From assembly GCF_000154785.2 (NCBI RefSeq), contig NC_015741.1, forward strand, positions 29,579 to 93,578: DNA of 64,000 bases, in the 5' to 3' direction. Each line of letters begins with the position of its first letter. The stretch's first letter is position 1. This document shows, piece by piece, positions 1 through 64,000 of the stretch. This DNA comes from Roseobacter litoralis Och 149 (GTDB lineage Bacteria; Pseudomonadota; Alphaproteobacteria; Rhodobacterales; Rhodobacteraceae). Below the pieces are notes generated by a model, which saw only the letters and a list, made by a program, of their open reading frames with translations, was not told where the DNA came from and made no database searches. The position numbers and the translations under genes are program-made.

Positions 1-122
1 GTGTCATGATCGTATCAAAGGGCGGCTGTTTCAGCATGTTTGACAGGATACTGCCAAGGCTTTCCGTGTTGCGTATTGTTTCCCGGGCTTGCAGAGCCCG
101 TGCTGCGTGTTAGCTCAGACGG

Positions 123-1253
123 ATGACTGCGCCGCGCCTGATAGGAGCCGAGATCTTTCGACACTCGAGCTATGGACGCTGGCATCCTTTGCGGGTGCCG
201 CGTGTGTCGACGGTTATGGACTTGTCGCGTGCGATGGGCTGGCTGCCGCCCGAACAATTCATCACCGCGCCAAGGGCCAAGCCCAAAGCGCTGCTGGCAT
301 GGCACACGGCGGAATATATTGCCGCCTTGCAGCGGGTAGAGGAGACGCAGGAACCGACACCGCAGGATACGCAGCGCCATGACATCGGCACGGTCACCAA
401 TCCCGTTTACCCCGAAATTTTTCGACGGCCCGCGACGGCGGCCGGGGGCTCCCTGCTGGCGGGCGAATTGCTGCGCGACGGGGGCATCATCTATAACCCG
501 CCCGGGGGGACGCATCACGGGATGCCGGATCGGGCGAACGGGTTTTGCTATCTCAACGATCCGGTGCTTGCCATGCTGAGCCTCAGGCGCAATGGCGTGC
601 AGCGCATTGCCTATGTGGATATTGACGCGCACCATTGTGACGGCGTCGCGGCTGGTTTTCATGGCGATCCACAGTGTCTGATGATTTCGGTGCACGAAGA
701 ACGGCTTTGGCCCAGAACCGGGTTGTTGGATGACACAGCAGGGGGGGCTGGCCTGAACCTGCCGGTGCCGCGTGGCCTGAACGATACGGAAATGGCCTAT
801 ATCCGCGACAGGTTGATCATTCCGCAGGTTGAGGCGTTCAGGCCTAATGCGGTGGTGCTGCTGTGTGGTGCGGATGGCGTGGAAGAAGACCCGCTTGCGC
901 ATCTGAGCCTCAGCAACAATGCGCATTGGGCCATAACCAAAGCCTTGATAGGGATCGCGCCGCGCATGCTTGTGCTGGGAGGCGGTGGATATAACCCGTG
1001 GTCGGTCGGGCGGCTTTGGACCGGGGTTTGGGCGACGCTCAACGGGCATGACATTCCGGATCACCTGCCGAACGAGGCGGAAGCCGTACTGCGCGCTTTG
1101 CGTTTTGACGGGAACCGTCGCGGTAAAAACCCGCCACAGCACTGGTTCACGACGTTACGGGATGAACCCCGTCCCGGGCCGCTCAGGTCTGAAATAACGG
1201 ATCGGGTTGCAGAGCTGTCACGCCGCGCCGCGTCTCTGCGCCTGGATGTCTGA
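123..1253 (+). CDS. Histone deacetylase family (AcuC/HDAC-like) amidohydrolase
   Basis: Zinc-dependent deacetylase of the HDAC/acetoin-utilisation superfamily, 376 aa, a usual length. Visible motifs are PGGTHHG (tandem His 131-132, the proton relay), NGFCYLND, the zinc-binding segment YVDIDAHHCDGV (Asp168, His170), a second metal Asp at about 251 in CGADG, and the glycine-rich LGGGGYN with the catalytic-type Tyr290. The full active site is therefore present. The substrate cannot be read from sequence; bacterial relatives act on acetylated proteins, polyamines or other acetyl-amides. The start at 123 gives the expected N-terminus but has no clear Shine-Dalgarno. It stands alone at the window edge and no acs or acu genes follow. 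Confidence 0.85.
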   Translation: MTAPRLIGAEIFRHSSYGRWHPLRVPRVSTVMDLSRAMGWLPPEQFITAPRAKPKALLAWHTAEYIAALQRVEETQEPTPQDTQRHDIGTVTNPVYPEIFRRPATAAGGSLLAGELLRDGGIIYNPPGGTHHGMPDRANGFCYLNDPVLAMLSLRRNGVQRIAYVDIDAHHCDGVAAGFHGDPQCLMISVHEERLWPRTGLLDDTAGGAGLNLPVPRGLNDTEMAYIRDRLIIPQVEAFRPNAVVLLCGADGVEEDPLAHLSLSNNAHWAITKALIGIAPRMLVLGGGGYNPWSVGRLWTGVWATLNGHDIPDHLPNEAEAVLRALRFDGNRRGKNPPQHWFTTLRDEPRPGPLRSEITDRVAELSRRAASLRLDV

Positions 1254-1350
1254 TGATGGGACCGACGGATGCTATTCGCGGGCCGACTTCGCACTATCGA
1301 CAGGTCGGATTAGCGGACTACAGCAGCCATTCGCACCTGTTTGGATTGGG

Positions 1351-1560
1351 TCAGACCGGCATGTTGTCGAACATGTCGTCCAAGGCTTCGTCTTTCAGCG
1401 TGTTGTTGATCCGGCGCAAACGGCCGCTCACGGGGGCACCACGCATTGCAAGGGTGCTCAGCACGCGGTCGATCTGGGGCTGTAACATCATACGTTCAGC
1501 GTGAGTTGCCTTTTCAGCCCGATCTGCAAGTTTAGAAGCCTGGATTTCAAGATCAGTCAT
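1351..1560 (-). CDS. Small conserved-type hypothetical protein, 69 aa
   Basis: I do not recognise the family. The start at 1560 (MTDLEIQ) is chosen because GGGAGAG sits a few bases upstream; a longer reading from 1578 lacks such a site. The protein is charged, predicted helical and cytoplasmic, with no signal or membrane segment. It ends just downstream of the deacetylase gene and converges with it. Confidence 0.55.
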   Translation of the reverse strand: MTDLEIQASKLADRAEKATHAERMMLQPQIDRVLSTLAMRGAPVSGRLRRINNTLKDEALDDMFDNMPV

Positions 1561-1765
1561 CGGTCTCTCCCATTGCACACTATCAAATCCGTCTCAGTGC
1601 CTGGATTGATCGCAAAGCGACTCACTAAGACCTTAGTCGTAAGTATACCATAGAGGACAACGGTATTCACGCTATAGTTGAGGAAATAACAGGCACGTTT
1701 GCCAAAATGGTCAGATTTTGACCAATCAATCGATGCGTTATGTTTAGTTTAGCGGTGGGCTCGCG

Positions 1766-2527
1766 TCAGAAGTCGAAGCTGACGGCAATAAAGGGGCCTT
1801 CCATTGTCGCATCGATCAAAACCTGATCGTCGTCAAAATCCAATGACAGATACCGATATCCGGCAGAAAAGCTGGTGCGCTCTGTCCACGGCCAGTTGAC
1901 TTGTGCGATCGCCTCAACCTGACGGTCAGATCCGAAGTTGCTGCCGCCAATATTGGCCAGCCCGTGGAAACTGAAGCTTTGTCCCAATGGTGTTTCCACG
2001 CGTACACCAATCATCGGATCAACGAATGTGCTCGTTTTTGAGGCTTTCAGATTGGACACTTCGGTCGATGTCTCCAGATCCCAAGCCCTGATGCCACCGA
2101 TGGCTTCAATGCGTGTGTCGGACTCGTCGTAAAAGGCATAGCCCGCTGCCAAAGATACCATTGTACCTTTCATGCGCCATTCGGCACGGGGGTCTGTCGG
2201 CGCAATGCCAAAATCGTCAGAAAGGTTTAGGTAATTGAATTCGCCCAGAAACGACCAGCGCCCTCTGCGCGCCTGACCCTGCAACAACAGCGCCCCATCC
2301 AGAACGTCGAGCATGGATACATCGCCGCTGACCGGCGGATTGGGCCCGACATCAAGATTCAGATCAAGCGCGGGTGCCCAGATGTAAGGAGTGATCGTGT
2401 AGTCCCAGTCATCGGATAGTCCGGGGGTTGCGAGCACGATCGCGAAAGGTATGCCGAGTATCGTGGCGCGAAAGAGATCTTTCGTGCGACGGCGCTTGTT
2501 CTTGAACGAATTTGGCCACTCCATCAT
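1766..2527 (-). CDS. Outer-membrane beta-barrel-type protein, function unknown
   Basis: 253 aa. A basic N-terminus (KNKRRR) is followed by a hydrophobic segment at about 20-37, consistent with a signal peptide. The rest alternates polar and aromatic residues in beta-strand fashion and ends in Phe (SFDF), the usual C-terminal signature of barrels inserted by BamA. It resembles small barrels in proteobacteria annotated only as hypothetical or outer membrane protein. No neighbour suggests a substrate. Two Met codons stand in tandem at the start, so either may initiate. Confidence 0.6.
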   Translation of the reverse strand: MMEWPNSFKNKRRRTKDLFRATILGIPFAIVLATPGLSDDWDYTITPYIWAPALDLNLDVGPNPPVSGDVSMLDVLDGALLLQGQARRGRWSFLGEFNYLNLSDDFGIAPTDPRAEWRMKGTMVSLAAGYAFYDESDTRIEAIGGIRAWDLETSTEVSNLKASKTSTFVDPMIGVRVETPLGQSFSFHGLANIGGSNFGSDRQVEAIAQVNWPWTERTSFSAGYRYLSLDFDDDQVLIDATMEGPFIAVSFDF

Positions 2528-2807
2528 TGGAATCAGGCCCTCTCACTTGTGTTCTTTGAAAAACGATAAACGAACCGGATGCAAAATAAAGGCTTTAACA
2601 TAGCAAATTGAAAACACTTTGTCATCTTGGCGCGTTGCCGAGGCCTGCACGGCACGCCCTTCAGTCGCAGTGAGACTGGTGTTTTCCGTCGTATCAGGCC
2701 ATATGCCAGCGCAAATATGCCTCACCCGGCGATCTGTCGGCTGTTGAACGTGGATTTATGTCAAAACCCTTGGTATTGGAACGGAACATGCAATCGGAGA
2801 TGCGCGG

Positions 2808-3647
2808 ATGAGTGCGACCGCCAGACAGACAGCCCCCATGCCTGTGGACATAAAGTCCCGCAAAGGCGGCGAACCTATCGTGAGTTTGACGGCTTACACC
2901 ACCCCGATGGCGCAGATGATGGATGCGCATTGCGACATCGTTCTGGTCGGGGACAGCGTGGGAATGGTGTTGCATGGGCTGCCGTCGACGTTGGAAGTGA
3001 CGATGGAGATGATGATCCTCCACGGTCGCGCCGTGTCCCGTGGGTTGAGCCGCGCGATGATGGTGATCGACATGCCATTCGGCAGCTATGAACAAAGCTC
3101 TGAGCAAGCCTTTGAAAATGCGGCGCAGCTGATGCGGGAAACCGGGGCCGGCGCGGTCAAGCTGGAAGGCGGGCAGCACATGGCGCAGACCATTGAATTT
3201 CTGGTGCAACGTGGCATTCCCGTGATGGCGCATATCGGGCTGACCCCGCAGTCCATCAACACCTTGGGGGGCTACAAGGTGCAGGGACGCGGCCCGCAGG
3301 CCGATGTGCTGATGCAGGATGCCAAGGCCGTCGCAGCGGCGGGTGCTTTTTCGGTTGTGTTGGAAAAAACACCGCAGGGCTTGTCAGATGAGATCACGGC
3401 AAGCATCGACATTCCAACGATTGGGATTGGAGCATCAGCGGGATGCGACGGGCAAATTCTGGTGGTGGATGACATGCTGGGCCTTTTCACCGCCTTCAAG
3501 GCGAAATTCGTCAAACGTTATGCTGACCTTGGCGATCTGGGCGAGGCAGCGATTGCCGCCTATGCCGCCGACGTGCGGGCACGCAGGTTCCCGGGACCCG
3601 AACATGTCTTTGCGGACGCAGCGCCCAAGGTTAAAGCGGCACAATGA
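2808..3647 (+). CDS. panB: 3-methyl-2-oxobutanoate hydroxymethyltransferase
   Basis: Ketopantoate hydroxymethyltransferase, first committed step of pantothenate (coenzyme A) synthesis, which transfers a hydroxymethyl group from methylene-THF to alpha-ketoisovalerate. 279 aa, a standard length. Family segments include [43 protein letters not shown] and [16 protein letters not shown] precedes the ATG at 2808. Its stop overlaps the panC start (ATGA), so the two genes are translationally coupled. Confidence 0.95.
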
Positions 3648-4498
3648 CGGTCCCCATATTACGAACTTTGAGCGCGTTGCGCAGTGCGACGCGAGAGTGG
3701 CATGCGGCAGGCGAGACGATTGGCGTCGTGCCGACGATGGGTGCCTTGCATGACGGACACCTCAGTCTCGTGGCTGCGGCCAAGGCAAGCTGCGATCGGG
3801 TGATCGTGACGATCTTTGTGAACCCCAAACAGTTCAACAAGGCCTCTGATCTTGCGAGCTACCCGCGCACCGAAGAAGATGATGCCCGCAAGCTGGCCCG
3901 ATTTGATGTGGATGCGGTCTATGCGCCTGATGTCAGTCAGATTTACCCGGAGGGATTTTGCACGAACGTCTCTGTGGCGGGCATGACGGATGTGCTGTGC
4001 GGGGCGCACCGGCCCGGCCATTTTGATGGTGTTGCGACCGTCGTGACCAAGCTCTTTACCCAGACGTCAGCAGACAAGGCATTCTTTGGCGAAAAGGATT
4101 TTCAGCAGTTGATGGTTGTGCAGCGCATGGCGCGTGATCTGGATATTCCGATTGAAGTTGTTGGCTGCCCGACCATCCGCGAAGAAGATGGCCTAGCGAT
4201 GTCCTCGCGCAATCTGTTGTTGTCGGACCGCGCGCGCACCATGGCGCCCCGGATGAATGAGATCATGCAGGAGGCTGCCACTGCCTTGTCACAGGGTGTG
4301 CCCTTTGATGCGTTGCAGGCCACGGCGCTCAGTCGGTTGACCGGCGCGGGGTTCATCGACGTGGATTATTTCGAACTGCGCTCCTGTGCGACGCTATCGC
4401 TTCTTGATCACGCATCCGAACCTGCGCGCCTGTTTGCTGCGGCATGGCTCGCAGGGGTGCGGCTGATCGACAATATCGACGTGCCGGTGGCGCGCTAA
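3644..4498 (+). CDS. panC: Pantoate--beta-alanine ligase (pantothenate synthetase)
   Basis: ATP-dependent ligase joining pantoate and beta-alanine, the last step of pantothenate synthesis. 284 aa, a normal length. Motifs are [14 protein letters not shown] (HIGH-like nucleotide site), VNPKQFN, the pantoate-binding [22 protein letters not shown], and MSSRN (KMSKS-like). The start overlaps the panB stop by 4 bases. The TAA stop at 4496-4498 coincides with the left end of an inverted-repeat element described separately. The enzyme is cytoplasmic. Confidence 0.95.
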
Positions 4499-4593
4499 AG
4501 CGTCATGCGAAAAACCTGAATCACGTTACGCTGCCTGAAATCATAGATTTCAACGTGTTAAGTAATGTTTCAGGTATTTCGTCAGACGCGCTA
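4496..4593. repeat. Inverted-repeat element, copy 1 (MITE/REP-like)
   Basis: A ~98-bp sequence also present at 62456-62560. Both ends carry an imperfect ~25-bp terminal inverted repeat (left TAAAGCGTCATGCGAAAAAC; right end, read in reverse, begins TAGCGCGTCTGACGAAATAC). An internal dyad GAAATC/GATTTC lies in the middle. It fills the whole gap between two convergent genes: its left end contains the panC TAA stop and its right end the TAG stop of the peptidase gene. No coding capacity. The RNA could fold in either direction, but there is no T-run typical of an intrinsic terminator. Confidence 0.85.
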
Positions 4594-5871
4594 GCCCTTG
4601 CCCGTCAACAGCGTGACCAGCGATTGCGCCATCACCTGCGCGCTGTCGATCATGTCATCGACGCCGACATATTCATCCGGCTTATGCGCAAGCTCAAGAA
4701 TCCCCGGCCCATAGGCGATGCAGTTTTTCAGCTTGCCGATCCGGTCGATGTGTTTCTGATCATAGGTGCCGGGGGAGGCCACGTAGTCCGGGGCCTTGCC
4801 GATCACCTCTTCAATCGCCTGTGCCACGACGCGAACAATCGGCGCGTCCCGGTCGGTCATCGAGGGCAGCACAGAATTGATTTCCGTCAGCGTATACTCA
4901 AAATCCGTGCGCGTTTGTTTCAGGTTTTCAAGCAGGCCGGTGACTTCGGCACGGACCTGATCCAGCGGCTCTTCCAACAGGAAACGGCGGTCAATCACGA
5001 TACGGCAACTGTCCGGTACGCAATGCGCGGGCAGCCCGTCAAAATCGGCATCCTGCTCGGCTTGCCCGCCATGGATCGAATTGATGTTCATCGTGGATTG
5101 CCGTGCGCCATCGGGCACAACGGGCATATCGGTCCGACGTAGGGCCATGGCGGGGAACAGCTTGTCTTCGAATTCAGACAGCACTGCACCCATATGGCGC
5201 ACGGCACAATCGCCCAGGAAAGGCATGGAGCCATGCGCAATTTCACCATGGGTTTCGATCTCTGCCCACCAGCCGCCCCGGTGCCCAAGGCAGATGCGGT
5301 CCTTGTTCAAAGGTTCCGGGATGATCACATGCTGCACACGCTGCGGGTCGAAATACCCCCGCTCTGCAAGATAGGCGACACCGCCATATCCACCTGATTC
5401 CTCATCCGCCGTGCCTGAAATTTCGATGGCACCGGCGTAATCGGGGTAGGTGTCGATGAAGGCTTCAACCGCGATGATCGACGCAGCAAGCCCGCCCTTC
5501 ATATCACAAGCGCCACGGCCATATATCCGACCATCCTGCAGCGTGCCGGCAAAGGGGTCATGGGTCCAACCCTGCCCCACCTCGACCACATCGATATGGC
5601 TGTTGAAATGCACGCACTCACCCTGCGTGGCCCCTTCGTGCCGGGCTACAACGTTCCACCTTGGGTATGTGTCACTGTCGCCGGGTGTTCCCCTGGCGCG
5701 GATCATCTCAATGGCAAAGCCGCGCGCCTCAAGACGGGACGCGATAAACTGGCAGATCGTGTGATACTCACGGCCCGGCGGGTTCAGCGTCGGAATGCCG
5801 ATCAGCGCCTGTGTGAGGGCGATCAGGTCGTTTCGTCTGTTTTCTATCGTTGCGGCAAGTTCAGTGTGCAT
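4591..5871 (-). CDS. M20 family metallopeptidase (ArgE/DapE-type deacylase)
   Basis: Di-zinc amidohydrolase of the acetylornithine deacetylase / succinyl-diaminopimelate desuccinylase family, 426 aa. Metal and catalytic residues are in place: SHIDVV (His92, Asp94), GRGACDMKGG (bridging Asp123), TADEESGGYGG (Glu157-Glu158), then HRGGWWAEIETHGEIAHGSMP opening the dimerisation domain, and the C-terminal YGPG segment. It probably hydrolyses an N-acyl amino acid or similar amide in the cytoplasm; the exact substrate is not evident and it is not beside arg or dap genes. The next gene, an aminotransferase-V enzyme, lies 37 bp upstream on the same strand, so the two may be co-transcribed. Confidence 0.85.
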   Translation of the reverse strand: MHTELAATIENRRNDLIALTQALIGIPTLNPPGREYHTICQFIASRLEARGFAIEMIRARGTPGDSDTYPRWNVVARHEGATQGECVHFNSHIDVVEVGQGWTHDPFAGTLQDGRIYGRGACDMKGGLAASIIAVEAFIDTYPDYAGAIEISGTADEESGGYGGVAYLAERGYFDPQRVQHVIIPEPLNKDRICLGHRGGWWAEIETHGEIAHGSMPFLGDCAVRHMGAVLSEFEDKLFPAMALRRTDMPVVPDGARQSTMNINSIHGGQAEQDADFDGLPAHCVPDSCRIVIDRRFLLEEPLDQVRAEVTGLLENLKQTRTDFEYTLTEINSVLPSMTDRDAPIVRVVAQAIEEVIGKAPDYVASPGTYDQKHIDRIGKLKNCIAYGPGILELAHKPDEYVGVDDMIDSAQVMAQSLVTLLTGKG

Positions 5872-5908
5872 GACCTTAGTCTTGGCCGTTGCTGTTGAAA
5901 TGGCAAGC

Positions 5909-7168
5909 CTACTTGGCTCCGGCGGCGATATCTTTCATGGCCGCCAGAAAGGCCGAGACCTCGGTGAGGGTGTTGTAATGGCACAGCGAGACGCGCACCG
6001 CTGACGTCAACCCAAGGGGGGACAGAATGTTGCCCGAATAGTGATCCGTCTTGCGAATATGCGTGCGGATGCCCTGCGCATTCAGCTTTTCGACGATCTC
6101 AACTGCCGGGACGTGATCCAGCGCAAAGCAGACAAGCCCCTCGCGCTTTGGATTGTCCGCCCCGCCAAGGATCGTCACCCCCGGCAGTTCCGCAAGGCCG
6201 GGCAGATTGCCGGTACCCTGCAGCATCGCGTGGGTCAAAACCTGTTCATGGGCATGGATCGCGCCGCCTGCCGCCTTGATCCGCTGCTGCCTGTCGTCGC
6301 TGTCGGTATGTTGCGTGCCAAGCCATTCGAAATACTGCACCACATCGGAAAACGTCGCATAGGCCCCGGTGTCCCGCGTGCCCATTTCCCAAGAGGCGCG
6401 CGGCCCGTCGATCAGTTGTTCAAGCGGCAGGGCGGTCATGCGATCTGACACCCATGCCACGCCATAGCCATGCCGGGAAAACACCTTGTAGGGTGAGACG
6501 ACATAGCCATCTATGTCATACCCGGCGATATCAATCCGCCCATGGCTGGCGTGCTGAATACCGTCAACGATGATAAAGGCATCCGGGGCCACCGCGCGGA
6601 TGGCTGAACTGATGCCTGCCACATCATTTGCAATCCCGGTCACGGGAGAGGTGTGCAGGATGGTCGCGACCCTGATATCCGGGGTCATCAGCGCCGCGTA
6701 GGCTTGCGGCGTGACAGCCCCCGTCACATCGTCATGCGGCACCGAGATATAGGGTTTGTCCGCCTGTTCCGCCCAATGCCTGGCCGCTGAACGTGAAGCG
6801 GGATGCTCAACCGTGGACCCGATGATGGACCCCGCACCGCTGCCCATCGCCGCCGTGCGGATCAGGCGAAAGGTCAGTTCGGTGCCGCTTTCCCCGACAA
6901 AGAACTGTCCCCCTTGTGCGTTGAAAAACAGCGCCATATCGGATTTAGCACGGTCGATAATCTTGACCAAAGCATGCGCTGCCGGATTGTCACGCCCCTG
7001 ATTGTCGGGAATGGCCGCGAATTTCGCCGAAGTCTCAACAGCTGAATTGAGGGTCAGCGCGCCGCCTGCGTTCTCGAAAAAAACGCGCGGGCCCTGAAAG
7101 GGGCAGGCATCTACATGAGCAAAGCGGCTGCGAACTTCTTGCATAAGACCGGGGGTGAATTCAGGCAT
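5909..7168 (-). CDS. Cysteine desulfurase-like PLP enzyme (aminotransferase class V)
   Basis: 419 aa fold-type I PLP enzyme. The cofactor site reads VDGIQHASHG (Asp202, His206 near the pyridine ring) and SPYKVFSRHGYG, where Lys228 is the Schiff-base lysine. Other segments are GGALTLNS near the N-terminus and STVEHPAS. It matches the cysteine-desulfurase-like subfamily often annotated VC1184-like rather than IscS/SufS, since no ISC or SUF gene is adjacent and no typical catalytic-Cys loop was identified. It could act on another amino compound. It lies upstream of the M20 deacylase on the same strand, suggesting a joint catabolic step (deacylation plus PLP chemistry), which is inference. Confidence 0.75.
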   Translation of the reverse strand: MPEFTPGLMQEVRSRFAHVDACPFQGPRVFFENAGGALTLNSAVETSAKFAAIPDNQGRDNPAAHALVKIIDRAKSDMALFFNAQGGQFFVGESGTELTFRLIRTAAMGSGAGSIIGSTVEHPASRSAARHWAEQADKPYISVPHDDVTGAVTPQAYAALMTPDIRVATILHTSPVTGIANDVAGISSAIRAVAPDAFIIVDGIQHASHGRIDIAGYDIDGYVVSPYKVFSRHGYGVAWVSDRMTALPLEQLIDGPRASWEMGTRDTGAYATFSDVVQYFEWLGTQHTDSDDRQQRIKAAGGAIHAHEQVLTHAMLQGTGNLPGLAELPGVTILGGADNPKREGLVCFALDHVPAVEIVEKLNAQGIRTHIRKTDHYSGNILSPLGLTSAVRVSLCHYNTLTEVSAFLAAMKDIAAGAK

Positions 7169-7502
7169 TATACTGTCCTTGTGGAAACTATTTTTGACTG
7201 CTTGAGCGGCAAACAGGCCTGCGTCAAGTCGCGTTTACCCAAGCAAAGTGGATTTAACAGAGGGACGTGTGCGCACGAGGATCACACACCCTAAAATTCA
7301 AAGGGATGTGGGATGCAACTGCTTAGACACAAAAGACGCAATCCATGGTAGAAATCAGGGCATTTTCCCTTTAGGTTCGCAGGGTAGGGTCGCGCCCTTT
7401 ATTGCGAGATCGCCCGCAGTACATTTCTGAATTTGCTCAGTTTTATGTGTGCTGGTGCTGCGCCGTTTTTGATTTGTGGCTGCGCTGAGAGGATAAAGAA
7501 AA
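7169..7502. other. Intergenic region between divergent genes
   Basis: 334 bp without a supportable gene, holding the divergent promoters of the PLP enzyme (minus) and the YihY protein (plus). GAGAGGATAAAG just before 7503 supplies the ribosome site for the latter. A short palindrome GTGTGCGCAC lies near 7270. No clear -35/-10 pair was identified. Confidence 0.5.
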
Positions 7503-8411
7503 ATGATATCACGGATTTCAGTTGGCCTGCTTGGCAAAGCGCTCTTTGCTGCAGTCGGACAAGTCGGACGCAGCAATCTGGCGCTGATCGCGGCTGGGGT
7601 TGCGTTTTATTCCATGCTGTCCATTTTCCCGGCGCTTGCGGCCTTGATTGCCGTGCTGAGCCTGATTGCCGACCCCGAAGTGGTCATCGTGCAACTGTCA
7701 GAGTTACAGGAGCTTATGCCGGATGATGTCTATGACATTCTGAATGCGCAGATCGTCGGGCTTGTCAGCACAAGTTCGGACACGCTGGGATGGACGGGTA
7801 TTGTATCGGTACTCGTCGCGCTGTGGTCCGCGCGCGCAGGCGTGGGTGCGATGATGCATGGGTTGAATGTGGTCTATGCCACCGACAGCCGGGGCACATG
7901 GCGTCATTACCTGCGCGCTGTCTTGTTGACCATCAGTCTGGTTGCCGTCGGGATCGTCGCGCTATTGGCGCTGGTCATTGCGCCGGTCATTCTTGCGTTT
8001 CTTGCGTTGGGTGGGTTCACATCCGTGATCATTGACCTTTTGCGTTGGGGCCTCGGGATTGCGGTGATCTTTGCGGGTATCGGCATGCTCTATCGGTTCG
8101 GACCGAACCGGCGGCCTGAAAACACCAGATTTCTGACACCGGGGTCGGTTTTCGCGGCAGTATCCTGGGCGGCGCTTTCCATTGCGTTTTCGTATTACGT
8201 CACGCATTTCGGAAATTACAACGAGGTCTATGGATCAATCGGGGCGGTCATTGCGATGCTTGTCTGGCTCTGGATCAGCAGCTTTCTGGTGCTTTTCGGC
8301 GCCGCGCTGAACGCCGAAATCGAGGCGCGTACGGAGCCAACCCCGGACGAACCCGTCGCCGAGAATCCTGTCGAAAACCCAGATGCCGCAGAACTTGCAC
8401 CCACAAGCTGA
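7503..8411 (+). CDS. YihY/BrkB family inner-membrane protein
   Basis: 302 aa polytopic membrane protein of the YihY/virulence-factor BrkB family, formerly annotated ribonuclease BN. Hydrophobic segments are visible near residues 35-58, 94-113, 140-170, 180-198, 213-235 and 245-270, giving about six transmembrane helices. Family-like stretches are ALIAAGVAFYSMLSIFPALA near the start and YGSIGAVIAMLVWLWISSF near the end. The acidic, Pro-rich C-terminal tail (about 275-302) is probably cytoplasmic. Biochemical function in this family is not established. A good purine-rich ribosome site precedes the ATG. Confidence 0.85.
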   Translation: MISRISVGLLGKALFAAVGQVGRSNLALIAAGVAFYSMLSIFPALAALIAVLSLIADPEVVIVQLSELQELMPDDVYDILNAQIVGLVSTSSDTLGWTGIVSVLVALWSARAGVGAMMHGLNVVYATDSRGTWRHYLRAVLLTISLVAVGIVALLALVIAPVILAFLALGGFTSVIIDLLRWGLGIAVIFAGIGMLYRFGPNRRPENTRFLTPGSVFAAVSWAALSIAFSYYVTHFGNYNEVYGSIGAVIAMLVWLWISSFLVLFGAALNAEIEARTEPTPDEPVAENPVENPDAAELAPTS

Positions 8412-8421
8412 GCGCACAGGC

Positions 8422-9231
8422 TCAGGTGGTGAGTGTTTCAGTCGATGAGAAAAACATCGCCTGACTGACGGAGGACACGACCTGATCCTCTGCATAGGGT
8501 TTGGAAATCAGGAAGGCGGGTTCGTGTTTTTCACCGGTCAGCAACCGCTCCGGGAAAGCCGTGATAAAGATGACCGGACGCTCGCCCAAGGCTTCAATCA
8601 GGTCGTTTACCGCATCAATACCCGACGAATTATCCGCAAGCTGTATGTCAGCCAGAATAAGGTCCGGTGCATCGGCCTTGCCCAATGCGACAGCTTCCGC
8701 GCGGGTCGAGGCAATGCCGGTTACACGGTGGCCCATTTCGGACACGATGCTTTCCAGATCCATGGCAATGATCGCTTCATCCTCGATGATCATCACCGAG
8801 CCAGAGGCCGCATCTGCCATTTCACGCCGCGCGATGGAGACCAGCGCCTCGGCCTCCATTTGTTCAATTCCGATGATATTTGCAATCTGGTCAAACCCAA
8901 ACCCCTCAAGCGTGTGCAGCAAGAGCGCTTCGCGGCTGTTATCGGTCAGCTTGGCCATGTGTTTTTGCGCCCGCGCCTTCAAGCCACTTTCGGCATCATC
9001 AACAGGCGCGCCGGCACTGGACCAGATGCGATACAATACCCGGAACAGCCCGGTTTTGACGTCACTGCCATCAAGGACCGATCGGTCGGTCAGGATCGTC
9101 TCCAGAGCAGCCGCTGCAAACCGGTCACCGCTGGACTGACTTCCGGTCATCGCACGGGCAAAACGGCGCAAATAAGGCAGATAATTCGCCAACTGGCTGC
9201 TGATATCTGTGGTGTCTGAAGGATTTGACAT
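8422..9231 (-). CDS. phyR: PhyR-type response regulator of the general stress response
   Basis: Anti-anti-sigma response regulator: when phosphorylated, its sigma-like domain binds NepR and frees EcfG. 269 aa with a sigma-like region (sigma2/sigma4-like) at about 12-140 and a receiver at about 146-262. Receiver residues are acidic pair Glu150/Asp151, phospho-acceptor Asp195 in LILADIQL, the FITAFPERL block (the FATGUY-type motif of this class) and Lys244 in ISKPY. The start at 9231 is preferred over 9267 because AAAGGA lies about 10 bases upstream. It is divergent from nepR-ecfG, the classic alphaproteobacterial arrangement. Confidence 0.93.
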   Translation of the reverse strand: MSNPSDTTDISSQLANYLPYLRRFARAMTGSQSSGDRFAAAALETILTDRSVLDGSDVKTGLFRVLYRIWSSAGAPVDDAESGLKARAQKHMAKLTDNSREALLLHTLEGFGFDQIANIIGIEQMEAEALVSIARREMADAASGSVMIIEDEAIIAMDLESIVSEMGHRVTGIASTRAEAVALGKADAPDLILADIQLADNSSGIDAVNDLIEALGERPVIFITAFPERLLTGEKHEPAFLISKPYAEDQVVSSVSQAMFFSSTETLTT

Positions 9232-9337
9232 AAACCGTGTCCTTTTTTTCGGCGCAACGTGAACCATATAGAGAGTTGTGGTGTTTAGATACTGCCGGCA
9301 GCAATAGTTGCAACCGCTTTAGGGAATTTTGATCAGT

Positions 9338-9496
9338 ATGGCTCAGTCAGGTGCGCAGCGGAAACGGGATTCGATCATCGACCAGTCCCTCAAGCAGGCC
9401 TATGAGCAGGTCATCGACGAAGGGGTCCCCGACCGTTTTCGTGTCTTGCTGGATGCGCTCAAGGAACAGGAGCAGCAACAGGGTCGTTCCAAATGA
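9338..9496 (+). CDS. nepR: NepR-type anti-sigma factor
   Basis: 52-aa protein read directly from the sequence. The core IDQSLKQAYEQVIDEGVPDR followed by FRVLLDAL is the characteristic NepR helix pair that holds EcfG inactive and is captured by phosphorylated PhyR. Its stop codon overlaps the ecfG start (ATGA at 9493-9496), ensuring coupled synthesis of sigma and anti-sigma. The start at 9338 is the first ATG; upstream purines are weak, so a nearby alternative cannot be excluded. Confidence 0.9.
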   Translation: MAQSGAQRKRDSIIDQSLKQAYEQVIDEGVPDRFRVLLDALKEQEQQQGRSK

Positions 9497-10050
9497 ACGC
9501 TGCCGATCCACGCTCTGCGCTGTTGGATCATTTGCCCGCCATGCGCGGTTTCGCCACCAGCCTGACCCGCGATCCTGTAGCCGCAGATGACGTGGTACAG
9601 GACGCCGTGATCAAGGCGTGGACACATTTTCATCAGTTTCAACCCGGGACCAATCTGCGTGCCTGGCTTTTCACGATCCTGCGCAATACGTTTTACTCCT
9701 CTCAGCGTAAGTCCGGGCGAGAAGTGGCCGATGTGGATGGCGTACACAGCAGCGCGCTGGCTGAAAAACCTGCGCATGACGGGCGGTTGCAAATGACGGA
9801 TTTCCACACTGCCTTCGCGCAATTGCCTGATGAGCAACGCGAGGCGCTTTTGCTTGTGGGCGCATCCGGGTTTTCCTATGAAGAGGCAGCCAAGATGTGC
9901 GGCGTTGCCGTAGGTACCGTCAAAAGCCGCACAGGTCGCGGACGTCAGCGTCTCGCAGAATTGATGCAACTCAGCGATGAGGACGCGCTTGAAATGACCG
10001 ATGACGCGACGCTTTCTGTTTTGACGGCGGCCAAAGCCGCAACGTTTTAA
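9493..10050 (+). CDS. ecfG: EcfG-type ECF sigma factor
   Basis: 185-aa extracytoplasmic-function sigma factor of the general stress response. Region 2 carries the block DHLPAMRGFATSLTRDPVAA and a QDAVIKAW motif. Region 4 has LPDEQREALLLVGASGFSYE and the helix-turn-helix AAKMCGVAVGTVKSR. The position between nepR and a histidine kinase, opposite phyR, supports EcfG rather than another ECF class. It would direct RNA polymerase to stress promoters when NepR is sequestered. Confidence 0.92.
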   Translation: MNAADPRSALLDHLPAMRGFATSLTRDPVAADDVVQDAVIKAWTHFHQFQPGTNLRAWLFTILRNTFYSSQRKSGREVADVDGVHSSALAEKPAHDGRLQMTDFHTAFAQLPDEQREALLLVGASGFSYEEAAKMCGVAVGTVKSRTGRGRQRLAELMQLSDEDALEMTDDATLSVLTAAKAATF

Positions 10051-10051
10051 A

Positions 10052-11776
10052 ATGACGGGCGGATTTCTGGACGGTGATGTTTTTCGCGGCCTCGCGTTCA
10101 GAATTCTTGTGTTTCTGACGCTGGCCCTTTTGCCGTTCGGATTAATTGCCGTTTTCCAAACGCGTGAGATTGCACGACAAGCCAATTCAAATTCCGAGTT
10201 ATCTCTTCTGGCGCTCACGGATCAGGCTGCCAGTGCAGAACGTTCGATCTTTCAGGAAGCCTTTGGGGCGGCGGAAGCGCTGAGCGCGCTGACGCAATTA
10301 TACGCAAGCGATGCACGGGCATGTTCGTCTTTTCTAAGTGCTTATCGCCGCGCCGTTGGGCTCTATTCCTTCATCAGCTATTTGCCCCCTGACGGGATCG
10401 TGCGCTGTTCATCGGCGGGTGGGTCCTATGATTTCAGTGACGCGCCCGGCTTTGCAAGGGAACTGGAAAACCCCAGACGCCAGATTACCGCCAACCCAAG
10501 CGGCGAGATCAGTGCAGAACCTGTGCTGGTTCTGTCGCAACCGTTTTTCACCCGCGCAGGGTTTGCCGGGTTCATTACAATGTCGGTGCCGCTGTCGGTT
10601 TTCAGTGCCGGCATGGCGACCCCGCTGGATGGGATGCCGGCGCATCTGGTGACATTCAATGCAGACGGGAAAATTGTGCGTTCCGATCGCACGGATGACG
10701 TGACCAAAGTGGACTTGCCTGCGGATAAATCCCTGCAGGCATTGGTCGGGCAGGAGTCCGTTGTGTTTCAGTCTACCAACACCATCGGCGAGGCGCGCAT
10801 CTATGCGGTTGTGCCCGTGGTCCCGGATGTCGCCTATGCGATGAGCATTTGGCGGCCCGATGAAATGGAGGAAAGCCTGCAACAATCCATCGGGCTTAGT
10901 CTGGCATTGCCGGTGATCATGTGGTTGGCCAGTCTGGTGGTGGCATTCTGGTCGTTGAACCGTCTGGCTGTGCGCCACATCAAAAAGCTGGGTCGGCAGA
11001 TGCGCCACTTTGCTTTTAACCGCCGCGTGCCGCGTACCACCCTGGGGCAGGGCGTACCGCGCGAACTTGCGGAAATACAAAATTCATTCGTGCGGATGGC
11101 AGATTCCATTGTGCGTGATGAGGCCGCGCTGGAAGACACGCTGCGCGACAAGAACATCCTGCTGAAAGAGGTCCACCACCGGGTGAAAAACAATCTTCAG
11201 CTGATCTCGTCCATCATGAACATGCAGATCCGGCGCGCAGAATCCGACGATGCGCGTCAGGTGCTGAAACGCTTGCAGGAACGTATTCTCAGCCTCGCAA
11301 CGGTGCACAAGAACCTCTATCAGACGGAAAACCTCGATCGCGTCGATGCCGGTAAATTACTCGAAGAAATCATCGGTGAATTACTGGCGATGGGGCTATC
11401 TGCAAGTGCTGGTGTGCGTGTGACGCAGCACTATGCCTCGATTCAAATGGATGCTGATGATGCCGCACCTTTGACCTTGATGGTGTCAGAGGCGTTGACG
11501 AATGCGCTCAAGTACCTTGGAGAGCCAGAAAGCGGTGGGCCTGCGCGGCTCGACATTACCTTTGAGATGAGCGCGGAGAACACCGCATGTTTCCGGATCG
11601 CAAATTCCACCGCCGGCGCGCAAGGCAGTGCGGGCACCGGTCTGGGCACGCAGCTGATCAGTGCCTTTACCCGGCAACTCAACGGTACGGTTGAGGTAGG
11701 GTATCAGCAGCAAGAACATTGGCTTGAGGTCAGGTTCCCTTTGAGAGAGCGTGTAAAAGGCACTTACGATTTCTGA
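10052..11776 (+). CDS. Sensor histidine kinase (HisKA_2 type), probable PhyR kinase
   Basis: 574 aa. A transmembrane helix at about 14-36, a periplasmic sensor region of about 240 residues, a second helix at about 285-306, a HAMP-like linker, then a dimerisation/phosphoacceptor box KEVHHRVKNNLQLISSIMN (His375/376) and an ATPase domain with SEALTNALKY (N box) and GTGLGTQL (G2 box). The HHRVKNNLQ box identifies the HisKA_2 family, whose members commonly phosphorylate PhyR. It starts one base after the ecfG stop, so it is almost surely in the same transcript. The sensed stimulus is unknown. Confidence 0.85.
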   Translation: MTGGFLDGDVFRGLAFRILVFLTLALLPFGLIAVFQTREIARQANSNSELSLLALTDQAASAERSIFQEAFGAAEALSALTQLYASDARACSSFLSAYRRAVGLYSFISYLPPDGIVRCSSAGGSYDFSDAPGFARELENPRRQITANPSGEISAEPVLVLSQPFFTRAGFAGFITMSVPLSVFSAGMATPLDGMPAHLVTFNADGKIVRSDRTDDVTKVDLPADKSLQALVGQESVVFQSTNTIGEARIYAVVPVVPDVAYAMSIWRPDEMEESLQQSIGLSLALPVIMWLASLVVAFWSLNRLAVRHIKKLGRQMRHFAFNRRVPRTTLGQGVPRELAEIQNSFVRMADSIVRDEAALEDTLRDKNILLKEVHHRVKNNLQLISSIMNMQIRRAESDDARQVLKRLQERILSLATVHKNLYQTENLDRVDAGKLLEEIIGELLAMGLSASAGVRVTQHYASIQMDADDAAPLTLMVSEALTNALKYLGEPESGGPARLDITFEMSAENTACFRIANSTAGAQGSAGTGLGTQLISAFTRQLNGTVEVGYQQQEHWLEVRFPLRERVKGTYDF

Positions 11777-11830
11777 ACCAATTCCGGCTAGCGTGATCAG
11801 GTGAGCATCAATCCAGCGGAGTTAGGAAAC

Positions 11831-11956
11831 ATGACGATCGAGATTTTTGCAATAGGATCCAGCGGTTTGGCACTGGTTGTCGTCATGCTGATGGTTGCGA
11901 CAAGAGGTGATGTTGCCATCCCCAGCGATGTCAAGAAACACCGCGCCGGGAAATAG
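11831..11956 (+). CDS. Small single-span membrane protein, 41 aa
   Basis: Short ORF with a GGAG nine bases before its ATG. One hydrophobic segment (about residues 5-23, rich in Leu/Val/Ile) is followed by a charged tail ending KKHRAGK, predicting an N-out or tail-in membrane miniprotein. No family is recognised. It lies between the stress-response kinase and the convergent GltB-like gene and may be the last gene of the stress operon. Confidence 0.45.
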   Translation: MTIEIFAIGSSGLALVVVMLMVATRGDVAIPSDVKKHRAGK

Positions 11957-11962
11957 GCTGAA

Positions 11963-13588
11963 TTAAAAACCCGGTGCCGCGAAACTTGCAGCATCGGCAC
12001 GATGCCACCGCGTGCGGTAATCTTCCAGAACCGGGGAGCCTTCTTGATTGTTCTGTAAGAAGCCTTCGGGCAGATAGGCAAAGATATCGCTGGCTTCGGC
12101 CATTTTCTTGTCGCCAAGTCTCAGCATCATATGCTGTGGCATGAAACAACCGGGGTGCTCCAATCCGGCGGCGCCTGTCATTTCTCCCAATGCCTTGAGC
12201 GTGTTGCGATGATACCGGGCCACGCGTTCTGATTTTGACCCCACATCGAGAGCGCGGGCGCGCAAAGGGTCCTGTGTGGCGACGCCCACGGGGCAGTGGT
12301 TTGTATGACACGCCTGTGCCTGAATGCAGCCGATGGCAAACATGAACCCACGGGCCGAATTGCACCAATCCGCCCCAAGCGCGAGTGCCCGCGCCACATC
12401 AAAAGCGGAAACGATTTTACCCGCCGCCCCTATCTTGATCTGATCCCGCAGACCCGCCCCGCGCAATGTGTTGTGCACGAACGCGAGGCCCTCAACCATT
12501 GGCATTCCGACATGGTTGGAAAACTCTACAGGTGCCGCACCCGTACCACCCTCGGTGCCATCCACGACGATAAAGTCCGGCACGATCCCGGTCTGCAACA
12601 TGGCTTTGACCATACACATGAACTCACGCCGATGACCGATACAGAGTTTGAAACCGACGGGCTTACCGTTCGACAAGGATCGCAGTTGCCCGATGAATTC
12701 CATCATTTCAAGCGGGGTTGAAAACGAAGAGTGTGCAGCAGGGGACACACAATCAATCCCCATCGGGATGCCACGCGCCTCGGCGATCTCTTCGGTGATC
12801 TTGGAGGCTGGCAACATGCCGCCATGCCCCGGTTTCGCGCCTTGGCTTAACTTGACCTCGATCATCTTGATCTGATCGAGGCTGGCCGTTTCGCGGAACT
12901 TATCGGGATTGAACGTGCCATCTTCATGCCGGCACCCGAAATATCCCGACGCCACCTGAAAAATCAGATCACCGCCACCGATCTTGTGATATTTGCTGAC
13001 CGACCCTTCACCTGTATCATGCGCAAAACCGCCCATCTTTGCGCCCGTGTTCAGCGCTTCGATGGCATTGCCGGAAAGCGAGCCAAAGCTCATCGCCGAA
13101 ATATTATAGATGGATGCGCAATAAGGTTGCTGGCACTTTGGCCCGCCGATGGTGACACGAAAATCCGTGTCTGCAATGTGGATCGGGTTGACCGAATGTG
13201 TCACCCAGGCATAGCCCGCGTCGTAAACCCGCATGCGGGTACCGAAGGGACGTTTGTCTTCCTGACCCTTTGCGCGCTGATAGACCAATGAACGTGCATC
13301 CCGCGAAAACGGTTCCTCATCCTGATCGGATTCGATCAGATACTGGCGGATTTCAGGCCGAATGCCTTCGAACAGAAACCGCATATGCCCCAGAACCGGA
13401 TAGTTGCGCAAAATCGAGTGGTGCGGTTGGCGCAAATCATGAACGCCCAGCAAAGTCATGGCCGCAAAAACGAGAAACGGAACGATCAACCAGGCGCTCC
13501 AGATCATCGCCGCGAGCGCGCATGCAACGGCCAGCGCCGCCACAACAGCCATTGTCGTGAAGCGCAGCATCGGTTCAAGAAAGTGCAT
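11963..13588 (-). CDS. FMN-binding glutamate synthase-domain protein
   Basis: 541 aa protein with an N-terminal hydrophobic region (about 10-45, one or two membrane helices) followed by a stand-alone glutamate-synthase central/FMN domain. Recognisable segments are CASIYNISAMSFGSLSGNAI, GEGSVSKYH, GAKPGHGGMLP, DGTEGGTGAAPVEF (FMN phosphate region) and a Cys-rich CIQAQACHTNHCPVGVATQD that could hold an Fe-S cluster. It lacks the glutaminase domain of GltB, so it is unlikely to make glutamate from glutamine by itself. The real reaction of this membrane-anchored family is not known to me. Confidence 0.8.
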   Translation of the reverse strand: MHFLEPMLRFTTMAVVAALAVACALAAMIWSAWLIVPFLVFAAMTLLGVHDLRQPHHSILRNYPVLGHMRFLFEGIRPEIRQYLIESDQDEEPFSRDARSLVYQRAKGQEDKRPFGTRMRVYDAGYAWVTHSVNPIHIADTDFRVTIGGPKCQQPYCASIYNISAMSFGSLSGNAIEALNTGAKMGGFAHDTGEGSVSKYHKIGGGDLIFQVASGYFGCRHEDGTFNPDKFRETASLDQIKMIEVKLSQGAKPGHGGMLPASKITEEIAEARGIPMGIDCVSPAAHSSFSTPLEMMEFIGQLRSLSNGKPVGFKLCIGHRREFMCMVKAMLQTGIVPDFIVVDGTEGGTGAAPVEFSNHVGMPMVEGLAFVHNTLRGAGLRDQIKIGAAGKIVSAFDVARALALGADWCNSARGFMFAIGCIQAQACHTNHCPVGVATQDPLRARALDVGSKSERVARYHRNTLKALGEMTGAAGLEHPGCFMPQHMMLRLGDKKMAEASDIFAYLPEGFLQNNQEGSPVLEDYRTRWHRADAASFAAPGF

Positions 13589-13753
13589 CCGTTTTCTCCG
13601 TTTTCGGGCATCGTTGTTTGGTCGCGGATCGTATAGCTGTTTTTGATCGTGTTCTATTGTGCGCAGTGAAGCAAGCCGTTGTGTGCCCGAATAAATTCAG
13701 CGGCACTACACAACGCTTCAACAATTGCTGATCTGGCGTAGGGAGCCGTGCAA

Positions 13754-13945
13754 ATGGAAAAACTCAGGCAGGAAAGAGACCGGGAGTTGAAAAAGATTGC
13801 CGTTGTCACCGGTGCTGCGGGTGGTTGGGGGTACGTGATGCAACCTGCTGAAGTCGCCGCTTGGGTGCACGTTCCGGTATCACCGGCGGGCGATACCTCA
13901 GGCGGGAATGTCATCATCCTCAATCGGGGACGAGACGTGCGCTAA
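13754..13945 (+). pseudogene. Internally deleted short-chain dehydrogenase remnant
   Basis: A 63-codon ORF with GGGAG eight bases upstream of its ATG. Residues 14-25 (KIAVVTGAAGGWG) reproduce the SDR nucleotide-binding TGxxxGxG motif, and the second half (PAEVAAWV, then SPAGDTSGGNVIILNRGRDV) resembles the C-terminal end of classical SDRs. About 180 residues, including the catalytic Tyr-x-x-x-Lys region, are absent, as if an in-frame deletion had joined the two ends. Read as a decayed gene; a genuine small protein is possible but less likely. Confidence 0.45.
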
Positions 13946-14724
13946 TCGTACCATTCGGGCGCCTTTCGCAGTTTTGGCCATTGTTCAGGGCAGTGACCGA
14001 ATATCACCATCGCCTTGTCGTTGTGTGCCTGTGTCATCAACCGGTTTGCATGGTGGCGGGCCAGGTCAGCATCCCATGCACCGGTAAAGTCGCTTTCCAA
14101 CTCTGACGGCCTGCTGATCGCATCCGAGGTTAAAACTACTGGGCCGGTCTGGGGCAGCTCCAAGGCAAAAGCCAACTGTCCCGGTGCATGACCCGGCACC
14201 AAAAGCGCATCAAATCCCGGGCCCAACCGGGTGTCGGATTCCAGTTCGATATACTTAGCCTCGGGCCATTCCATCGTTAGTTTCCCGGACCAATACACCG
14301 GACGGGGCAGGGCGCGTTCAGCGGCGGCAATGACAATAGGCACGCCGGGGAAGCCTCCCATAAAACCTACATGGTCGATATGTGTATGACTTTGGATCAT
14401 CAGGTTAATATCGCTGCGCGCCAACCCAAGCTGGGCGAGCTGCGCCGGGGCAAGGTTCGACTTGCCCAGCGACAGAACCTGACCAAAACCGGCAAGCGCG
14501 TCTTCGTCAGTCGCCGCCGCGCTATTCGCGCCGTATTTGGCAGGAAACCCCGAATCAATAAGAATATTTTCACCGGCCGTTGTCTGGATGAGATAGCCGC
14601 AAATGCCAATGATGCGGCCATCCTCATGCACCTGAAACAACCCGTAATCAAGGATCGCCAACCGCGCGGGCCGGCCATGAAGGAGGGGTTGCATATATAA
14701 ACCAAGGCCTCTTTGGTTGCCCAT
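13942..14724 (-). CDS. Metallo-beta-lactamase-fold hydrolase, N-acyl-homoserine lactonase-like
   Basis: 260 aa MBL-fold protein. The metal motif SHTHIDHVG (HxHxDH) is intact; later ligands appear in LVPGHAPGQLAF (His) and VLTSDA (Asp), with a final His in IFGHCPEQW. Overall order and length fit the AiiA/AhlS-type lactonase group, which opens the lactone ring of acyl-homoserine lactones, but other MBL hydrolases share this layout. No signal peptide, so cytoplasmic. No luxI/luxR gene is in the window. The start at 14724 is the longest reading; an internal Met a few codons in is also possible. Confidence 0.7.
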   Translation of the reverse strand: MGNQRGLGLYMQPLLHGRPARLAILDYGLFQVHEDGRIIGICGYLIQTTAGENILIDSGFPAKYGANSAAATDEDALAGFGQVLSLGKSNLAPAQLAQLGLARSDINLMIQSHTHIDHVGFMGGFPGVPIVIAAAERALPRPVYWSGKLTMEWPEAKYIELESDTRLGPGFDALLVPGHAPGQLAFALELPQTGPVVLTSDAISRPSELESDFTGAWDADLARHHANRLMTQAHNDKAMVIFGHCPEQWPKLRKAPEWYD

Positions 14725-14904
14725 GAACTAGAGCGGATGGGCCCGATGAAAGTCAAGATACACAGGCTGTTTGAATATCTGTTGGAATCGACGCAATCCA
14801 AGCCCGAGGCGATTGTCGGTTTTTTGCCTGTCGGCCTCACCCACCTTTGGGGATTTCATTGCTGATATTGATCCATCCCTGTCACTGGATTGGAACAACC
14901 GTGA

Positions 14905-15263
14905 CTTTCGCGGCTTGCCAGAGTTGCCCTGCGCCCTGATCGGCTGGAACCGGCTCTGCAAGATGCACGCATTGCGGGCGCTGCAAATCTTGCCCGGCTC
15001 ACAACATGGCTTGATGCGGAGGCGCAGTTAAGCTGGGTTGTGCCAAGGGCGGGGCGATCGGGCTGGGACGCTTGCCAATCGGGTGCGATAGTGACGCATT
15101 TGCAAAGCGCTTGCTGGGTGATCCCTACCGCACTTTTGTTTTGCCGGGCAGCGCTTACGGGCAGCCACAGCACATCAGGTTGGGTGTCGGTGGTGGCGCA
15201 ACGGTCAACCTTGAAAAGGGCCTTGCCCGCGTGTCACAGGCGTTGCGCGACGGGTCGGCCTAG
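14905..15263 (+). pseudogene. Aminotransferase class I/II C-terminal remnant, frameshifted
   Basis: In one frame the DNA reads LEPALQDARIAGAANLARLT, then WLDAEAQLSWVVPRAG. After a one-base loss in the G-run at about 15051-15054, a second frame continues AIGLGRLPIG, DSDAFAKRLL, then YRTFVLPGSAYGQPQHIRLG and GLARVSQAL before a stop at 15263. This is the pattern of the small C-terminal domain of PLP aminotransferases (PG..FG....IR.G...). A stop lies just upstream in the first frame and no N-terminal or Lys-bearing region is present, so this is a truncated, frameshifted relic. Confidence 0.65.
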
Positions 15264-15820
15264 CGCAGACCGTTGCGCGCGATAAATACAGCCAGATCAA
15301 GAATGATCTGCCCGCGCGCTGATGCAATGGCCGATGGCCCGGCCAAAGGATCAAAAGCCACCGCCAGATCGAACAGCCCCGACCGTTCCCGACGGCCATC
15401 GGGGACTGCCACGAAATACTGGCCCGCCGCGCGGTACTGACCGTCGTCACCCGCTACAAGCGTTTCAAAGCGCACATCAAGGCGGGCATCGGGCAGGGAT
15501 TCAAATGGCCAGGGCGAGGACGCCACACGTGCACGCGTGACCTGCGTCAGATACCGGCTCAGTTCCAGCGCTACGGCGCGGTCAGGTGTGTCGGCCCACA
15601 GCACGTCACCGGCGCTCAGGATGCGGCCATCCGCTGCCTGAAGGGTGATTTCATCATCAGCAGCATAGGCGGGCAGGGACACGTCACGCACTTCGACGGC
15701 GCGAAAGGCGATGGCCTGTGTTTGCGTCACTTGCGGCGATGTCACAGCATATCTGTCCGACACAGCGCCACAGGCCGAGAGGCAAATCAACACGCTCAAA
15801 AGAAAGGGAAAAGGTCTCAT
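15260..15820 (-). CDS. pqiC: PqiC-type outer-membrane lipoprotein
   Basis: 186 aa. A lipoprotein signal with lipobox-like LSAC at residues 14-17 is followed by an ABC-transport-auxiliary (DUF330) domain, as in E. coli PqiC. In that system PqiC sits in the outer membrane and meets the PqiB needle, helping lipid movement between membranes. It starts one base after pqiB ends and is the last gene of the operon. Its 3' end touches the aminotransferase relic. Confidence 0.8.
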   Translation of the reverse strand: MRPFPFLLSVLICLSACGAVSDRYAVTSPQVTQTQAIAFRAVEVRDVSLPAYAADDEITLQAADGRILSAGDVLWADTPDRAVALELSRYLTQVTRARVASSPWPFESLPDARLDVRFETLVAGDDGQYRAAGQYFVAVPDGRRERSGLFDLAVAFDPLAGPSAIASARGQIILDLAVFIARNGLR

Positions 15821-17902
15821 TTATCGTCCTCTGATCAGAGCGCTGGGATTGCGTTCGAGCAAACGTGCCAAGGCAGAAATAGCATTGGAGGCCTGCGAGA
15901 TATCGCGCATGGCCGCCTGTGCATCCCGGCTGAGGACTTCGCCCTTGTTATATCCTGCGATTGTGGCGCTGGCCTCGTCAAAGACCTGCGTGATGCGATC
16001 CACCAGATCGGGCAGATCCTGTGTGGACAAGGCCACCGCGTCCGCTGCATTGCGCGCAGAAAGCAGTGTTGCATTTACGTTATCCACAGCACCCCCCTCG
16101 CGCAGTTCGGCAAGGGTGCGGTTCAATTCATCCAAAGCACCAGCAAGTGAGGCTGGCAGTTCCTGCATCGCTGGCGCGCTGACAACTGCGTCCGCCGACG
16201 CAAGCACGTCCGTGACCTGCTGGGTCAAATCCTTTAGGGGCAAACTGGCCGCCTCGGCCGCAACGCCTGCCAGTTCCGTCACCAGTTCTGGCAGCCCTTC
16301 GACCGACGTACCAACCGCGGTTGCCGCGGAGGTGGCTGCATCTATGGATGCAAGAATGCGCGCCACGCCCTGTTGTTCTTCAATCTGGGCGAGGATACCA
16401 TCGAGCCTACCAAGGGCAATGTTCAGCGTGACCGGTATGTCCTGCACAGTCTGAGACGTGATCACACCGCGAATATCCCCAAGCAAACCGCGTAAATCTT
16501 CGGGCGCGGCCCTGATGTCTTCGCTCGACAGTAAATTCTCGGCCGATTGCAGAAATCCCATGACGCTGATCATGACTTCCTCGATGGGCAGGCTGTTGAT
16601 CCGGGTGAAAACGCCCTCGACCGAAGCCGATGCATCAGAGATCTCACTGGGGGCGGATGGCATGCGGGGAATGGACCCTTCGGAGATCTCAACCCGGTCC
16701 GGCGGCGCATCGGGCAGCTGCACAAGTTCTATCTTCAACCCGCCGGTCAGAATACTGGTTGAGGCAAGCCGCGCGCGCAAGCCATTGCGCACCTGTTCTT
16801 CAAGGAGCATCAGCGCGGCTTGCGGCGTGATCTCTTCGGGCAGACCAAGGCGCGCAGGCTGGATGCCAAGAACAACGGCAAGTCTGACACGGCTATCCCC
16901 GTAGGTTTCAGGGTCCACAACACCTGACAGGTTCTCAACAGAACCGACGCGCAAACCACTCAGTTCAACCGGGGCGCCAAGCGTGAGGCCGGAGATATTT
17001 TCATCAAAGATCACCCGCACCTCAAGCAAGTCGACTTCGGAGGCGTTAAACACACTGTTGCGCGCATCGGTCTCAGACGCAAATACCTCAAAAACGGAGC
17101 CATCCCCCACCTGCTCGCCACCGGACACAAAAGTATCGAATGTTATGCCACCACCGAGCAATGACGCAACGGACGTAAAATCAATCTCGGCCCCTGCAGG
17201 CCCAATGGAAAAGCTGAAACCCGACGCGTCCCAAAACCGCGTGGATGGCGTGATCAATCGCCCGTGAGGTTCGTAGATAACCGCCTCGGCAATTGCGAAA
17301 TTGCCTTCGGGCGAAATGCGGGCCGGGCCCACACGGCCGATTTCTATCCCGCGAAACAGGATGGGCGTATCAGCACTCAGGGTGCCGCCGGGCAAAGACC
17401 TGAGCGCGATCTGCAAATCTTCAGTGCCGGAATGATAAAGTGGCGCGCGCTCCAGACCTTTGAACTCGCTATTGGAAGGGCCGATGATACTGTCCCATGA
17501 TCCTTCTACGAACACCCCGCTCAACACGGTATCGAGACCGGTTATGCCGCTGGCTGAAAATTCAGGTCGAACGATCCAGAAAGAGGCCGTTGAATCGACA
17601 TATGGTGCAACTGATTTGTCCATGCGAATTCTTGCAACAACACTGCTCAGCCCCTCGCTGAACATCACCTCCTCGACGACGCCGACTTTGACGTCACGAA
17701 ATCGCACTTCGGTTTCGCGTGGTACGATGCCTGCCGCATTTTCAAATTCGACCGTGATCATCGGGCCGCGCGCATTGTAGGTTTGAAATGCCACAAACAA
17801 CGCCGTCAGCAACGCCAGAACCGGTATTATCCAGACAATGGACAGGCTGCTGAGGATGGACTTTTGCTCTTTTTCGATGAGGACCGGCGGGGCGTCACTC
17901 AT
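15821..17902 (-). CDS. pqiB: PqiB-type MCE (MlaD-domain) intermembrane transport protein
   Basis: 693 aa with an N-terminal inner-membrane anchor at about 16-40 (IVWIIPVLALLTALFVAFQT) and repeated MCE/MlaD domains at roughly 43-135, 160-250 and 285-395. Each begins with a GxxVxFRxxxVG-like strand, for example ETEVRFRDVKVGVVEEV, ADTPILFRGIEIGRVGPA and GAPVELSGLRVGSVENL. The remainder is a long helical region predicted to form the periplasm-spanning tube. The family carries lipids between inner and outer membrane. The start overlaps the upstream pqiA-like gene by 8 bases. Confidence 0.9.
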   Translation of the reverse strand: MSDAPPVLIEKEQKSILSSLSIVWIIPVLALLTALFVAFQTYNARGPMITVEFENAAGIVPRETEVRFRDVKVGVVEEVMFSEGLSSVVARIRMDKSVAPYVDSTASFWIVRPEFSASGITGLDTVLSGVFVEGSWDSIIGPSNSEFKGLERAPLYHSGTEDLQIALRSLPGGTLSADTPILFRGIEIGRVGPARISPEGNFAIAEAVIYEPHGRLITPSTRFWDASGFSFSIGPAGAEIDFTSVASLLGGGITFDTFVSGGEQVGDGSVFEVFASETDARNSVFNASEVDLLEVRVIFDENISGLTLGAPVELSGLRVGSVENLSGVVDPETYGDSRVRLAVVLGIQPARLGLPEEITPQAALMLLEEQVRNGLRARLASTSILTGGLKIELVQLPDAPPDRVEISEGSIPRMPSAPSEISDASASVEGVFTRINSLPIEEVMISVMGFLQSAENLLSSEDIRAAPEDLRGLLGDIRGVITSQTVQDIPVTLNIALGRLDGILAQIEEQQGVARILASIDAATSAATAVGTSVEGLPELVTELAGVAAEAASLPLKDLTQQVTDVLASADAVVSAPAMQELPASLAGALDELNRTLAELREGGAVDNVNATLLSARNAADAVALSTQDLPDLVDRITQVFDEASATIAGYNKGEVLSRDAQAAMRDISQASNAISALARLLERNPSALIRGR

Positions 17903-18554
17903 TTTTCGTTCCCTCGTCCTGCGCGTTGATCTGATCCCATATCAAGCGGCTATCAAAAGACTGCGCGGAAATCATCGTGAAAATTACGGCAGAGGCAAAA
18001 AATATACTGGCCGCACCGGGATTTATCGTCACAAGCAGCTGAAGCTGCACCAACGATGACAGGATGGCCACCACAAAGATGTCGATCATTGACCATCGTC
18101 CGATGTATTCGACAATCTCAAAGAGCTTTTGTCGCTGGTGATTAGAAACCGTCGTTGGGCGGTGTATCGATATTGCCAGAAACGCAATGGCAAGGAATTT
18201 TCCAATCGGGATAGCCACAGATGCAAAGAGGATCACAAGGGCGATCCCGACGCTGCCATACTCGATCAATTCAACGGCACCGCCAACAATCGTGCTGTCT
18301 TGCACATAAAACAGCATACGCGTTTGCAGCATGGGATATATATTGGCCGGAATGTAGCACATCAGGCCGATCACCCAGAACGCCCAGACCCGTTGCAGGC
18401 TTTTTGGGTCACGGCTTTTCAACGCGTGTCCGCAACGGCCACATTTTGGCGTGCCCTCAGGCCAGACCTGATGACAGCGAATACAGCCCACCAGCCCCAG
18501 TTCGCGCGCGGTTAATATCTTTTCGGTCGGCTCAATGCGTTCCATACGGACCAT
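17895..18554 (-). CDS. PqiA-type integral membrane protein, second half
   Basis: 219 aa. A zinc-ribbon CIRCHQVW...CGRCG at about residues 24-41 precedes four hydrophobic helices (about 60-80, 100-125, 150-175, 180-200). This equals one PqiA domain; E. coli PqiA (about 417 aa) contains two in one chain. Here the second domain is its own gene, overlapping the first-domain gene (18512-19159) by 43 bases and pqiB by 8. Initiation could also be at the Met of MERIEPTEK, three codons in. Together the two proteins should replace a full-length PqiA. Confidence 0.85.
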   Translation of the reverse strand: MVRMERIEPTEKILTARELGLVGCIRCHQVWPEGTPKCGRCGHALKSRDPKSLQRVWAFWVIGLMCYIPANIYPMLQTRMLFYVQDSTIVGGAVELIEYGSVGIALVILFASVAIPIGKFLAIAFLAISIHRPTTVSNHQRQKLFEIVEYIGRWSMIDIFVVAILSSLVQLQLLVTINPGAASIFFASAVIFTMISAQSFDSRLIWDQINAQDEGTKNE

Positions 18555-19159
18555 CTACAGATTATATTTTCCTGCACAACGACAAGCAGCACAAGTGCGC
18601 TGAACAGCCAGAAAGCAGGCCCGAAAGTCACGTGAACCAGAGCGCTGACCTTGATGAGCGCAACGGCACAGCCAATTGCAAAAACCTCCGCCATGGACCA
18701 GGGCCGCAAGGCTTCGGCGACCCGAAAAGCGTCTGTCGCATAGGGCGCGGGCGCGCGATCGCGGACAAGCGGCACAATAACATACAGACAAAGCAATACC
18801 CGCAGCAGCGGAATAAAGAGGATCAGCGCCGCCGTTGTCAGAGATAGCACCGCCAATGGCCCATCGCTGAACACCAAAGCGGTTTCGAGGATCGAAACTG
18901 AATTGCTGATCCCGACGGCATCCACCGACAGAAATGGGAATACCGCCGCCGTGGAAATTAGGATCACGATCGACAGTGACAATGCGATAATCTGAAGCCC
19001 GGCATTTCGACGTGGCGTGATCAAAACCGTATCACATCGACTGCAAATTGCCTTTTCGCCATGCCCGGGTCGGGCAAGGGAAAACACGGCATCACAATTG
19101 GGGCATATGATGAGGTCCGTGCGGGGCAATGGCTTTGTGGCTTGTGTCATCGCGGGCAA
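18512..19159 (-). CDS. PqiA-type integral membrane protein, first half
   Basis: 215 aa. Zinc-ribbon motif CPNCDAVF and CSRCDTVL at about 18-44, then helices at about 52-75, 95-120, 130-150 and 175-200. First gene of the operon pqiA(N)-pqiA(C)-pqiB-pqiC on the minus strand. It is the counterpart of the N-terminal PqiA domain. The long overlap with the next gene is in a different frame, so this is a true gene split rather than a sequencing stop. Confidence 0.85.
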   Translation of the reverse strand: MPAMTQATKPLPRTDLIICPNCDAVFSLARPGHGEKAICSRCDTVLITPRRNAGLQIIALSLSIVILISTAAVFPFLSVDAVGISNSVSILETALVFSDGPLAVLSLTTAALILFIPLLRVLLCLYVIVPLVRDRAPAPYATDAFRVAEALRPWSMAEVFAIGCAVALIKVSALVHVTFGPAFWLFSALVLLVVVQENIICRWSVWNALSRPKRY

Positions 19160-19465
19160 GATAGCCTGTTTATACCAGTACTAAAACGCCTGTTTTTCGC
19201 CATGACGCCGCACGCGCATGAGATCCTCCTGCTGCGCGCAACATAAAGTACCAACGCAAAAGAGGGCATCTGTTGCAGCACGATCATTTGCAAGCCGCGC
19301 GCGCCGTTCCCTGTGTCAGATAAATGATGACGGTGCGCCGACCGGCTGATGGCCCAGCGTGGCAAACCACCTGCGACGCTGCGCCTATTGCGTCGAATGT
19401 CGGATTTCCCGATAATTTATCGTGTGACATGGTCGCCGCCCGATCCAGTCGCAAGGAGCAGACCT
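19160..19465. other. Intergenic region between pqi operon and dld
   Basis: About 306 bp separating divergent operons; no supportable gene. It should hold the promoters of both. AAGGAG at 19454-19458 is the ribosome site for dld. No recognisable operator was found. Confidence 0.5.
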
Positions 19466-21187
19466 ATGACAAATGACGATCTGATTGCAAAACTCAAAAC
19501 CATCGCTGGTCCCCGGCATGTTTTGACGGGGGATCGCCAAACCGAACGATACCGTAAAGGATTCCGGTCGGGGGAGGGGGACGCAATCGCCGTGGTTGTA
19601 CCGGGATCGCTGGTCGAGATGTGGGAGATCCTCAAAGCCTGCGTGGCAGCGGACAAGATCCTGATCATGCAGGCTGCCAACACCGGTCTGACCGAAGGCT
19701 CAACGCCAAAAGGGACGTATGACCGCGATGTTGTGATCCTGTCCACGTTGCGACTGGATCGCATCCACCTGCTGCGTGACGGACAGCAGATCGTCAGCCT
19801 GCCCGGTGGCACGCTTTTCGGCCTAGAAAAACAGCTTGCGCCCTATGGCCGCCAACCCCATTCCGTGATCGGATCGTCCTGCATTGGCGCGTCCATCATG
19901 GGTGGTGTGTGCAACAACTCCGGTGGTTCGCTCGTGCAGCGGGGGCCTGCCTATACGGAACTGTCGCTCTATGCGCAGATCACCCATGAAGGGCAGCTTG
20001 AACTGGTCAATCATCTCGGCATCAACCTCGGCAACAGTCCTGATGAAATTCTGACGCGGATCGACAATGGCGCATTCAGCGACACGGACCTCAGCGAGGA
20101 TGCGGGCCGCGCCTCGGATGCAGGCTACCCCGAACGGGTCAGCGATGTGGACGCCGATAGCCCTGCAAGGTTCAACGCCGATCCCCGCACCTTGCACGAA
20201 GCCTCCGGATGTGCCGGAAAGCTCGCGGTTTTTGCGGTGCGGCTGGATACCTTCCCCATCGCGACAGGTGAAAAGGTATATTACGTCGGCACGACTGATC
20301 CCGCGCAGCTGACCGAATTGCGCAGGCGGGCCCTGACGGAATTACCAGAGCTGCCGATCAGCGGTGAATATCTGCACCGCGAGTGTTTCGATATTGCCCG
20401 CAAATACGGCAAAGATACGCTGCTGATGATCAACTGGCTGGGGACGGATTTTCTGCCCAGGATTTTCGCCATGAAGGGCGCGATGGATGCGCGCTTTGCC
20501 AAGGTTCCGTTTCTGCCCGCGAATCTGGTCGATCGGGTGATGCAGATCGCCTCGAACATCCTGCCCGAAGCCTTGCCCAAACGGATGATGGATTTTCGCG
20601 CGCGCTTCGAACACCACCTGATCCTCAAGGTCAGCGCGCACAGCATCGCCGGGACCGAAAGCATCCTAAATGACACGGTTGGGCCTGACGGCTGGTTTGC
20701 CTGCGATCCCAAAGAGACCAAGAAGGCGATGTTGCATCGGTTTGCCGCTGCGGGCGCCGCGATCCGGTATCATGCGGTCCATCCCGGCACGACGGAGGAT
20801 ATTCTCGCACTTGATATCGCGCTGAAACGCAACGACCGTAACTGGGTCGAGATGCTACCGCCCGAAATCGAGGATCAATTAGTTGCCAAGATGTATTATG
20901 GCCATTTCTTCTGCCACGTCTTTCATCAGGACTATGTGGTCAAAAAAGGGTGCGATCCTAAGGCGCTGAAAAAACAGATGCTCGCCCTGCTGGACACGCG
21001 CGGCGCCGAATACCCGGCAGAGCATAACGTCGGGCACCTTTATGCGGCGAAACCCGCGCTGGCCAATCATTACAAAACGCTTGATCCGACGAATTCGTTC
21101 AATCCCGGTATCGGAAAAACCTCGCGAGAGCGATACTACGGCGCGCCTTGCGGCTGTGGCGCGGATCACACGGCGACGGCTAAGTAA
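19466..21187 (+). CDS. dld: D-lactate dehydrogenase (quinone), FAD-dependent
   Basis: 573 aa membrane-associated flavoprotein of the E. coli Dld type, oxidising D-lactate to pyruvate with electrons passed to quinone. FAD-binding segments are VVVPGSLVEMWEILKACVAA, QAANTGLTEGSTP, and VIGSSCIGASIMGGVCNNSG. The C-terminal Dld membrane-binding region is also present (MYYGHFFCHVFHQDYVVKKG). The start at 19466 (MTNDDL) is chosen for its AAGGAG; a longer in-frame extension to 19349 lacks one. It precedes lutABC, giving an operon able to use both lactate isomers. Confidence 0.93.
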   Translation: MTNDDLIAKLKTIAGPRHVLTGDRQTERYRKGFRSGEGDAIAVVVPGSLVEMWEILKACVAADKILIMQAANTGLTEGSTPKGTYDRDVVILSTLRLDRIHLLRDGQQIVSLPGGTLFGLEKQLAPYGRQPHSVIGSSCIGASIMGGVCNNSGGSLVQRGPAYTELSLYAQITHEGQLELVNHLGINLGNSPDEILTRIDNGAFSDTDLSEDAGRASDAGYPERVSDVDADSPARFNADPRTLHEASGCAGKLAVFAVRLDTFPIATGEKVYYVGTTDPAQLTELRRRALTELPELPISGEYLHRECFDIARKYGKDTLLMINWLGTDFLPRIFAMKGAMDARFAKVPFLPANLVDRVMQIASNILPEALPKRMMDFRARFEHHLILKVSAHSIAGTESILNDTVGPDGWFACDPKETKKAMLHRFAAAGAAIRYHAVHPGTTEDILALDIALKRNDRNWVEMLPPEIEDQLVAKMYYGHFFCHVFHQDYVVKKGCDPKALKKQMLALLDTRGAEYPAEHNVGHLYAAKPALANHYKTLDPTNSFNPGIGKTSRERYYGAPCGCGADHTATAK

Positions 21188-21312
21188 ATTAGACGTTTCC
21201 CATCCACCCCTTCACAACAGCTAACGGTTGTCGTGGCAGAGATTATGTACCACCATGGCGTTGAGAGCGTCTTGGCAAGAAGACGTTCGCAGCGCGCAAT
21301 CAGGAGCCGTCC

Positions 21313-22083
21313 ATGACAAACAACCGCGGTCCCCACGTCGGGTTTTTCGTAACCTGCATCGTGGATTCCATGCGCCCCAATATCGGGTTTGCAAGCCTCA
21401 AGCTGCTGGAGGACGCCGGATGCATTGTCGAGGTGCCAACGGCGCAGACCTGCTGTGGCCAACCTGCCTTTAACAGCGGCGATGACGCCACAACCAAGGC
21501 CATCGCCAAGCAGGTGATCGAAGCCTTTGAACCCTATGACTATCTCGTGGTGCCGTCCGGGTCCTGTGCGAGCATGATCCGCAGCCACTACGCGGAGCTT
21601 TTTCAGGATGATCCGGCGTGGCAGAGCCGCCAAAAGGCGGTCTGCGCGAAAACATGGGAAGTGCTCAGCTTTCTGAGCGACGTAATGAATTACACACCCA
21701 AGGCCACCTATCAGGGCACCGCCACCTATCACGACAGCTGCTCGGGTCTTCGGGATCTCGGTGTGCACGATCAACCGCGTGCGCTGCTTGCTCATGTACA
21801 GGGGCTGTCCGTTGTTCCCTTGGAAGGCAACAACGAATGCTGCGGCTTTGGCGGCACATTCTGCGTAAAATACCCCGAGCTTTCCACAGCGATCGTGAGT
21901 GACAAAACCGACAAGATCAAAGCGACACAGGCCGATACGCTGCTCGGCGGTGACATGGGTTGCCTGATGAATATGGCTGGAAAGCTCAGCCGGGAAGGGC
22001 GCGATGTGCGGGTGTTTCATAGCATTGAAGTTCTGGCTGGCATGGCAGATGGGCCGGGCATCTGTGCGCCCAGACTGAAATAG
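21313..22083 (+). CDS. lutA: L-lactate utilisation Fe-S protein LutA
   Basis: 256 aa with two cysteine-rich CCG domains: TCCGQPAFNSG at about 49 and NECCGFGGTFCVKYPELS at about 177-194, plus HDSCSGLRDLG in between. This is the LutA/YkgE member of the LutABC L-lactate oxidase complex, which converts L-lactate to pyruvate through Fe-S centres. AGGAG stands seven bases before the ATG. lutB follows after 9 bases. The 125-bp gap after dld could hold a secondary promoter. Confidence 0.92.
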   Translation: MTNNRGPHVGFFVTCIVDSMRPNIGFASLKLLEDAGCIVEVPTAQTCCGQPAFNSGDDATTKAIAKQVIEAFEPYDYLVVPSGSCASMIRSHYAELFQDDPAWQSRQKAVCAKTWEVLSFLSDVMNYTPKATYQGTATYHDSCSGLRDLGVHDQPRALLAHVQGLSVVPLEGNNECCGFGGTFCVKYPELSTAIVSDKTDKIKATQADTLLGGDMGCLMNMAGKLSREGRDVRVFHSIEVLAGMADGPGICAPRLK

Positions 22084-22092
22084 GGCATTCAG

Positions 22093-23499
22093 ATGGAACA
22101 AACCTCTCACCACTTTAACGAAAACGTCAGGCGCGCGCTGGCTGAGCCGACGCTGAAAACCGCCCTTGATCGCACCACAACGCTGCTGCGCACCCGACGC
22201 GCAAAGGTCATCGATGCGTTTCCCCAATACGCCAAGGCCCGCGAAACGGCGCAAAAGATCAAAGACCACACGCTGGACCATCTGGGCCATTATCTGCGCC
22301 AATTTGAGGAAAACGCGCGGGCAAATGGGGCGCAGGTGCATTGGGCGGCAACACCAGAAGATGCGCGCCGGATCGTGACCGACATTTGCCGGGCTGAGAA
22401 CGCCAAGACTGCCACGCGCGTAAAATCGATGCTGGGCGAGGAAATCGGCATCGCGGAAGCCCTCACCGAAGCCGGGGTTGAGCGGATCGAAACCGATCTT
22501 GCAGAACATATTATCCAGCTGGCCGGTGACCCGCCGTCTCATATCGTGATGCCAGCGATGCACAAAACACACGAACAGGTTGCCGAGCTCTTTGCGCAAA
22601 AGCACCAGGATCCGGGCACCAAGCAAGACATTCCCTCGCTCGTTGAAAGTGCGCGACGCGAATTGCGCCCCAAGTTCATGAATGCCGATATCTCGATTTC
22701 GGGTGCAAATTTTCTGATCGCGGATACCGGATCCTTTGTGACCATCACCAACGAGGGCAATGCGGAGCTGACCACGACGCCCCCAAAAACCCATATCGTC
22801 ACCGTCGGTATCGAAAAAATGGTGCCCAGCCTGAAACATGCTGCCGTTTTCATCAGGCTGTTGTCCCGTGCCGCCATTGGCACTGAAATCACGCAATACA
22901 CGACCTTCTATAATGGCCCGAAGCGGGCAGGCGACCGGGATGGCCCCGAGAACCTGAATATCGTTCTGGTGGACAATCATCGCTCAGACATGCTGTCAGA
23001 CTTCCTGCGACCCATGTTGCGATGCATTCGCTGTGGGGCCTGCATGAACCATTGCCCGGTCTATGCGACCGTGGGCGGTCACGCTTATGGCGCGGTCTAT
23101 CCGGGGCCGATGGGATCGGTGCTGACACCCGCCATGACGGGTTTGAAGGGGTCGAAAGACTTACCTAATGCCTGTACGTTGAACGGCCGTTGCAAAGAAG
23201 TCTGCCCGGTCAATATACCCCTGCCCGACATGCTGCGGTCCTTGCGCGCGCGCCAGTTTGAGAGCGGAATGGTGACGCCTAAAGCCAAATGGAGCCTCAA
23301 GCTCTGGGCGATGTTGGCGACACGGCCTGCACTTTATCATTTTTGTACGACGATCGCGAATATCAACTTGCGTGTTCTGGCGCGCGGGCAGGGAAAAATC
23401 AGTGCAGTGCCTTTCGCCGGTGGCTGGACCCGTACCCGCGACTTACCACAGCCCGAGGCGGGCACATTCATGCAGCAATATCGCAAGCAACAGAGGTAA
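22093..23499 (+). CDS. lutB: L-lactate utilisation Fe-S protein LutB
   Basis: 468 aa. N-terminal LUD domain (with GANFLIADTGSF and TNEGNAELTTTPP) followed by a ferredoxin-like pair of [4Fe-4S] motifs, CIRCGACMNHCPVY and CTLNGRCKEVCPV, and a C-terminal DUF3390-like tail ending in the GGWTRTRDLP region. The layout is that of LutB, the electron-carrying subunit of the L-lactate oxidising complex. It sits between lutA and lutC with gaps of 9 and 3 bases. Confidence 0.93.
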   Translation: MEQTSHHFNENVRRALAEPTLKTALDRTTTLLRTRRAKVIDAFPQYAKARETAQKIKDHTLDHLGHYLRQFEENARANGAQVHWAATPEDARRIVTDICRAENAKTATRVKSMLGEEIGIAEALTEAGVERIETDLAEHIIQLAGDPPSHIVMPAMHKTHEQVAELFAQKHQDPGTKQDIPSLVESARRELRPKFMNADISISGANFLIADTGSFVTITNEGNAELTTTPPKTHIVTVGIEKMVPSLKHAAVFIRLLSRAAIGTEITQYTTFYNGPKRAGDRDGPENLNIVLVDNHRSDMLSDFLRPMLRCIRCGACMNHCPVYATVGGHAYGAVYPGPMGSVLTPAMTGLKGSKDLPNACTLNGRCKEVCPVNIPLPDMLRSLRARQFESGMVTPKAKWSLKLWAMLATRPALYHFCTTIANINLRVLARGQGKISAVPFAGGWTRTRDLPQPEAGTFMQQYRKQQR

Positions 23500-23502
23500 A
23501 GC

Positions 23503-24147
23503 ATGTCGCGCGACAGCATTCTGGCCAAAATTGACGCAGCAACGGAAGCGGGGTCCAAAGCGGAGATTGACGCCCTCGCCGCAGAGCTGATTTCCGAGCC
23601 CGACGGATATCGCGCGGAAATAGCGCCACAGCCCTTAGATGCACGTTTCATCGAAAAAGCGACCTCCGAAACTGTGACGGCCACCGTCGAAAAACTATCG
23701 TCTCTGTCAGATATTCCCACGGCAGTTTCTGCCTACCTGACAGCCAAGGACCTCAAACCAAAAATTGCGGTGCAACCCAAAGGGTGTCTCACAAACCTGG
23801 ACTGGTCCGGTCTGGAAACCGTGGATCATGCTCAGATGAACGAGCCTGTCGCTATTACTTTTGCAGACGCCGGGATTGCCGAGACCGGCTCACTCGTGTT
23901 TTTCACCGGACCCGACGCACCCGTCCTGTTGAACTTCCTGCCGCTCCACCATTTGGCCGTTGTACGCAACAGTACAATCAAGGCCTATATGGAAGACATC
24001 TTTGACACCTTCGGAACAACCCGCACAAAACAAGGCCGGAGTTGTAACATCATCACAGGCACCAGCGGCACCGCTGACATCGAGGCGCGGAACGTACGCG
24101 GCGCGCATGGCCCGCGGTTCATGCACATCCTGCTTATTGCTGACTGA
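23503..24147 (+). CDS. lutC: L-lactate utilisation protein LutC (LUD domain)
   Basis: 214 aa LUD-domain protein, third subunit of the LutABC complex. Conserved stretches are ITFADAGIAETGSLVFFTGP, LPLHHLAVVRNSTIKAYMED and NIITGTSGTADIE, ending in RGAHGPRFMHILLI. Last gene of the dld-lutABC operon. Regulation is not evident; no LldR/LutR-type regulator is adjacent. Confidence 0.92.
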   Translation: MSRDSILAKIDAATEAGSKAEIDALAAELISEPDGYRAEIAPQPLDARFIEKATSETVTATVEKLSSLSDIPTAVSAYLTAKDLKPKIAVQPKGCLTNLDWSGLETVDHAQMNEPVAITFADAGIAETGSLVFFTGPDAPVLLNFLPLHHLAVVRNSTIKAYMEDIFDTFGTTRTKQGRSCNIITGTSGTADIEARNVRGAHGPRFMHILLIAD

Positions 24148-24341
24148 GGTCAAGAGCGGGGAAACTACTGGCAGACCGCAAGCTCCAGAGCCGCTCGGAA
24201 CAAAGGCCACGGTCGCAGTAGATTATAGCGGGCGTGCTATGATTTCGTCCCGCCTCCGCCTTTTGGCATTTCATAACATAATGTTCATTACAGGCTAACA
24301 CTCTCGGCTGTCACTCCCACTTACCGGCAGTGTGCTGGTAC

Positions 24342-24641
24342 TTAAAAACCCTGCATCAGCATATCGACCGCAGCCGTAACTTTCTCAAACTCTTCATCGA
24401 GTTTTCCAACGGCGGAATTAAGCATGCTGGTCGGTACAGCCGCCATAAACTGTGTGACCATGACCACTGACTTACCATCAAGCTCAAAGACAGGGTTCAG
24501 TCTCGTCGCCGGTTTTGGTGCTTTTGACGGTGGGAGCAATGGCACCACCACGCGGGTGTTCAGATCGCTGAGCAGATCCGTTTGGACATCTAATAAATAG
24601 CCGTCGCCGGATGGGCTGGGATACACATCATATTTGGGCAT
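24342..24641 (-). CDS. ccdB: CcdB-type toxin
   Basis: 99-aa protein matching the CcdB/gyrase-poison family in length and order: N-terminal YDVYPSPSGDGYLLDVQTDL, central VVVPLLPP, LNPVFELDGKSVVMVTQFMA, and a C-terminal helix ending in DMLMQGF. F-plasmid CcdB poisons DNA gyrase and ends in GxI; here the end is QGF, so gyrase poisoning should not be assumed. The start overlaps the antitoxin stop, so synthesis is coupled. Confidence 0.88.
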   Translation of the reverse strand: MPKYDVYPSPSGDGYLLDVQTDLLSDLNTRVVVPLLPPSKAPKPATRLNPVFELDGKSVVMVTQFMAAVPTSMLNSAVGKLDEEFEKVTAAVDMLMQGF

Positions 24642-24871
24642 CAGAACTGGCGGTATCGATCAAGTGGCAAGCCATTCTTCTCGACGTATGCGTTAGAGCT
24701 TCGAATAGCGGCCGCATTCTCAACTTTCCATTGTTCCGACTTAGCTGCTGAAACTGCACTTCGAACCCCGTCCTCTGCCGCGCGAGACAGATTGACTTTC
24801 AGCGCCTTGGCTTCTGCAAGCAAAGCAGCGTCCAACGACAGATTTGTAGGCTTCCGTGTATGAGAGTTCAT
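24641..24871 (-). CDS. ccdA: CcdA-type antitoxin
   Basis: 76 aa, start at 24871 fixed by AAGGAGG seven bases upstream. The N-terminal part (PTNLSLDAALLAEAKALKVN, then LSRAAEDGV) is the ribbon-helix-helix DNA-binding domain; the C-terminal ENAAAIRSSNAYVEKNGLPL, DRYRQF is the toxin-neutralising tail typical of CcdA. It precedes ccdB and should autoregulate the pair. The AT-rich stretch just upstream (24885-24945) is the likely promoter. Confidence 0.88.
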   Translation of the reverse strand: MNSHTRKPTNLSLDAALLAEAKALKVNLSRAAEDGVRSAVSAAKSEQWKVENAAAIRSSNAYVEKNGLPLDRYRQF

Positions 24872-25147
24872 GTGATGGCCTCCTTGAATGAAATTACACT
24901 TAATAAATATACCCGTCAATTATGCGCATATAATATGCTTATAGAGTTCATCTTAGGTTAAGCCAGATACCCGCTCTGGGTTGTCGCACGGGCAAGTACC
25001 GGAGTAGCTTCTAGCATTGGGTTATGCTGCAAAAAAGTGGGAAGCCTTTGACCTGTTGGCTTTGTCCACATTTCCGATTTGATTGGCGTTGTGCGCTGAT
25101 TTACGCGATGTATCTGCGAGACGGATTCGGACCGGACAGATGCTCCT

Positions 25148-26128
25148 ATGGCGACACCCTCTTCTCACAAAGATCTCAGCCTGAAGTGGCTTGAGCTTTT
25201 CCAGACCTATGCACGGACACATTCTTTGCAGGCGACGGCCAATGAGACGGGGTTGTCTGTCAGCACGGTTTCCCATCATTTGCGCAGCCTCGAAGAACAT
25301 CTCGGCGTAGCCCTGTTTGATCACGCCCGCAGGCCGATGGTTTTGACGCCGACGGGCCGTAACTTTCTGCGCAATATTGCTCAGGCGATGCAGGGTATTC
25401 GCAAGGCAACGGCAGAGGCATCTTCGGGCAATGTTGCGGATGCTTCTTATCTGCGCGTCGGCACGATCGAGGATCTGGACAGCGATGTCACACCAGAACT
25501 TGCTGTTCATCTTTCCCAGAAGATGCCCGACTGCAACTTCCTCTACCATACCGGCACCAGCCATGAGATCGTCAAGATGCTGCGCCATCGGGAGTTGGAT
25601 CTGGGCATTGTAACCTCGCCCGCAAAATCCTTGAACGACCTGATCGACTGGCCACTGCTGCGTGACCCTTTCGTTGCGGTTTTACCAAAGTCCGCGGAGT
25701 CTTCTCTGCCTGATATCGTTGCCGGGCACACCAAGCTGCCGTTCCTGCAATTCTCGAGTGACCTGATCATCGCGGCTCAGATCGAAGCACAATTGCGCCG
25801 CTTGGGGGTCGAATTGCCCAACAAATTTGAATGTGGGAACAACCAGACACTAATGGCGATGGTCGCGGCGGGTGCCGGTTGGACCATCACGACACCTTTG
25901 CTGTTCTCCCGTGCAAGACGGTTTCAGCCCAAGCTGCAAATGCACCCTTTTCCGGGCAAGAGTTTCGGGCGCACCCTGTCCTTAATTACCAGCCCGGATT
26001 GTGCCCGGTCCGTCATCGATCTGGTCAGCCACAAGCTGCGCAGTGAATTGAGCCAGCAGGTGATTGCACAGACGCATCGCGCCATTCCGTGGCTCAAGGA
26101 TCAGTTCACTCTGATAGACCAGGTTTAG
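25148..26128 (+). CDS. LysR-family transcriptional regulator
   Basis: 326 aa. Winged helix-turn-helix at about 10-70 (QATANETGLSVSTVSHHLRS, LEEHLGVALFDHARRPMVLT) followed by a periplasmic-binding-like effector domain with VGTIEDLDSDVTPELAVHL and ELDLGIVTSP. Its 3' end overlaps the 3' end of the convergent MttB-family gene by 4 bases, so it is probably the regulator of the adjacent amine-degradation genes. It is not in the usual divergent position, which makes the assignment tentative. Confidence 0.88.
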   Translation: MATPSSHKDLSLKWLELFQTYARTHSLQATANETGLSVSTVSHHLRSLEEHLGVALFDHARRPMVLTPTGRNFLRNIAQAMQGIRKATAEASSGNVADASYLRVGTIEDLDSDVTPELAVHLSQKMPDCNFLYHTGTSHEIVKMLRHRELDLGIVTSPAKSLNDLIDWPLLRDPFVAVLPKSAESSLPDIVAGHTKLPFLQFSSDLIIAAQIEAQLRRLGVELPNKFECGNNQTLMAMVAAGAGWTITTPLLFSRARRFQPKLQMHPFPGKSFGRTLSLITSPDCARSVIDLVSHKLRSELSQQVIAQTHRAIPWLKDQFTLIDQV

Positions 26129-27645
26129 TCCAGCAAGATGTTGAAGCGCGCTTTGATTTCGCGCTGCTGATCCGGTGACAGGTAAGCGGGCTTATGGGTG
26201 CTCAAAACCGCGCGCACGTGCTCATTGGCCACGCTCCATGCATCCTTGGCCCCGTTTTCCGCCCAAGTGCGCGGCTGTTCACGGTCGGCATGTGTCGGGT
26301 AAAAGTAGTCTCGCTCCATCGCCGCCAAGGTTTGTGCGCTGCCCAGAAAATGCCCATCCCCAAGCACCGCCTCCAGAATGGCGTCGTATCCGATGTTGTC
26401 TGTCGACACCTCGATACCCCGCAACGCGCGGTAGGTGTTCGAGTGCATTTCATCATCCAGAATGAACGCCTCAAAACTGACCCCCAGCAAGGATGCCGTC
26501 ATACCTGAACTCTCGTAAATCAAATTGCCCCCCGCGAGGGCTGCCGCCATGGATGTCAGCCCCTTTTCAGCGCCGTATTGGGCGTCGATGGCTTTGGCAT
26601 CTGTCATGGAACAGGCCACGCCAGACACCAGCCCCAGCCAGTTGGACAGTTGCGCAGAGGCGGCATTCAGCACCGCCGTTTCCCCACTGCCGCCCGCGAA
26701 TGCACCGGTACGCAGATCAATCACCAAAGGCCAATTGGAAAAGATCATCGGATATCCGGGTTGGATCGCGTGGACCATCACAAGGCTGGCAAGAGTTTCG
26801 GCCAGCGATTGCGCCAAAAACCCCGCCATCGTGGCAGGTGCCGTCGCACCGGCTTGGGCAGCGGTGATGCAGGACATCGGGATGTTGTGTGCGATGCATT
26901 CATAGACGACATCAACCGCGTCTTCACCAAACCGCATGGGCGAAATGATCGGGCTGATGTGGGCCTTCATGAAGGGCCGTTTGGCGAATTCGCCAGCACC
27001 GCCCGCCGCAATGTCCAACATCTCGACGATGGGGGCGACATGCCCGGCCAAGGTAAAAGACGTCGCGGTCGGTTTGGTTGTGTTCTTCAACAGGGCGTAG
27101 ACGGTGTTCACGTCGAGATCAAAACTATCCGCGATATCTGTTGCCACGCAGCACCGGGTGTACCAGCTGATATTGGGCAAAGTGTCTTGCAAGCGCGTAA
27201 AATCATGCAGGTCTTGGAGCGTCGAAGGGCGGTAGAGCCGACTGTCCAGATCCAGTGTTTGCACCGCAGCCCCGCCAGTCCCGAAATGCACCGCCTCATC
27301 GCCCACCGTAATCGAGCGGGCCGCGTCACGACCATGAAGGACAAAAGAGGTTGGTGCCTGATTGATCGCTTCTTCGACAAGCCGGGGCGGGAAGGTGATG
27401 CGACCGGGTGCACCATCCTTGGCACCTGCTGCCAAAAGATCGATGCGCAACCGCTCTGGCACCTCCCCCAGACCAAGATTTACGAGGAGTTTCAGCGCAG
27501 TATCGTAAATGCTCTGCAGTTCATCGTCGCGCAGTGGTTTATAGGTGCCACCGGTTTGCCCCGGCGGACAAGGGTCGACCACAGGCTTAGCTGCACGTTG
27601 TGCCAGCCGCTTTTGGCGTCCTGCGCGCGTTGTCGCACTGCACAT
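26125..27645 (-). CDS. MttB-family (non-pyrrolysine) methyltransferase
   Basis: 506 aa member of the trimethylamine methyltransferase superfamily. Segments such as HFGTGGAAVQTLDL, PFMKAHISPIISPMRF, GATAPATMAGFLAQSLAETL and the conserved C-terminal HSNTYRALRGIEVS support this. The frame is continuous with no internal TAG, so it lacks pyrrolysine and belongs with the glycine-betaine/proline-betaine-type homologues (MtgB, MtpB) that move a methyl group from a quaternary amine to a corrinoid protein. No corrinoid protein gene is in the window, so the partner is elsewhere or the mechanism differs. Divergent from the FAD-GcvT demethylase gene across a 184-bp region with two palindromes. Confidence 0.85.
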   Translation of the reverse strand: MCSATTRAGRQKRLAQRAAKPVVDPCPPGQTGGTYKPLRDDELQSIYDTALKLLVNLGLGEVPERLRIDLLAAGAKDGAPGRITFPPRLVEEAINQAPTSFVLHGRDAARSITVGDEAVHFGTGGAAVQTLDLDSRLYRPSTLQDLHDFTRLQDTLPNISWYTRCCVATDIADSFDLDVNTVYALLKNTTKPTATSFTLAGHVAPIVEMLDIAAGGAGEFAKRPFMKAHISPIISPMRFGEDAVDVVYECIAHNIPMSCITAAQAGATAPATMAGFLAQSLAETLASLVMVHAIQPGYPMIFSNWPLVIDLRTGAFAGGSGETAVLNAASAQLSNWLGLVSGVACSMTDAKAIDAQYGAEKGLTSMAAALAGGNLIYESSGMTASLLGVSFEAFILDDEMHSNTYRALRGIEVSTDNIGYDAILEAVLGDGHFLGSAQTLAAMERDYFYPTHADREQPRTWAENGAKDAWSVANEHVRAVLSTHKPAYLSPDQQREIKARFNILLD

Positions 27646-27684
27646 GCTGTTCAGTCCCCGATAACCTGTTTCAGTAGAACACCC

Positions 27685-27706
27685 TGTTGCGATGTTTGCC
27701 GCAACA
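27685..27706. promoter_or_regulatory. Palindromic operator candidate between divergent amine genes
   Basis: TGTTGCG, eight bases, then CGCAACA: a perfect 7-bp inverted repeat located 40 bp before the MttB-family start. The size fits a dimeric regulator such as a LysR or GntR protein. Inference from symmetry only. Confidence 0.4.
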
Positions 27707-27719
27707 GAACTGTCATAAA

Positions 27720-27734
27720 TTCGGATTAATCGAA
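27720..27734. promoter_or_regulatory. LysR-type T-N11-A box candidate
   Basis: TTCGGATTAATCGAA has interrupted dyad symmetry (TTCG, seven bases, CGAA) and contains the T-N11-A pattern of LysR-family operators. It lies in the divergent promoter of the MttB-family and FAD-GcvT genes, 14 bases past another palindrome. The LysR gene at 25148 is the natural candidate to bind it. Confidence 0.4.
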
Positions 27735-27829
27735 ATTGATTTCCTATTTTATGAGATTAGATGCCCGAATCTTGTATCAGGACGGAAATTATTGCTCTGT
27801 TCCATCGCATTAAATCTCAGGGGACAGAC

Positions 27830-30265
27830 ATGAAATCACGCACGAAGGTTGTGGTCATCGGTGGCGGAATCGCCGGATGCTCAACACTGTATCATCTGAC
27901 CAAAGAGGGCTGGTCCGACGTCGTTCTGATCGAACGCGATGAGCTGACCTCGGGCACTACATGGCATTCAGCGGCGCAGGTGACAAACTTCGGCATGAAC
28001 CAGACGATGGTGGGGCTCAAAACCCACTCCATCCAGTTGTATAAGAAACTGCGCGACGATCCTGAGTATCCCGTTGGCTATCACCACGGCGACGGCGGCA
28101 TCCGGCTGGCCAATACACCCGAACAAATGCAGGCCTACCGTCATTTTGCCTCAATGGCGAAGGGCATGGGCACGACCTTTGAAGTGATCGATGCTGAGGA
28201 ATGCGCCCGCCGCCATCCGCTTATTTCAACGGACAACCTGTTGGGCGGTCTGTGGGATGGCGAAGACGGTGACATTGATCCCGCGCAGCTGTGCCAGGCG
28301 CTGGCCTTTCACGCGCGCAAAGCCGGTGCAGAAGTCTATCGCCATACGAATGTCACCGCGCTGACGCAGCACAAAGATGACACGTGGACGGTTGAGACGG
28401 ACAAGGGCAGCATTGATGCTGATATCGTCGTGAACGCCTGCGGCTACCGCGTGAATGAAGTTGGCGGCATGATGGGTGTGCATCACCCCGTCGCCTCCAT
28501 GGAACATCAGTATTTCGTCACCGAAGACATCCCGGCCATCGCAGAGGCCGGCCACCGCATGCCGCTGCTGCGTTGCCCGATCTCTGACTATTATTCGCGG
28601 CAGGAAAAGAACGGCCTCTTGGTAGGTTTCTATGAACAGGACTGTAAAACATGGGGTATGGATGGCATCAGCCCGAGCTTTGCCAATGATCTGTGCCCTG
28701 ACGACCTTGACCGCGTGATGGACGTCCTTGAGGGTGCGTTTGAACGGATGCCTGCCTTGGCTGAAGTTGGCATCAAACGCGTCGTGAACGGCCCGATCAC
28801 CTATACCATCGACGGCGCGCCGTTGGTCGGTCCAATCCCCGGCAAGCGTAATGCCTACTGTATCATCGGCTTGCGCGCGGGTGTGGGCGAAGGGGGCGGC
28901 CATGGTTGGCTGCTCGCGCAACAGATCGTGCATGGCGAAGCGCAATACGACACATGGGTCATCGACCCGCGCCGCTTTACCGGACATACCAATGTCGAAC
29001 TGACGGCATTGAAGGCCATTGAGGACTATCAGAACGAATTCCGCTTTCACTTCCCGCATGAGCATCGCCCTGCCGGTCGCAATGCCAAAACGACGCCGCT
29101 GACGCCGATCATGGCGGCGGAAGGAGCAGAGTTCACGGTTGTGAATGGCTGGGAGCGGGTCGACTACATCAAGCCGTCGCCGGACTTCCACCCGACCCTC
29201 AGCTTCAATTTTGACGAAGCCTTCGACGTCATCGGTGAAGAAGTCCGCAATGTGCAGGAAAATGTCGGCCTGTGTGAGGTCAATGGTTTTAACCGTTTCG
29301 AGATCACCGGTGCGGACCGACACCGCTTTTTGGATCGGATGTTTTGCGGTGCAGTCACCAAAAAGGATGGCCGGGTCGGCCTTGGCTATCTGCTGAACCA
29401 CCACGGCAAGATCAAGGGTGAGGCGACTGTTGCCAATATCCCCGCCTCTGACCGGGGGCCTGCGCGGACTTGGTACGGGTCGGCGGCGGCATCTGAATAT
29501 CACGACATGGATTGGCTGACCGCGCATTTGGGTGCCGACGAAGACGTGCAAATCAGCAGTCTGACCAACGATCAAACGATCCTTGTGCTGGCAGGTCCCA
29601 AAGCGCGTGACGTGCTGTCAGCCTGCGCGCGCGGCGATTGGTCCAAAGCCGCCTTTCCATGGTTGTCGGTGCGCGAAGCTTTCATCGGGTTCTCTCCGGT
29701 CACCGTTTTGGGCGTCAGTTTCTCGGGCGAGCTTGCCTATGAAATCCACGTGCCGAACGCGTCGCTCTACGCCGTCTATCTTGCGCTGCGCGCAGCGGGA
29801 CAGCCGCATGGCCTCACGCTCTTTGGCACACGTGCGGTCGACTCGATGCGGATGGAAAAGGGTTTCATGCATTGGAAAGCGGACCTTCTTACCGAATTCG
29901 ATCCGTTTGAGACGGCGCTGGACAGGTTCGTGAAACCAGAAAAGGGCCCGTTCATCGGTCAGGAGGCTTTGCAAAAGCGCATGGCACACGGACCCACCCG
30001 CAAACTTGTGACCCTAAAGATCGGCAGCACGACGACACCAGCCCATGGCGGCGCGTCTTTGATGCAGGGCGATACGGTTGTCGGCACCATTACCTCGGGT
30101 GATTGGGGCTATCGCGTGGGCCTGAATCTGGCCTATGCCTTTGTCATGCCGGACATGGCCGAGATTGGCCGCGTCATGCAACTGGACCTCTGCGGTGAAC
30201 TGGTCGCAGCCGAGGTCATCACCCCATCACCCTATGATCCCGACCACGCACGGATGCGGGCGTGA
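27830..30265 (+). CDS. FAD-dependent dimethylglycine/sarcosine dehydrogenase-like enzyme with GcvT domain
   Basis: 811 aa two-part enzyme. N-terminal DAO/FAD domain with the dinucleotide fold VVVIGGGIAGCSTLYHL and ERDELTSGTTWHSAAQ (covalent-FAD-type segment). C-terminal folate-binding GcvT domain from about residue 420 (EVNGFNRFEITGADRHRFLD, SGELAYEIHVPN, RMEKGFMHWKADL). Such enzymes oxidatively demethylate N-methylglycines and pass the one-carbon unit to tetrahydrofolate. The start at 27830 is preferred over 27761 because an AGGGGAC site precedes it. Divergent from the MttB-family gene; together they suggest stepwise demethylation of a betaine-like compound. Confidence 0.85.
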   Translation: MKSRTKVVVIGGGIAGCSTLYHLTKEGWSDVVLIERDELTSGTTWHSAAQVTNFGMNQTMVGLKTHSIQLYKKLRDDPEYPVGYHHGDGGIRLANTPEQMQAYRHFASMAKGMGTTFEVIDAEECARRHPLISTDNLLGGLWDGEDGDIDPAQLCQALAFHARKAGAEVYRHTNVTALTQHKDDTWTVETDKGSIDADIVVNACGYRVNEVGGMMGVHHPVASMEHQYFVTEDIPAIAEAGHRMPLLRCPISDYYSRQEKNGLLVGFYEQDCKTWGMDGISPSFANDLCPDDLDRVMDVLEGAFERMPALAEVGIKRVVNGPITYTIDGAPLVGPIPGKRNAYCIIGLRAGVGEGGGHGWLLAQQIVHGEAQYDTWVIDPRRFTGHTNVELTALKAIEDYQNEFRFHFPHEHRPAGRNAKTTPLTPIMAAEGAEFTVVNGWERVDYIKPSPDFHPTLSFNFDEAFDVIGEEVRNVQENVGLCEVNGFNRFEITGADRHRFLDRMFCGAVTKKDGRVGLGYLLNHHGKIKGEATVANIPASDRGPARTWYGSAAASEYHDMDWLTAHLGADEDVQISSLTNDQTILVLAGPKARDVLSACARGDWSKAAFPWLSVREAFIGFSPVTVLGVSFSGELAYEIHVPNASLYAVYLALRAAGQPHGLTLFGTRAVDSMRMEKGFMHWKADLLTEFDPFETALDRFVKPEKGPFIGQEALQKRMAHGPTRKLVTLKIGSTTTPAHGGASLMQGDTVVGTITSGDWGYRVGLNLAYAFVMPDMAEIGRVMQLDLCGELVAAEVITPSPYDPDHARMRA

Positions 30266-30360
30266 ACAGCGTGACGGAAAGCGCGGATGACGGCGTTGTC
30301 ATCGTCCGCAACCGGTGGAAGATCTTGGGCAACAGGACTGAAGAGGCACTGTTATATTGA
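30262..30360 (+). pseudogene. Truncated ORF coupled to the FAD-GcvT gene, cut by an IS element
   Basis: A GTG at 30262 overlaps the upstream stop (GTGA), the usual sign of a translationally coupled next gene. The frame encodes about 27 residues (ending VVIVRNRWKILGNRTE) before entering the end of an IS6-like element at 30345, whose bases supply the last few codons and a stop at 30360. The original product is not recognisable. It seems to be the 5' stub of a lost third gene of the amine operon. Confidence 0.45.
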
Positions 30361-30800
30361 GTATGCGACGGCATGTGGTTTAGGTCATGTCCCATTGAGA
30401 CATGTTCAAGCAGCGCTGCTTTCCGAAGGGTGTGATCCTGCTGGCCGTATGCTGGTTCTGCAGATACCCGCAGTCATGCCGCCATGCGCGCGATCTTCCG
30501 TGGCATATGGATAAAAACATATATCCGAGCAAACAGCAGATGGTGCTACCTTGGGCGGGCTGTCGATCATCTTGCTCAAATGATTGATTCCGGCTGACAG
30601 CCCGAAGTGCTGCAAGGGCCTTTATGCGCCAGACAAGTGATGCCGTCCGCTACTAAAAGCCCGTGACGGTTATTTCTGACAAAGCCAATAGCCACGCAAA
30701 GGTGATCGAAGAGGTGGATTTTGGAGACGGGCCTGACGACCGAAACGTAGCTTTCGAAGGCTCGCAACGGCCAGGAAACTCAGTTAATGCAACCGTTGCG
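30345..30800 (+). mobile_element. IS6-family insertion sequence remnant
   Basis: The left end GGCACTGTT matches the IS6-family terminal repeat. Broken transposase frames follow in order: FKQRCFPKGVILLAVCWFCR then YPQS (N-terminal block) from about 30405; WHMDK; TYIRANSRWCYLGRAVDHLA then QMID (DDE region); FRLTARSAARAFMRQTSDAV, RY, an in-frame stop, KPVTVISDKANSHAKVIEEV; and RSFRRLATARKLS. At least two frameshifts, one nonsense codon and two internal deletions leave about 455 bp of an element normally about 800 bp. The right end near 30790-30800 abuts the broken FGE gene. Confidence 0.75.
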
Positions 30801-31209
30801 TCTGAAGGCGAACGGGAGCCGAAGGAATGTGGGCGTCAAGTTTCCCGGACCCTCCGGCGCGCGCCAATTCGCACCGATAAACCACCGCCACCATCCGTTG
30901 GGATCGGCGCGCAAGGCCCTTTCGACTGTGGTCACATAGCCCGTTACTTCAACGAAAGCTCTGAACCGGGCTGGTGACTTCGATACGACCGATCATGAAA
31001 GGGTCGACGGCCACCTCTGCTACAGGGAGTTCTTCACGGTACTGCCGGTCTGATCCCATCTGAAAAGTGCCACGCTCCATTAGGATCAATTCCGTCGCAA
31101 ACGTGACCTTGGCGACCGTCCAGCTAACCAGAAGAGCGATAGACATAGAAGTCTTGCGAGCGCGCATCCCAATGCCGACCCGGCGTTCGACCTCCATCGT
31201 TCCATTCAC
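30790..31209 (-). pseudogene. Formylglycine-generating enzyme (sulfatase-modifying factor) pseudogene
   Basis: Reads from 31209 with a signal-like hydrophobic stretch, then ERGTFQMGSDRQYREELPVA, EVAVDPFMIGRIEVTSP, which is the N-terminal block of the FGE-sulfatase domain, before a stop at about 30950. Shifting frame near 30955 recovers the next family block: AFVEVTGYVTTVERAL, then WWRWFIGANWRAPEGPG. Homology ends near 30835 and the DNA runs into the IS6 remnant. The catalytic C-terminal two thirds, including the active-site cysteines, are gone. It follows a sulfatase gene on the same strand by 21 bases, as active FGE genes often do. Confidence 0.75.
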
Positions 31210-31230
31210 GTTGGATTATCGGACTTTTCA

Positions 31231-33624
31231 TCAATCGTCCAATGCGGCTCCCTGTGTCATCTGCACGTTGTGAATAGTGCCATCGAAGGCGAAGGGACGG
31301 CTTTCTTCATAGCTCAAAGACACGGGCGAACCGAGGTCGCGACCGACATCGAAACTCTCGGTCGCGGTGAAGGCTGCCGGCACGGTGCGTGGCACCTGAA
31401 CCGTGGCCGCCTCTTCGCCATTGATCTTGATGAGTACATCCGCCGCCGCTGCGGGTTTCGCGATTGTCGTGTCGATAATGATCTTGTGCCGACCTGCCGG
31501 AATCGGATCGGTCTTTACCTGCGTGTTTTCGATGATGAGCATGTTGTACTCATAAGTCAGCACACCATCCTCGACATAGACGGACAGGCCGCCGCCAGCG
31601 CCGCCGACTGCGTAGAGCACGCCGTTCGCGGCCTCGCCGAACTCGGCATCGATGATCACGCGGGTCGACTGACGACCGATGCCCGGTGCTGCGAACTCGG
31701 GCATCCGCTTGGTCTCGGGTCCGAAGGTCCAGCTGTCATAGGCCGAGGTGATCCGATCCTCGGGATGGATGCGCAGCCAGTTGCCCGCCCCGATGGGAAA
31801 GTCCTTGTTGTCCTCCGCCACCTCCAGAAACCGGGCTTGCAGCTCGGCCAGCTTGTCCGGCATATCCGCCGCCAGATCATTGGCCTGACTGAAATCCTCC
31901 GTCAGGTTGTAAAGTTCCCAAACGTCGTTGTCGGAATCCCAATCAGCGATCCCGGCAGCCGAACCTGCGCTGTCCCATGGCGTGAAAGGCCCGAAGGTGC
32001 CCGCGAACCAGCCGTCCAGATAAATCCCGCGGCTGCCGTTGTTGTCAAAGAACTGTTCGGACTTCTGCGGCGCGGCCTTTGCATCCGTGAAAGTATACGC
32101 GAGGCTGACGCCGTCCATGGGCATCTGGGAGAAGCCATTGACGACGTCGGGATGCGGGATGTCGAGCAACTCGTAGACCGTCGGGGCGATGTCGACGACA
32201 TGGTGAAACTGGGTGCGCATTTCGCCATCATGAACGACCCGGCCCGGCCAGTTGACGACCATCGGATTGCGTGTGCCGCCAAAATAGGCGCCCATCAACT
32301 TGGTGCCCTTGAACGGCGTGCTCCCCGCCCAGGCCCAGCCCGCATGGTACATGTTGTCGGTGCGCGGGCCGCCCAGCTCCTCGATCCCGCCGATCTGATC
32401 GAGCGCCTCTAGTTGCTGTTCGATCGTGTTGGGAACGTTGTTCTGCGCCAGAAGTTCACTGATCGAGCCGCGCTGACCTTCGGCGGAGGATCCGTTGTCA
32501 CCGAAAATGTAGAAGATCAGGGTATTGTCGCGCAGGCCCCGGCCATCCAACCCGTCGATCAGCCGACCGGCCTGCGTATCAGTATGCTCAACGAAACCGG
32601 CGAAGATCTCCATCAACCGCGTCTGGAAGTCGTGTTGATCCGCAGGGATATCGTTCCAGCCTTCCAGCGTCTTGTCGCGCGGGGTCAGTTGCGTGCCCTC
32701 GGGGATCACACCCATCTCCAGTTGCCGCTGGAACGTGGTTTCGCGGTAGGCGTCCCAGCCGTCGTCAAACTGGCCGTCATATTTGTCAGCCCATTCGGGG
32801 AAGATGTGGTGCGGGCCATGCACGCCGCCCGGTGCCCAGTACATGAAGAAAGGCTTATCCGGATCGAAGGCGCGGTAATCGTCTAGCCAGCGCAGCGCGT
32901 CGTCCACGAGGTCCTCGGTCAGGTGATAGTCGGGGTCGCCCACGGGCGGTTCGACCGCATCGAGGTTTCGCGTCAGCCTTGGCTCCCATTGCGAGGTTTC
33001 GCCACCAAGAAACCCATAGAAATATTCGAACCCATATCCGGTCGGCCAGCGGTCCTTTGGCCCGATCGCCGTCGTCTCGATCGCGGGCGTGTTGTGCCAC
33101 TTACCGAAGGCGGAGGTGTGGTAGCCGTATTCCTTCAAAACCTCGGCGATGGTCGCCGCCTCCTTGGGGATGACGCCGGTATAGCCGTCAAAGGCCACCG
33201 CACGCTCTGCGATGGTACCGGAGCCGACACGCGTGTGGTTGCGCCCCGTGAGCAGAGCGGCACGGGTGGGCGAACAGATTGAGGACGTGTGAAACTTGGT
33301 GAACGAGATGCCTTCAGCGGCAAGCGCGTCAAGCGTCGGCGTGCTCACCGCTCCCCCGAAGGTCGAAGGGATGCCAAAGCCCACGTCGTCCAGCATGACG
33401 ATCAGGATGTTCGGTGCGTTCTCTGGCAGACGCTCTACAGGGTCGGGCCATTGCATCGTGCTGTCCTGAAGACGTCGGGCGGTTGTGCCTGCCATGGGTT
33501 GTTCCGGGAACGGCAAGACCGAGCCGTCGTTCTGGGTGCCTGCCTCCTGCGCTTGGACGGAGACGGCAAGGACCGTTGCGGCGATGGCCGAGAAAAGCGT
33601 GGGAACCGAGGTTAGATGAGACAT
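31231..33624 (-). CDS. Secreted arylsulfatase, Cys-type
   Basis: 797 aa alkaline-phosphatase-superfamily sulfatase. Cleavable signal peptide ending near VSVQA (about 25). Metal/active site: IVMLDDVGFG (Asp79-Asp80), then SSICSPTRAALLTGRN where Cys117 heads the CxPxR motif converted to formylglycine, and FGKWHNTP, a catalytic Lys/His segment. IFGDNGSSAEG carries late metal ligands. The C-terminal ~200 residues look like a beta-sandwich extension. It resembles the PAS/AtsA-like arylsulfatase group and is periplasmic. Activation requires an FGE; the adjacent FGE gene is broken. It shares strand and close spacing with the rest of the island. Confidence 0.9.
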   Translation of the reverse strand: MSHLTSVPTLFSAIAATVLAVSVQAQEAGTQNDGSVLPFPEQPMAGTTARRLQDSTMQWPDPVERLPENAPNILIVMLDDVGFGIPSTFGGAVSTPTLDALAAEGISFTKFHTSSICSPTRAALLTGRNHTRVGSGTIAERAVAFDGYTGVIPKEAATIAEVLKEYGYHTSAFGKWHNTPAIETTAIGPKDRWPTGYGFEYFYGFLGGETSQWEPRLTRNLDAVEPPVGDPDYHLTEDLVDDALRWLDDYRAFDPDKPFFMYWAPGGVHGPHHIFPEWADKYDGQFDDGWDAYRETTFQRQLEMGVIPEGTQLTPRDKTLEGWNDIPADQHDFQTRLMEIFAGFVEHTDTQAGRLIDGLDGRGLRDNTLIFYIFGDNGSSAEGQRGSISELLAQNNVPNTIEQQLEALDQIGGIEELGGPRTDNMYHAGWAWAGSTPFKGTKLMGAYFGGTRNPMVVNWPGRVVHDGEMRTQFHHVVDIAPTVYELLDIPHPDVVNGFSQMPMDGVSLAYTFTDAKAAPQKSEQFFDNNGSRGIYLDGWFAGTFGPFTPWDSAGSAAGIADWDSDNDVWELYNLTEDFSQANDLAADMPDKLAELQARFLEVAEDNKDFPIGAGNWLRIHPEDRITSAYDSWTFGPETKRMPEFAAPGIGRQSTRVIIDAEFGEAANGVLYAVGGAGGGLSVYVEDGVLTYEYNMLIIENTQVKTDPIPAGRHKIIIDTTIAKPAAAADVLIKINGEEAATVQVPRTVPAAFTATESFDVGRDLGSPVSLSYEESRPFAFDGTIHNVQMTQGAALDD

Positions 33625-33639
33625 CGGGTGGTCCTTTGA

Positions 33640-34581
33640 TCAGAAAGCATAGGAAAGGGACAACATGTAGAGATTGCCGGACAGCCGGTCCTTGGCGTCG
33701 ATATCAAAGAGCGCCTTGGCGGTGACTCCGATAGAAGTGCCTCCGACGGGCACATTCCATTGCGCTACCGGACCGAGGCCGTAGCTCCAGGCTTTGATGT
33801 CTGAGGCGTCCAAGGGGCCGACCACGTTGCCCTCGTCGGCTTCGACTTGGGCGTAGAAGTATCCACTGATGCCAGCGGTGAAGCTCTTGGAGACATGTTG
33901 TGCGACGGTCCAGTCGAGGTGAACTTCTTCACCTGTTCTATAATCTGTATCCGGGTTTTCCCAGTTATGAAGATACCCGAAATTCGCGGAGACTTCGAAC
34001 CCGGATTGAGGATTGAACCAGCTATAAGCGCCGCCGATTTCGGCCGTCCAGTAGTTGCGACTGGTGTTCAGCGCCTTGTCCGGGTCAAAGCTGCCAGTCG
34101 GCGCGTAGGCACCAAGCTTGAACGTGAAATGATGCTTGTCCTGCGACCAGTTCAAAAGGACCGGCGCGACGTAGAGATCGGCAAAGCCGGAGATGGACCT
34201 GCCGCGGGTAAAGCCGCCGGGGTCCGTCACGACCTGCCCGGAAATATCCGCGTCGAGCACATAGGTCAGAACAACAGACCCCCCATAACGCGCGCCGAAA
34301 ACTTCGGTATCGGTCAGCCATGACAGCCGGGTCGTGTTGAGCCATGCCTGCTGATTGGCAGATCCTACCGCGAGACCGTTTCGCACATGGGCCCCGACAT
34401 CGTAGTCGTAGAACCATGTGTCGTTGCGCAGGTAGACGCCCGCCGGTCCGAAGACGCCAAGCAGGAACTCGCCTTGTGTGCCGGGAACGTAGTGGCTGCC
34501 GCCGCCCTCGCCAGCGAAAGCGGGCGATCCACCGCCCACGACGCCCGCCGCCATGATCGCAGCGATGGCAGGTTTACGCAT
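33640..34581 (-). CDS. Outer-membrane protein, phenol-degradation MetA-pathway (SphA-like) type
   Basis: 313 aa from the chosen start at 34581 (MRKPAIAAIM), which has AGGA about ten bases upstream and is followed by a signal peptide cut near SPAFA. The body is beta-rich with aromatic girdles (WFYDYDVGAHVRNG, FTFKLGAYAPTGSFD) and ends in YAF, typical of an outer-membrane barrel. It fits the Phenol_MetA_deg family, members of which accompany degradation of hydrophobic substrates and may form channels. It lies 15 bases upstream of the sulfatase gene and 56 downstream of the DUF1254 gene. Confidence 0.7.
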   Translation of the reverse strand: MRKPAIAAIMAAGVVGGGSPAFAGEGGGSHYVPGTQGEFLLGVFGPAGVYLRNDTWFYDYDVGAHVRNGLAVGSANQQAWLNTTRLSWLTDTEVFGARYGGSVVLTYVLDADISGQVVTDPGGFTRGRSISGFADLYVAPVLLNWSQDKHHFTFKLGAYAPTGSFDPDKALNTSRNYWTAEIGGAYSWFNPQSGFEVSANFGYLHNWENPDTDYRTGEEVHLDWTVAQHVSKSFTAGISGYFYAQVEADEGNVVGPLDASDIKAWSYGLGPVAQWNVPVGGTSIGVTAKALFDIDAKDRLSGNLYMLSLSYAF

Positions 34582-34637
34582 GACGCTGGGCATCCTGCCT
34601 GTCAGGCTGTGGCGGCATTGTGTAGGATTATCATACG

Positions 34638-36092
34638 TCACGGGTTGGACCTCTCCACGGCGGGCGGCGCCCATGTTCCAGTTGCCAGACCGTCATCCGG
34701 GCCATAGAGACGCAGGTTCATGTAAAATCCGCCCTCCGGCGCCGGCAACCAGTTGGATGTGGCGCTATCCCCTTCCGGCGCGGTGTTTTGAATGGTGATG
34801 GTAAGGGAGCCGTCATCGCCGTAAACCAACCCCGGTGTGTAGGTGCCGATGGAATAGCGGTTGGTGGGGTTGGCCACAAACGCGCCATTGCCCGCGTCGT
34901 ACATGGACAAAGACCAGAAGGCGGACACCCCGGGCAAGGCGTCTCCTTCAAACCGGAGGGTGTAGCTGTTCGCCCCGTCAAACGCGGCCCCGTCCGTGTC
35001 TGTGCGACCGTCCATGTAAATCGCTTCGTCGGGCCGATTGCCGCCGGTGAACCATTTGGCCCAGGTCGCCCGGAACAGGTAATCGGTGCCCATGATCCCC
35101 GACGTCCGGCTCCAACGCCAGCCATTGATCTCTTCGCCCGTTGTGGCTGCGTTCACATCCATCAGATGATTGGCAAAGAGATAGGCTTTTGCAAGGCCCG
35201 ACCGTTCCGCGTCCAACAACATCGTCGGGTCAAAGCGGGTGTTGCCATCGGTGAAACCTATCTGTGCCAGACTGTCAGCGAAGACGGCATCTTGCTGCGG
35301 CTTGGGCGGCGTGAATTGCAGTGCATGGGCCAACTTGTCGTAAAAGAGCAGACGATCCGGCAAATCCGTGGGCGGGGCATAGGCGACACGCGACTGCGAA
35401 AACGCCGTGTTAACGGGCACCTCGGTATCAGAGGGATAGGCGCTCAATGGGGTGATCCACATCCCGTCCTGTATCTCATTGGCGCGGGCCACATCGCCCG
35501 GACCTTTCACACCAATGCGCCCCCAATACACCGCATTGTCATAGGGGCTGTCGATCCGTGGCAGACCGTCAGGCAGCGTGCCCGTCCAGTTCGGACCCAC
35601 AAGCGCATAAGCCCCCGCGTCGGTCCCCGTCGTCAGTGTGCCCACATAGTCAAAGGTATCGCCGTTTGGATCCCAAAGCTGGATTGCATAATAGCGATCA
35701 TCTTCAACGTCCGGCACGCTCAGCACCATGGGTTCATTGCTGAGGTCCATGAAGGATTGGATGTAAAGCGTGTCGTTATTGGGGGTGGCAATCTGCGTAT
35801 ATTCGGGGCCGCGCAACTGCCGCACGCGGGCCAGTTCATTCACCTGTGATCCCGGGTTGCCGGTTTTCTCCTCAGCATCCGGGGCCGCGCGCCCCCGCAT
35901 AAGATCTTCGAAAAAGACCACCGGGTAGCCCCAGATGACGGCATCAAGCGCAAGGTAGAAGGCTTGGGCTTCTTCCCCCTGCAAGCCTGACAAATCCGGC
36001 AGCGGCAATGTGCGATCATCGGCGCTCACGATGGGCGGCAGACCGAGAAGAGCAAGCATAACAGCGGCGATTACAAATCTTGTTCGTGTCAC
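34638..36092 (-). CDS. Exported DUF1254/DUF1214 protein
   Basis: 484 aa. A GTG at 36092 is chosen because AAGGA precedes it and the resulting N-terminus is a clean signal peptide (FVIAAVMLALLGLPPIVSA). DUF1254 occupies about 60-190 (QIATPNNDTLYIQSFMDLSN; VLSVPDVEDDRYYAIQLWDP) and DUF1214 the C-terminal third (SYTLRFEGDALPGVSAFWSL, SMYDAGNGAFVANP, NRYSIG). These domains occur together in exported proteins of unknown biochemical role, often near sulfatases or fatty-compound degradation genes. It lies between the two sulfatase/outer-membrane pairs of the island. Confidence 0.85.
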   Translation of the reverse strand: MTRTRFVIAAVMLALLGLPPIVSADDRTLPLPDLSGLQGEEAQAFYLALDAVIWGYPVVFFEDLMRGRAAPDAEEKTGNPGSQVNELARVRQLRGPEYTQIATPNNDTLYIQSFMDLSNEPMVLSVPDVEDDRYYAIQLWDPNGDTFDYVGTLTTGTDAGAYALVGPNWTGTLPDGLPRIDSPYDNAVYWGRIGVKGPGDVARANEIQDGMWITPLSAYPSDTEVPVNTAFSQSRVAYAPPTDLPDRLLFYDKLAHALQFTPPKPQQDAVFADSLAQIGFTDGNTRFDPTMLLDAERSGLAKAYLFANHLMDVNAATTGEEINGWRWSRTSGIMGTDYLFRATWAKWFTGGNRPDEAIYMDGRTDTDGAAFDGANSYTLRFEGDALPGVSAFWSLSMYDAGNGAFVANPTNRYSIGTYTPGLVYGDDGSLTITIQNTAPEGDSATSNWLPAPEGGFYMNLRLYGPDDGLATGTWAPPAVERSNP

Positions 36093-36117
36093 GGCAGCGT
36101 CCTTGTCTCGTCGAACT

Positions 36118-37710
36118 TCAAAGCCCGAGATCTTTGGGCGGGAACAGGCGGAAGGTAGCGGCATGGGCCTTCATTTCGGCGCCGAGCGAGGCAGTCCATG
36201 CATTCATGCGGTGGCCGACGGGGTATTCCTCTTTCGGGTCCACGTAGAGGTTAAAGAGCCAGGGCGCGAGGCCAGTGGGCACGACCGTTGCCATGTCGAT
36301 CCAGAGAAATTTCTCTTGCGCCAGTGCCACATGCAAATGGGCCTTGTATTCACGCATCCGCATCGCAGCGAGGGTCGCGCCAAGCCAATTGTAAACATGT
36401 TCGCGCCTGCTTTCGCCATCATCAACCAGAAGAAAGGAGCTTTGATCGACCCCGTCCCAGTAGCGGTCTGTCGGCAGCCCGTTCGCATCGACACCCGCCA
36501 GCGCCAGCGACGTGTCGAAAAGGTCCATCAGATCGAAAAGCCCGTCCGACACCCGGCCCGGCGCGATCATACCGCGCCAATAGGCGATGCCCGGAACGCG
36601 CACCCCGCCTTCCCAGGTCGTACCCTTGGCACCCCGGAACGGCGTATAGCCACTGTCCGGCCAGCTATCCATTTGGGGTCCGTTGTCGGAGGTGACAAAG
36701 ATGAACGTATTGTCGAGCGCGCCGACCTCTTCAAGGGCGTCCACGATTTCGCCGATGTGGCTGTCTACCTCGACCATATTGTCACGATAGGGAAATTTCG
36801 AGGCGCTGGCGCCTTTGAACGCCTCGGACGGAAAGTTATCAGCATGTACCTTCATGAAGGAATGGCTGATGTAGAAGGGCTGGCCACCCTCGGCCAACGC
36901 GCGAATGCGCTGAACGGTGTAGTCTTTCAGCCGCGTGTCACCCTCGGCCATCTGCGCGGGCGAGGTAATGGTTTCGATGGTTTCGGTCGTGCCGTCCGCC
37001 AGCCCGTAGATCAGATCGTTGTTCGATCCTATGGACTGGTATCGGTCAAACTTGTCCTGATCGAGCACAAGGTCCGGGAAGCGCCGTTCGTCATAGGCTT
37101 GCGTATATTCTTTCTGCGCCTTGTAGAAGCCATAGAACTCGTCAAAGCCGACATCATGCGGACGCATGCCCTCGGTTTCACCGATATGCCATTTGCCCAC
37201 AAGCATCGTGTGATAGCCCGCATCCGAGAGGAGCCCCGCGACCGTTAACTCACCCTCCCACGGGTTCACGCTGATCTGGTCACCGGCAAGGATCGGTCGG
37301 ATCAAACCGGTGCGGGCAGGCAGGCGACCGGTATAGACAGACGCACGCGTCGGCGTGCAGGTGTATTGTGCGTAGGTAGACGTCAGCTTAAGCCCCTCAG
37401 CGGCAAGCGCATCCATCTCTGGCGTTGCTGCGCCGATCATCTCGCCGCCGCCGAACGCGCCCGGATCGCCGTAGCCCATGTCATCGACGATGAAGATCAG
37501 GATATTGGGTTTCTGGCCGACCCGCGCCTCAAAAGCCGCGAGTTTTTCGACCGCCGCCTGCTCTTGCCCGGCGCGCGGGATCGCGGGTTGGCGGTTGGCG
37601 GCACGCGCCTCGGCGCGGCTCAAAGCCGAAGCGGGACCGGGAATGCCCTGAGCGAGGGCCTGAGAGCAGGCGAGGCCCGCTGCAACGATGGAAATGAGGA
37701 ATAGGCGCAA
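36118..37710 (-). CDS. Secreted sulfatase, Cys-type (second)
   Basis: 530 aa with a signal peptide cut near SQALA (20). Active-site elements are FIVDDMGYGD (Asp76-Asp77), YTCTPTRASVYTGR with Cys118 as the formylglycine precursor, VGKWHIGE, and TSDNGPQMDSWP. The C-terminal subdomain is short, unlike the larger sulfatase at 31231. The two share the CxPTR core but little else by eye, so they are not a recent duplicate. Only one base separates its start from the stop of the upstream outer-membrane-protein gene, indicating one transcript. Confidence 0.9.
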   Translation of the reverse strand: MRLFLISIVAAGLACSQALAQGIPGPASALSRAEARAANRQPAIPRAGQEQAAVEKLAAFEARVGQKPNILIFIVDDMGYGDPGAFGGGEMIGAATPEMDALAAEGLKLTSTYAQYTCTPTRASVYTGRLPARTGLIRPILAGDQISVNPWEGELTVAGLLSDAGYHTMLVGKWHIGETEGMRPHDVGFDEFYGFYKAQKEYTQAYDERRFPDLVLDQDKFDRYQSIGSNNDLIYGLADGTTETIETITSPAQMAEGDTRLKDYTVQRIRALAEGGQPFYISHSFMKVHADNFPSEAFKGASASKFPYRDNMVEVDSHIGEIVDALEEVGALDNTFIFVTSDNGPQMDSWPDSGYTPFRGAKGTTWEGGVRVPGIAYWRGMIAPGRVSDGLFDLMDLFDTSLALAGVDANGLPTDRYWDGVDQSSFLLVDDGESRREHVYNWLGATLAAMRMREYKAHLHVALAQEKFLWIDMATVVPTGLAPWLFNLYVDPKEEYPVGHRMNAWTASLGAEMKAHAATFRLFPPKDLGL

Positions 37711-37711
37711 G

Positions 37712-38497
37712 TCAGCCTCCTGTTGGAAAAAGGAATTTTACGGTGACGCCGACGGTGTCGCGCGGCGCTACCCCATCGTCATAGAAGTTGCGTTCATAGC
37801 TGAACTGATACTGTACCGGCACGCGACCCGCACCGGGGTGGGTGAGCTTTGACAGCTTTACCCCCAAGGGAAGGGACGTGAATTTATTTGCATCCCAGTC
37901 GTAGACGAAGGTCATATCCGAGAACCCGGCGGACCACCCCTGACCCATCGGTACGTTCATAATCGGTTGGATGGTTGACAGGTTCACGTCCGGGCGGTCG
38001 TCATCGCCGGCGACCGTCAAGAGGTTCTGGTTGAAGATCCCCCAAAGCCCCCAGGCTGGACTCGCCGTGAAACCGACTGCGGGACCAAGCCCCCATTTCT
38101 CGGCGCTCAGCCCCTCTTTGCCAGTCGGCAGCAGTGCGACCGCACCGACGCCCCACCGCCCCCATGGTTGGTCGAAGACGGTCAGATTGAACAATGTCGC
38201 ATCAGATAGACCGCTTTGGCCTGTTGGCGTATCTGTCATATAGGGCAGCGTGAGCCGCGCGATGTTGTTCGTCGACCCGAGGATGAACGGGATCGCCGCC
38301 CGAAACTGGAGAGTGTTCTGCGTGGCGTTGCTCTGGTTGTGAAAGTCGGAAACGTAAAAGTCCTGCAGTTGGAAAGACATCAGCGACGCCGTCGGATCGT
38401 TGGCCGCCGATGCCAGATCCTGTCCGCCCGACTGTGCAAAGGCAGGTGCCGCTGCCACCGTTGCAAAGATCAAATTCAAACGCATACAGGCCTTCAT
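37712..38497 (-). CDS. Exported outer-membrane-type protein, MetA-pathway-like, first gene of sulfatase operon
   Basis: 261 aa from the start at 38497 (MKACMRLNLIFATVAAAPAFA, signal peptide). A barrel-like pattern follows: TQNTLQFRAAIPFILG, RLTLPYMTDTPTG, VGAVALLPTGKEG and a C-terminal TVKFLFPTGG. The repeated Pro-Thr-Gly turns are usual in the Phenol_MetA_deg/transporter group. Family assignment is less certain than for the protein at 33640. First gene of a minus-strand operon and divergent from the Crp/Fnr regulator at 38642. Confidence 0.6.
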   Translation of the reverse strand: MKACMRLNLIFATVAAAPAFAQSGGQDLASAANDPTASLMSFQLQDFYVSDFHNQSNATQNTLQFRAAIPFILGSTNNIARLTLPYMTDTPTGQSGLSDATLFNLTVFDQPWGRWGVGAVALLPTGKEGLSAEKWGLGPAVGFTASPAWGLWGIFNQNLLTVAGDDDRPDVNLSTIQPIMNVPMGQGWSAGFSDMTFVYDWDANKFTSLPLGVKLSKLTHPGAGRVPVQYQFSYERNFYDDGVAPRDTVGVTVKFLFPTGG

Positions 38498-38591
38498 CAC
38501 GCAACCGCCATTGTTGGTGATCCGGATGGTGCGAGGCGACAAACTTCTGGTGCGGCAACTTCAACCGGCGCAGCCTACTGGATCACGGTAC

Positions 38592-38626
38592 TGACATGAT
38601 AGTCTCTTTCGCTCACGTCATTGTCA
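38592..38626. promoter_or_regulatory. Inverted repeat in the divergent promoter of the sulfatase operon
   Basis: TGACATGA and, 18 bases on, TCATTGTCA form an imperfect dyad between the outer-membrane-protein gene and the Crp/Fnr gene. Such a position suits an operator for the divergent regulator, but the sequence is not the classic FNR (TTGAT-N4-ATCAA) or CRP half-site. Low certainty. Confidence 0.3.
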
Positions 38627-38641
38627 TCGTATGTACAAACC

Positions 38642-39319
38642 ATGGCATTACAACAAGATATTCAGGCTGGCGCGTTTGGCGGCGGTCTATGGCTGCGCAC
38701 CCTTCCCGCGACTGTGGTGAAGACCTTGGAAAGCTCAGCCCAAACCCTTGAGTTGAAGGCCGGACAGCGGTTCAGTGAAATTGGTGATACGGCGCATTGC
38801 CTCATCGGTGTTAACCGGGGCGTTCTCGCGCTGCATACTGACGACCAAGAACGACATGACGTCATCGGCCATGTGTTCTGGCCGGGTGATTGGTTCGGCG
38901 TTGCGTCAGTCCTGATCGACACACCGCGTTTTCTTGGCAGTTCAGCACTCGTTGACGCCCGTGTCGTGCTGATCAACAGACGGTCAATCGAACGCATTGC
39001 GCAGGAGCAGCCGATCCTTTGGCGGAGCGTTGCGGTTCTGGCGGCGCAAAATGCGATGCTGGCGACCCGCATCGCGCGGGATAACCTCTTGCGGTCTCCG
39101 ACTGAAAGATGTGTGGCGACCTTGGACCGGTTGGTCGGTCGTCAATCCCTTCCATGCGATTTGCCCGTCACCCAGGGAAAATTCGCCGAGATTTGCGGTT
39201 TGTCCCGGGGCGCGGCCGCAAAGGTGCTCGCCAGGCTCGAGAGCACGGGACAGATTTCGCGCGGATATGCGGCAATCAAGGTCGAGGAGAAATTTCACGG
39301 TTCGGCTAATGAACGATAA
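38642..39319 (+). CDS. Crp/Fnr-family transcriptional regulator
   Basis: 225 aa from the ATG at 38642. The N-terminal cyclic-nucleotide-binding-like beta-roll (about 25-120: GQRFSEIGDTAHCLIGVNRG, HVFWPGDWFGVASVLI) leads to a dimer helix and a C-terminal winged helix-turn-helix (LPVTQGKFAEICGLSRGAAA, KVLARLESTGQISRG). There is no N-terminal Cys cluster, so it is not an FNR-type oxygen sensor. Divergent from the sulfatase operon and probably its regulator. The 3' end runs into a Tn3 transposase relic, so its last few residues may not be original. Confidence 0.85.
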   Translation: MALQQDIQAGAFGGGLWLRTLPATVVKTLESSAQTLELKAGQRFSEIGDTAHCLIGVNRGVLALHTDDQERHDVIGHVFWPGDWFGVASVLIDTPRFLGSSALVDARVVLINRRSIERIAQEQPILWRSVAVLAAQNAMLATRIARDNLLRSPTERCVATLDRLVGRQSLPCDLPVTQGKFAEICGLSRGAAAKVLARLESTGQISRGYAAIKVEEKFHGSANER

Positions 39320-39730
39320 ACACCTGCGCACGGTCTACGGTGTCCAGATTATCCTTGATGGTATCTGCGGCTTTCTGAGCGCCGTTGCCACCATGGCGGC
39401 GGGTGTCATGCCGCCGAACCAACTTATACGAAAGTTCGCTTCATACCCACGCCAGCACGAACTGGCCGTAGCCTTACCGGACATCCGACGCATGAAGCGA
39501 ACCTTGTTCATCATCGAATGGCTGCACGCCGTTGACTTACAGCGCCGTGCCCAAATCGGTCTGAGAAAACGCGCTGCGGATTAGACGTCGGGGTGACGTC
39601 CGAGAACGCATCACCGCAGGCCAGAACTGTCAAATGGTCAGGTTAAACCTGCTGGCCGCGATCATCATATCGTGGAACAGAAAACGCCTCGGTATAGCTG
39701 CTAATGCCCAAAAACGCGCCGGCCAAAGCC
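39309..39730 (+). mobile_element. Tn3-family transposase C-terminal remnant
   Basis: From 39309 the frame reads VYGVQIILDGICGFLSA, then MPPNQLIRKFASYPRQHELA and RTLFIIEWLHAVDLQRRAQI, stopping at 39584. In another frame, GDVRERITAGQNCQM then VRLNLLAAIIISWNRKRLG continues to about 39690. These are consecutive blocks of the Tn3-family (DDE_Tnp_Tn3) C-terminus, split by a deletion/frameshift. No resolvase, N-terminal transposase part or terminal repeats were found. The relic sits between the regulator of the sulfatase island and idi, the first gene of the photosynthesis cluster. Beyond it, to 39830, nothing was recognised. Confidence 0.8.
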
Positions 39731-39830
39731 GAGAAAATGACCAAGCGCACTTTCGCGACCGATATCCGCAGCAATACCAGATTACGCCGTCGAACAGATC
39801 TGATCAAAAAGACGCGCTTATCGCTGCTGG

Positions 39831-40361
39831 TTACAGCAGGGCGAGTTCCCCGAAAATCGTCGCCGCGTGATCCCTCAGGTAGATACGCAGCCATGGCGTA
39901 TATCTGTCGGGGTGTTGCGCAACTTGCTCCACCAGATCATCAAAACGCACCCATTCGACCGCCATAACCTCATCCGGGTTCGGCAACACGGCGAGGGTTT
40001 CATCAGCGTCAGCGACATAGACATCCACGACTTCGTGCTCAATCAACCCGCCGCCTACATCCGCGCGATACTCGAGATGATGACGGTGCTGCGGGTTCAA
40101 CCCGCGTACGCCAAGCTCTTCATCCAGACGGCGCACAGCACAGACTTCGGGGGCCTCATCCCATTCAGGATGCGTGCAACATGTGTTCGTCCACAGACCC
40201 GGTGTATGGTATTTGCACAACGCCCGCTGTTGCATCAACACCGCGTCCCCTTTGACGACAAAAACCGACACAGCCTTGTGCCGAAGCCCTTTTACATGGG
40301 CCTCCAGCTTTTCAACAGGTGTCAGTGTGCCATTTACCCAGGCCGGGATCATGATCGTCAT
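39831..40361 (-). CDS. idi: Isopentenyl-diphosphate delta-isomerase, type 1
   Basis: 176 aa Nudix-fold isomerase converting IPP to DMAPP, which supplies the C20 chain for the bacteriochlorophyll tail and carotenoids. Catalytic Cys is in WTNTCCTHP; the Nudix-like block VRRLDEELGVRG and the metal/catalytic Glu region EHEVVDVYVA are present. Last gene of the minus-strand run ppsR-bchG-pucC-like-bchP-idi; its start overlaps the bchP stop by 4 bases. Such placement of idi beside bchP is common in photosynthesis clusters of Rhodobacterales. Confidence 0.93.
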   Translation of the reverse strand: MTIMIPAWVNGTLTPVEKLEAHVKGLRHKAVSVFVVKGDAVLMQQRALCKYHTPGLWTNTCCTHPEWDEAPEVCAVRRLDEELGVRGLNPQHRHHLEYRADVGGGLIEHEVVDVYVADADETLAVLPNPDEVMAVEWVRFDDLVEQVAQHPDRYTPWLRIYLRDHAATIFGELALL

Positions 40362-41536
40362 ACGCGTGTCGTTGCCACAAGCCCTGTCAGGTGTGCAAGG
40401 TTTTTGATACCGATCTTCAGGTGGGCCATGGGCCGCGCACGCACCAGTTTCTTGTTCATATAGGCTTCGAACGTGAGGCGCTGGACATCCACATCATGGC
40501 ACAGCGACACGAAACGCTCGCGGCGTTCGTCGCTGCGGTAATATGCGTTCTGCATGGAACCAAGCACCCGAAAGACCATCTTGTGTTCTTTCATGAACAA
40601 CTGGCGCGCCAGCCGCAAATCTTTGACACGATCGGATGCCAGCGTGGCGGCGCAAGCGGTTGCGGCCACGCGTCCCCCAACCATCGCATAATAGATGCCT
40701 TCGCCGGAACTGGGGGCCACGACGCCGGCGGCGTCCCCGGCCAACAGCACGTCCTTGCCATTGTCCCAGCGGTCAAGCGGACGCAGGGGGATCGGGGCCC
40801 CCTCTTTGCGGATCGTTTCGCAGTCGGTCAGCCCCGCCGATTTACGCAATGCAGCGGTAGCCTCTTTGAGGTTCACGGATGAGAGTTCCGTGCCCATGCC
40901 GACACTTGCGCTGTTGCCATGGGGGAAAACCCAGCCATAGAAATCCGGCGAAATCGCGCCGTCATAAATCACGTCGCAGCGTTCAGGGTCATAGATCGCG
41001 GATTTTGGCGGCGCTTTGATAATCTCGTGATAGGCAAACACCAGCGGCACCTTGTCCGCATCCTTGACCTCGGCCAGCCCGACGCGTGATTTTGCGCCAT
41101 CCGCACCGATGACCAGCTTGCAGGGCAGTGCGCGTTCTTCCTGCGTGGCCTTGTCGCGGTAGATCACGACCGGCGTGCCCTCGGGCCGTTCGATCCGCAC
41201 GAAGGTGCCGGTGAAGTATTCAGCCCCCGCATCCGCCGCGCGTTTGCGCAGGAACGGGTCAAAATCCTTGCGATCCACCATCCCGACAAAGCCGTTTTCA
41301 ATCGGGATATCCACTTTGCGCCCCGTGGGCGAAATCATTCGCGCGGTGTTCACCTTGGCCAGCAGCTGATCATCACCGATATGGAAATCCTGCATCAGTC
41401 GCGGTGGGATCGCGCCACCACAGGGTTTGATCCGCCCTTCGCGGTCCAAAAGCGCAACCTTATGTCCGGATTGAACCAGGTCAAGCGCGGCAGTCGCCCC
41501 TGACGGACCCCCGCCTATCACAACAACATCATACAT
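40358..41536 (-). CDS. bchP: Geranylgeranyl diphosphate / geranylgeranyl-bacteriochlorophyll reductase
   Basis: 392 aa flavoprotein that reduces the geranylgeranyl tail of bacteriochlorophyll a to phytyl. FAD fold VVIGGGPSGATAALDLVQSG at the N-terminus, then GGAIPPRLMQDF, and the conserved FAD-ribose motif LLAGDAAGVVAPSSGEGIYY near residue 265. The length is normal. It is 4 bases downstream of the pucC-like gene and overlaps idi, so one transcript is likely. Confidence 0.95.
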   Translation of the reverse strand: MYDVVVIGGGPSGATAALDLVQSGHKVALLDREGRIKPCGGAIPPRLMQDFHIGDDQLLAKVNTARMISPTGRKVDIPIENGFVGMVDRKDFDPFLRKRAADAGAEYFTGTFVRIERPEGTPVVIYRDKATQEERALPCKLVIGADGAKSRVGLAEVKDADKVPLVFAYHEIIKAPPKSAIYDPERCDVIYDGAISPDFYGWVFPHGNSASVGMGTELSSVNLKEATAALRKSAGLTDCETIRKEGAPIPLRPLDRWDNGKDVLLAGDAAGVVAPSSGEGIYYAMVGGRVAATACAATLASDRVKDLRLARQLFMKEHKMVFRVLGSMQNAYYRSDERRERFVSLCHDVDVQRLTFEAYMNKKLVRARPMAHLKIGIKNLAHLTGLVATTRV

Positions 41537-41540
41537 CCGT

Positions 41541-42839
41541 TTATTCTCCCGGCATCATGGCGGTGCGCGCGCTTGCGTCCGCATTAGGTGAAGTCAGCCG
41601 CAGGGCGAGCACCGCTGCGACCAAGAAAACAAGTCCTTCAATGGCAAAGACACTGCCGTAGGCGATCGCATCCTGAGGCGTAATCCAGCGCATCACATCA
41701 ACCATCGCCGTCCCTGCAAAGGAACCAAGGCCAAAGGCGATTGCCTGCGCGGCCCCAAAAAGCCCCATCCGCAAGCCTTCGCGCCCGTCACCGCCCTCGC
41801 GGGCAAGCCCCATCATCGCGCCGATTGCGGCAACAGCAAACGAGCCATTCGCCAGACCCAGCACAAAGATGTTCAACCCAATCGGCCAGGTTGCCGCGTG
41901 CAGACCCCCATAGGCCAGCCCGACCAGCGAGACGCCTGACAACAGGCATCCGCCGACGACCCACACACGGGTGGGCACAATAAACCAACGTGACAGGACG
42001 GTACCGCCCAGCAAAACCGCGATCATACCCATCAGGGCACCACCGTGGTGCATGCCCCCCAGTTTGGTGCTTTCCCCAACCGTCAGGCCAAAGACATGGC
42101 CCGCGAAGGGTTCGAGGATCAGATCCTGCAGATTATAAGCCAGCATCGAGGCAAAGACGAAGATCGTGAAAATACGCACCCGCGGGTCAACCCAAAGCTC
42201 GCGCAGAATGGCGCGGAAATCTTCGTTCCGCTTTTCAACGACGCGCTTTTCGCCGCGCTCCTGACCCCATATGCCAAGGCAGGTCAGCGTCAGGGCGACA
42301 GCCGACACACCCAGCGTCACCGCAACAAGGCGTCCATGAGAATAGGGATCAAGAAGTTGCCCCGCAGTGATCCCGGTCACCGCAAGCCCGAAGATCATCA
42401 TGATCCAGACAAGGCTGCCTGCCGGTGCCTGCCGCTCGGCACTCACACGCGTGGACAAGAGCGCCAGCAGGTTCGTACCCGCGGCCCCGATGCCAAGGCC
42501 GATCAGTAGGAACGATGGAATAGCGGTGGCAATACCGACCCATGCGGCCTTTTCCATCAACCCGACGGAAAGCGCAGCACCAATCGCGCCTGCGGCCAGC
42601 AAAGCCACACCACCGATGATCCAGGGCGTGCGTTGACCGCCCTGATCCGCACTGTGGCCAAAGCGCGGACGCAAAAACTGTGTGCCATAATAGAGAGAAA
42701 CCAATAGCCCCGGCAGGATCGCAGGCATCGCCAATTCAACCACCATGACCCGGTTCATGGTCGCCGTGGTCAACACCACAATCGCGCCCAGCGACATCTG
42801 CACGAGGCCCAGCCGCATAATCCCAAACCAACTGAGCAT
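41541..42839 (-). CDS. PucC/LhaA-family MFS protein (bch2-type, between bchG and bchP)
   Basis: 432 aa membrane protein with about 12 hydrophobic helices, belonging to the PucC/LhaA branch of the major facilitator superfamily. A gene of this kind between bchG and bchP is standard in purple bacteria (ORF428 of Rhodobacter) and is thought to help deliver or assemble bacteriochlorophyll in light-harvesting complexes. The segment RLGLVQMSLGAIVVLTTATM, NRVMVVEL parallels the same region of LhaA in this window ([18 protein letters not shown]), showing paralogy. The start overlaps the bchG stop. Confidence 0.9.
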   Translation of the reverse strand: MLSWFGIMRLGLVQMSLGAIVVLTTATMNRVMVVELAMPAILPGLLVSLYYGTQFLRPRFGHSADQGGQRTPWIIGGVALLAAGAIGAALSVGLMEKAAWVGIATAIPSFLLIGLGIGAAGTNLLALLSTRVSAERQAPAGSLVWIMMIFGLAVTGITAGQLLDPYSHGRLVAVTLGVSAVALTLTCLGIWGQERGEKRVVEKRNEDFRAILRELWVDPRVRIFTIFVFASMLAYNLQDLILEPFAGHVFGLTVGESTKLGGMHHGGALMGMIAVLLGGTVLSRWFIVPTRVWVVGGCLLSGVSLVGLAYGGLHAATWPIGLNIFVLGLANGSFAVAAIGAMMGLAREGGDGREGLRMGLFGAAQAIAFGLGSFAGTAMVDVMRWITPQDAIAYGSVFAIEGLVFLVAAVLALRLTSPNADASARTAMMPGE

Positions 42840-43738
42840 CAGGCGAGCCCCCTTAGCGCAAAGGCTGCAATCATCATGCCGCTGATATAGAGCAACACGC
42901 CGGTACCGTTATACCATGGCGCCTTGGCCTTTGGATCTTTGAACATGATTGTCATGGCCCAGAACTGCACAAACAGCACGGCGCAGACACCGGCAGCGTG
43001 CAGCGGCTTGCCCCACGAAAACAGCAGGAAGACAACGACAACCTGGGGCGCGGACATGACGGCGCAGGCAACCTGCGCTGCGCGGTGCGGACCCAAGGTG
43101 ACGGGCAGGGAATTGACACCCATCTGCCTGTCGCCTTCCAGCGCCTTGAAGTCATTCAATGTCATAATGCCATGCGCGCCGATACCATAAAGGACGGCAA
43201 TCACGATGACGGGGAGGCTCGGTGCGCCCGCACTCAACACGGCAGCGCCTGTAAACCATGGCAGTGTCTCATAACTCAGGCCGACCAGCCCCGGACCCCA
43301 CCAGCCGGACCGCTTGAGACGGACCGGTTCCGCCGAATAAGCCCATGCAGCCAGCACACCAATGACTGTCGCACCGAACCCCCAAGGGCCCAGTTGCCAG
43401 CCAACACCAAGCGACAAAACCGACATGGCCAGTGCGATCCACAGACCCCAACGGCCCGGGATGCGGCCCGACGGGATCGGCCTGTGGGGTTCGTTGATGG
43501 CATCCACATGGCGGTCGCACCAATCATTGGCGGCCTGACTCATCCCGCAGACGATGGGACCGGCCAGAACGACACCCAATAAGACCAGCGTCCAGTTTCC
43601 AACGGGCGACACACCGGACGAGACAACACCGCAAAGATAGGCCCACATCGGCGGAAACCATGTGATCGGTTTGATCAACCTTAACGCGGCTGCGGGCTCG
43701 GGGAATCTTCGGGTATGTATGTTTTCAGTTACAGCCAT
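42839..43738 (-). CDS. bchG: Bacteriochlorophyll synthase (geranylgeranyl transferase)
   Basis: 299 aa UbiA-type prenyltransferase attaching the isoprenoid tail to bacteriochlorophyllide a in the membrane. The Mg-diphosphate motif is NDWCDRHVDAINEPHRPIPS (first Asp-rich site); the second is MTLNDFKALEGDRQMG. About eight or nine hydrophobic helices. First gene downstream of ppsR on the same strand; a PpsR box overlaps the leader immediately before its ATG, suggesting a separate repressible promoter. Confidence 0.95.
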   Translation of the reverse strand: MAVTENIHTRRFPEPAAALRLIKPITWFPPMWAYLCGVVSSGVSPVGNWTLVLLGVVLAGPIVCGMSQAANDWCDRHVDAINEPHRPIPSGRIPGRWGLWIALAMSVLSLGVGWQLGPWGFGATVIGVLAAWAYSAEPVRLKRSGWWGPGLVGLSYETLPWFTGAAVLSAGAPSLPVIVIAVLYGIGAHGIMTLNDFKALEGDRQMGVNSLPVTLGPHRAAQVACAVMSAPQVVVVFLLFSWGKPLHAAGVCAVLFVQFWAMTIMFKDPKAKAPWYNGTGVLLYISGMMIAAFALRGLA

Positions 43739-43739
43739 G

Positions 43740-43757
43740 TGTAAACTATGCCTTACA
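43740..43757. promoter_or_regulatory. PpsR/CrtJ operator before bchG
   Basis: TGTAAACTATGCCTTACA is an exact TGT-N12-ACA palindrome, the PpsR/CrtJ recognition sequence. It lies one base from the bchG start codon in the 54-bp ppsR-bchG gap. That is where the ribosome site would be, so any bchG promoter it controls must overlap it closely or lie further upstream in ppsR. Confidence 0.75.
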
Positions 43758-43792
43758 CTTTGAGTCGGTGCAAGAGGCAGGATAGCGTAAGA

Positions 43793-45220
43793 TCAGCCGT
43801 TTTTATTAAGCAGCCCGTACTTACGCAGTTTCACATAGAGGCTTTGGCGCGACAGGCCCAACATCTCTGCCGCGGCGACGCGGTTGTTGTTGGTCAACTC
43901 GACCGCGGTTTCGATGCACATCTTTTCGACAACATCGGTTGTCTCCGCTACAATATCTTTGAGGGCTGCCGAGCCGACAAGATCCATCACGTTACGAGCA
44001 GGCTCTGCTGGTGCCGTGTTCGACATATGCCCGCTGCTGCCACCCCGTGCAGTTTCCGTCCGGCTGACATCGCGGATCATGCAGCCAATGGCCGCCACAT
44101 CCGCATCCGCCAGATGCGTGGCGGAGATCTCGACCGCCAGACGCGTACCCAGATCGTTCACCAGTTTGGTGGCATAGATGCGCATATGACCCGACCGCTG
44201 CGGCTGCTCTGTCAGAACCGCCAGATCAATCTGCCCGCGCCCGAGGAAATCACCAAAGCTGCGACCGACGACATCCGACAGATGCGCGGCACCAACAAGG
44301 TCAAGGAAACTCTCGTTCACCGAGATGATGACACCTTTGGGGCCCATGAACAGCATCGCGTCACTGCCAGCGCGGAACATCGCCAAGGCATGGTCTGCTG
44401 CGGCATCCGGCGTTGCGGCCTTGCTCGCCGCTGTCTCCAGACGGCACATCAGGATACGTTGCCCGCCAGCCCGGAAAACAACCGGATGCGCGATCACGGA
44501 AGCTTGCGTCCGTGTTGCGGTCAATGTCACCTGACCTTCTTCTTCGGCCAGCGTTGCATTCATCAGGCTTTCGGTCAGCTCAACGTTCGAGCGATCCATG
44601 AAATGCTGTGCAAAACTGCTGGAACGCAACGCATCTGCATTCAGACCCAACAGGGCGGCGGCAGCTTCGTTTGCGTCCTCAACACGCCCGCTCTGCACAG
44701 AAACAAAGACCACGGCCTGTTTGGTGTTGGCCAGCAAAACCCGGTAGCGCGCATCAAATTCACGCCGCGCCTCATAGCCCTGTTCAAGCGCAATCTGCGC
44801 CTGAACCAACTGCTGCTGCGTTTCGGCGATCGGGCGCAAATCCCGACCCAAAAGCAGTGCCGCGTTTTCATGCCCGAACCGATGGAACGTATAGCGCACC
44901 GGGTATTGCCACACGGCATTGTCGCTATGGTTCAATTCCAGCTGCTTTTTCGGGACCTCTCCCAAAAGATAGGCCGCATGGGCTCTTTCGAATTTCGGAA
45001 TCGATTCCCGTGTCAGAAATTCGGAAACGGGACGATCTTCCCAATGCCGAAGGTTCCCAAAGGACTCACTGTGCGAATTTACGACGACGGAAAGAATGAT
45101 ACCTTCGGCTGAAACAACCAATGCAATATCTGACGCAGCCGCGATGATGCTGCTCAGAAACTCGGGCTCAATCAAAGGAACAGAGCCACTGGACCAGAAT
45201 GTATTTCCGCCGGTTGTCAT
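43793..45220 (-). CDS. ppsR: PpsR/CrtJ-type repressor of photosynthesis genes
   Basis: 475 aa from the ATGA-overlap start at 45220 (MTTGGNTFW); a longer reading to 45253 is possible. PAS-type regions at about 20-130, 155-265 and 280-390, a coiled/Q-linker near 132-155, and a Fis-type helix-turn-helix at the C-terminus (NNNRVAAAEMLGLSRQSLYV). Cys259 and Cys435 (the latter at the start of the HTH, VEKMCIETA) are placed like the redox cysteines reported for PpsR/CrtJ, so redox-dependent DNA binding is plausible. It binds TGT-N12-ACA sites, three of which occur nearby. Confidence 0.95.
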   Translation of the reverse strand: MTTGGNTFWSSGSVPLIEPEFLSSIIAAASDIALVVSAEGIILSVVVNSHSESFGNLRHWEDRPVSEFLTRESIPKFERAHAAYLLGEVPKKQLELNHSDNAVWQYPVRYTFHRFGHENAALLLGRDLRPIAETQQQLVQAQIALEQGYEARREFDARYRVLLANTKQAVVFVSVQSGRVEDANEAAAALLGLNADALRSSSFAQHFMDRSNVELTESLMNATLAEEEGQVTLTATRTQASVIAHPVVFRAGGQRILMCRLETAASKAATPDAAADHALAMFRAGSDAMLFMGPKGVIISVNESFLDLVGAAHLSDVVGRSFGDFLGRGQIDLAVLTEQPQRSGHMRIYATKLVNDLGTRLAVEISATHLADADVAAIGCMIRDVSRTETARGGSSGHMSNTAPAEPARNVMDLVGSAALKDIVAETTDVVEKMCIETAVELTNNNRVAAAEMLGLSRQSLYVKLRKYGLLNKNG

Positions 45221-45999
45221 GACGTGCTTGTTGAGTTGACGTGTTTCAGGCAATGCGCCACGGCTTCTTCGGCAACGCTTGTCACGATATCAGCACCCGT
45301 TAGTTCCTTCACGCGTTTTTTATTGACCTGACATGCCCCCCCGACTGCAAGCATCGGATCGCTTCCGACAGCTTTCCGGATGATCTGTATTGTATTGGCA
45401 ACACTTGTCAGGGTTTCGCGCCGACCACATGTGATCAGGATCAGATCGGGAACGTCGTTGATCAGCCGCACCGTCAGGGCACCGTGATCTTCGTCATAGG
45501 ACATGGCGACTTCACAGCCCAAGCGGCGCAATTGCGCAGCCACAACGCTGGCCCCCAGAAAATGCTGTTCATTCTGAGGGATCACAACGAGCGCATTCAA
45601 CCGCACTGCACCCACCTTGTGATCTACGTGGCTGGCCCCCGAGGCATCTGCCAACAGTGCCTGCAGGCGCATCGTTCCGATTGTCACATCTGCAAAACTG
45701 ATTTTGTCATCCACCCATTGCTCGCCAAGCAGGCGGGCCGTCGCGGGGACATACAGATCAATTATCGCGTCCACCGAAAGGCGATAGCCACGCAGCTCCG
45801 CAAGAATGACGTCGGGCGCGAAATGTTTCTTACTCAGAACCCGGGACAGAGTTTGATCCAGCACGAACTGGCGCAACCCTTCGCAGGACACAGCTTGGCG
45901 ATCGCGCAGCACAGAAATGACCGTAGATGCCAGAACATCTACATTGTCGGGTCGGTTGCGCATAACGCCACGCGGGTCTGCTTGATCATCCGTCGACAT
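45217..45999 (-). CDS. ppaA: PpaA/AerR-type B12-binding antirepressor
   Basis: 260 aa from 45999, chosen because GGGAAAGAG lies five bases upstream; in-frame Met codons at 46023 and 46041 leave longer forms possible. The C-terminal half is a cobalamin-binding (SCHIC-type) domain: NEQHFLGASVVAAQLRRLGC, DLILITCGRRET and AVGGACQVNKKR. Relatives (AerR, PpaA) bind vitamin B12 in a light-dependent way and modulate PpsR/CrtJ. The gene precedes ppsR with a 4-base overlap and is divergent from bchF, the usual arrangement. Confidence 0.93.
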   Translation of the reverse strand: MSTDDQADPRGVMRNRPDNVDVLASTVISVLRDRQAVSCEGLRQFVLDQTLSRVLSKKHFAPDVILAELRGYRLSVDAIIDLYVPATARLLGEQWVDDKISFADVTIGTMRLQALLADASGASHVDHKVGAVRLNALVVIPQNEQHFLGASVVAAQLRRLGCEVAMSYDEDHGALTVRLINDVPDLILITCGRRETLTSVANTIQIIRKAVGSDPMLAVGGACQVNKKRVKELTGADIVTSVAEEAVAHCLKHVNSTSTS

Positions 46000-46093
46000 G
46001 GCTCTTTCCCAACGACCCTTCATCTTTAATCGCGCGAGCACAGAGGTCCCCGCAGAGTCGATATATATAAAAGGTCTACCCTTGACAGCAAAA

Positions 46094-46111
46094 TGTCAAA
46101 TCAAATTGACA
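46094..46111. promoter_or_regulatory. PpsR/CrtJ operator before ppaA
   Basis: TGTCAAATCAAATTGACA is an exact TGT-N12-ACA palindrome about 95 bp upstream of the ppaA start in the ppaA-bchF intergenic region. A further TGACA lies nine bases to its left, creating a second partial dyad (TGACA-N6-TGTCA). It would allow PpsR to control its own operon. Confidence 0.65.
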
Positions 46112-46214
46112 GTTTTTACCGCTTAAAACAGCCAATCCTCAAGAATCTGGGCATAAAAATTCAAGTTTTTATGGCTTGTGCTGAATTTAGGGCAATTTCG
46201 GCCTGACAGATAAA

Positions 46215-46254
46215 TGTAAACTATGCGTTTCTAGGGTGTAAGTTTTAGTTGACA
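46215..46254. promoter_or_regulatory. PpsR/CrtJ operator pair before bchF
   Basis: An exact site TGTAAGTTTTAGTTGACA is at 46237-46254. Four bases to its left, 46215-46232 is a degenerate one (TGT-N12-TCT) whose left 12 bases, TGTAAACTATGC, match the bchG site. Paired sites upstream of bch promoters are typical of cooperative PpsR/CrtJ binding. The exact site ends 32 bases before the bchF start. Confidence 0.65.
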
Positions 46255-46286
46255 CTTTTCGCCGAAAGCCGCTAGTTTCGGTAAAG

Positions 46287-49636
<3,350 letters not shown>

Positions 49637-49647
<11 letters not shown>

Positions 49648-52600
49648 TATGAGCATAAACGGGCAGATGCCCGGATATCGCGTGGTGGTTATCACGCTGG
49701 ACAGCCATGCAGCAGGTCCCGCCATGCGCGCAGCGGAACGCCTTTCTGCGGATTATCCCGGCCTTGATGTTTCGATTCACGCAGCGGCGGAATGGGGCGA
49801 AACGCCCGGCACCTTTGAAGCCGCGAAAGAAGCGATCGAAAACGGCGATATCATCATTGCCAACCTGCTTTTCCTCGAAGAGCATTGTGCGCGCATTCTG
49901 CCCAGCCTTGAGGCCCGTCGCCCCGATTGTGATGCGATGATCGGCGTGATTGCCGATGCCTCCATCGTCAAGCTGACCAAGATGGGGTCGCTCGATATGA
50001 TGGCGCCAAAGTCGGGCGCGATGAAACTGATGAAAAAGCTGCGCGGCTCGTCCAAGCCCTCCAGCTCAACAGGCGCGGACAAGATGGCGCTGCTGCGCCG
50101 TTTGCCAAAAATCCTGAAGTTCATTCCGGGCAAAAGCCAGGACCTGCGCGCCTGGTTCATGAGCATGCAATACTGGCTGGGTGGCTCAGACGACAATGTC
50201 GAAGCGATGATGCGCTTTTTGCTCAACCGCTACGCCAAAAACACCGGATGGGCCAAAGCGCCCGACGCACCTGCGCCAATCGAATACCCTGACGCGGGCC
50301 TCTATCATCCCGACCTGCCGACACGGATTACAACAGATCTGAGCGACCTGCCCACACCCAACGGCGCAGCAGCAACGGTCGGGCTGTTGATGATGCGGTC
50401 CTATGTGCTTTCCTCGGACACGGCGCATTATGATGCTGTCATTCGCGCTTTCGAAGCGCGCGGTATTGCGGTGCGCGCCGCCTTTGCCGGGGGCCTTGAT
50501 GGTCGGCCCGCAATCGATGCCTATTTCCGTGATCAAAACGGTCCGCAGATTGATGCGATGGTCTCTCTGACCGGGTTTTCACTGGTCGGTGGCCCTGCCT
50601 ATAATGACAACGACGCCGCCATCAAAGTTCTGAAAGATCTTGATGTCCCCTACCTCGCCGCGCATCCGCTGGAATTCCAGACGCTGGATCAATGGGCCTG
50701 CTCGACGCAAGGGCTTGGACCGATCGAGACGACCATGCTCATCGCGCTGCCCGAACTTGATGGCGCGACCAACCCGACCGTTTTTGCCGGTCGCCACGGC
50801 ACAGCAGGGTGTCACGGCTGCGATCACGACTGTAAAATGACGTCAGATCACAAGGCGATGGCCCCCTGTCTGGAGCGGGTCGACAGCCTTGTTGAAAAGA
50901 CCATCCGCATGACCACATTGCGGCGCAAAACCAACGCGGAAAAGAACATTGGGATTGTTCTGTTCGGGTTTCCACCCAACGCGGGGGCCGTCGGCACTGC
51001 TGCCTACCTCAGCGTTTTTGAAAGCCTTTTCAATACGTTACACCGCCTCAGAGCAGATGGATACGACGTAGAGGTTCCCGAAACCGTCGATGCGCTGCGC
51101 GACAAGGTGCTGGCGGGCAACGCCAAGCAATACGGTCAGGAAGCCAATGTCGCAGACCACGTGAGCGCTGACACCATCGTCAGAACAACGCCGCCACTTG
51201 CCGAAATCGAAGCCGTCTGGGGCCCAGCACCCGGACGCATTCAATCGGACGGGCGCGGTGTGTTTATCCTTGGTGCCCATTTCGGCAAGGTCTTTGTCGG
51301 CGTGCAACCGGCCTTCGGATACGAAGGTGACCCGATGCGGCTCCTGTTTGAAAAAGGGTTCGCGCCAACCCATGCCTTCACGACGTTTTATCTATGGCTG
51401 CGCAATACACTGAAAGCAGACGCGATCCTGCATTTCGGCATGCATGGCGCGCTTGAATTCATGCCGGGCAAACAGGCGGGCCTTGGGGCGCGCGACTGGC
51501 CCGACCGCCTGATTGGCGAGATGCCGAACATCTACCTTTATGCGTCGAACAACCCCTCCGAAGCGTCCTTGGCAAAACGTCGTTCCGGTGCGGTCACGAT
51601 CACCCATCTGACGCCGCCTCTGGCGGCCTCCGGGCTCTACAAAGGGCTTCTGGACCTCAAGGACAGCCTGACCCGCTGGCGCGCGATGGAAAAAGACGGG
51701 GCTGAGCGGGATGAGTTGCAAGACCTCATCGCCCAGCAAGCGGATGCCGTGGACTTGGGCAATATCAGCCCGGATCAGCTTTGGCTCAAACTGCTCGAAA
51801 CCGAAGATGCGCTGATCCCGGATGGCCTGCACATCATTGGCAAACCGCTCTCCGACGCGGCACGCGCGGAATACCTCAGCATCATGGATCACGCAGATGA
51901 AGAAACCCGCGCGCGGGTGGATGCGCTTTTGCAACAGGAAACCGAACTTGACGCGATCTGCCGCGCCCTGTCTGCACATTACATCGAACCTGTGCCGGGC
52001 GGTGATCTGATCCGCTCAACGGATATCCTGCCGACCGGGCGTAATATCCATGCCTTTGACCCCTTCCGCATGCCGACGGCGTTTGCCTGTCGGGATGGCG
52101 CAAAACAAGCGCAACTGCTGCTGGATACACATGATGCGGTGCCGCGGACTGTGGCGCTGGTGCTTTGGGGCAGCGACAACATCAAATCCGACGGTGGCCC
52201 GATTGCACAGGCCTTGGCCCTGATGGGATGCGTGCCCCGCTTTGACAGTTTTGGGCGGCTGGCTGGTGCAGATCTGATTTCCTTGGAAGACCTCGGACGC
52301 CCACGCATTGACGTGATCATGACCCTGTCAGGTATTTTCCGCGACCTCCTGCCCTTGCAAACGCGCATGCTCGCTGAGGCCGCACAGAAATGCGCGATGG
52401 CGGATGAGCCGATTGAGATGAATTTTGTCCGTGCACATGCGCTGGCCTACGTTGAGAAAACCGGCTGCGATATCACTGAAGCCGCGTTGCGTGTGTTCTC
52501 GAACGCCGAAGGTGCTTACGGCTCAAACGTCAACCAGCTGGTGGACAGTTCCGCCTTTGGCGACGAAGACGAACTTGCCGATGCCTATCAGGCCCGCAAA

Positions 52601-53209
52601 AGCTTTGCTTATGGGACAGACGGCAAGGCGTCCTCCAATGCCGCACTGCTGCAGTCCCAACTGGCCGAGGTCGATGTGGCCTATCAGAACCTCGAATCTG
52701 TTGAGCTGGGCGTGACCACGGTCGATCATTATTTTGACACGCTGGGCGGGATCGCACGGGCGGTCAAACGCGCCAAAGGGTCCGAAGCCGCCGTTTACAT
52801 CGGGGATCAGACCCGCGGGGCCGGCAAGGTCCGCACCCTGAAAGAGCAGGTCGCTCTGGAAACCCGCAGCCGCAGCCTCAACCCGAAATTCTTTGAGGGC
52901 CTGCTGAAACACGGCGCCGAAGGCGTACGCCAGATCGAAGCGCAGGTCACCAACACGATGGGCTGGTCCGCCACCACAGGTCAGGTTGATCCGTGGGTCT
53001 ATCAGCGCCTGTCCGAAACCTTCGTGCTGGATGAAGAGATGCGTCAGCGTCTTGCTGACCTCAACCCGACCGCATCAAGCCGCATGGCAAACCGCCTGCT
53101 TGAAGCACATGACCGTAATTACTGGAGCCCCGACGCAGAAACGCTGGCCGCCTTACAGGATGCAGCCGATGCGCTTGAGGATCAACTCGAAGGGATCGCA
53201 GCACAATGA
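49637..53209 (+). CDS. bchH: Magnesium chelatase subunit H
   Basis: 1190 aa protoporphyrin-binding catalytic subunit that, with BchI and BchD (not in this window), inserts Mg2+ in the first committed step of bacteriochlorophyll synthesis. The start at 49637 (MRDDMSING) is favoured by AAAGG seven bases upstream; 49619 and 49649 are alternatives in frame. CobN/Mg-chelatase family segments include [60 protein letters not shown] and [17 protein letters not shown]. It overlaps bchB and is followed by bchL after 52 bases. Confidence 0.96.
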
Positions 53210-53249
53210 CCCCTTCACGCGACATGAACAGGGCAGCGCGCCCCTTTGA

Positions 53250-54160
<911 letters not shown>

Positions 54161-54161
<1 letters not shown>

Positions 54162-54901
54162 TGCGCGACGAAGTAACCCTTTCCAATGGTGCACCAACTG
54201 CCGGGCGCGATGCTTCGCGGCCGGGGTACAGCGCCACTTTGGGCCGGGTAGAGACGTATTTCGACAAGACCGCGACCCGCACTTGGGAGCGGCTGACCTC
54301 TGACGCGCCGGTTTCGAAAATCCGCCAGACAGTCCGGCAGGGCCGGGACCGGATGCGCGATCTGATGCTGAGCCGCCTGCCCGCCGATCTGACGGGCCAC
54401 CGCGTGCTCGATGCAGGCTGCGGTGCCGGGCAGATGACGATTGAGCTGGCCGCGCGAGGTGCCGAGGTGCTTGCCACCGATATCTCCCCCTCGCTGGTCC
54501 AGATCGCCGAGGCGCGCCTGCCCGAAGCTTTGCGCAAACAGGTCACCTTCACCTCTGGCGACATGCTTTGTCATACGCTGGGCCAGTTTGATCATGTGAT
54601 CGCGATGGACAGCCTGATTTATTACGATGCCAACGACATCGGGCGCGCCCTTGCGGCCCTTGAGACACGCACCGGCGGGTCGATCGTGTTTACCGTCGCA
54701 CCACGCACCAAGGCCCTGATGGCCATGTGGTACGCGGGCAAACTCTTTCCCCGGTCTGACCGCAGCCCGGTGATGATCCCCCATGACGCAGGCAAACTGG
54801 CGCAGGCTGCCAGCACGCAAGGCGTGTTGGGGCAGGTCAAACCCATCGAACGCGTCACATCCGGGTTTTACATCTCTCAACTGATGGAGCTGCGCGCATG
54901 A
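54161..54901 (+). CDS. bchM: Magnesium-protoporphyrin O-methyltransferase
   Basis: 246 aa SAM-dependent enzyme that methylates Mg-protoporphyrin IX, preparing the substrate for AcsF. SAM motif I reads VLDAGCGAGQMTIELAARG, followed by VLATDIS. The ATG at 54161 overlaps the bchL stop (TGATG) and the stop overlaps the lhaA start (ATGA). Confidence 0.95.
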
Positions 54902-56331
54902 ATGTGGCCGGTCTGAAACGCCTGTCGCTCAAAGCGATGCCCTTTGCCGATGCGGCGAGTGACGGATTGCCCTTGCCGCAATTGCTGCGCCTGTCGTTGT
55001 TCCAGATTTCCGTTGGTATGGCCGCCGTGATGCTTCTGGGCACATTGAACCGGGTCATGATCGTTGAATTGACGGTGCCTGCAATGGTTGTCGCGGTCAT
55101 GATCGCCCTGCCGGTTCTGATTGCCCCTTTCCGCACGCTTCTGGGCTTTCGCTCAGACACGCACCGTTCGGCCATCGGCTGGAAACGGGTGCCCTACATC
55201 TGGTTCGGCACATTGTGGCAGTTCGGGGGGCTGGCCATCATGCCCTCGGCGCTCTTGGTCCTTGGGGGTGATGTCTATATCGACGTCCCCTTTGCCGGAG
55301 AAATCCTCGCGGCACTGGCCTTTGTCATGACCGGTCTCGGCATGCACATGACGCAAACCGCCGGTCTGGCGCTGGCCTCGGATCGGGCGACGGATGAAAC
55401 CCGTCCGCGTGTCGTGGCGCTGCTTTACGTGATGTTCCTCGTGGGCATGGGCATTTCGTCGCTGATCATCGGCTTTTTGCTGCGGGATTTCACCCCGCTG
55501 AAACTCATTCAGGTGGTGCAGGCCACTGCTGTTATCACCGCCGTTCTGAACCTGATCGCCCTGTGGAAACAGGAAAGCCTGCAACCCATGAGCCGGACAG
55601 AGCGCGAAGCGCCCCGCCCAAGGTTCAAAGACGCATGGGAAGATTTCATCAAGGGCGGACAAGCCGGGCGACTGCTTGTGTGCATCTTTGTCGGCACCAT
55701 GGCGTTCAACATGCAGGATGTGCTGTTGGAACCCTATGGCGGCGAAATTCTCGGCCTTTCGGTGTCCTCCACCACCTTGCTGACGGCGATGTGGTCGCTG
55801 GGCGCGCTGCTCGGCTTTGCCTTGGCGGGCAAACGGCTTGCCGACGGCTCGGACGCGTTCCGGCTTGCGGCTGGCGGCATTCTGGCCGGGGTTGGCGCGT
55901 TCTGCATGGTGATCTTTGCCGCCCCTCTGAATTCGCCTGCGCTGTTCTTTTCCGGCGCGGGCATGATCGGTTTTGGGGGCGGCCTGTTTGCGGTCGCAAC
56001 TTTGACCGCCTGTATGACCCTGCCCGAAACCGGCACGGCGGGTCGGGGTCTGGCTTTGGGCGCATGGGGGGCAGCACAAGCGACCGCTGCCGGCCTCTCA
56101 ATCGCCATTGGTGGCAGCTTGCGTGACTGGACAGGCTCCATCGCCATGTCAGGAGCTTGGGGAGAGGGCCTGGTTTCCCCAGCTACCGGCTATTCAGTCG
56201 TATATCATCTGGAGATCGTACTTCTGTTCGTAACTCTGGTGATCCTTGGACCGCTTGTGCGTCGGCGCGTTTACCACACCTCAAGAGAAAGCGGATCACG
56301 CCCCATGGGCCTGGCCGATTTCCCAACATGA
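54898..56331 (+). CDS. lhaA: LhaA, PucC-family light-harvesting assembly protein
   Basis: 477 aa, about 12 hydrophobic helices, MFS/PucC family. LhaA is needed for normal assembly of light-harvesting complex 1. Family landmarks are [40 protein letters not shown] and [20 protein letters not shown]. It sits between bchM and puhA, the invariant position in purple-bacterial clusters, with a 4-base overlap to bchM. Confidence 0.95.
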
Positions 56332-56353
56332 CCCCGTTTCAGGAGGAAACGAA

Positions 56354-57121
56354 ATGACTGCAGCGTTCTTTGGCGAATTTGATCTGGCGAGCTTGTCTCT
56401 CTGGTTATTCTACATCTTCTTTGCTGGGCTGATCATCTACATCCAGCGTGAAAACATGCGCGAAGGCTATCCGCTCGAAGACGATGAGGGGAACCCTTCT
56501 TCCAACCCCAGCATGTGGCCGATCCCCTCGGACAAGACCTTCAAACTGCCCCACGGTCGCGGTGATGTCACCGTGCCAAGCGGGCAGACACCGGAACGCG
56601 CAGACATTGCTCTGAAACGCACAGGGCCCGGCAATGGTTTCCCACTGGAGCCCACGGGCGATCCGATGCTCGACGGAGTCGGCCCTGCCTCATGGGCGCC
56701 GCGCCGCGACGCGCCGGAACTGGACGGTCACGGGCATCCGAAAATCGTGCCTATGTCTGCTGCCGAAGGCTTTATCGTCTCGGCCGGACGTGACCCGCGC
56801 GGCCTGCCCGTGATGTCAGGCGACAAGGAAATCGTCGGCAAAATCACGGACATGTGGATTGATGAACCGGAACAACTCGTGCGCTTTCTTGAGTTCGAAC
56901 TGGAAGGCAAATGGGGGTCAGGCACGCGTCTGGTGCCAATGACATTCGCCAATATCAAGTCAAACAGCGTCAACATAGCGGCCCTTTATGGCGAACACTT
57001 TGCCAATGTGCCGACAGTTGCCTCTGCGCGTCAGATCACCCTGCTCGAGGAAGACAAGATCGCGGGCTACTACGGTGGTGGCAAACTCTATGCCGGCAAC
57101 CGTCAGGAACCCAAACTCTGA
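56354..57121 (+). CDS. puhA: Photosynthetic reaction centre H subunit
   Basis: 255 aa. The start at 56354 is set by AGGAGGAAACGAA; longer frames upstream are inside lhaA. One N-terminal transmembrane helix (about 12-32, [20 protein letters not shown]) and a cytoplasmic PRC-barrel domain (about 130-240) with [20 protein letters not shown]. PuhA caps the L/M core, encoded by pufLM outside this window, and steers proton delivery to quinone QB. The 22-bp gap after lhaA has no terminator. Confidence 0.97.
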
Positions 57122-57209
57122 CGATCCCTCCGCCACGCGCACCTCTGCGGGACCAAGACCCCGCTGGGGCGCTCATTAAGTCGAAACCACAACCAAGGAG
57201 ATACTCGCC

Positions 57210-57848
57210 ATGTCTCATGACGATTTTGAAATAGAGCCCGTTGAGGGGCTCCCCGCCGAGCCCCCGAAGGGCGAAAATATCCTCTGGCAAGGCCGTCCCG
57301 ACTGGTGGCGTCTTGCAGTGGAATCTCTGAACGTGAAATGGGTTGCGGGGTATTTCATCCTGCTGGCCGTGTGGCGGTTCGTCTCACAACTGGATCTTTT
57401 GCCACTGGGTCAGGCAATCGGTGCGGCAGTGCCCTTTTTGATACTGGGCCTTGTGACCTGTGGCATGCTGACACTCGTGGCCGTCGCCCAAGCGCGCGCC
57501 ACGGTCTACACCATCACCGATGCGCGCGTTGCCATGCGCATCGGCGCAGCCCTGAATGTGACACTGAACATTCCCTACACACAGGTCGGCAATGCGATGC
57601 TGGATCTGCGCCCCGGTAAAACAGGGACCATCGCGCTTGAAACCATCGGCGAAACCCGCCTGTCCTACCTGACCTGCTGGCCGCATGTGCGCCCCTGGCA
57701 TTTCCGCGAAGCGCAGCCTGCCCTGCGCTGCATCCTCGACGCCGAACATGTCGCGCGGCTGCTGTCGGAGGCCGCAGAGGCGCGCGTCTCTGTCCCCACT
57801 GTCACCCGTGCCCGGCCCCAAGCGGCCCAGGCCGTCGCAGCGGAGTAG
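57210..57848 (+). CDS. puhB: Photosynthetic complex assembly protein PuhB
   Basis: 212 aa with a PH-like bYdcK domain. An N-terminal polar segment (PPKGENILWQGRPDWWRLAV) is followed by two or three hydrophobic helices (about 48-65, 72-95) and a soluble C-terminal part. In Rhodobacter, PuhB aids reaction-centre assembly. AAGGAG lies about eleven bases before the ATG. It is followed closely by puhC. Confidence 0.92.
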   Translation: MSHDDFEIEPVEGLPAEPPKGENILWQGRPDWWRLAVESLNVKWVAGYFILLAVWRFVSQLDLLPLGQAIGAAVPFLILGLVTCGMLTLVAVAQARATVYTITDARVAMRIGAALNVTLNIPYTQVGNAMLDLRPGKTGTIALETIGETRLSYLTCWPHVRPWHFREAQPALRCILDAEHVARLLSEAAEARVSVPTVTRARPQAAQAVAAE

Positions 57849-57853
57849 AGCCA

Positions 57854-58321
57854 ATGACAACTCAAACCCAACCCCGCATCCACGCCAAGCAAGAAGACCT
57901 CGTACCGCGCATCATGGTCCGCATCATGTTCGGACTGGTCCTGACCATTCTGGGCATCGTCACCGTGGCGACACTCACCGGCCGCGCCCCAGACAGCCAG
58001 CCCCCCGTTGGGGCCTTATTGACGGAACGCGCGATCTTTCTGTCCGGTGACGCCTCAGGCGCCGCCCGCGTCCTTGATGAAAACGGGACCCTGCTGGCCG
58101 ACTTCACCCCGCAAACAGGCGGGTTTGTCGCAGGCATAGAACGCGTCATCGCCCGCGAACGCGGGAAAAGCGGGATCGACATGTCGGCCCCCGTCCTACT
58201 ACAGTTACGGGAAGGCAATCGCCTCTCGATCACGGACCCCGTCACCGGATGGTCAGCCGAGCTTATGGGCTTTGGCGCCACCAACTCCCGCACCTTCGCC
58301 AGGTTGCTGGATAAACCCTAA
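57854..58321 (+). CDS. puhC: Photosynthetic complex assembly protein PuhC
   Basis: 155 aa with one N-terminal transmembrane helix (about 19-38, IMVRIMFGLVLTILGIVTVA) and a periplasmic domain containing GFVAGIERVIARERGKSGID and WSAELMGFGATNSRTFARLL. PuhC is required for normal levels of reaction-centre/LH1 complex. It starts 5 bases after puhB and precedes a small ORF and acsF. Confidence 0.9.
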   Translation: MTTQTQPRIHAKQEDLVPRIMVRIMFGLVLTILGIVTVATLTGRAPDSQPPVGALLTERAIFLSGDASGAARVLDENGTLLADFTPQTGGFVAGIERVIARERGKSGIDMSAPVLLQLREGNRLSITDPVTGWSAELMGFGATNSRTFARLLDKP

Positions 58322-58341
58322 CCCAGAAAGGAAGCCACCTC

Positions 58342-58638
58342 ATGGGACTACTGACAAAGGACTTCGAACGTGCCCCCTGCACGGTTGAAATCAGCCACAA
58401 ATTCGAAAGCCTGCACGCGCATGTGAAATTCAACAACGGGGCAGTGATCTACCCCGGCGACGAAGTGCAGGTACATGGCGGCGAAATCATGGCCCCCTTC
58501 GGAGAAGTGATCTCTGAAGACCGCGAAGCCACGATCATCCGCGCCAGCAAGCTCGAACGCCTCTGGACCCGGCTCACGGGCGATTTCGAGGTCATGGAGC
58601 TTTGCGAATTTTCATTCTCTGAGGAGGTCACGCTGTGA
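58342..58638 (+). CDS. Conserved small ORF between puhC and acsF, function unknown
   Basis: 98 aa, soluble, no signal or membrane segment. AAAGGA stands before its ATG and its stop overlaps the acsF GTG start. A hypothetical gene in this place is a regular feature of Rhodobacterales photosynthesis clusters that carry acsF. The sequence has a beta-rich middle (HAHVKFNNGAVIYPGDEVQV, HGGEIMAPFGE) and an acidic C-terminus. Tight coupling to acsF suggests a role in the cyclase step or its assembly, but this is inference. Confidence 0.8.
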   Translation: MGLLTKDFERAPCTVEISHKFESLHAHVKFNNGAVIYPGDEVQVHGGEIMAPFGEVISEDREATIIRASKLERLWTRLTGDFEVMELCEFSFSEEVTL

Positions 58639-59777
58639 ACATCCAGAACCCGCAAAAAAGCGACGTCGCCCCCGCTAAACACACGTCCGAAATCACCGAC
58701 GCCGAAGAAAGCCTGAAGCTGCAGGAAGCGCAATCCGTCGTGGACAGCGAAAGCGCCACCGAAGTCGCGATGCAGAACACGCTGCTGACGCCGCGTTTCT
58801 ATACCACCGACTTTGATGAGTTGGACGCGATTGATGTCACGCCTGTGCGTGAAGACTGGGACAAGCTGATCGCGCAGATGGTGTCCGACCCCAACAAAGG
58901 CCACTTCAAAAAGAACGAAGACTGGGACCATGTTGACTGGGAAAATATGGAGCCGACGCTGAAAAAGGAATTCCTCGATTTTCTGATCAGCTCCTGCACG
59001 GCTGAATTCTCGGGCTGCGTACTTTACAAAGAGATGAAACGCCGCGGCAACAACAAGGACATCACGCAACTGTTCCAGCTGATGGCCCGGGATGAGGCCC
59101 GCCACGCTGGTTTCATCAATGACGCCCTGCGCGAAGCAGGCGTCGCCGTGAACCTCGGATTTCTGACGCAGAAGAAGAAATACACCTACTTCCGCCCCAA
59201 GTTCATCTATTACGCGACCTATCTATCCGAAAAGATCGGCTACGCGCGCTACATCACGATTTTCCGCCATCTGGAAAAGCATCCCGAGCACCGCTTCCAT
59301 CCGATTTTCAAGTGGTTCGAGGAATGGTGCAACGATGAATTCAGCCACGGCGAAGCCTTTGCCCTGCTGATGAAAACCGACCCCAAACTGACCAGCGGCA
59401 AGAACGTGCTGTGGATCAAGTTCTTCCTCACGGCGGTTTATTCAACGATGTATGTGCGCGATCACCAGCGCCCGGCCTTTCACAAAGCCCTTGGCGTGGA
59501 CCCGGATTGGTACGCCCATGAGGTCTTTACCAAAACCTCTGAGCTGACCAAACAGATCTACCCGATCACGCTGGACATCGAGCACCCCCGCTGGCAGCGC
59601 GGCCTTGAGAAAATGCAAAAAGCCAACGCTGATCTGGCGGTTGCGACCAAGGATGGCAAATTTTTTGCCAAGATCGGCGCACAGGCCCGTGCGGTCAGCG
59701 CGTTCATCTCACTGATCACGATCCCGGCGAAAAAGCACAAGGTCCCGACCGAGACCCTCATGCGGCCCGCCTACTGA
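58635..59777 (+). CDS. acsF: Mg-protoporphyrin IX monomethyl ester aerobic oxidative cyclase
   Basis: 380 aa di-iron oxygenase forming the isocyclic ring E with O2. Iron-binding motifs include AEFSGCVLYKEM (Glu124), ARDEARHAGF (Glu154, His157) and FEEWCNDEFSHGEAF. The start is a GTG at 58635 with GAGGAGG upstream, overlapping the previous ORF. Presence of acsF and absence of bchE in the window fits an aerobic phototroph. puhE follows after 1 base. Confidence 0.96.
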   Translation: MNIQNPQKSDVAPAKHTSEITDAEESLKLQEAQSVVDSESATEVAMQNTLLTPRFYTTDFDELDAIDVTPVREDWDKLIAQMVSDPNKGHFKKNEDWDHVDWENMEPTLKKEFLDFLISSCTAEFSGCVLYKEMKRRGNNKDITQLFQLMARDEARHAGFINDALREAGVAVNLGFLTQKKKYTYFRPKFIYYATYLSEKIGYARYITIFRHLEKHPEHRFHPIFKWFEEWCNDEFSHGEAFALLMKTDPKLTSGKNVLWIKFFLTAVYSTMYVRDHQRPAFHKALGVDPDWYAHEVFTKTSELTKQIYPITLDIEHPRWQRGLEKMQKANADLAVATKDGKFFAKIGAQARAVSAFISLITIPAKKHKVPTETLMRPAY

Positions 59778-59778
59778 A

Positions 59779-60600
59779 ATGAGCATCTGGTCCGCCGCCC
59801 TTCTAGCCCTTTTCGTGTGGTGGTTTTCCACCGGCGCGATCCTGTGGGTGGTCAAGGTGGCGGACCGCAAAGGCGGCAGCGCAGGCTGGCTCGCTACGCT
59901 CTGGGGCCTGCCGATGCTGGCGCTCGGCGTGTACGGTTTCCTGAGCACCCTTGGCGACATGTCCGCGCAGGGCGCAGTGCTTGCGTTCCTCTCCGCACTG
60001 GCAATCTGGGGCTGGATCGAACTGGCGTTCCTGACAGGTGTCATCACCGGCCCCAACAACTACCCCCTGCCCCCGAATACGCCCGAATGGGAACGCTTCA
60101 TCCGCGCGTGGGGCACATTGGCCTATCACGAAATGCTGCTGGTTTTCACATTGATCAGCATGTTCCTCGTCGAATGGAACATGATGGCGGGCAATAAATT
60201 CGCCACATGGACCTTCGCGGTACTGTTTTTCGCCCGTATCTCGGCAAAACTGAACCTGTTCTGGGGCGTGCCTCGGATCAACGTGGACTTCCTGCCGACG
60301 GCGCTTGCGCATCTTGCGACCTATTTCCGGATCAGACCGCTCAACTGGCTGTTTCCGATCTCCGTTTCTGCCCTGACCTTCGCGACCGCCTGCTGGCTGG
60401 AGCGGATGCACGGGGCCGAGACCCAAGGCCAGATCATCGGCTTTGCCCTGCTGAGTGTCATTACCGCACTCGCACTTCTTGAACACTGGGTGATGGTTCT
60501 GCCGATCCCGGACGAAAAGCTCTGGCGGTGGATGTTACCTGCCCCAAAGCAACCAACACCAAAAGCAACGACACTAAAAGGGGGACATCATGGACTTTGA
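59779..60600 (+). CDS. puhE: Photosynthetic complex assembly protein PuhE
   Basis: 273 aa membrane protein with about seven hydrophobic helices, of the DUF3623/PuhE family. Landmarks are [14 protein letters not shown] at the N-terminus, [20 protein letters not shown] and [20 protein letters not shown]. It influences reaction-centre/LH1 levels in Rhodobacter. It begins almost immediately after acsF, and its 3' end overlaps the hemA start by 11 bases. Confidence 0.93.
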
Positions 60601-61804
60601 TGCACTGTTCCAAGCGCAGCTGGACACACTCAAAGAAGATGGAAATTATCGCATCTTCGCAGAACTTGAACGGCAGGCGGGTCAATTCCCCCAGGCGAAA
60701 TGCTATAACGAAGACAGCCCCGATCAGGTGACCGTCTGGTGTTCCAATGACTATCTCGGCATGGGCCAGAATCCGACCGTCATCAACGCCATGAAAGATG
60801 CGATCGACAGCTATGGCGCCGGTGCGGGTGGTACGCGGAATATCTCCGGGACCAACCACGCGCACAAACTGCTTGAAGCCGAATTGGCGGACCTGCACCA
60901 AAAGGAAGACGCGCTGCTCTTTACCTCCGGCTACGTCTCCAACTGGGCGGCATTGTCCACGCTGGGCAGCCGTCTGCACGACGCGGTGATCCTCTCGGAT
61001 GAGCTGAACCACGCCTCCATGATCGAAGGCATCCGCCATTCCCGCGCCAACAAGGTGCTGTGGAAACACAATGATCCCGAAGACCTCGACCGCAAGCTCT
61101 CCGCCCTGCCCGCCAATTGCCCCAAGATCGTGGCCTTTGAATCGGTCTATTCCATGGATGGTGACATCTGTCCCATGAAAGAGATCGTGGAAGTGGCCGA
61201 AAAGCACGGTGCCATGACCTACCTCGACGAAGTCCACGCCGTCGGCCTTTATGGCGCGCGTGGTGGCGGCATCTCGGAGCGTGAGGGCCTGCAGGACCGC
61301 ATCACCCTCATTGAAGGCACGCTGGGCAAGGCCTACGGCGTTGTGGGCGGCTATATCACCGGCTCAGAGGCGATGTGCGACTTCATCCGCTCCTTTGCCT
61401 CCGGCTTCATCTTTACGACCGCCCTGCCCCCGGCTGTGGCGACTGCGGCACAAGCGTCCATCCGGCACCTCAAGCAATCGGATCAGGAACGCAAGATGCA
61501 ACAAGAACGCGTCGCCTATCTTCGTAAACGTCTGGACATGGAGGGAATTCCCCATCTGGAAAACCCCAGCCACATCATCCCTGTGATGATTGGTGATCCC
61601 GTCAAATGCCGCATGATCGCGGATTACCTGATGCAGCAATACGGTATCTATGTGCAGCCCATCAACTATCCCACCGTGCCCAAAGGCACGGAGCGGTTGC
61701 GCTTTACCCCGGGGCCGCTGCACAGCATCGAGGATATCGAACATCTGGTGCTGGCGCTCAAGGAACTTTGGAAACAATGCGCCATTTCACACGCGGTTGC
61801 ATAA
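60590..61804 (+). CDS. hemA: 5-aminolevulinate synthase
   Basis: 404 aa PLP enzyme condensing glycine and succinyl-CoA, the entry to tetrapyrrole synthesis in alphaproteobacteria. Landmarks are [53 protein letters not shown] and [15 protein letters not shown] with the Schiff-base Lys. AAAGGGGG precedes the ATG. Its location at the end of the plus-strand photosynthesis operon ties precursor supply to pigment synthesis. It may be one of two isozymes in the genome. Confidence 0.96.
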
Positions 61805-61823
61805 GATTGCAGGGTTGTGAGTG

Positions 61824-61850
61824 TTGACTCTCGCGTTTAAGTCCTAAGAT
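61824..61850 (+). promoter_or_regulatory. Possible promoter of the cytochrome c2 gene
   Basis: TTGACT at 61824-61829 and TAAGAT at 61845-61850 are separated by 15 bases, a short spacing. They lie 28 bases before the start codon in the 73-bp gap after hemA. The match to sigma70 consensus is only fair. Confidence 0.35.
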
Positions 61851-61877
61851 GTAAGGCAAGCAACCAAGGAGATAACG

Positions 61878-62297
61878 ATGACACGAACTTTAGCAGTAGT
61901 ACTCGCAATGACATTCTCGGCAGCACCGGTATTTGCCGAAGGTGACATCGAAGCAGGTGAAAAAGCATTCAACAAGTGCAAGTCTTGCCACCAGATCGTT
62001 TCCGATGCTGGTGATGAAATCGTCAAAGGCGGTCGGACAGGCCCGAACCTCTATGGGGTCTTGGGTCGTCAGGCGGGCACTACCGACTTTAGATACGGTG
62101 ACGACCTCGTTGCCGCCGGTGAAGCCGGGCTTGTCTGGGATGCCGCAAACTTCGCGGAATATGTTCAGGACCCACGCGCCTTCCTGCGCACGTATCTGGA
62201 TGATTCCAAAGCGAAATCCAAAATGGCATATAAGCTGAGAAGTGGTGGCGAAGACATCGCAGCCTATCTTGCGTCGGTGACCGGTAGCTCTAGCTGA
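61878..62297 (+). CDS. cycA: Soluble cytochrome c2-type electron carrier
   Basis: 139 aa with a Sec signal peptide (TLAVVLAMTFSAAPVFA) and a single haem motif CKSCHQI; the likely Met ligand is in KSKMAYKL. Size and order fit the cytochrome c2/c550 class that re-reduces the photo-oxidised reaction centre and shuttles electrons from bc1. AAGGAG lies eight bases before the ATG. A terminator follows. The gene symbol is by position and type; a different c-type name may be used in this genus. Confidence 0.85.
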   Translation: MTRTLAVVLAMTFSAAPVFAEGDIEAGEKAFNKCKSCHQIVSDAGDEIVKGGRTGPNLYGVLGRQAGTTDFRYGDDLVAAGEAGLVWDAANFAEYVQDPRAFLRTYLDDSKAKSKMAYKLRSGGEDIAAYLASVTGSSS

Positions 62298-62324
62298 TAC
62301 CCGTTCGCTCGATCACTCTGTCAG

Positions 62325-62356
62325 AAAACGCCGTCCCACATCGGGGCGGCGTTTTT
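62325..62356 (+). terminator. Intrinsic terminator after the cytochrome gene
   Basis: An AACGCCGTCCC / GGGGCGGCGTT hairpin with a short loop is followed by a T-run (TTTTT). It closes the plus-strand photosynthesis transcript 28 bases past the stop of the cytochrome gene. Confidence 0.85.
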
Positions 62357-62455
62357 GCTTTGCCGTGACAAGCACAGAGCAGCGTTTCCTGTATAACTTC
62401 GACAGCCCGCGCCACTTTTTGAATATGCACCTGCGTTAGCGCGCGCGGGTATGGC

Positions 62456-62560
62456 TAAAGCGTCATGCGAAAAACCTGAACCACATAACGCTGCCTGAAA
62501 TCAAAAATTTCAACGCGTTACGTGATACTTGATGTGTCAGGTATTTCGTCAGACGCTCTA
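62456..62560. repeat. Inverted-repeat element, copy 2 (MITE/REP-like)
   Basis: About 105 bp, near-identical over much of its length to 4496-4593: the same left end (TAAAGCGTCATGCGAAAAAC), the same central CTGAAATC/ATTTCAACG dyad and right end GGTATTTCGTCAGACGC. This copy has a few extra bases before the right arm, and its outermost right bases (CTCTA) make the terminal repeat longer than in copy 1. It lies between the cytochrome terminator and a small membrane-protein gene. Apart from these two features, 62357-62647 shows no gene. Confidence 0.85.
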
Positions 62561-62647
62561 AAAACCAACCTTCATGTCAAAGAGACGTTGCGTTCCGCAG
62601 TCGTTCAGCGACAATGCTGGCTCGACAGATAAAACGCAGGCCACCAG

Positions 62648-62881
62648 ATGGACAATCGCAAGCTCACCTCCCTTTTCGAAACCACAGGCTCGGTGTCAGC
62701 GATGGTCTATGCCGTTCTGATCGCCTCGAACACCGGTAATGAAATCCTCGGGTTTTCCCTGCTGCTGATCTCCGCCAGTCTGTTTGCCGCCTGGGCTGTC
62801 ATCGACCGACGCTGGACCTTCCTGCTGTTGCAAGCTTTCTATGGCGGCTCTGCAATTCTTGGATTGATCCGCTGGGGGTAA
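62648..62881 (+). CDS. Small multi-span membrane protein, 77 aa
   Basis: Three hydrophobic segments (about 15-30, 33-52 and 55-75) interrupted by a short basic turn DRRW. I cannot name a family. The ATG at 62648 has only a weak purine stretch upstream. It converges on the DnaA-like initiator gene with 16 bases between stops. Confidence 0.5.
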   Translation: MDNRKLTSLFETTGSVSAMVYAVLIASNTGNEILGFSLLLISASLFAAWAVIDRRWTFLLLQAFYGGSAILGLIRWG

Positions 62882-62897
62882 CCCACGGCGCGGTGCG

Positions 62898-63578
62898 TCA
62901 GATCACGACCCGTACCTCGGATACGGTGCTGTCGATTTCACGCAAGGCGACAAGCACCCGTTTTTCCAGATGAGTCTGAACATAGGCTGCATGAAACCGG
63001 GACGGCGCGCGCAATGTGACACGCCCCCCTGCCCTTTCGATCCTGTCTAACGCCGCCATCCATGAGGCATAGGTCGCCGGGTCTTCGGCGTGCAGCAGCG
63101 CTTGCGCCAGTACCCATTCCGTCCCTGTTGAAATGTCGGGCTCCGGCACCACGCCCTTCTGCGGCAAGGGCACAACCTTGGGCGTGTCGGTATTGCTCAT
63201 GCGCAGCTCGAAATCAGGCCCCACAGCGGACCACTGCGGTTCTGTGTCGGACAGGATCTGGTCAATACCCAAAGCATATTCGCTCACACGCCCCCGTGCG
63301 CCCTGACGCTTGACGATCAACCAGCCCCGCGCACGCAGCAGGGCCATCTCACGCTTGACCGTGCGTTGGTCTACTGACCACAGGTTGGCGATTTCCCGCT
63401 GCCCCACGGCCAGTTCATCGCGTATCCAATTGTACCGTGCTGTGATGAGGGTCATCAGCCTCAATACGCGTCGCTGATCATGCTTGTCTCGGGAAAGCGC
63501 AAAGGCGCCCATCGCTGTCAAAAGATCATACTTTCGCGCAGAGGATCCGCGACCCACAGGTTTTGTGGAATGCATCAT
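62898..63578 (-). CDS. DnaA-like plasmid-type replication initiator
   Basis: 226 aa. A winged-helix-like region at about 35-105 (RDELAVGQREIANLWSVDQR, TVKREMALLRARGWLIVKRQ) is followed by a linker. A C-terminal domain at about 150-226 resembles DnaA domain I (EWVLAQALLHAEDPATYASW, GGRVTLRAPSRFHAAYVQTH, then LEKRVL). There is no AAA+ ATPase domain, so it is not the chromosomal DnaA. This architecture fits the DnaA-like replicases of Rhodobacterales plasmids. AAGGG stands just before the start. Iteron-like repeats lie upstream, as for an origin. No parAB is inside the window; it may lie beyond 64000. Confidence 0.75.
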   Translation of the reverse strand: MMHSTKPVGRGSSARKYDLLTAMGAFALSRDKHDQRRVLRLMTLITARYNWIRDELAVGQREIANLWSVDQRTVKREMALLRARGWLIVKRQGARGRVSEYALGIDQILSDTEPQWSAVGPDFELRMSNTDTPKVVPLPQKGVVPEPDISTGTEWVLAQALLHAEDPATYASWMAALDRIERAGGRVTLRAPSRFHAAYVQTHLEKRVLVALREIDSTVSEVRVVI

Positions 63579-63749
63579 CTGCCCTTCTGGTTCGTTTCGC
63601 AGGGTTTCCTGCGGTGCCTCATCGCCGGACTGATTGTTCAGCCTCTTGTCAGGTCAGGATAGCGCTATTGAGACGTTTTTCCAAGCCCTTCCCTGATTTG
63701 CGTCCGCTTGCCCGATTCTGTCAAGCACGCAGTTCAGTTTTGGGGTTCT

Positions 63750-63870
63750 CTCATCAAACTCAGAAAAGATATTTAGGTATTAATGGTATTGGGGGACATC
63801 CTGTCTGACCCCCAATTGCACTGTTTTGTCCCCCAATAGGTGCAGATGCCGGTGAAGGTGTCCCCCATAT
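63750..63870. other. Candidate replication origin: iteron-like repeats beside an AT-rich stretch
   Basis: Four copies of a TGTCCCCCAATA-like 12-mer lie upstream of the DnaA-like gene: 63787-63798 (reverse orientation, TATTGGGGGACA, a perfect inverse of the third), 63806-63817 (TGACCCCCAATT), 63827-63838 (TGTCCCCCAATA) and 63859-63870 (TGTCCCCCATAT). Spacings of the three direct copies are 21 and 32 bases, close to two and three helical turns. An AT-rich run (about 63755-63790) adjoins them and could be the unwinding element. The repeats could equally be operators for autoregulation. Nothing recognisable was seen in 63579-63750 or 63871-64000. Confidence 0.6.
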
Positions 63871-64000
63871 TTTGTGCCCTACTCTAAAAGACGCGGCGGC
63901 TGACTCTGAAAGCACGCACCGAATCGTTTGCCGCTCTATCTGTTTCATAGACATGTGGGACAGGGTTTGCCTGTTTTGCTGTCCGAGTATATTCCCTTTT

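Follow-up and report, generated by a model that had tools for sequence, protein, structure and literature searches.

The photosynthesis gene cluster (PGC) of Roseobacter litoralis OCh149 harbours a replication and partition unit of the DnaA-like I type, which separates the convergently oriented genes cycA and bchO. We consider it highly probable that replication starts from iterons bound by the Rep protein of this unit, that initiation is linked to CcrM and that ParA and ParB act on a palindromic parS array extending into bchO and bchD. A DnaA-like I module within the PGC was already published in 2018, hence the headline of the first-pass annotation of this DNA, a DnaA-like plasmid initiator with iterons directly beside the photosynthesis genes, was known before. 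Such modules were described for five of six photosynthesis plasmids including that of R. litoralis, always in the same central position of the PGC (Brinkmann et al. 2018, PMC6052148, from which we also take the DnaA-like I assignment of the R. litoralis plasmid), while 13 strains, all DnaA-like I except one, were reported later (Liu et al. 2019, PMC6739100). Newly added here is the anatomy of the module, namely an initiator with a probable role in helicase recruitment, methylation sites at the origin and a probable centromere reaching into the chlorophyll genes. The passages of PMC6052148 and PMC6739100 consulted contain no mention of a palindrome array in bchO and bchD or of a pair of CcrM sites.

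For the scattered occurrence of photosynthesis in the Rhodobacteraceae, loss is debated versus plasmid-borne transfer followed by reintegration, and the case for reintegration, as far as consulted here, rests on trees (PMC6052148). If true, a centromere within bchO and bchD would provide a physical marker, as a chromosomal PGC with decayed sites would once have been plasmid-borne; such decayed palindromes have so far been found in R. denitrificans only. It would also mean that the segregation need of a mobile element shapes metabolic enzymes.

Replicon identity and position of the module

The window, i.e. the whole stretch of 64,000 bases that was analysed, comprises the terminal part of a contig of 93,578 b (G000:C4:29579-93578), which is the already known photosynthesis plasmid pRLO149_94. 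The R. litoralis chromosome is a separate contig of 4,505,211 b, and a Pfam scan detected a full DnaA with domain I, AAA+ and C-terminal domain within its first 1.5 kb. A chromosomal location of the window is ruled out by these two observations. Thus, the photosynthesis plasmid proposed in the first-pass annotation is supported by the separate contig, by parAB and by plasmid homologues of Rep, while the alternative offered there, a chromosomal region that once captured such a plasmid, is inapplicable to this contig; a related state is, however, seen in R. denitrificans. The plasmid has been described as circular (PMC6052148). The two ends of its record join into an intergenic region, and its layout and size range are as in uninterrupted contigs of relatives.

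The suggestion to look for parAB just past position 64,000 proved fruitful: genes for a ParA-like (434 aa) and a ParB-like protein (355 aa) are located at bases 101-2469 of the record and start 100 b beyond the end of the window. They are followed by bchO, bchD and bchI. On pRLO149_94, as in relatives, parAB is divergent from the replicase gene, which is the DnaA-like I layout. On the opposite side, the distance of 0.6 kb to the last photosynthesis gene was given correctly, as was the 226-aa reading frame itself (Table 1).

Table 1 Features of the replication module and its left border (positions in the window; strand '.', none assigned)
Feature	Position	Strand	Basis or remark
cycA (cytochrome c)	61878..62297	+	left border of the module
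ORF77, small reading frame adjacent to rep	62648..62881	+	retained in R. denitrificans without rep and par
rep, DnaA-like I plasmid initiator, 226 aa	62898..63578	-	Pfam, plasmid homologues, structure model
rep, C-terminal DnaA domain I-like part (residues 150-226), likely helicase-recruiting	62901..63131	-	fold, conserved residues
rep, winged-helix domain (residues 12-128), likely iteron-binding	63195..63545	-	structure model, fold matches
Conserved block GGACGCAAAT, downstream of the -35 element	63696..63705	-	rep-parA alignment
Proximal candidate CcrM site GANTC, abuts the -35 hexamer	63714..63718	.	37/39 aligned regions
TTGACA, likely -35 element of the rep promoter, inside block TTGACAGANTC	63719..63724	-	block in 37/39 regions, own included
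AT-rich flank (66% AT), possible unwinding element	63740..63786	.	base composition
Iteron 1, TGTCCCCCAATA, in opposite orientation to iterons 2-4	63787..63798	-	motif search
Iteron 2, TGACCCCCAATT	63806..63817	+	motif search
Iteron 3, TGTCCCCCAATA	63827..63838	+	motif search
Iteron 4, TGTCCCCCATAT	63859..63870	+	motif search, rep-parA alignment
Distal candidate CcrM site GANTC, conservation island of five bases	63921..63925	.	37/39 aligned regions

The Rep protein

Pfam, a structure model and fold comparison support the architecture originally proposed for Rep, in which a winged-helix region is joined to a C-terminal part resembling DnaA domain I, without an AAA+ domain. The family DnaA_N matches residues 164-213 with E 6.5e-5 and 23.0 bits, slightly below the curated cut-off of 24.6, and a Crp-type helix-turn-helix matches residues 38-91 with E 0.004, below the Pfam cut-off. 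Neither AAA+ nor the DnaA C-terminal domain is among the six Pfam families listed for Rep up to E 1. DnaA_N is present in 97 of 98 aligned relatives, in which residues W155 and W173 are invariant and F195 and Y199 occur in 97. The 15 Pfam families listed for the 98 Rep members at E 0.01 include neither AAA+, which the same scan detects in the species' own chromosomal DnaA, nor Rep_3. Fold matches of the winged helix are CRP/MarR-type winged helices as well as the initiator domains 4pql and 4pt7, with tied scores.

Rep thus shares the domain I fold (residues 150-226) with chromosomal DnaA, but lacks AAA+ and the DnaA C-terminal domain, carries its domain I at the C-terminal end and probably binds DNA via the winged helix instead. 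In outline, it may work like the RepA_N initiators of staphylococcal plasmids, in which an origin-binding domain is combined with a domain that possibly assists in loading the replication machinery (PMC5703833). Homologues of the protein were found on 288 plasmid records, one of which is annotated as plasmid replication protein DnaA-like-I, and ParA/ParB genes are located beside the rep homologue in 16 of 19 annotated plasmid neighbourhoods; two of the remaining three end at the edge of the record and one belongs to a record without annotation. Rep would bind the iterons via its winged-helix domain, open or mark the adjacent AT-rich DNA and, judging from fold and conserved residues, recruit the host helicase DnaB through its C-terminal DnaA domain I.

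The rep gene of Gemmobacter aquarius (L138 2501-3184) is labelled as antibiotic efflux pump MexK in PLSDB (rgi prediction), which looks like a false resistance call.

Iterons and candidate CcrM sites in the origin

The motif TGWCCCCCAW occurs at five sites in the 64-kb window against 0.43 expected, and four of these five are clustered at 63789-63868. Two such sites within 100 b were found in none of 300 second-order Markov surrogates of the window. Since the full 12-mer with up to two mismatches gives six matches in the window compared to 3.3 expected, a count that is not significant alone, the case for iterons rests on clustering. The four repeats initially described are real, but do not form a simple direct array (63787-63798 is inverted), and the second and fourth differ from TGTCCCCCAATA at two and three bases, respectively. 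The AT-rich flank is also present, but modest.

For comparison, 49 rep-parA intergenic sequences were reduced to 39, our own included, by removal of nine duplicates and one sequence longer than 600 b. As the rep search in the family located loci for the best 30 matches, these regions represent nearer relatives; 16 of the 19 annotated plasmid regions yielded a usable rep-parA region. The strict iteron core is present at least once in 34 of the 39 regions and at least twice in 24, and is missing from five. With regard to DnaA boxes, the origin of pRLO149_94 contains no site with zero or one mismatch to TTATCCACA, and TTATNCACA occurs in just one of the 39 regions.

A scan for consensus sigma-70 promoters and terminators returned no matches, and the likely -35 element of the rep promoter is located in an aligned block (Table 1). 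GANTC, the candidate CcrM site, reaches a density of 4.94 per kb in rep-parA regions against a background of 0.98 per kb and is the only one of 16 motifs of the form XYNY'X' with two positions at 37/39. Both sites occur together in 35 of the 39 regions; among the 37 regions that contain the proximal block, 35 have a distance of 173-219 b between the two. On the named plasmids, at least two GANTC sites between rep and parA were found in 12 of 16 cases and block TTGACAGANTC in ten of 16; the block is missing in L126, L127, L128, L138, L142 and L144. GANTC is methylated in Sulfitobacter (PMC9025767), and CcrM acts on a repABC replicon in A. tumefaciens (PMC11514494). Like the plasmid studied here, the second replicon of A. 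tumefaciens, also an alphaproteobacterium, has GANTC motifs at its origin and in the promoter of its rep genes; it differs in its initiator RepC, its origin within repC and the experimental nature of the evidence, which is indirect in our case (PMC11514494). The candidate CcrM site at the rep promoter and the second one about 200 b away probably tie initiation to the cell cycle by methylation.

Distribution of rep with the PGC

At the thresholds used, 99 of 394 genomes of the family gave a rep match, 164 a match for acsF and 165 for bchI. Together with 19 genomes of the genus, at least 26 contigs carry both rep and PGC (counted by hand), and in 23 of these 26 bchO is the direct neighbour of the module, the orientation of which does not vary. 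The other three are G401, whose contig ends after rep, G310 with the module elsewhere, and G160 with a distant rep (44%) inverted in the same interval. A different rep (38%) occupies this interval in Sulfitobacter sp. S190. In the genus Roseobacter, acsF was found in 17 of 19 genomes, 13 of which combine it with a closely related rep on one contig. The convergent gene ends that border the interval between cycA and bchO may explain its tolerance for insertions. The rep-less PGCs used for comparison comprise 18 from the family scan, hand-picked with acsF and bchI close together, and all four from the genus scan.

On the photosynthesis plasmid of strain S190 (L127), hemE and hemC are located between rep and hemA.

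A palindrome array reaching into bchO and bchD

Six copies of the palindrome GTCCCCGCGGGGAC, near variants included, were found on pRLO149_94, all in the 4.6-kb stretch that runs from the origin via parA to bchD; the R. ponti plasmid likewise has six, largely at corresponding locations. Across 21 rep-bearing PGC loci, the half-site GTCCC gave 130 matches, compared to 0 to 8 for 19 permuted half-sites. The core palindrome was found in bchO of 20, in bchD of 21 and in at least one of the two genes of 22 out of 26 rep-bearing PGCs, and in neither gene of any of the 22 rep-less PGCs (the survey leaves out G401 and G310 for the reasons given above). It is missing from hemA (0/20), acsF (0/17) and crtI (0/22) of rep-bearing PGCs and was found in one of 23 bchI genes, namely in G230. 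The four rep-bearing PGCs without the core palindrome in bchO and bchD are G116, G335, G160 and S190, the reps of which are more distant (60, 56, 44 and 38% identical, respectively). According to a codon-level site table covering 29 of the 48 PGCs, one column of bchO and two columns of bchD each hold the palindrome in 16 of 29 genomes, rep-less ones included.

In some plasmids, the core has other outer bases (GTTCCCC, CTTCCCC). The exact GTCCC form is present in four of 17 loci (16 named loci and L143), and outer-base variants occur in L132, L133, L139, L140 and L141. G105 (L061) carries the variant palindrome GTTCCCCGCGGGGAAC in parB, bchO and bchD, which suggests that ParB specificity and the bch genes change together.

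The plasmid of Salipiger sp. CCB-MM3 (L134 1701-1987) contains nine palindromes tightly clustered between parA and rep.

Sequence divergence was analysed at three of the four bchO/bchD palindromes of R. litoralis (the codon alignment did not recover the fourth) in nine relatives, including five of the twelve rep-bearing ones in the genus. Compared to R. litoralis, two of 42 palindrome positions are changed in these five, whereas the remainder of bchO and bchD diverges by 27-35% (Fisher p = 6e-4 to 9e-6). In rep-less R. denitrificans, G394, G396 and G408, 9, 17, 18 and 19 of the 42 positions differ, no less than elsewhere in the genes (19% in the rest of the genes for R. denitrificans). Hence, in these four Roseobacter PGCs, which lack the module, conservation of the palindromes does not exceed that of the remaining gene sequence.

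The pattern is also visible at the protein level: VP[AVT]GT peptides occur in 18 of 23 BchD proteins from rep-bearing PGCs compared to none of 22 from rep-less PGCs, of which a single one, that of R. denitrificans, has PAGT. SP[RQ]G is found in 20 of 24 BchO proteins of rep-bearing PGCs, but also in three of 22 rep-less ones. With the plasmid proteins held fixed, nine (bchD), 14 (bchO) and 286 (parA) of 2,000 synonymous shuffles reached the observed number of palindromes. Shuffles with a fixed BchD average 0.53 palindromes, so the protein sequences already carry part of the signal.

While the palindrome array itself is present, we infer its binding by ParB. ParA and ParB would segregate the plasmid via a palindromic parS array with the core TCCCCGCGGGGA, which runs from the origin via parA as far as bchO and bchD. 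With moderate confidence, we propose that bchO and bchD were made into a plasmid centromere, that selection for ParB binding wrote VPAGT into BchD and SPRG into BchO, that this constraint vanishes upon loss of the module, so that fading sites mark formerly plasmid-borne chromosomal PGCs, and that the two CcrM sites gate initiation.

PGCs without rep

The four rep-less Roseobacter PGCs belong to G394, G395, G396 and G408, with G395 being R. denitrificans, in which the PGC resides on a chromosome of 4,133,097 b. In a PGC tree calculated without G401 (missing data), a single clade of the four is rejected (p-AU 9e-8), indicating that the module was lost more than once, barring regain; the branch separating G408 is weakly supported (55). 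Outsourcing of the PGC to plasmids and later reintegration have been proposed before (PMC6052148).

Between cycA and bchO, R. denitrificans keeps ORF77 (95%), and its homology to the plasmid stops at 62891, 7 b short of the 3' end of rep. ORF77 is located beside rep in R. litoralis (G000), G266, G404 and G410, and among the rep-less PGCs fetched it was found in R. denitrificans only. Between species with a Rep identity of 73-79%, ORF77 shows 94-97% identity; it yielded no Pfam family at E 0.001 and has no match among the named plasmids. In seven rep-less gaps between cycA and bchO searched for remnants of rep and par, ORF77 of R. denitrificans was the only clear one; the gap of G342 contains cycA-like pieces. 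The palindromes of R. denitrificans are two, three and four mismatches away from the consensus. Palindrome relics in G394, G396 and G408 were also considered, but rejected, since these sites resemble R. litoralis to no greater extent than the remaining gene sequence does.

A palindromic element of approximately 107 b was observed at 62451-62565 of the window, with a copy at 4494-4593. Six more full or partial matches (83-87%) are present in the fetched stretches of the R. denitrificans chromosome, and the element lies near ORF77 in both species.

Alternative explanations

Could the 226-aa protein be a transcription regulator rather than an initiator? Its winged helix is similar to those of CRP and MarR regulators, but we regard this as scarcely credible given the homologues on plasmid records, the adjoining ParA/ParB genes in 16 of 19 annotated neighbourhoods, the DnaA domain I in the protein itself and the fact that the DnaA-like type is in print as a plasmid replication system (PMC6052148). 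With respect to the sites in the DNA, it appears rather unlikely that the GANTC pair is conserved as a by-product of the promoter without any control by methylation: the proximal site is indeed fused to the -35 hexamer, yet at the distal site exactly five bases are conserved amid variable flanking columns. We also think it unlikely that the GTCCCCGCGGGGAC palindromes serve as operator or titration sites bound by Rep instead of ParB. Such a role would fit the half-site GTCCCC, which forms part of the iteron core TGTCCCCC, and the palindrome directly upstream of parA. However, in L132 and L133 the outer bases of the palindrome are changed (GTTCCCC) while the iteron core TGNCCCCC is kept, thus the two motifs vary independently, and of 26 rep-bearing loci 21 have palindromes within parA and 13 within parB. 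Binding by ParB therefore remains our preferred reading of the array.

The direction of the PGC transfer has been interpreted differently by Kalhoefer et al. 2011 (PMC3141670), with the chromosomal PGC of R. denitrificans being ancestral and pRLO149_94 having moved out. The R. denitrificans chromosome contains almost the entire pRLO149_94 sequence, with about 78 kb in synteny (PMC3141670), which is compatible with this view; nevertheless, we consider it very unlikely. In the PGC tree, R. denitrificans is nested within rep-bearing PGCs and the rep-less Roseobacter clade is rejected, ORF77 is kept at the junction, palindromes at two, three and four mismatches from the consensus are present and its BchD is the only one of 22 rep-less BchD proteins with PAGT. 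These points speak against an ancestral chromosomal PGC in R. denitrificans.

A candidate intermediate of reintegration

In G397, a PGC with intact rep, parA and parB is located on a contig of 1,074,209 b. To the left of the PGC, this contig carries genes for ribosomal protein S2 and EF-Ts (954-956 kb), Obg (947-948 kb) and a tRNA-Ser (942.5 kb), and between 940 and 952 kb, a region that includes tRNA-Ser and Obg, it shows colinearity to the chromosomes of R. litoralis, R. denitrificans, R. ponti and G396. Since a 16S rRNA search matched none of six genomes, that of R. litoralis included, and was hence uninformative, the chromosomal part was recognised by a tRNA and by gene order. From approximately 961.6 kb onward the contig matches PGC plasmids of relatives, with the stretch from 1015 to 1035 kb matching the R. 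ponti plasmid. The plasmid-like part, with junctions near 957-960 kb and 1071-1074 kb, is flanked by direct repeats of 1.3 kb, which are 96.6% identical and adjoin IS30-like transposase genes (HTH_38 and rve domains). A misassembly was considered: the composite at the left junction is unique in the genome (closest copy 96%), but as the contig ends inside the second repeat, a misjoin may still account for the arrangement. G397 is thus a candidate for an intermediate of reintegration and, if confirmed, one in which the replication module is still intact. Integration of a roseobacter plasmid, although a different one, has been confirmed by long reads (PMC13386836).
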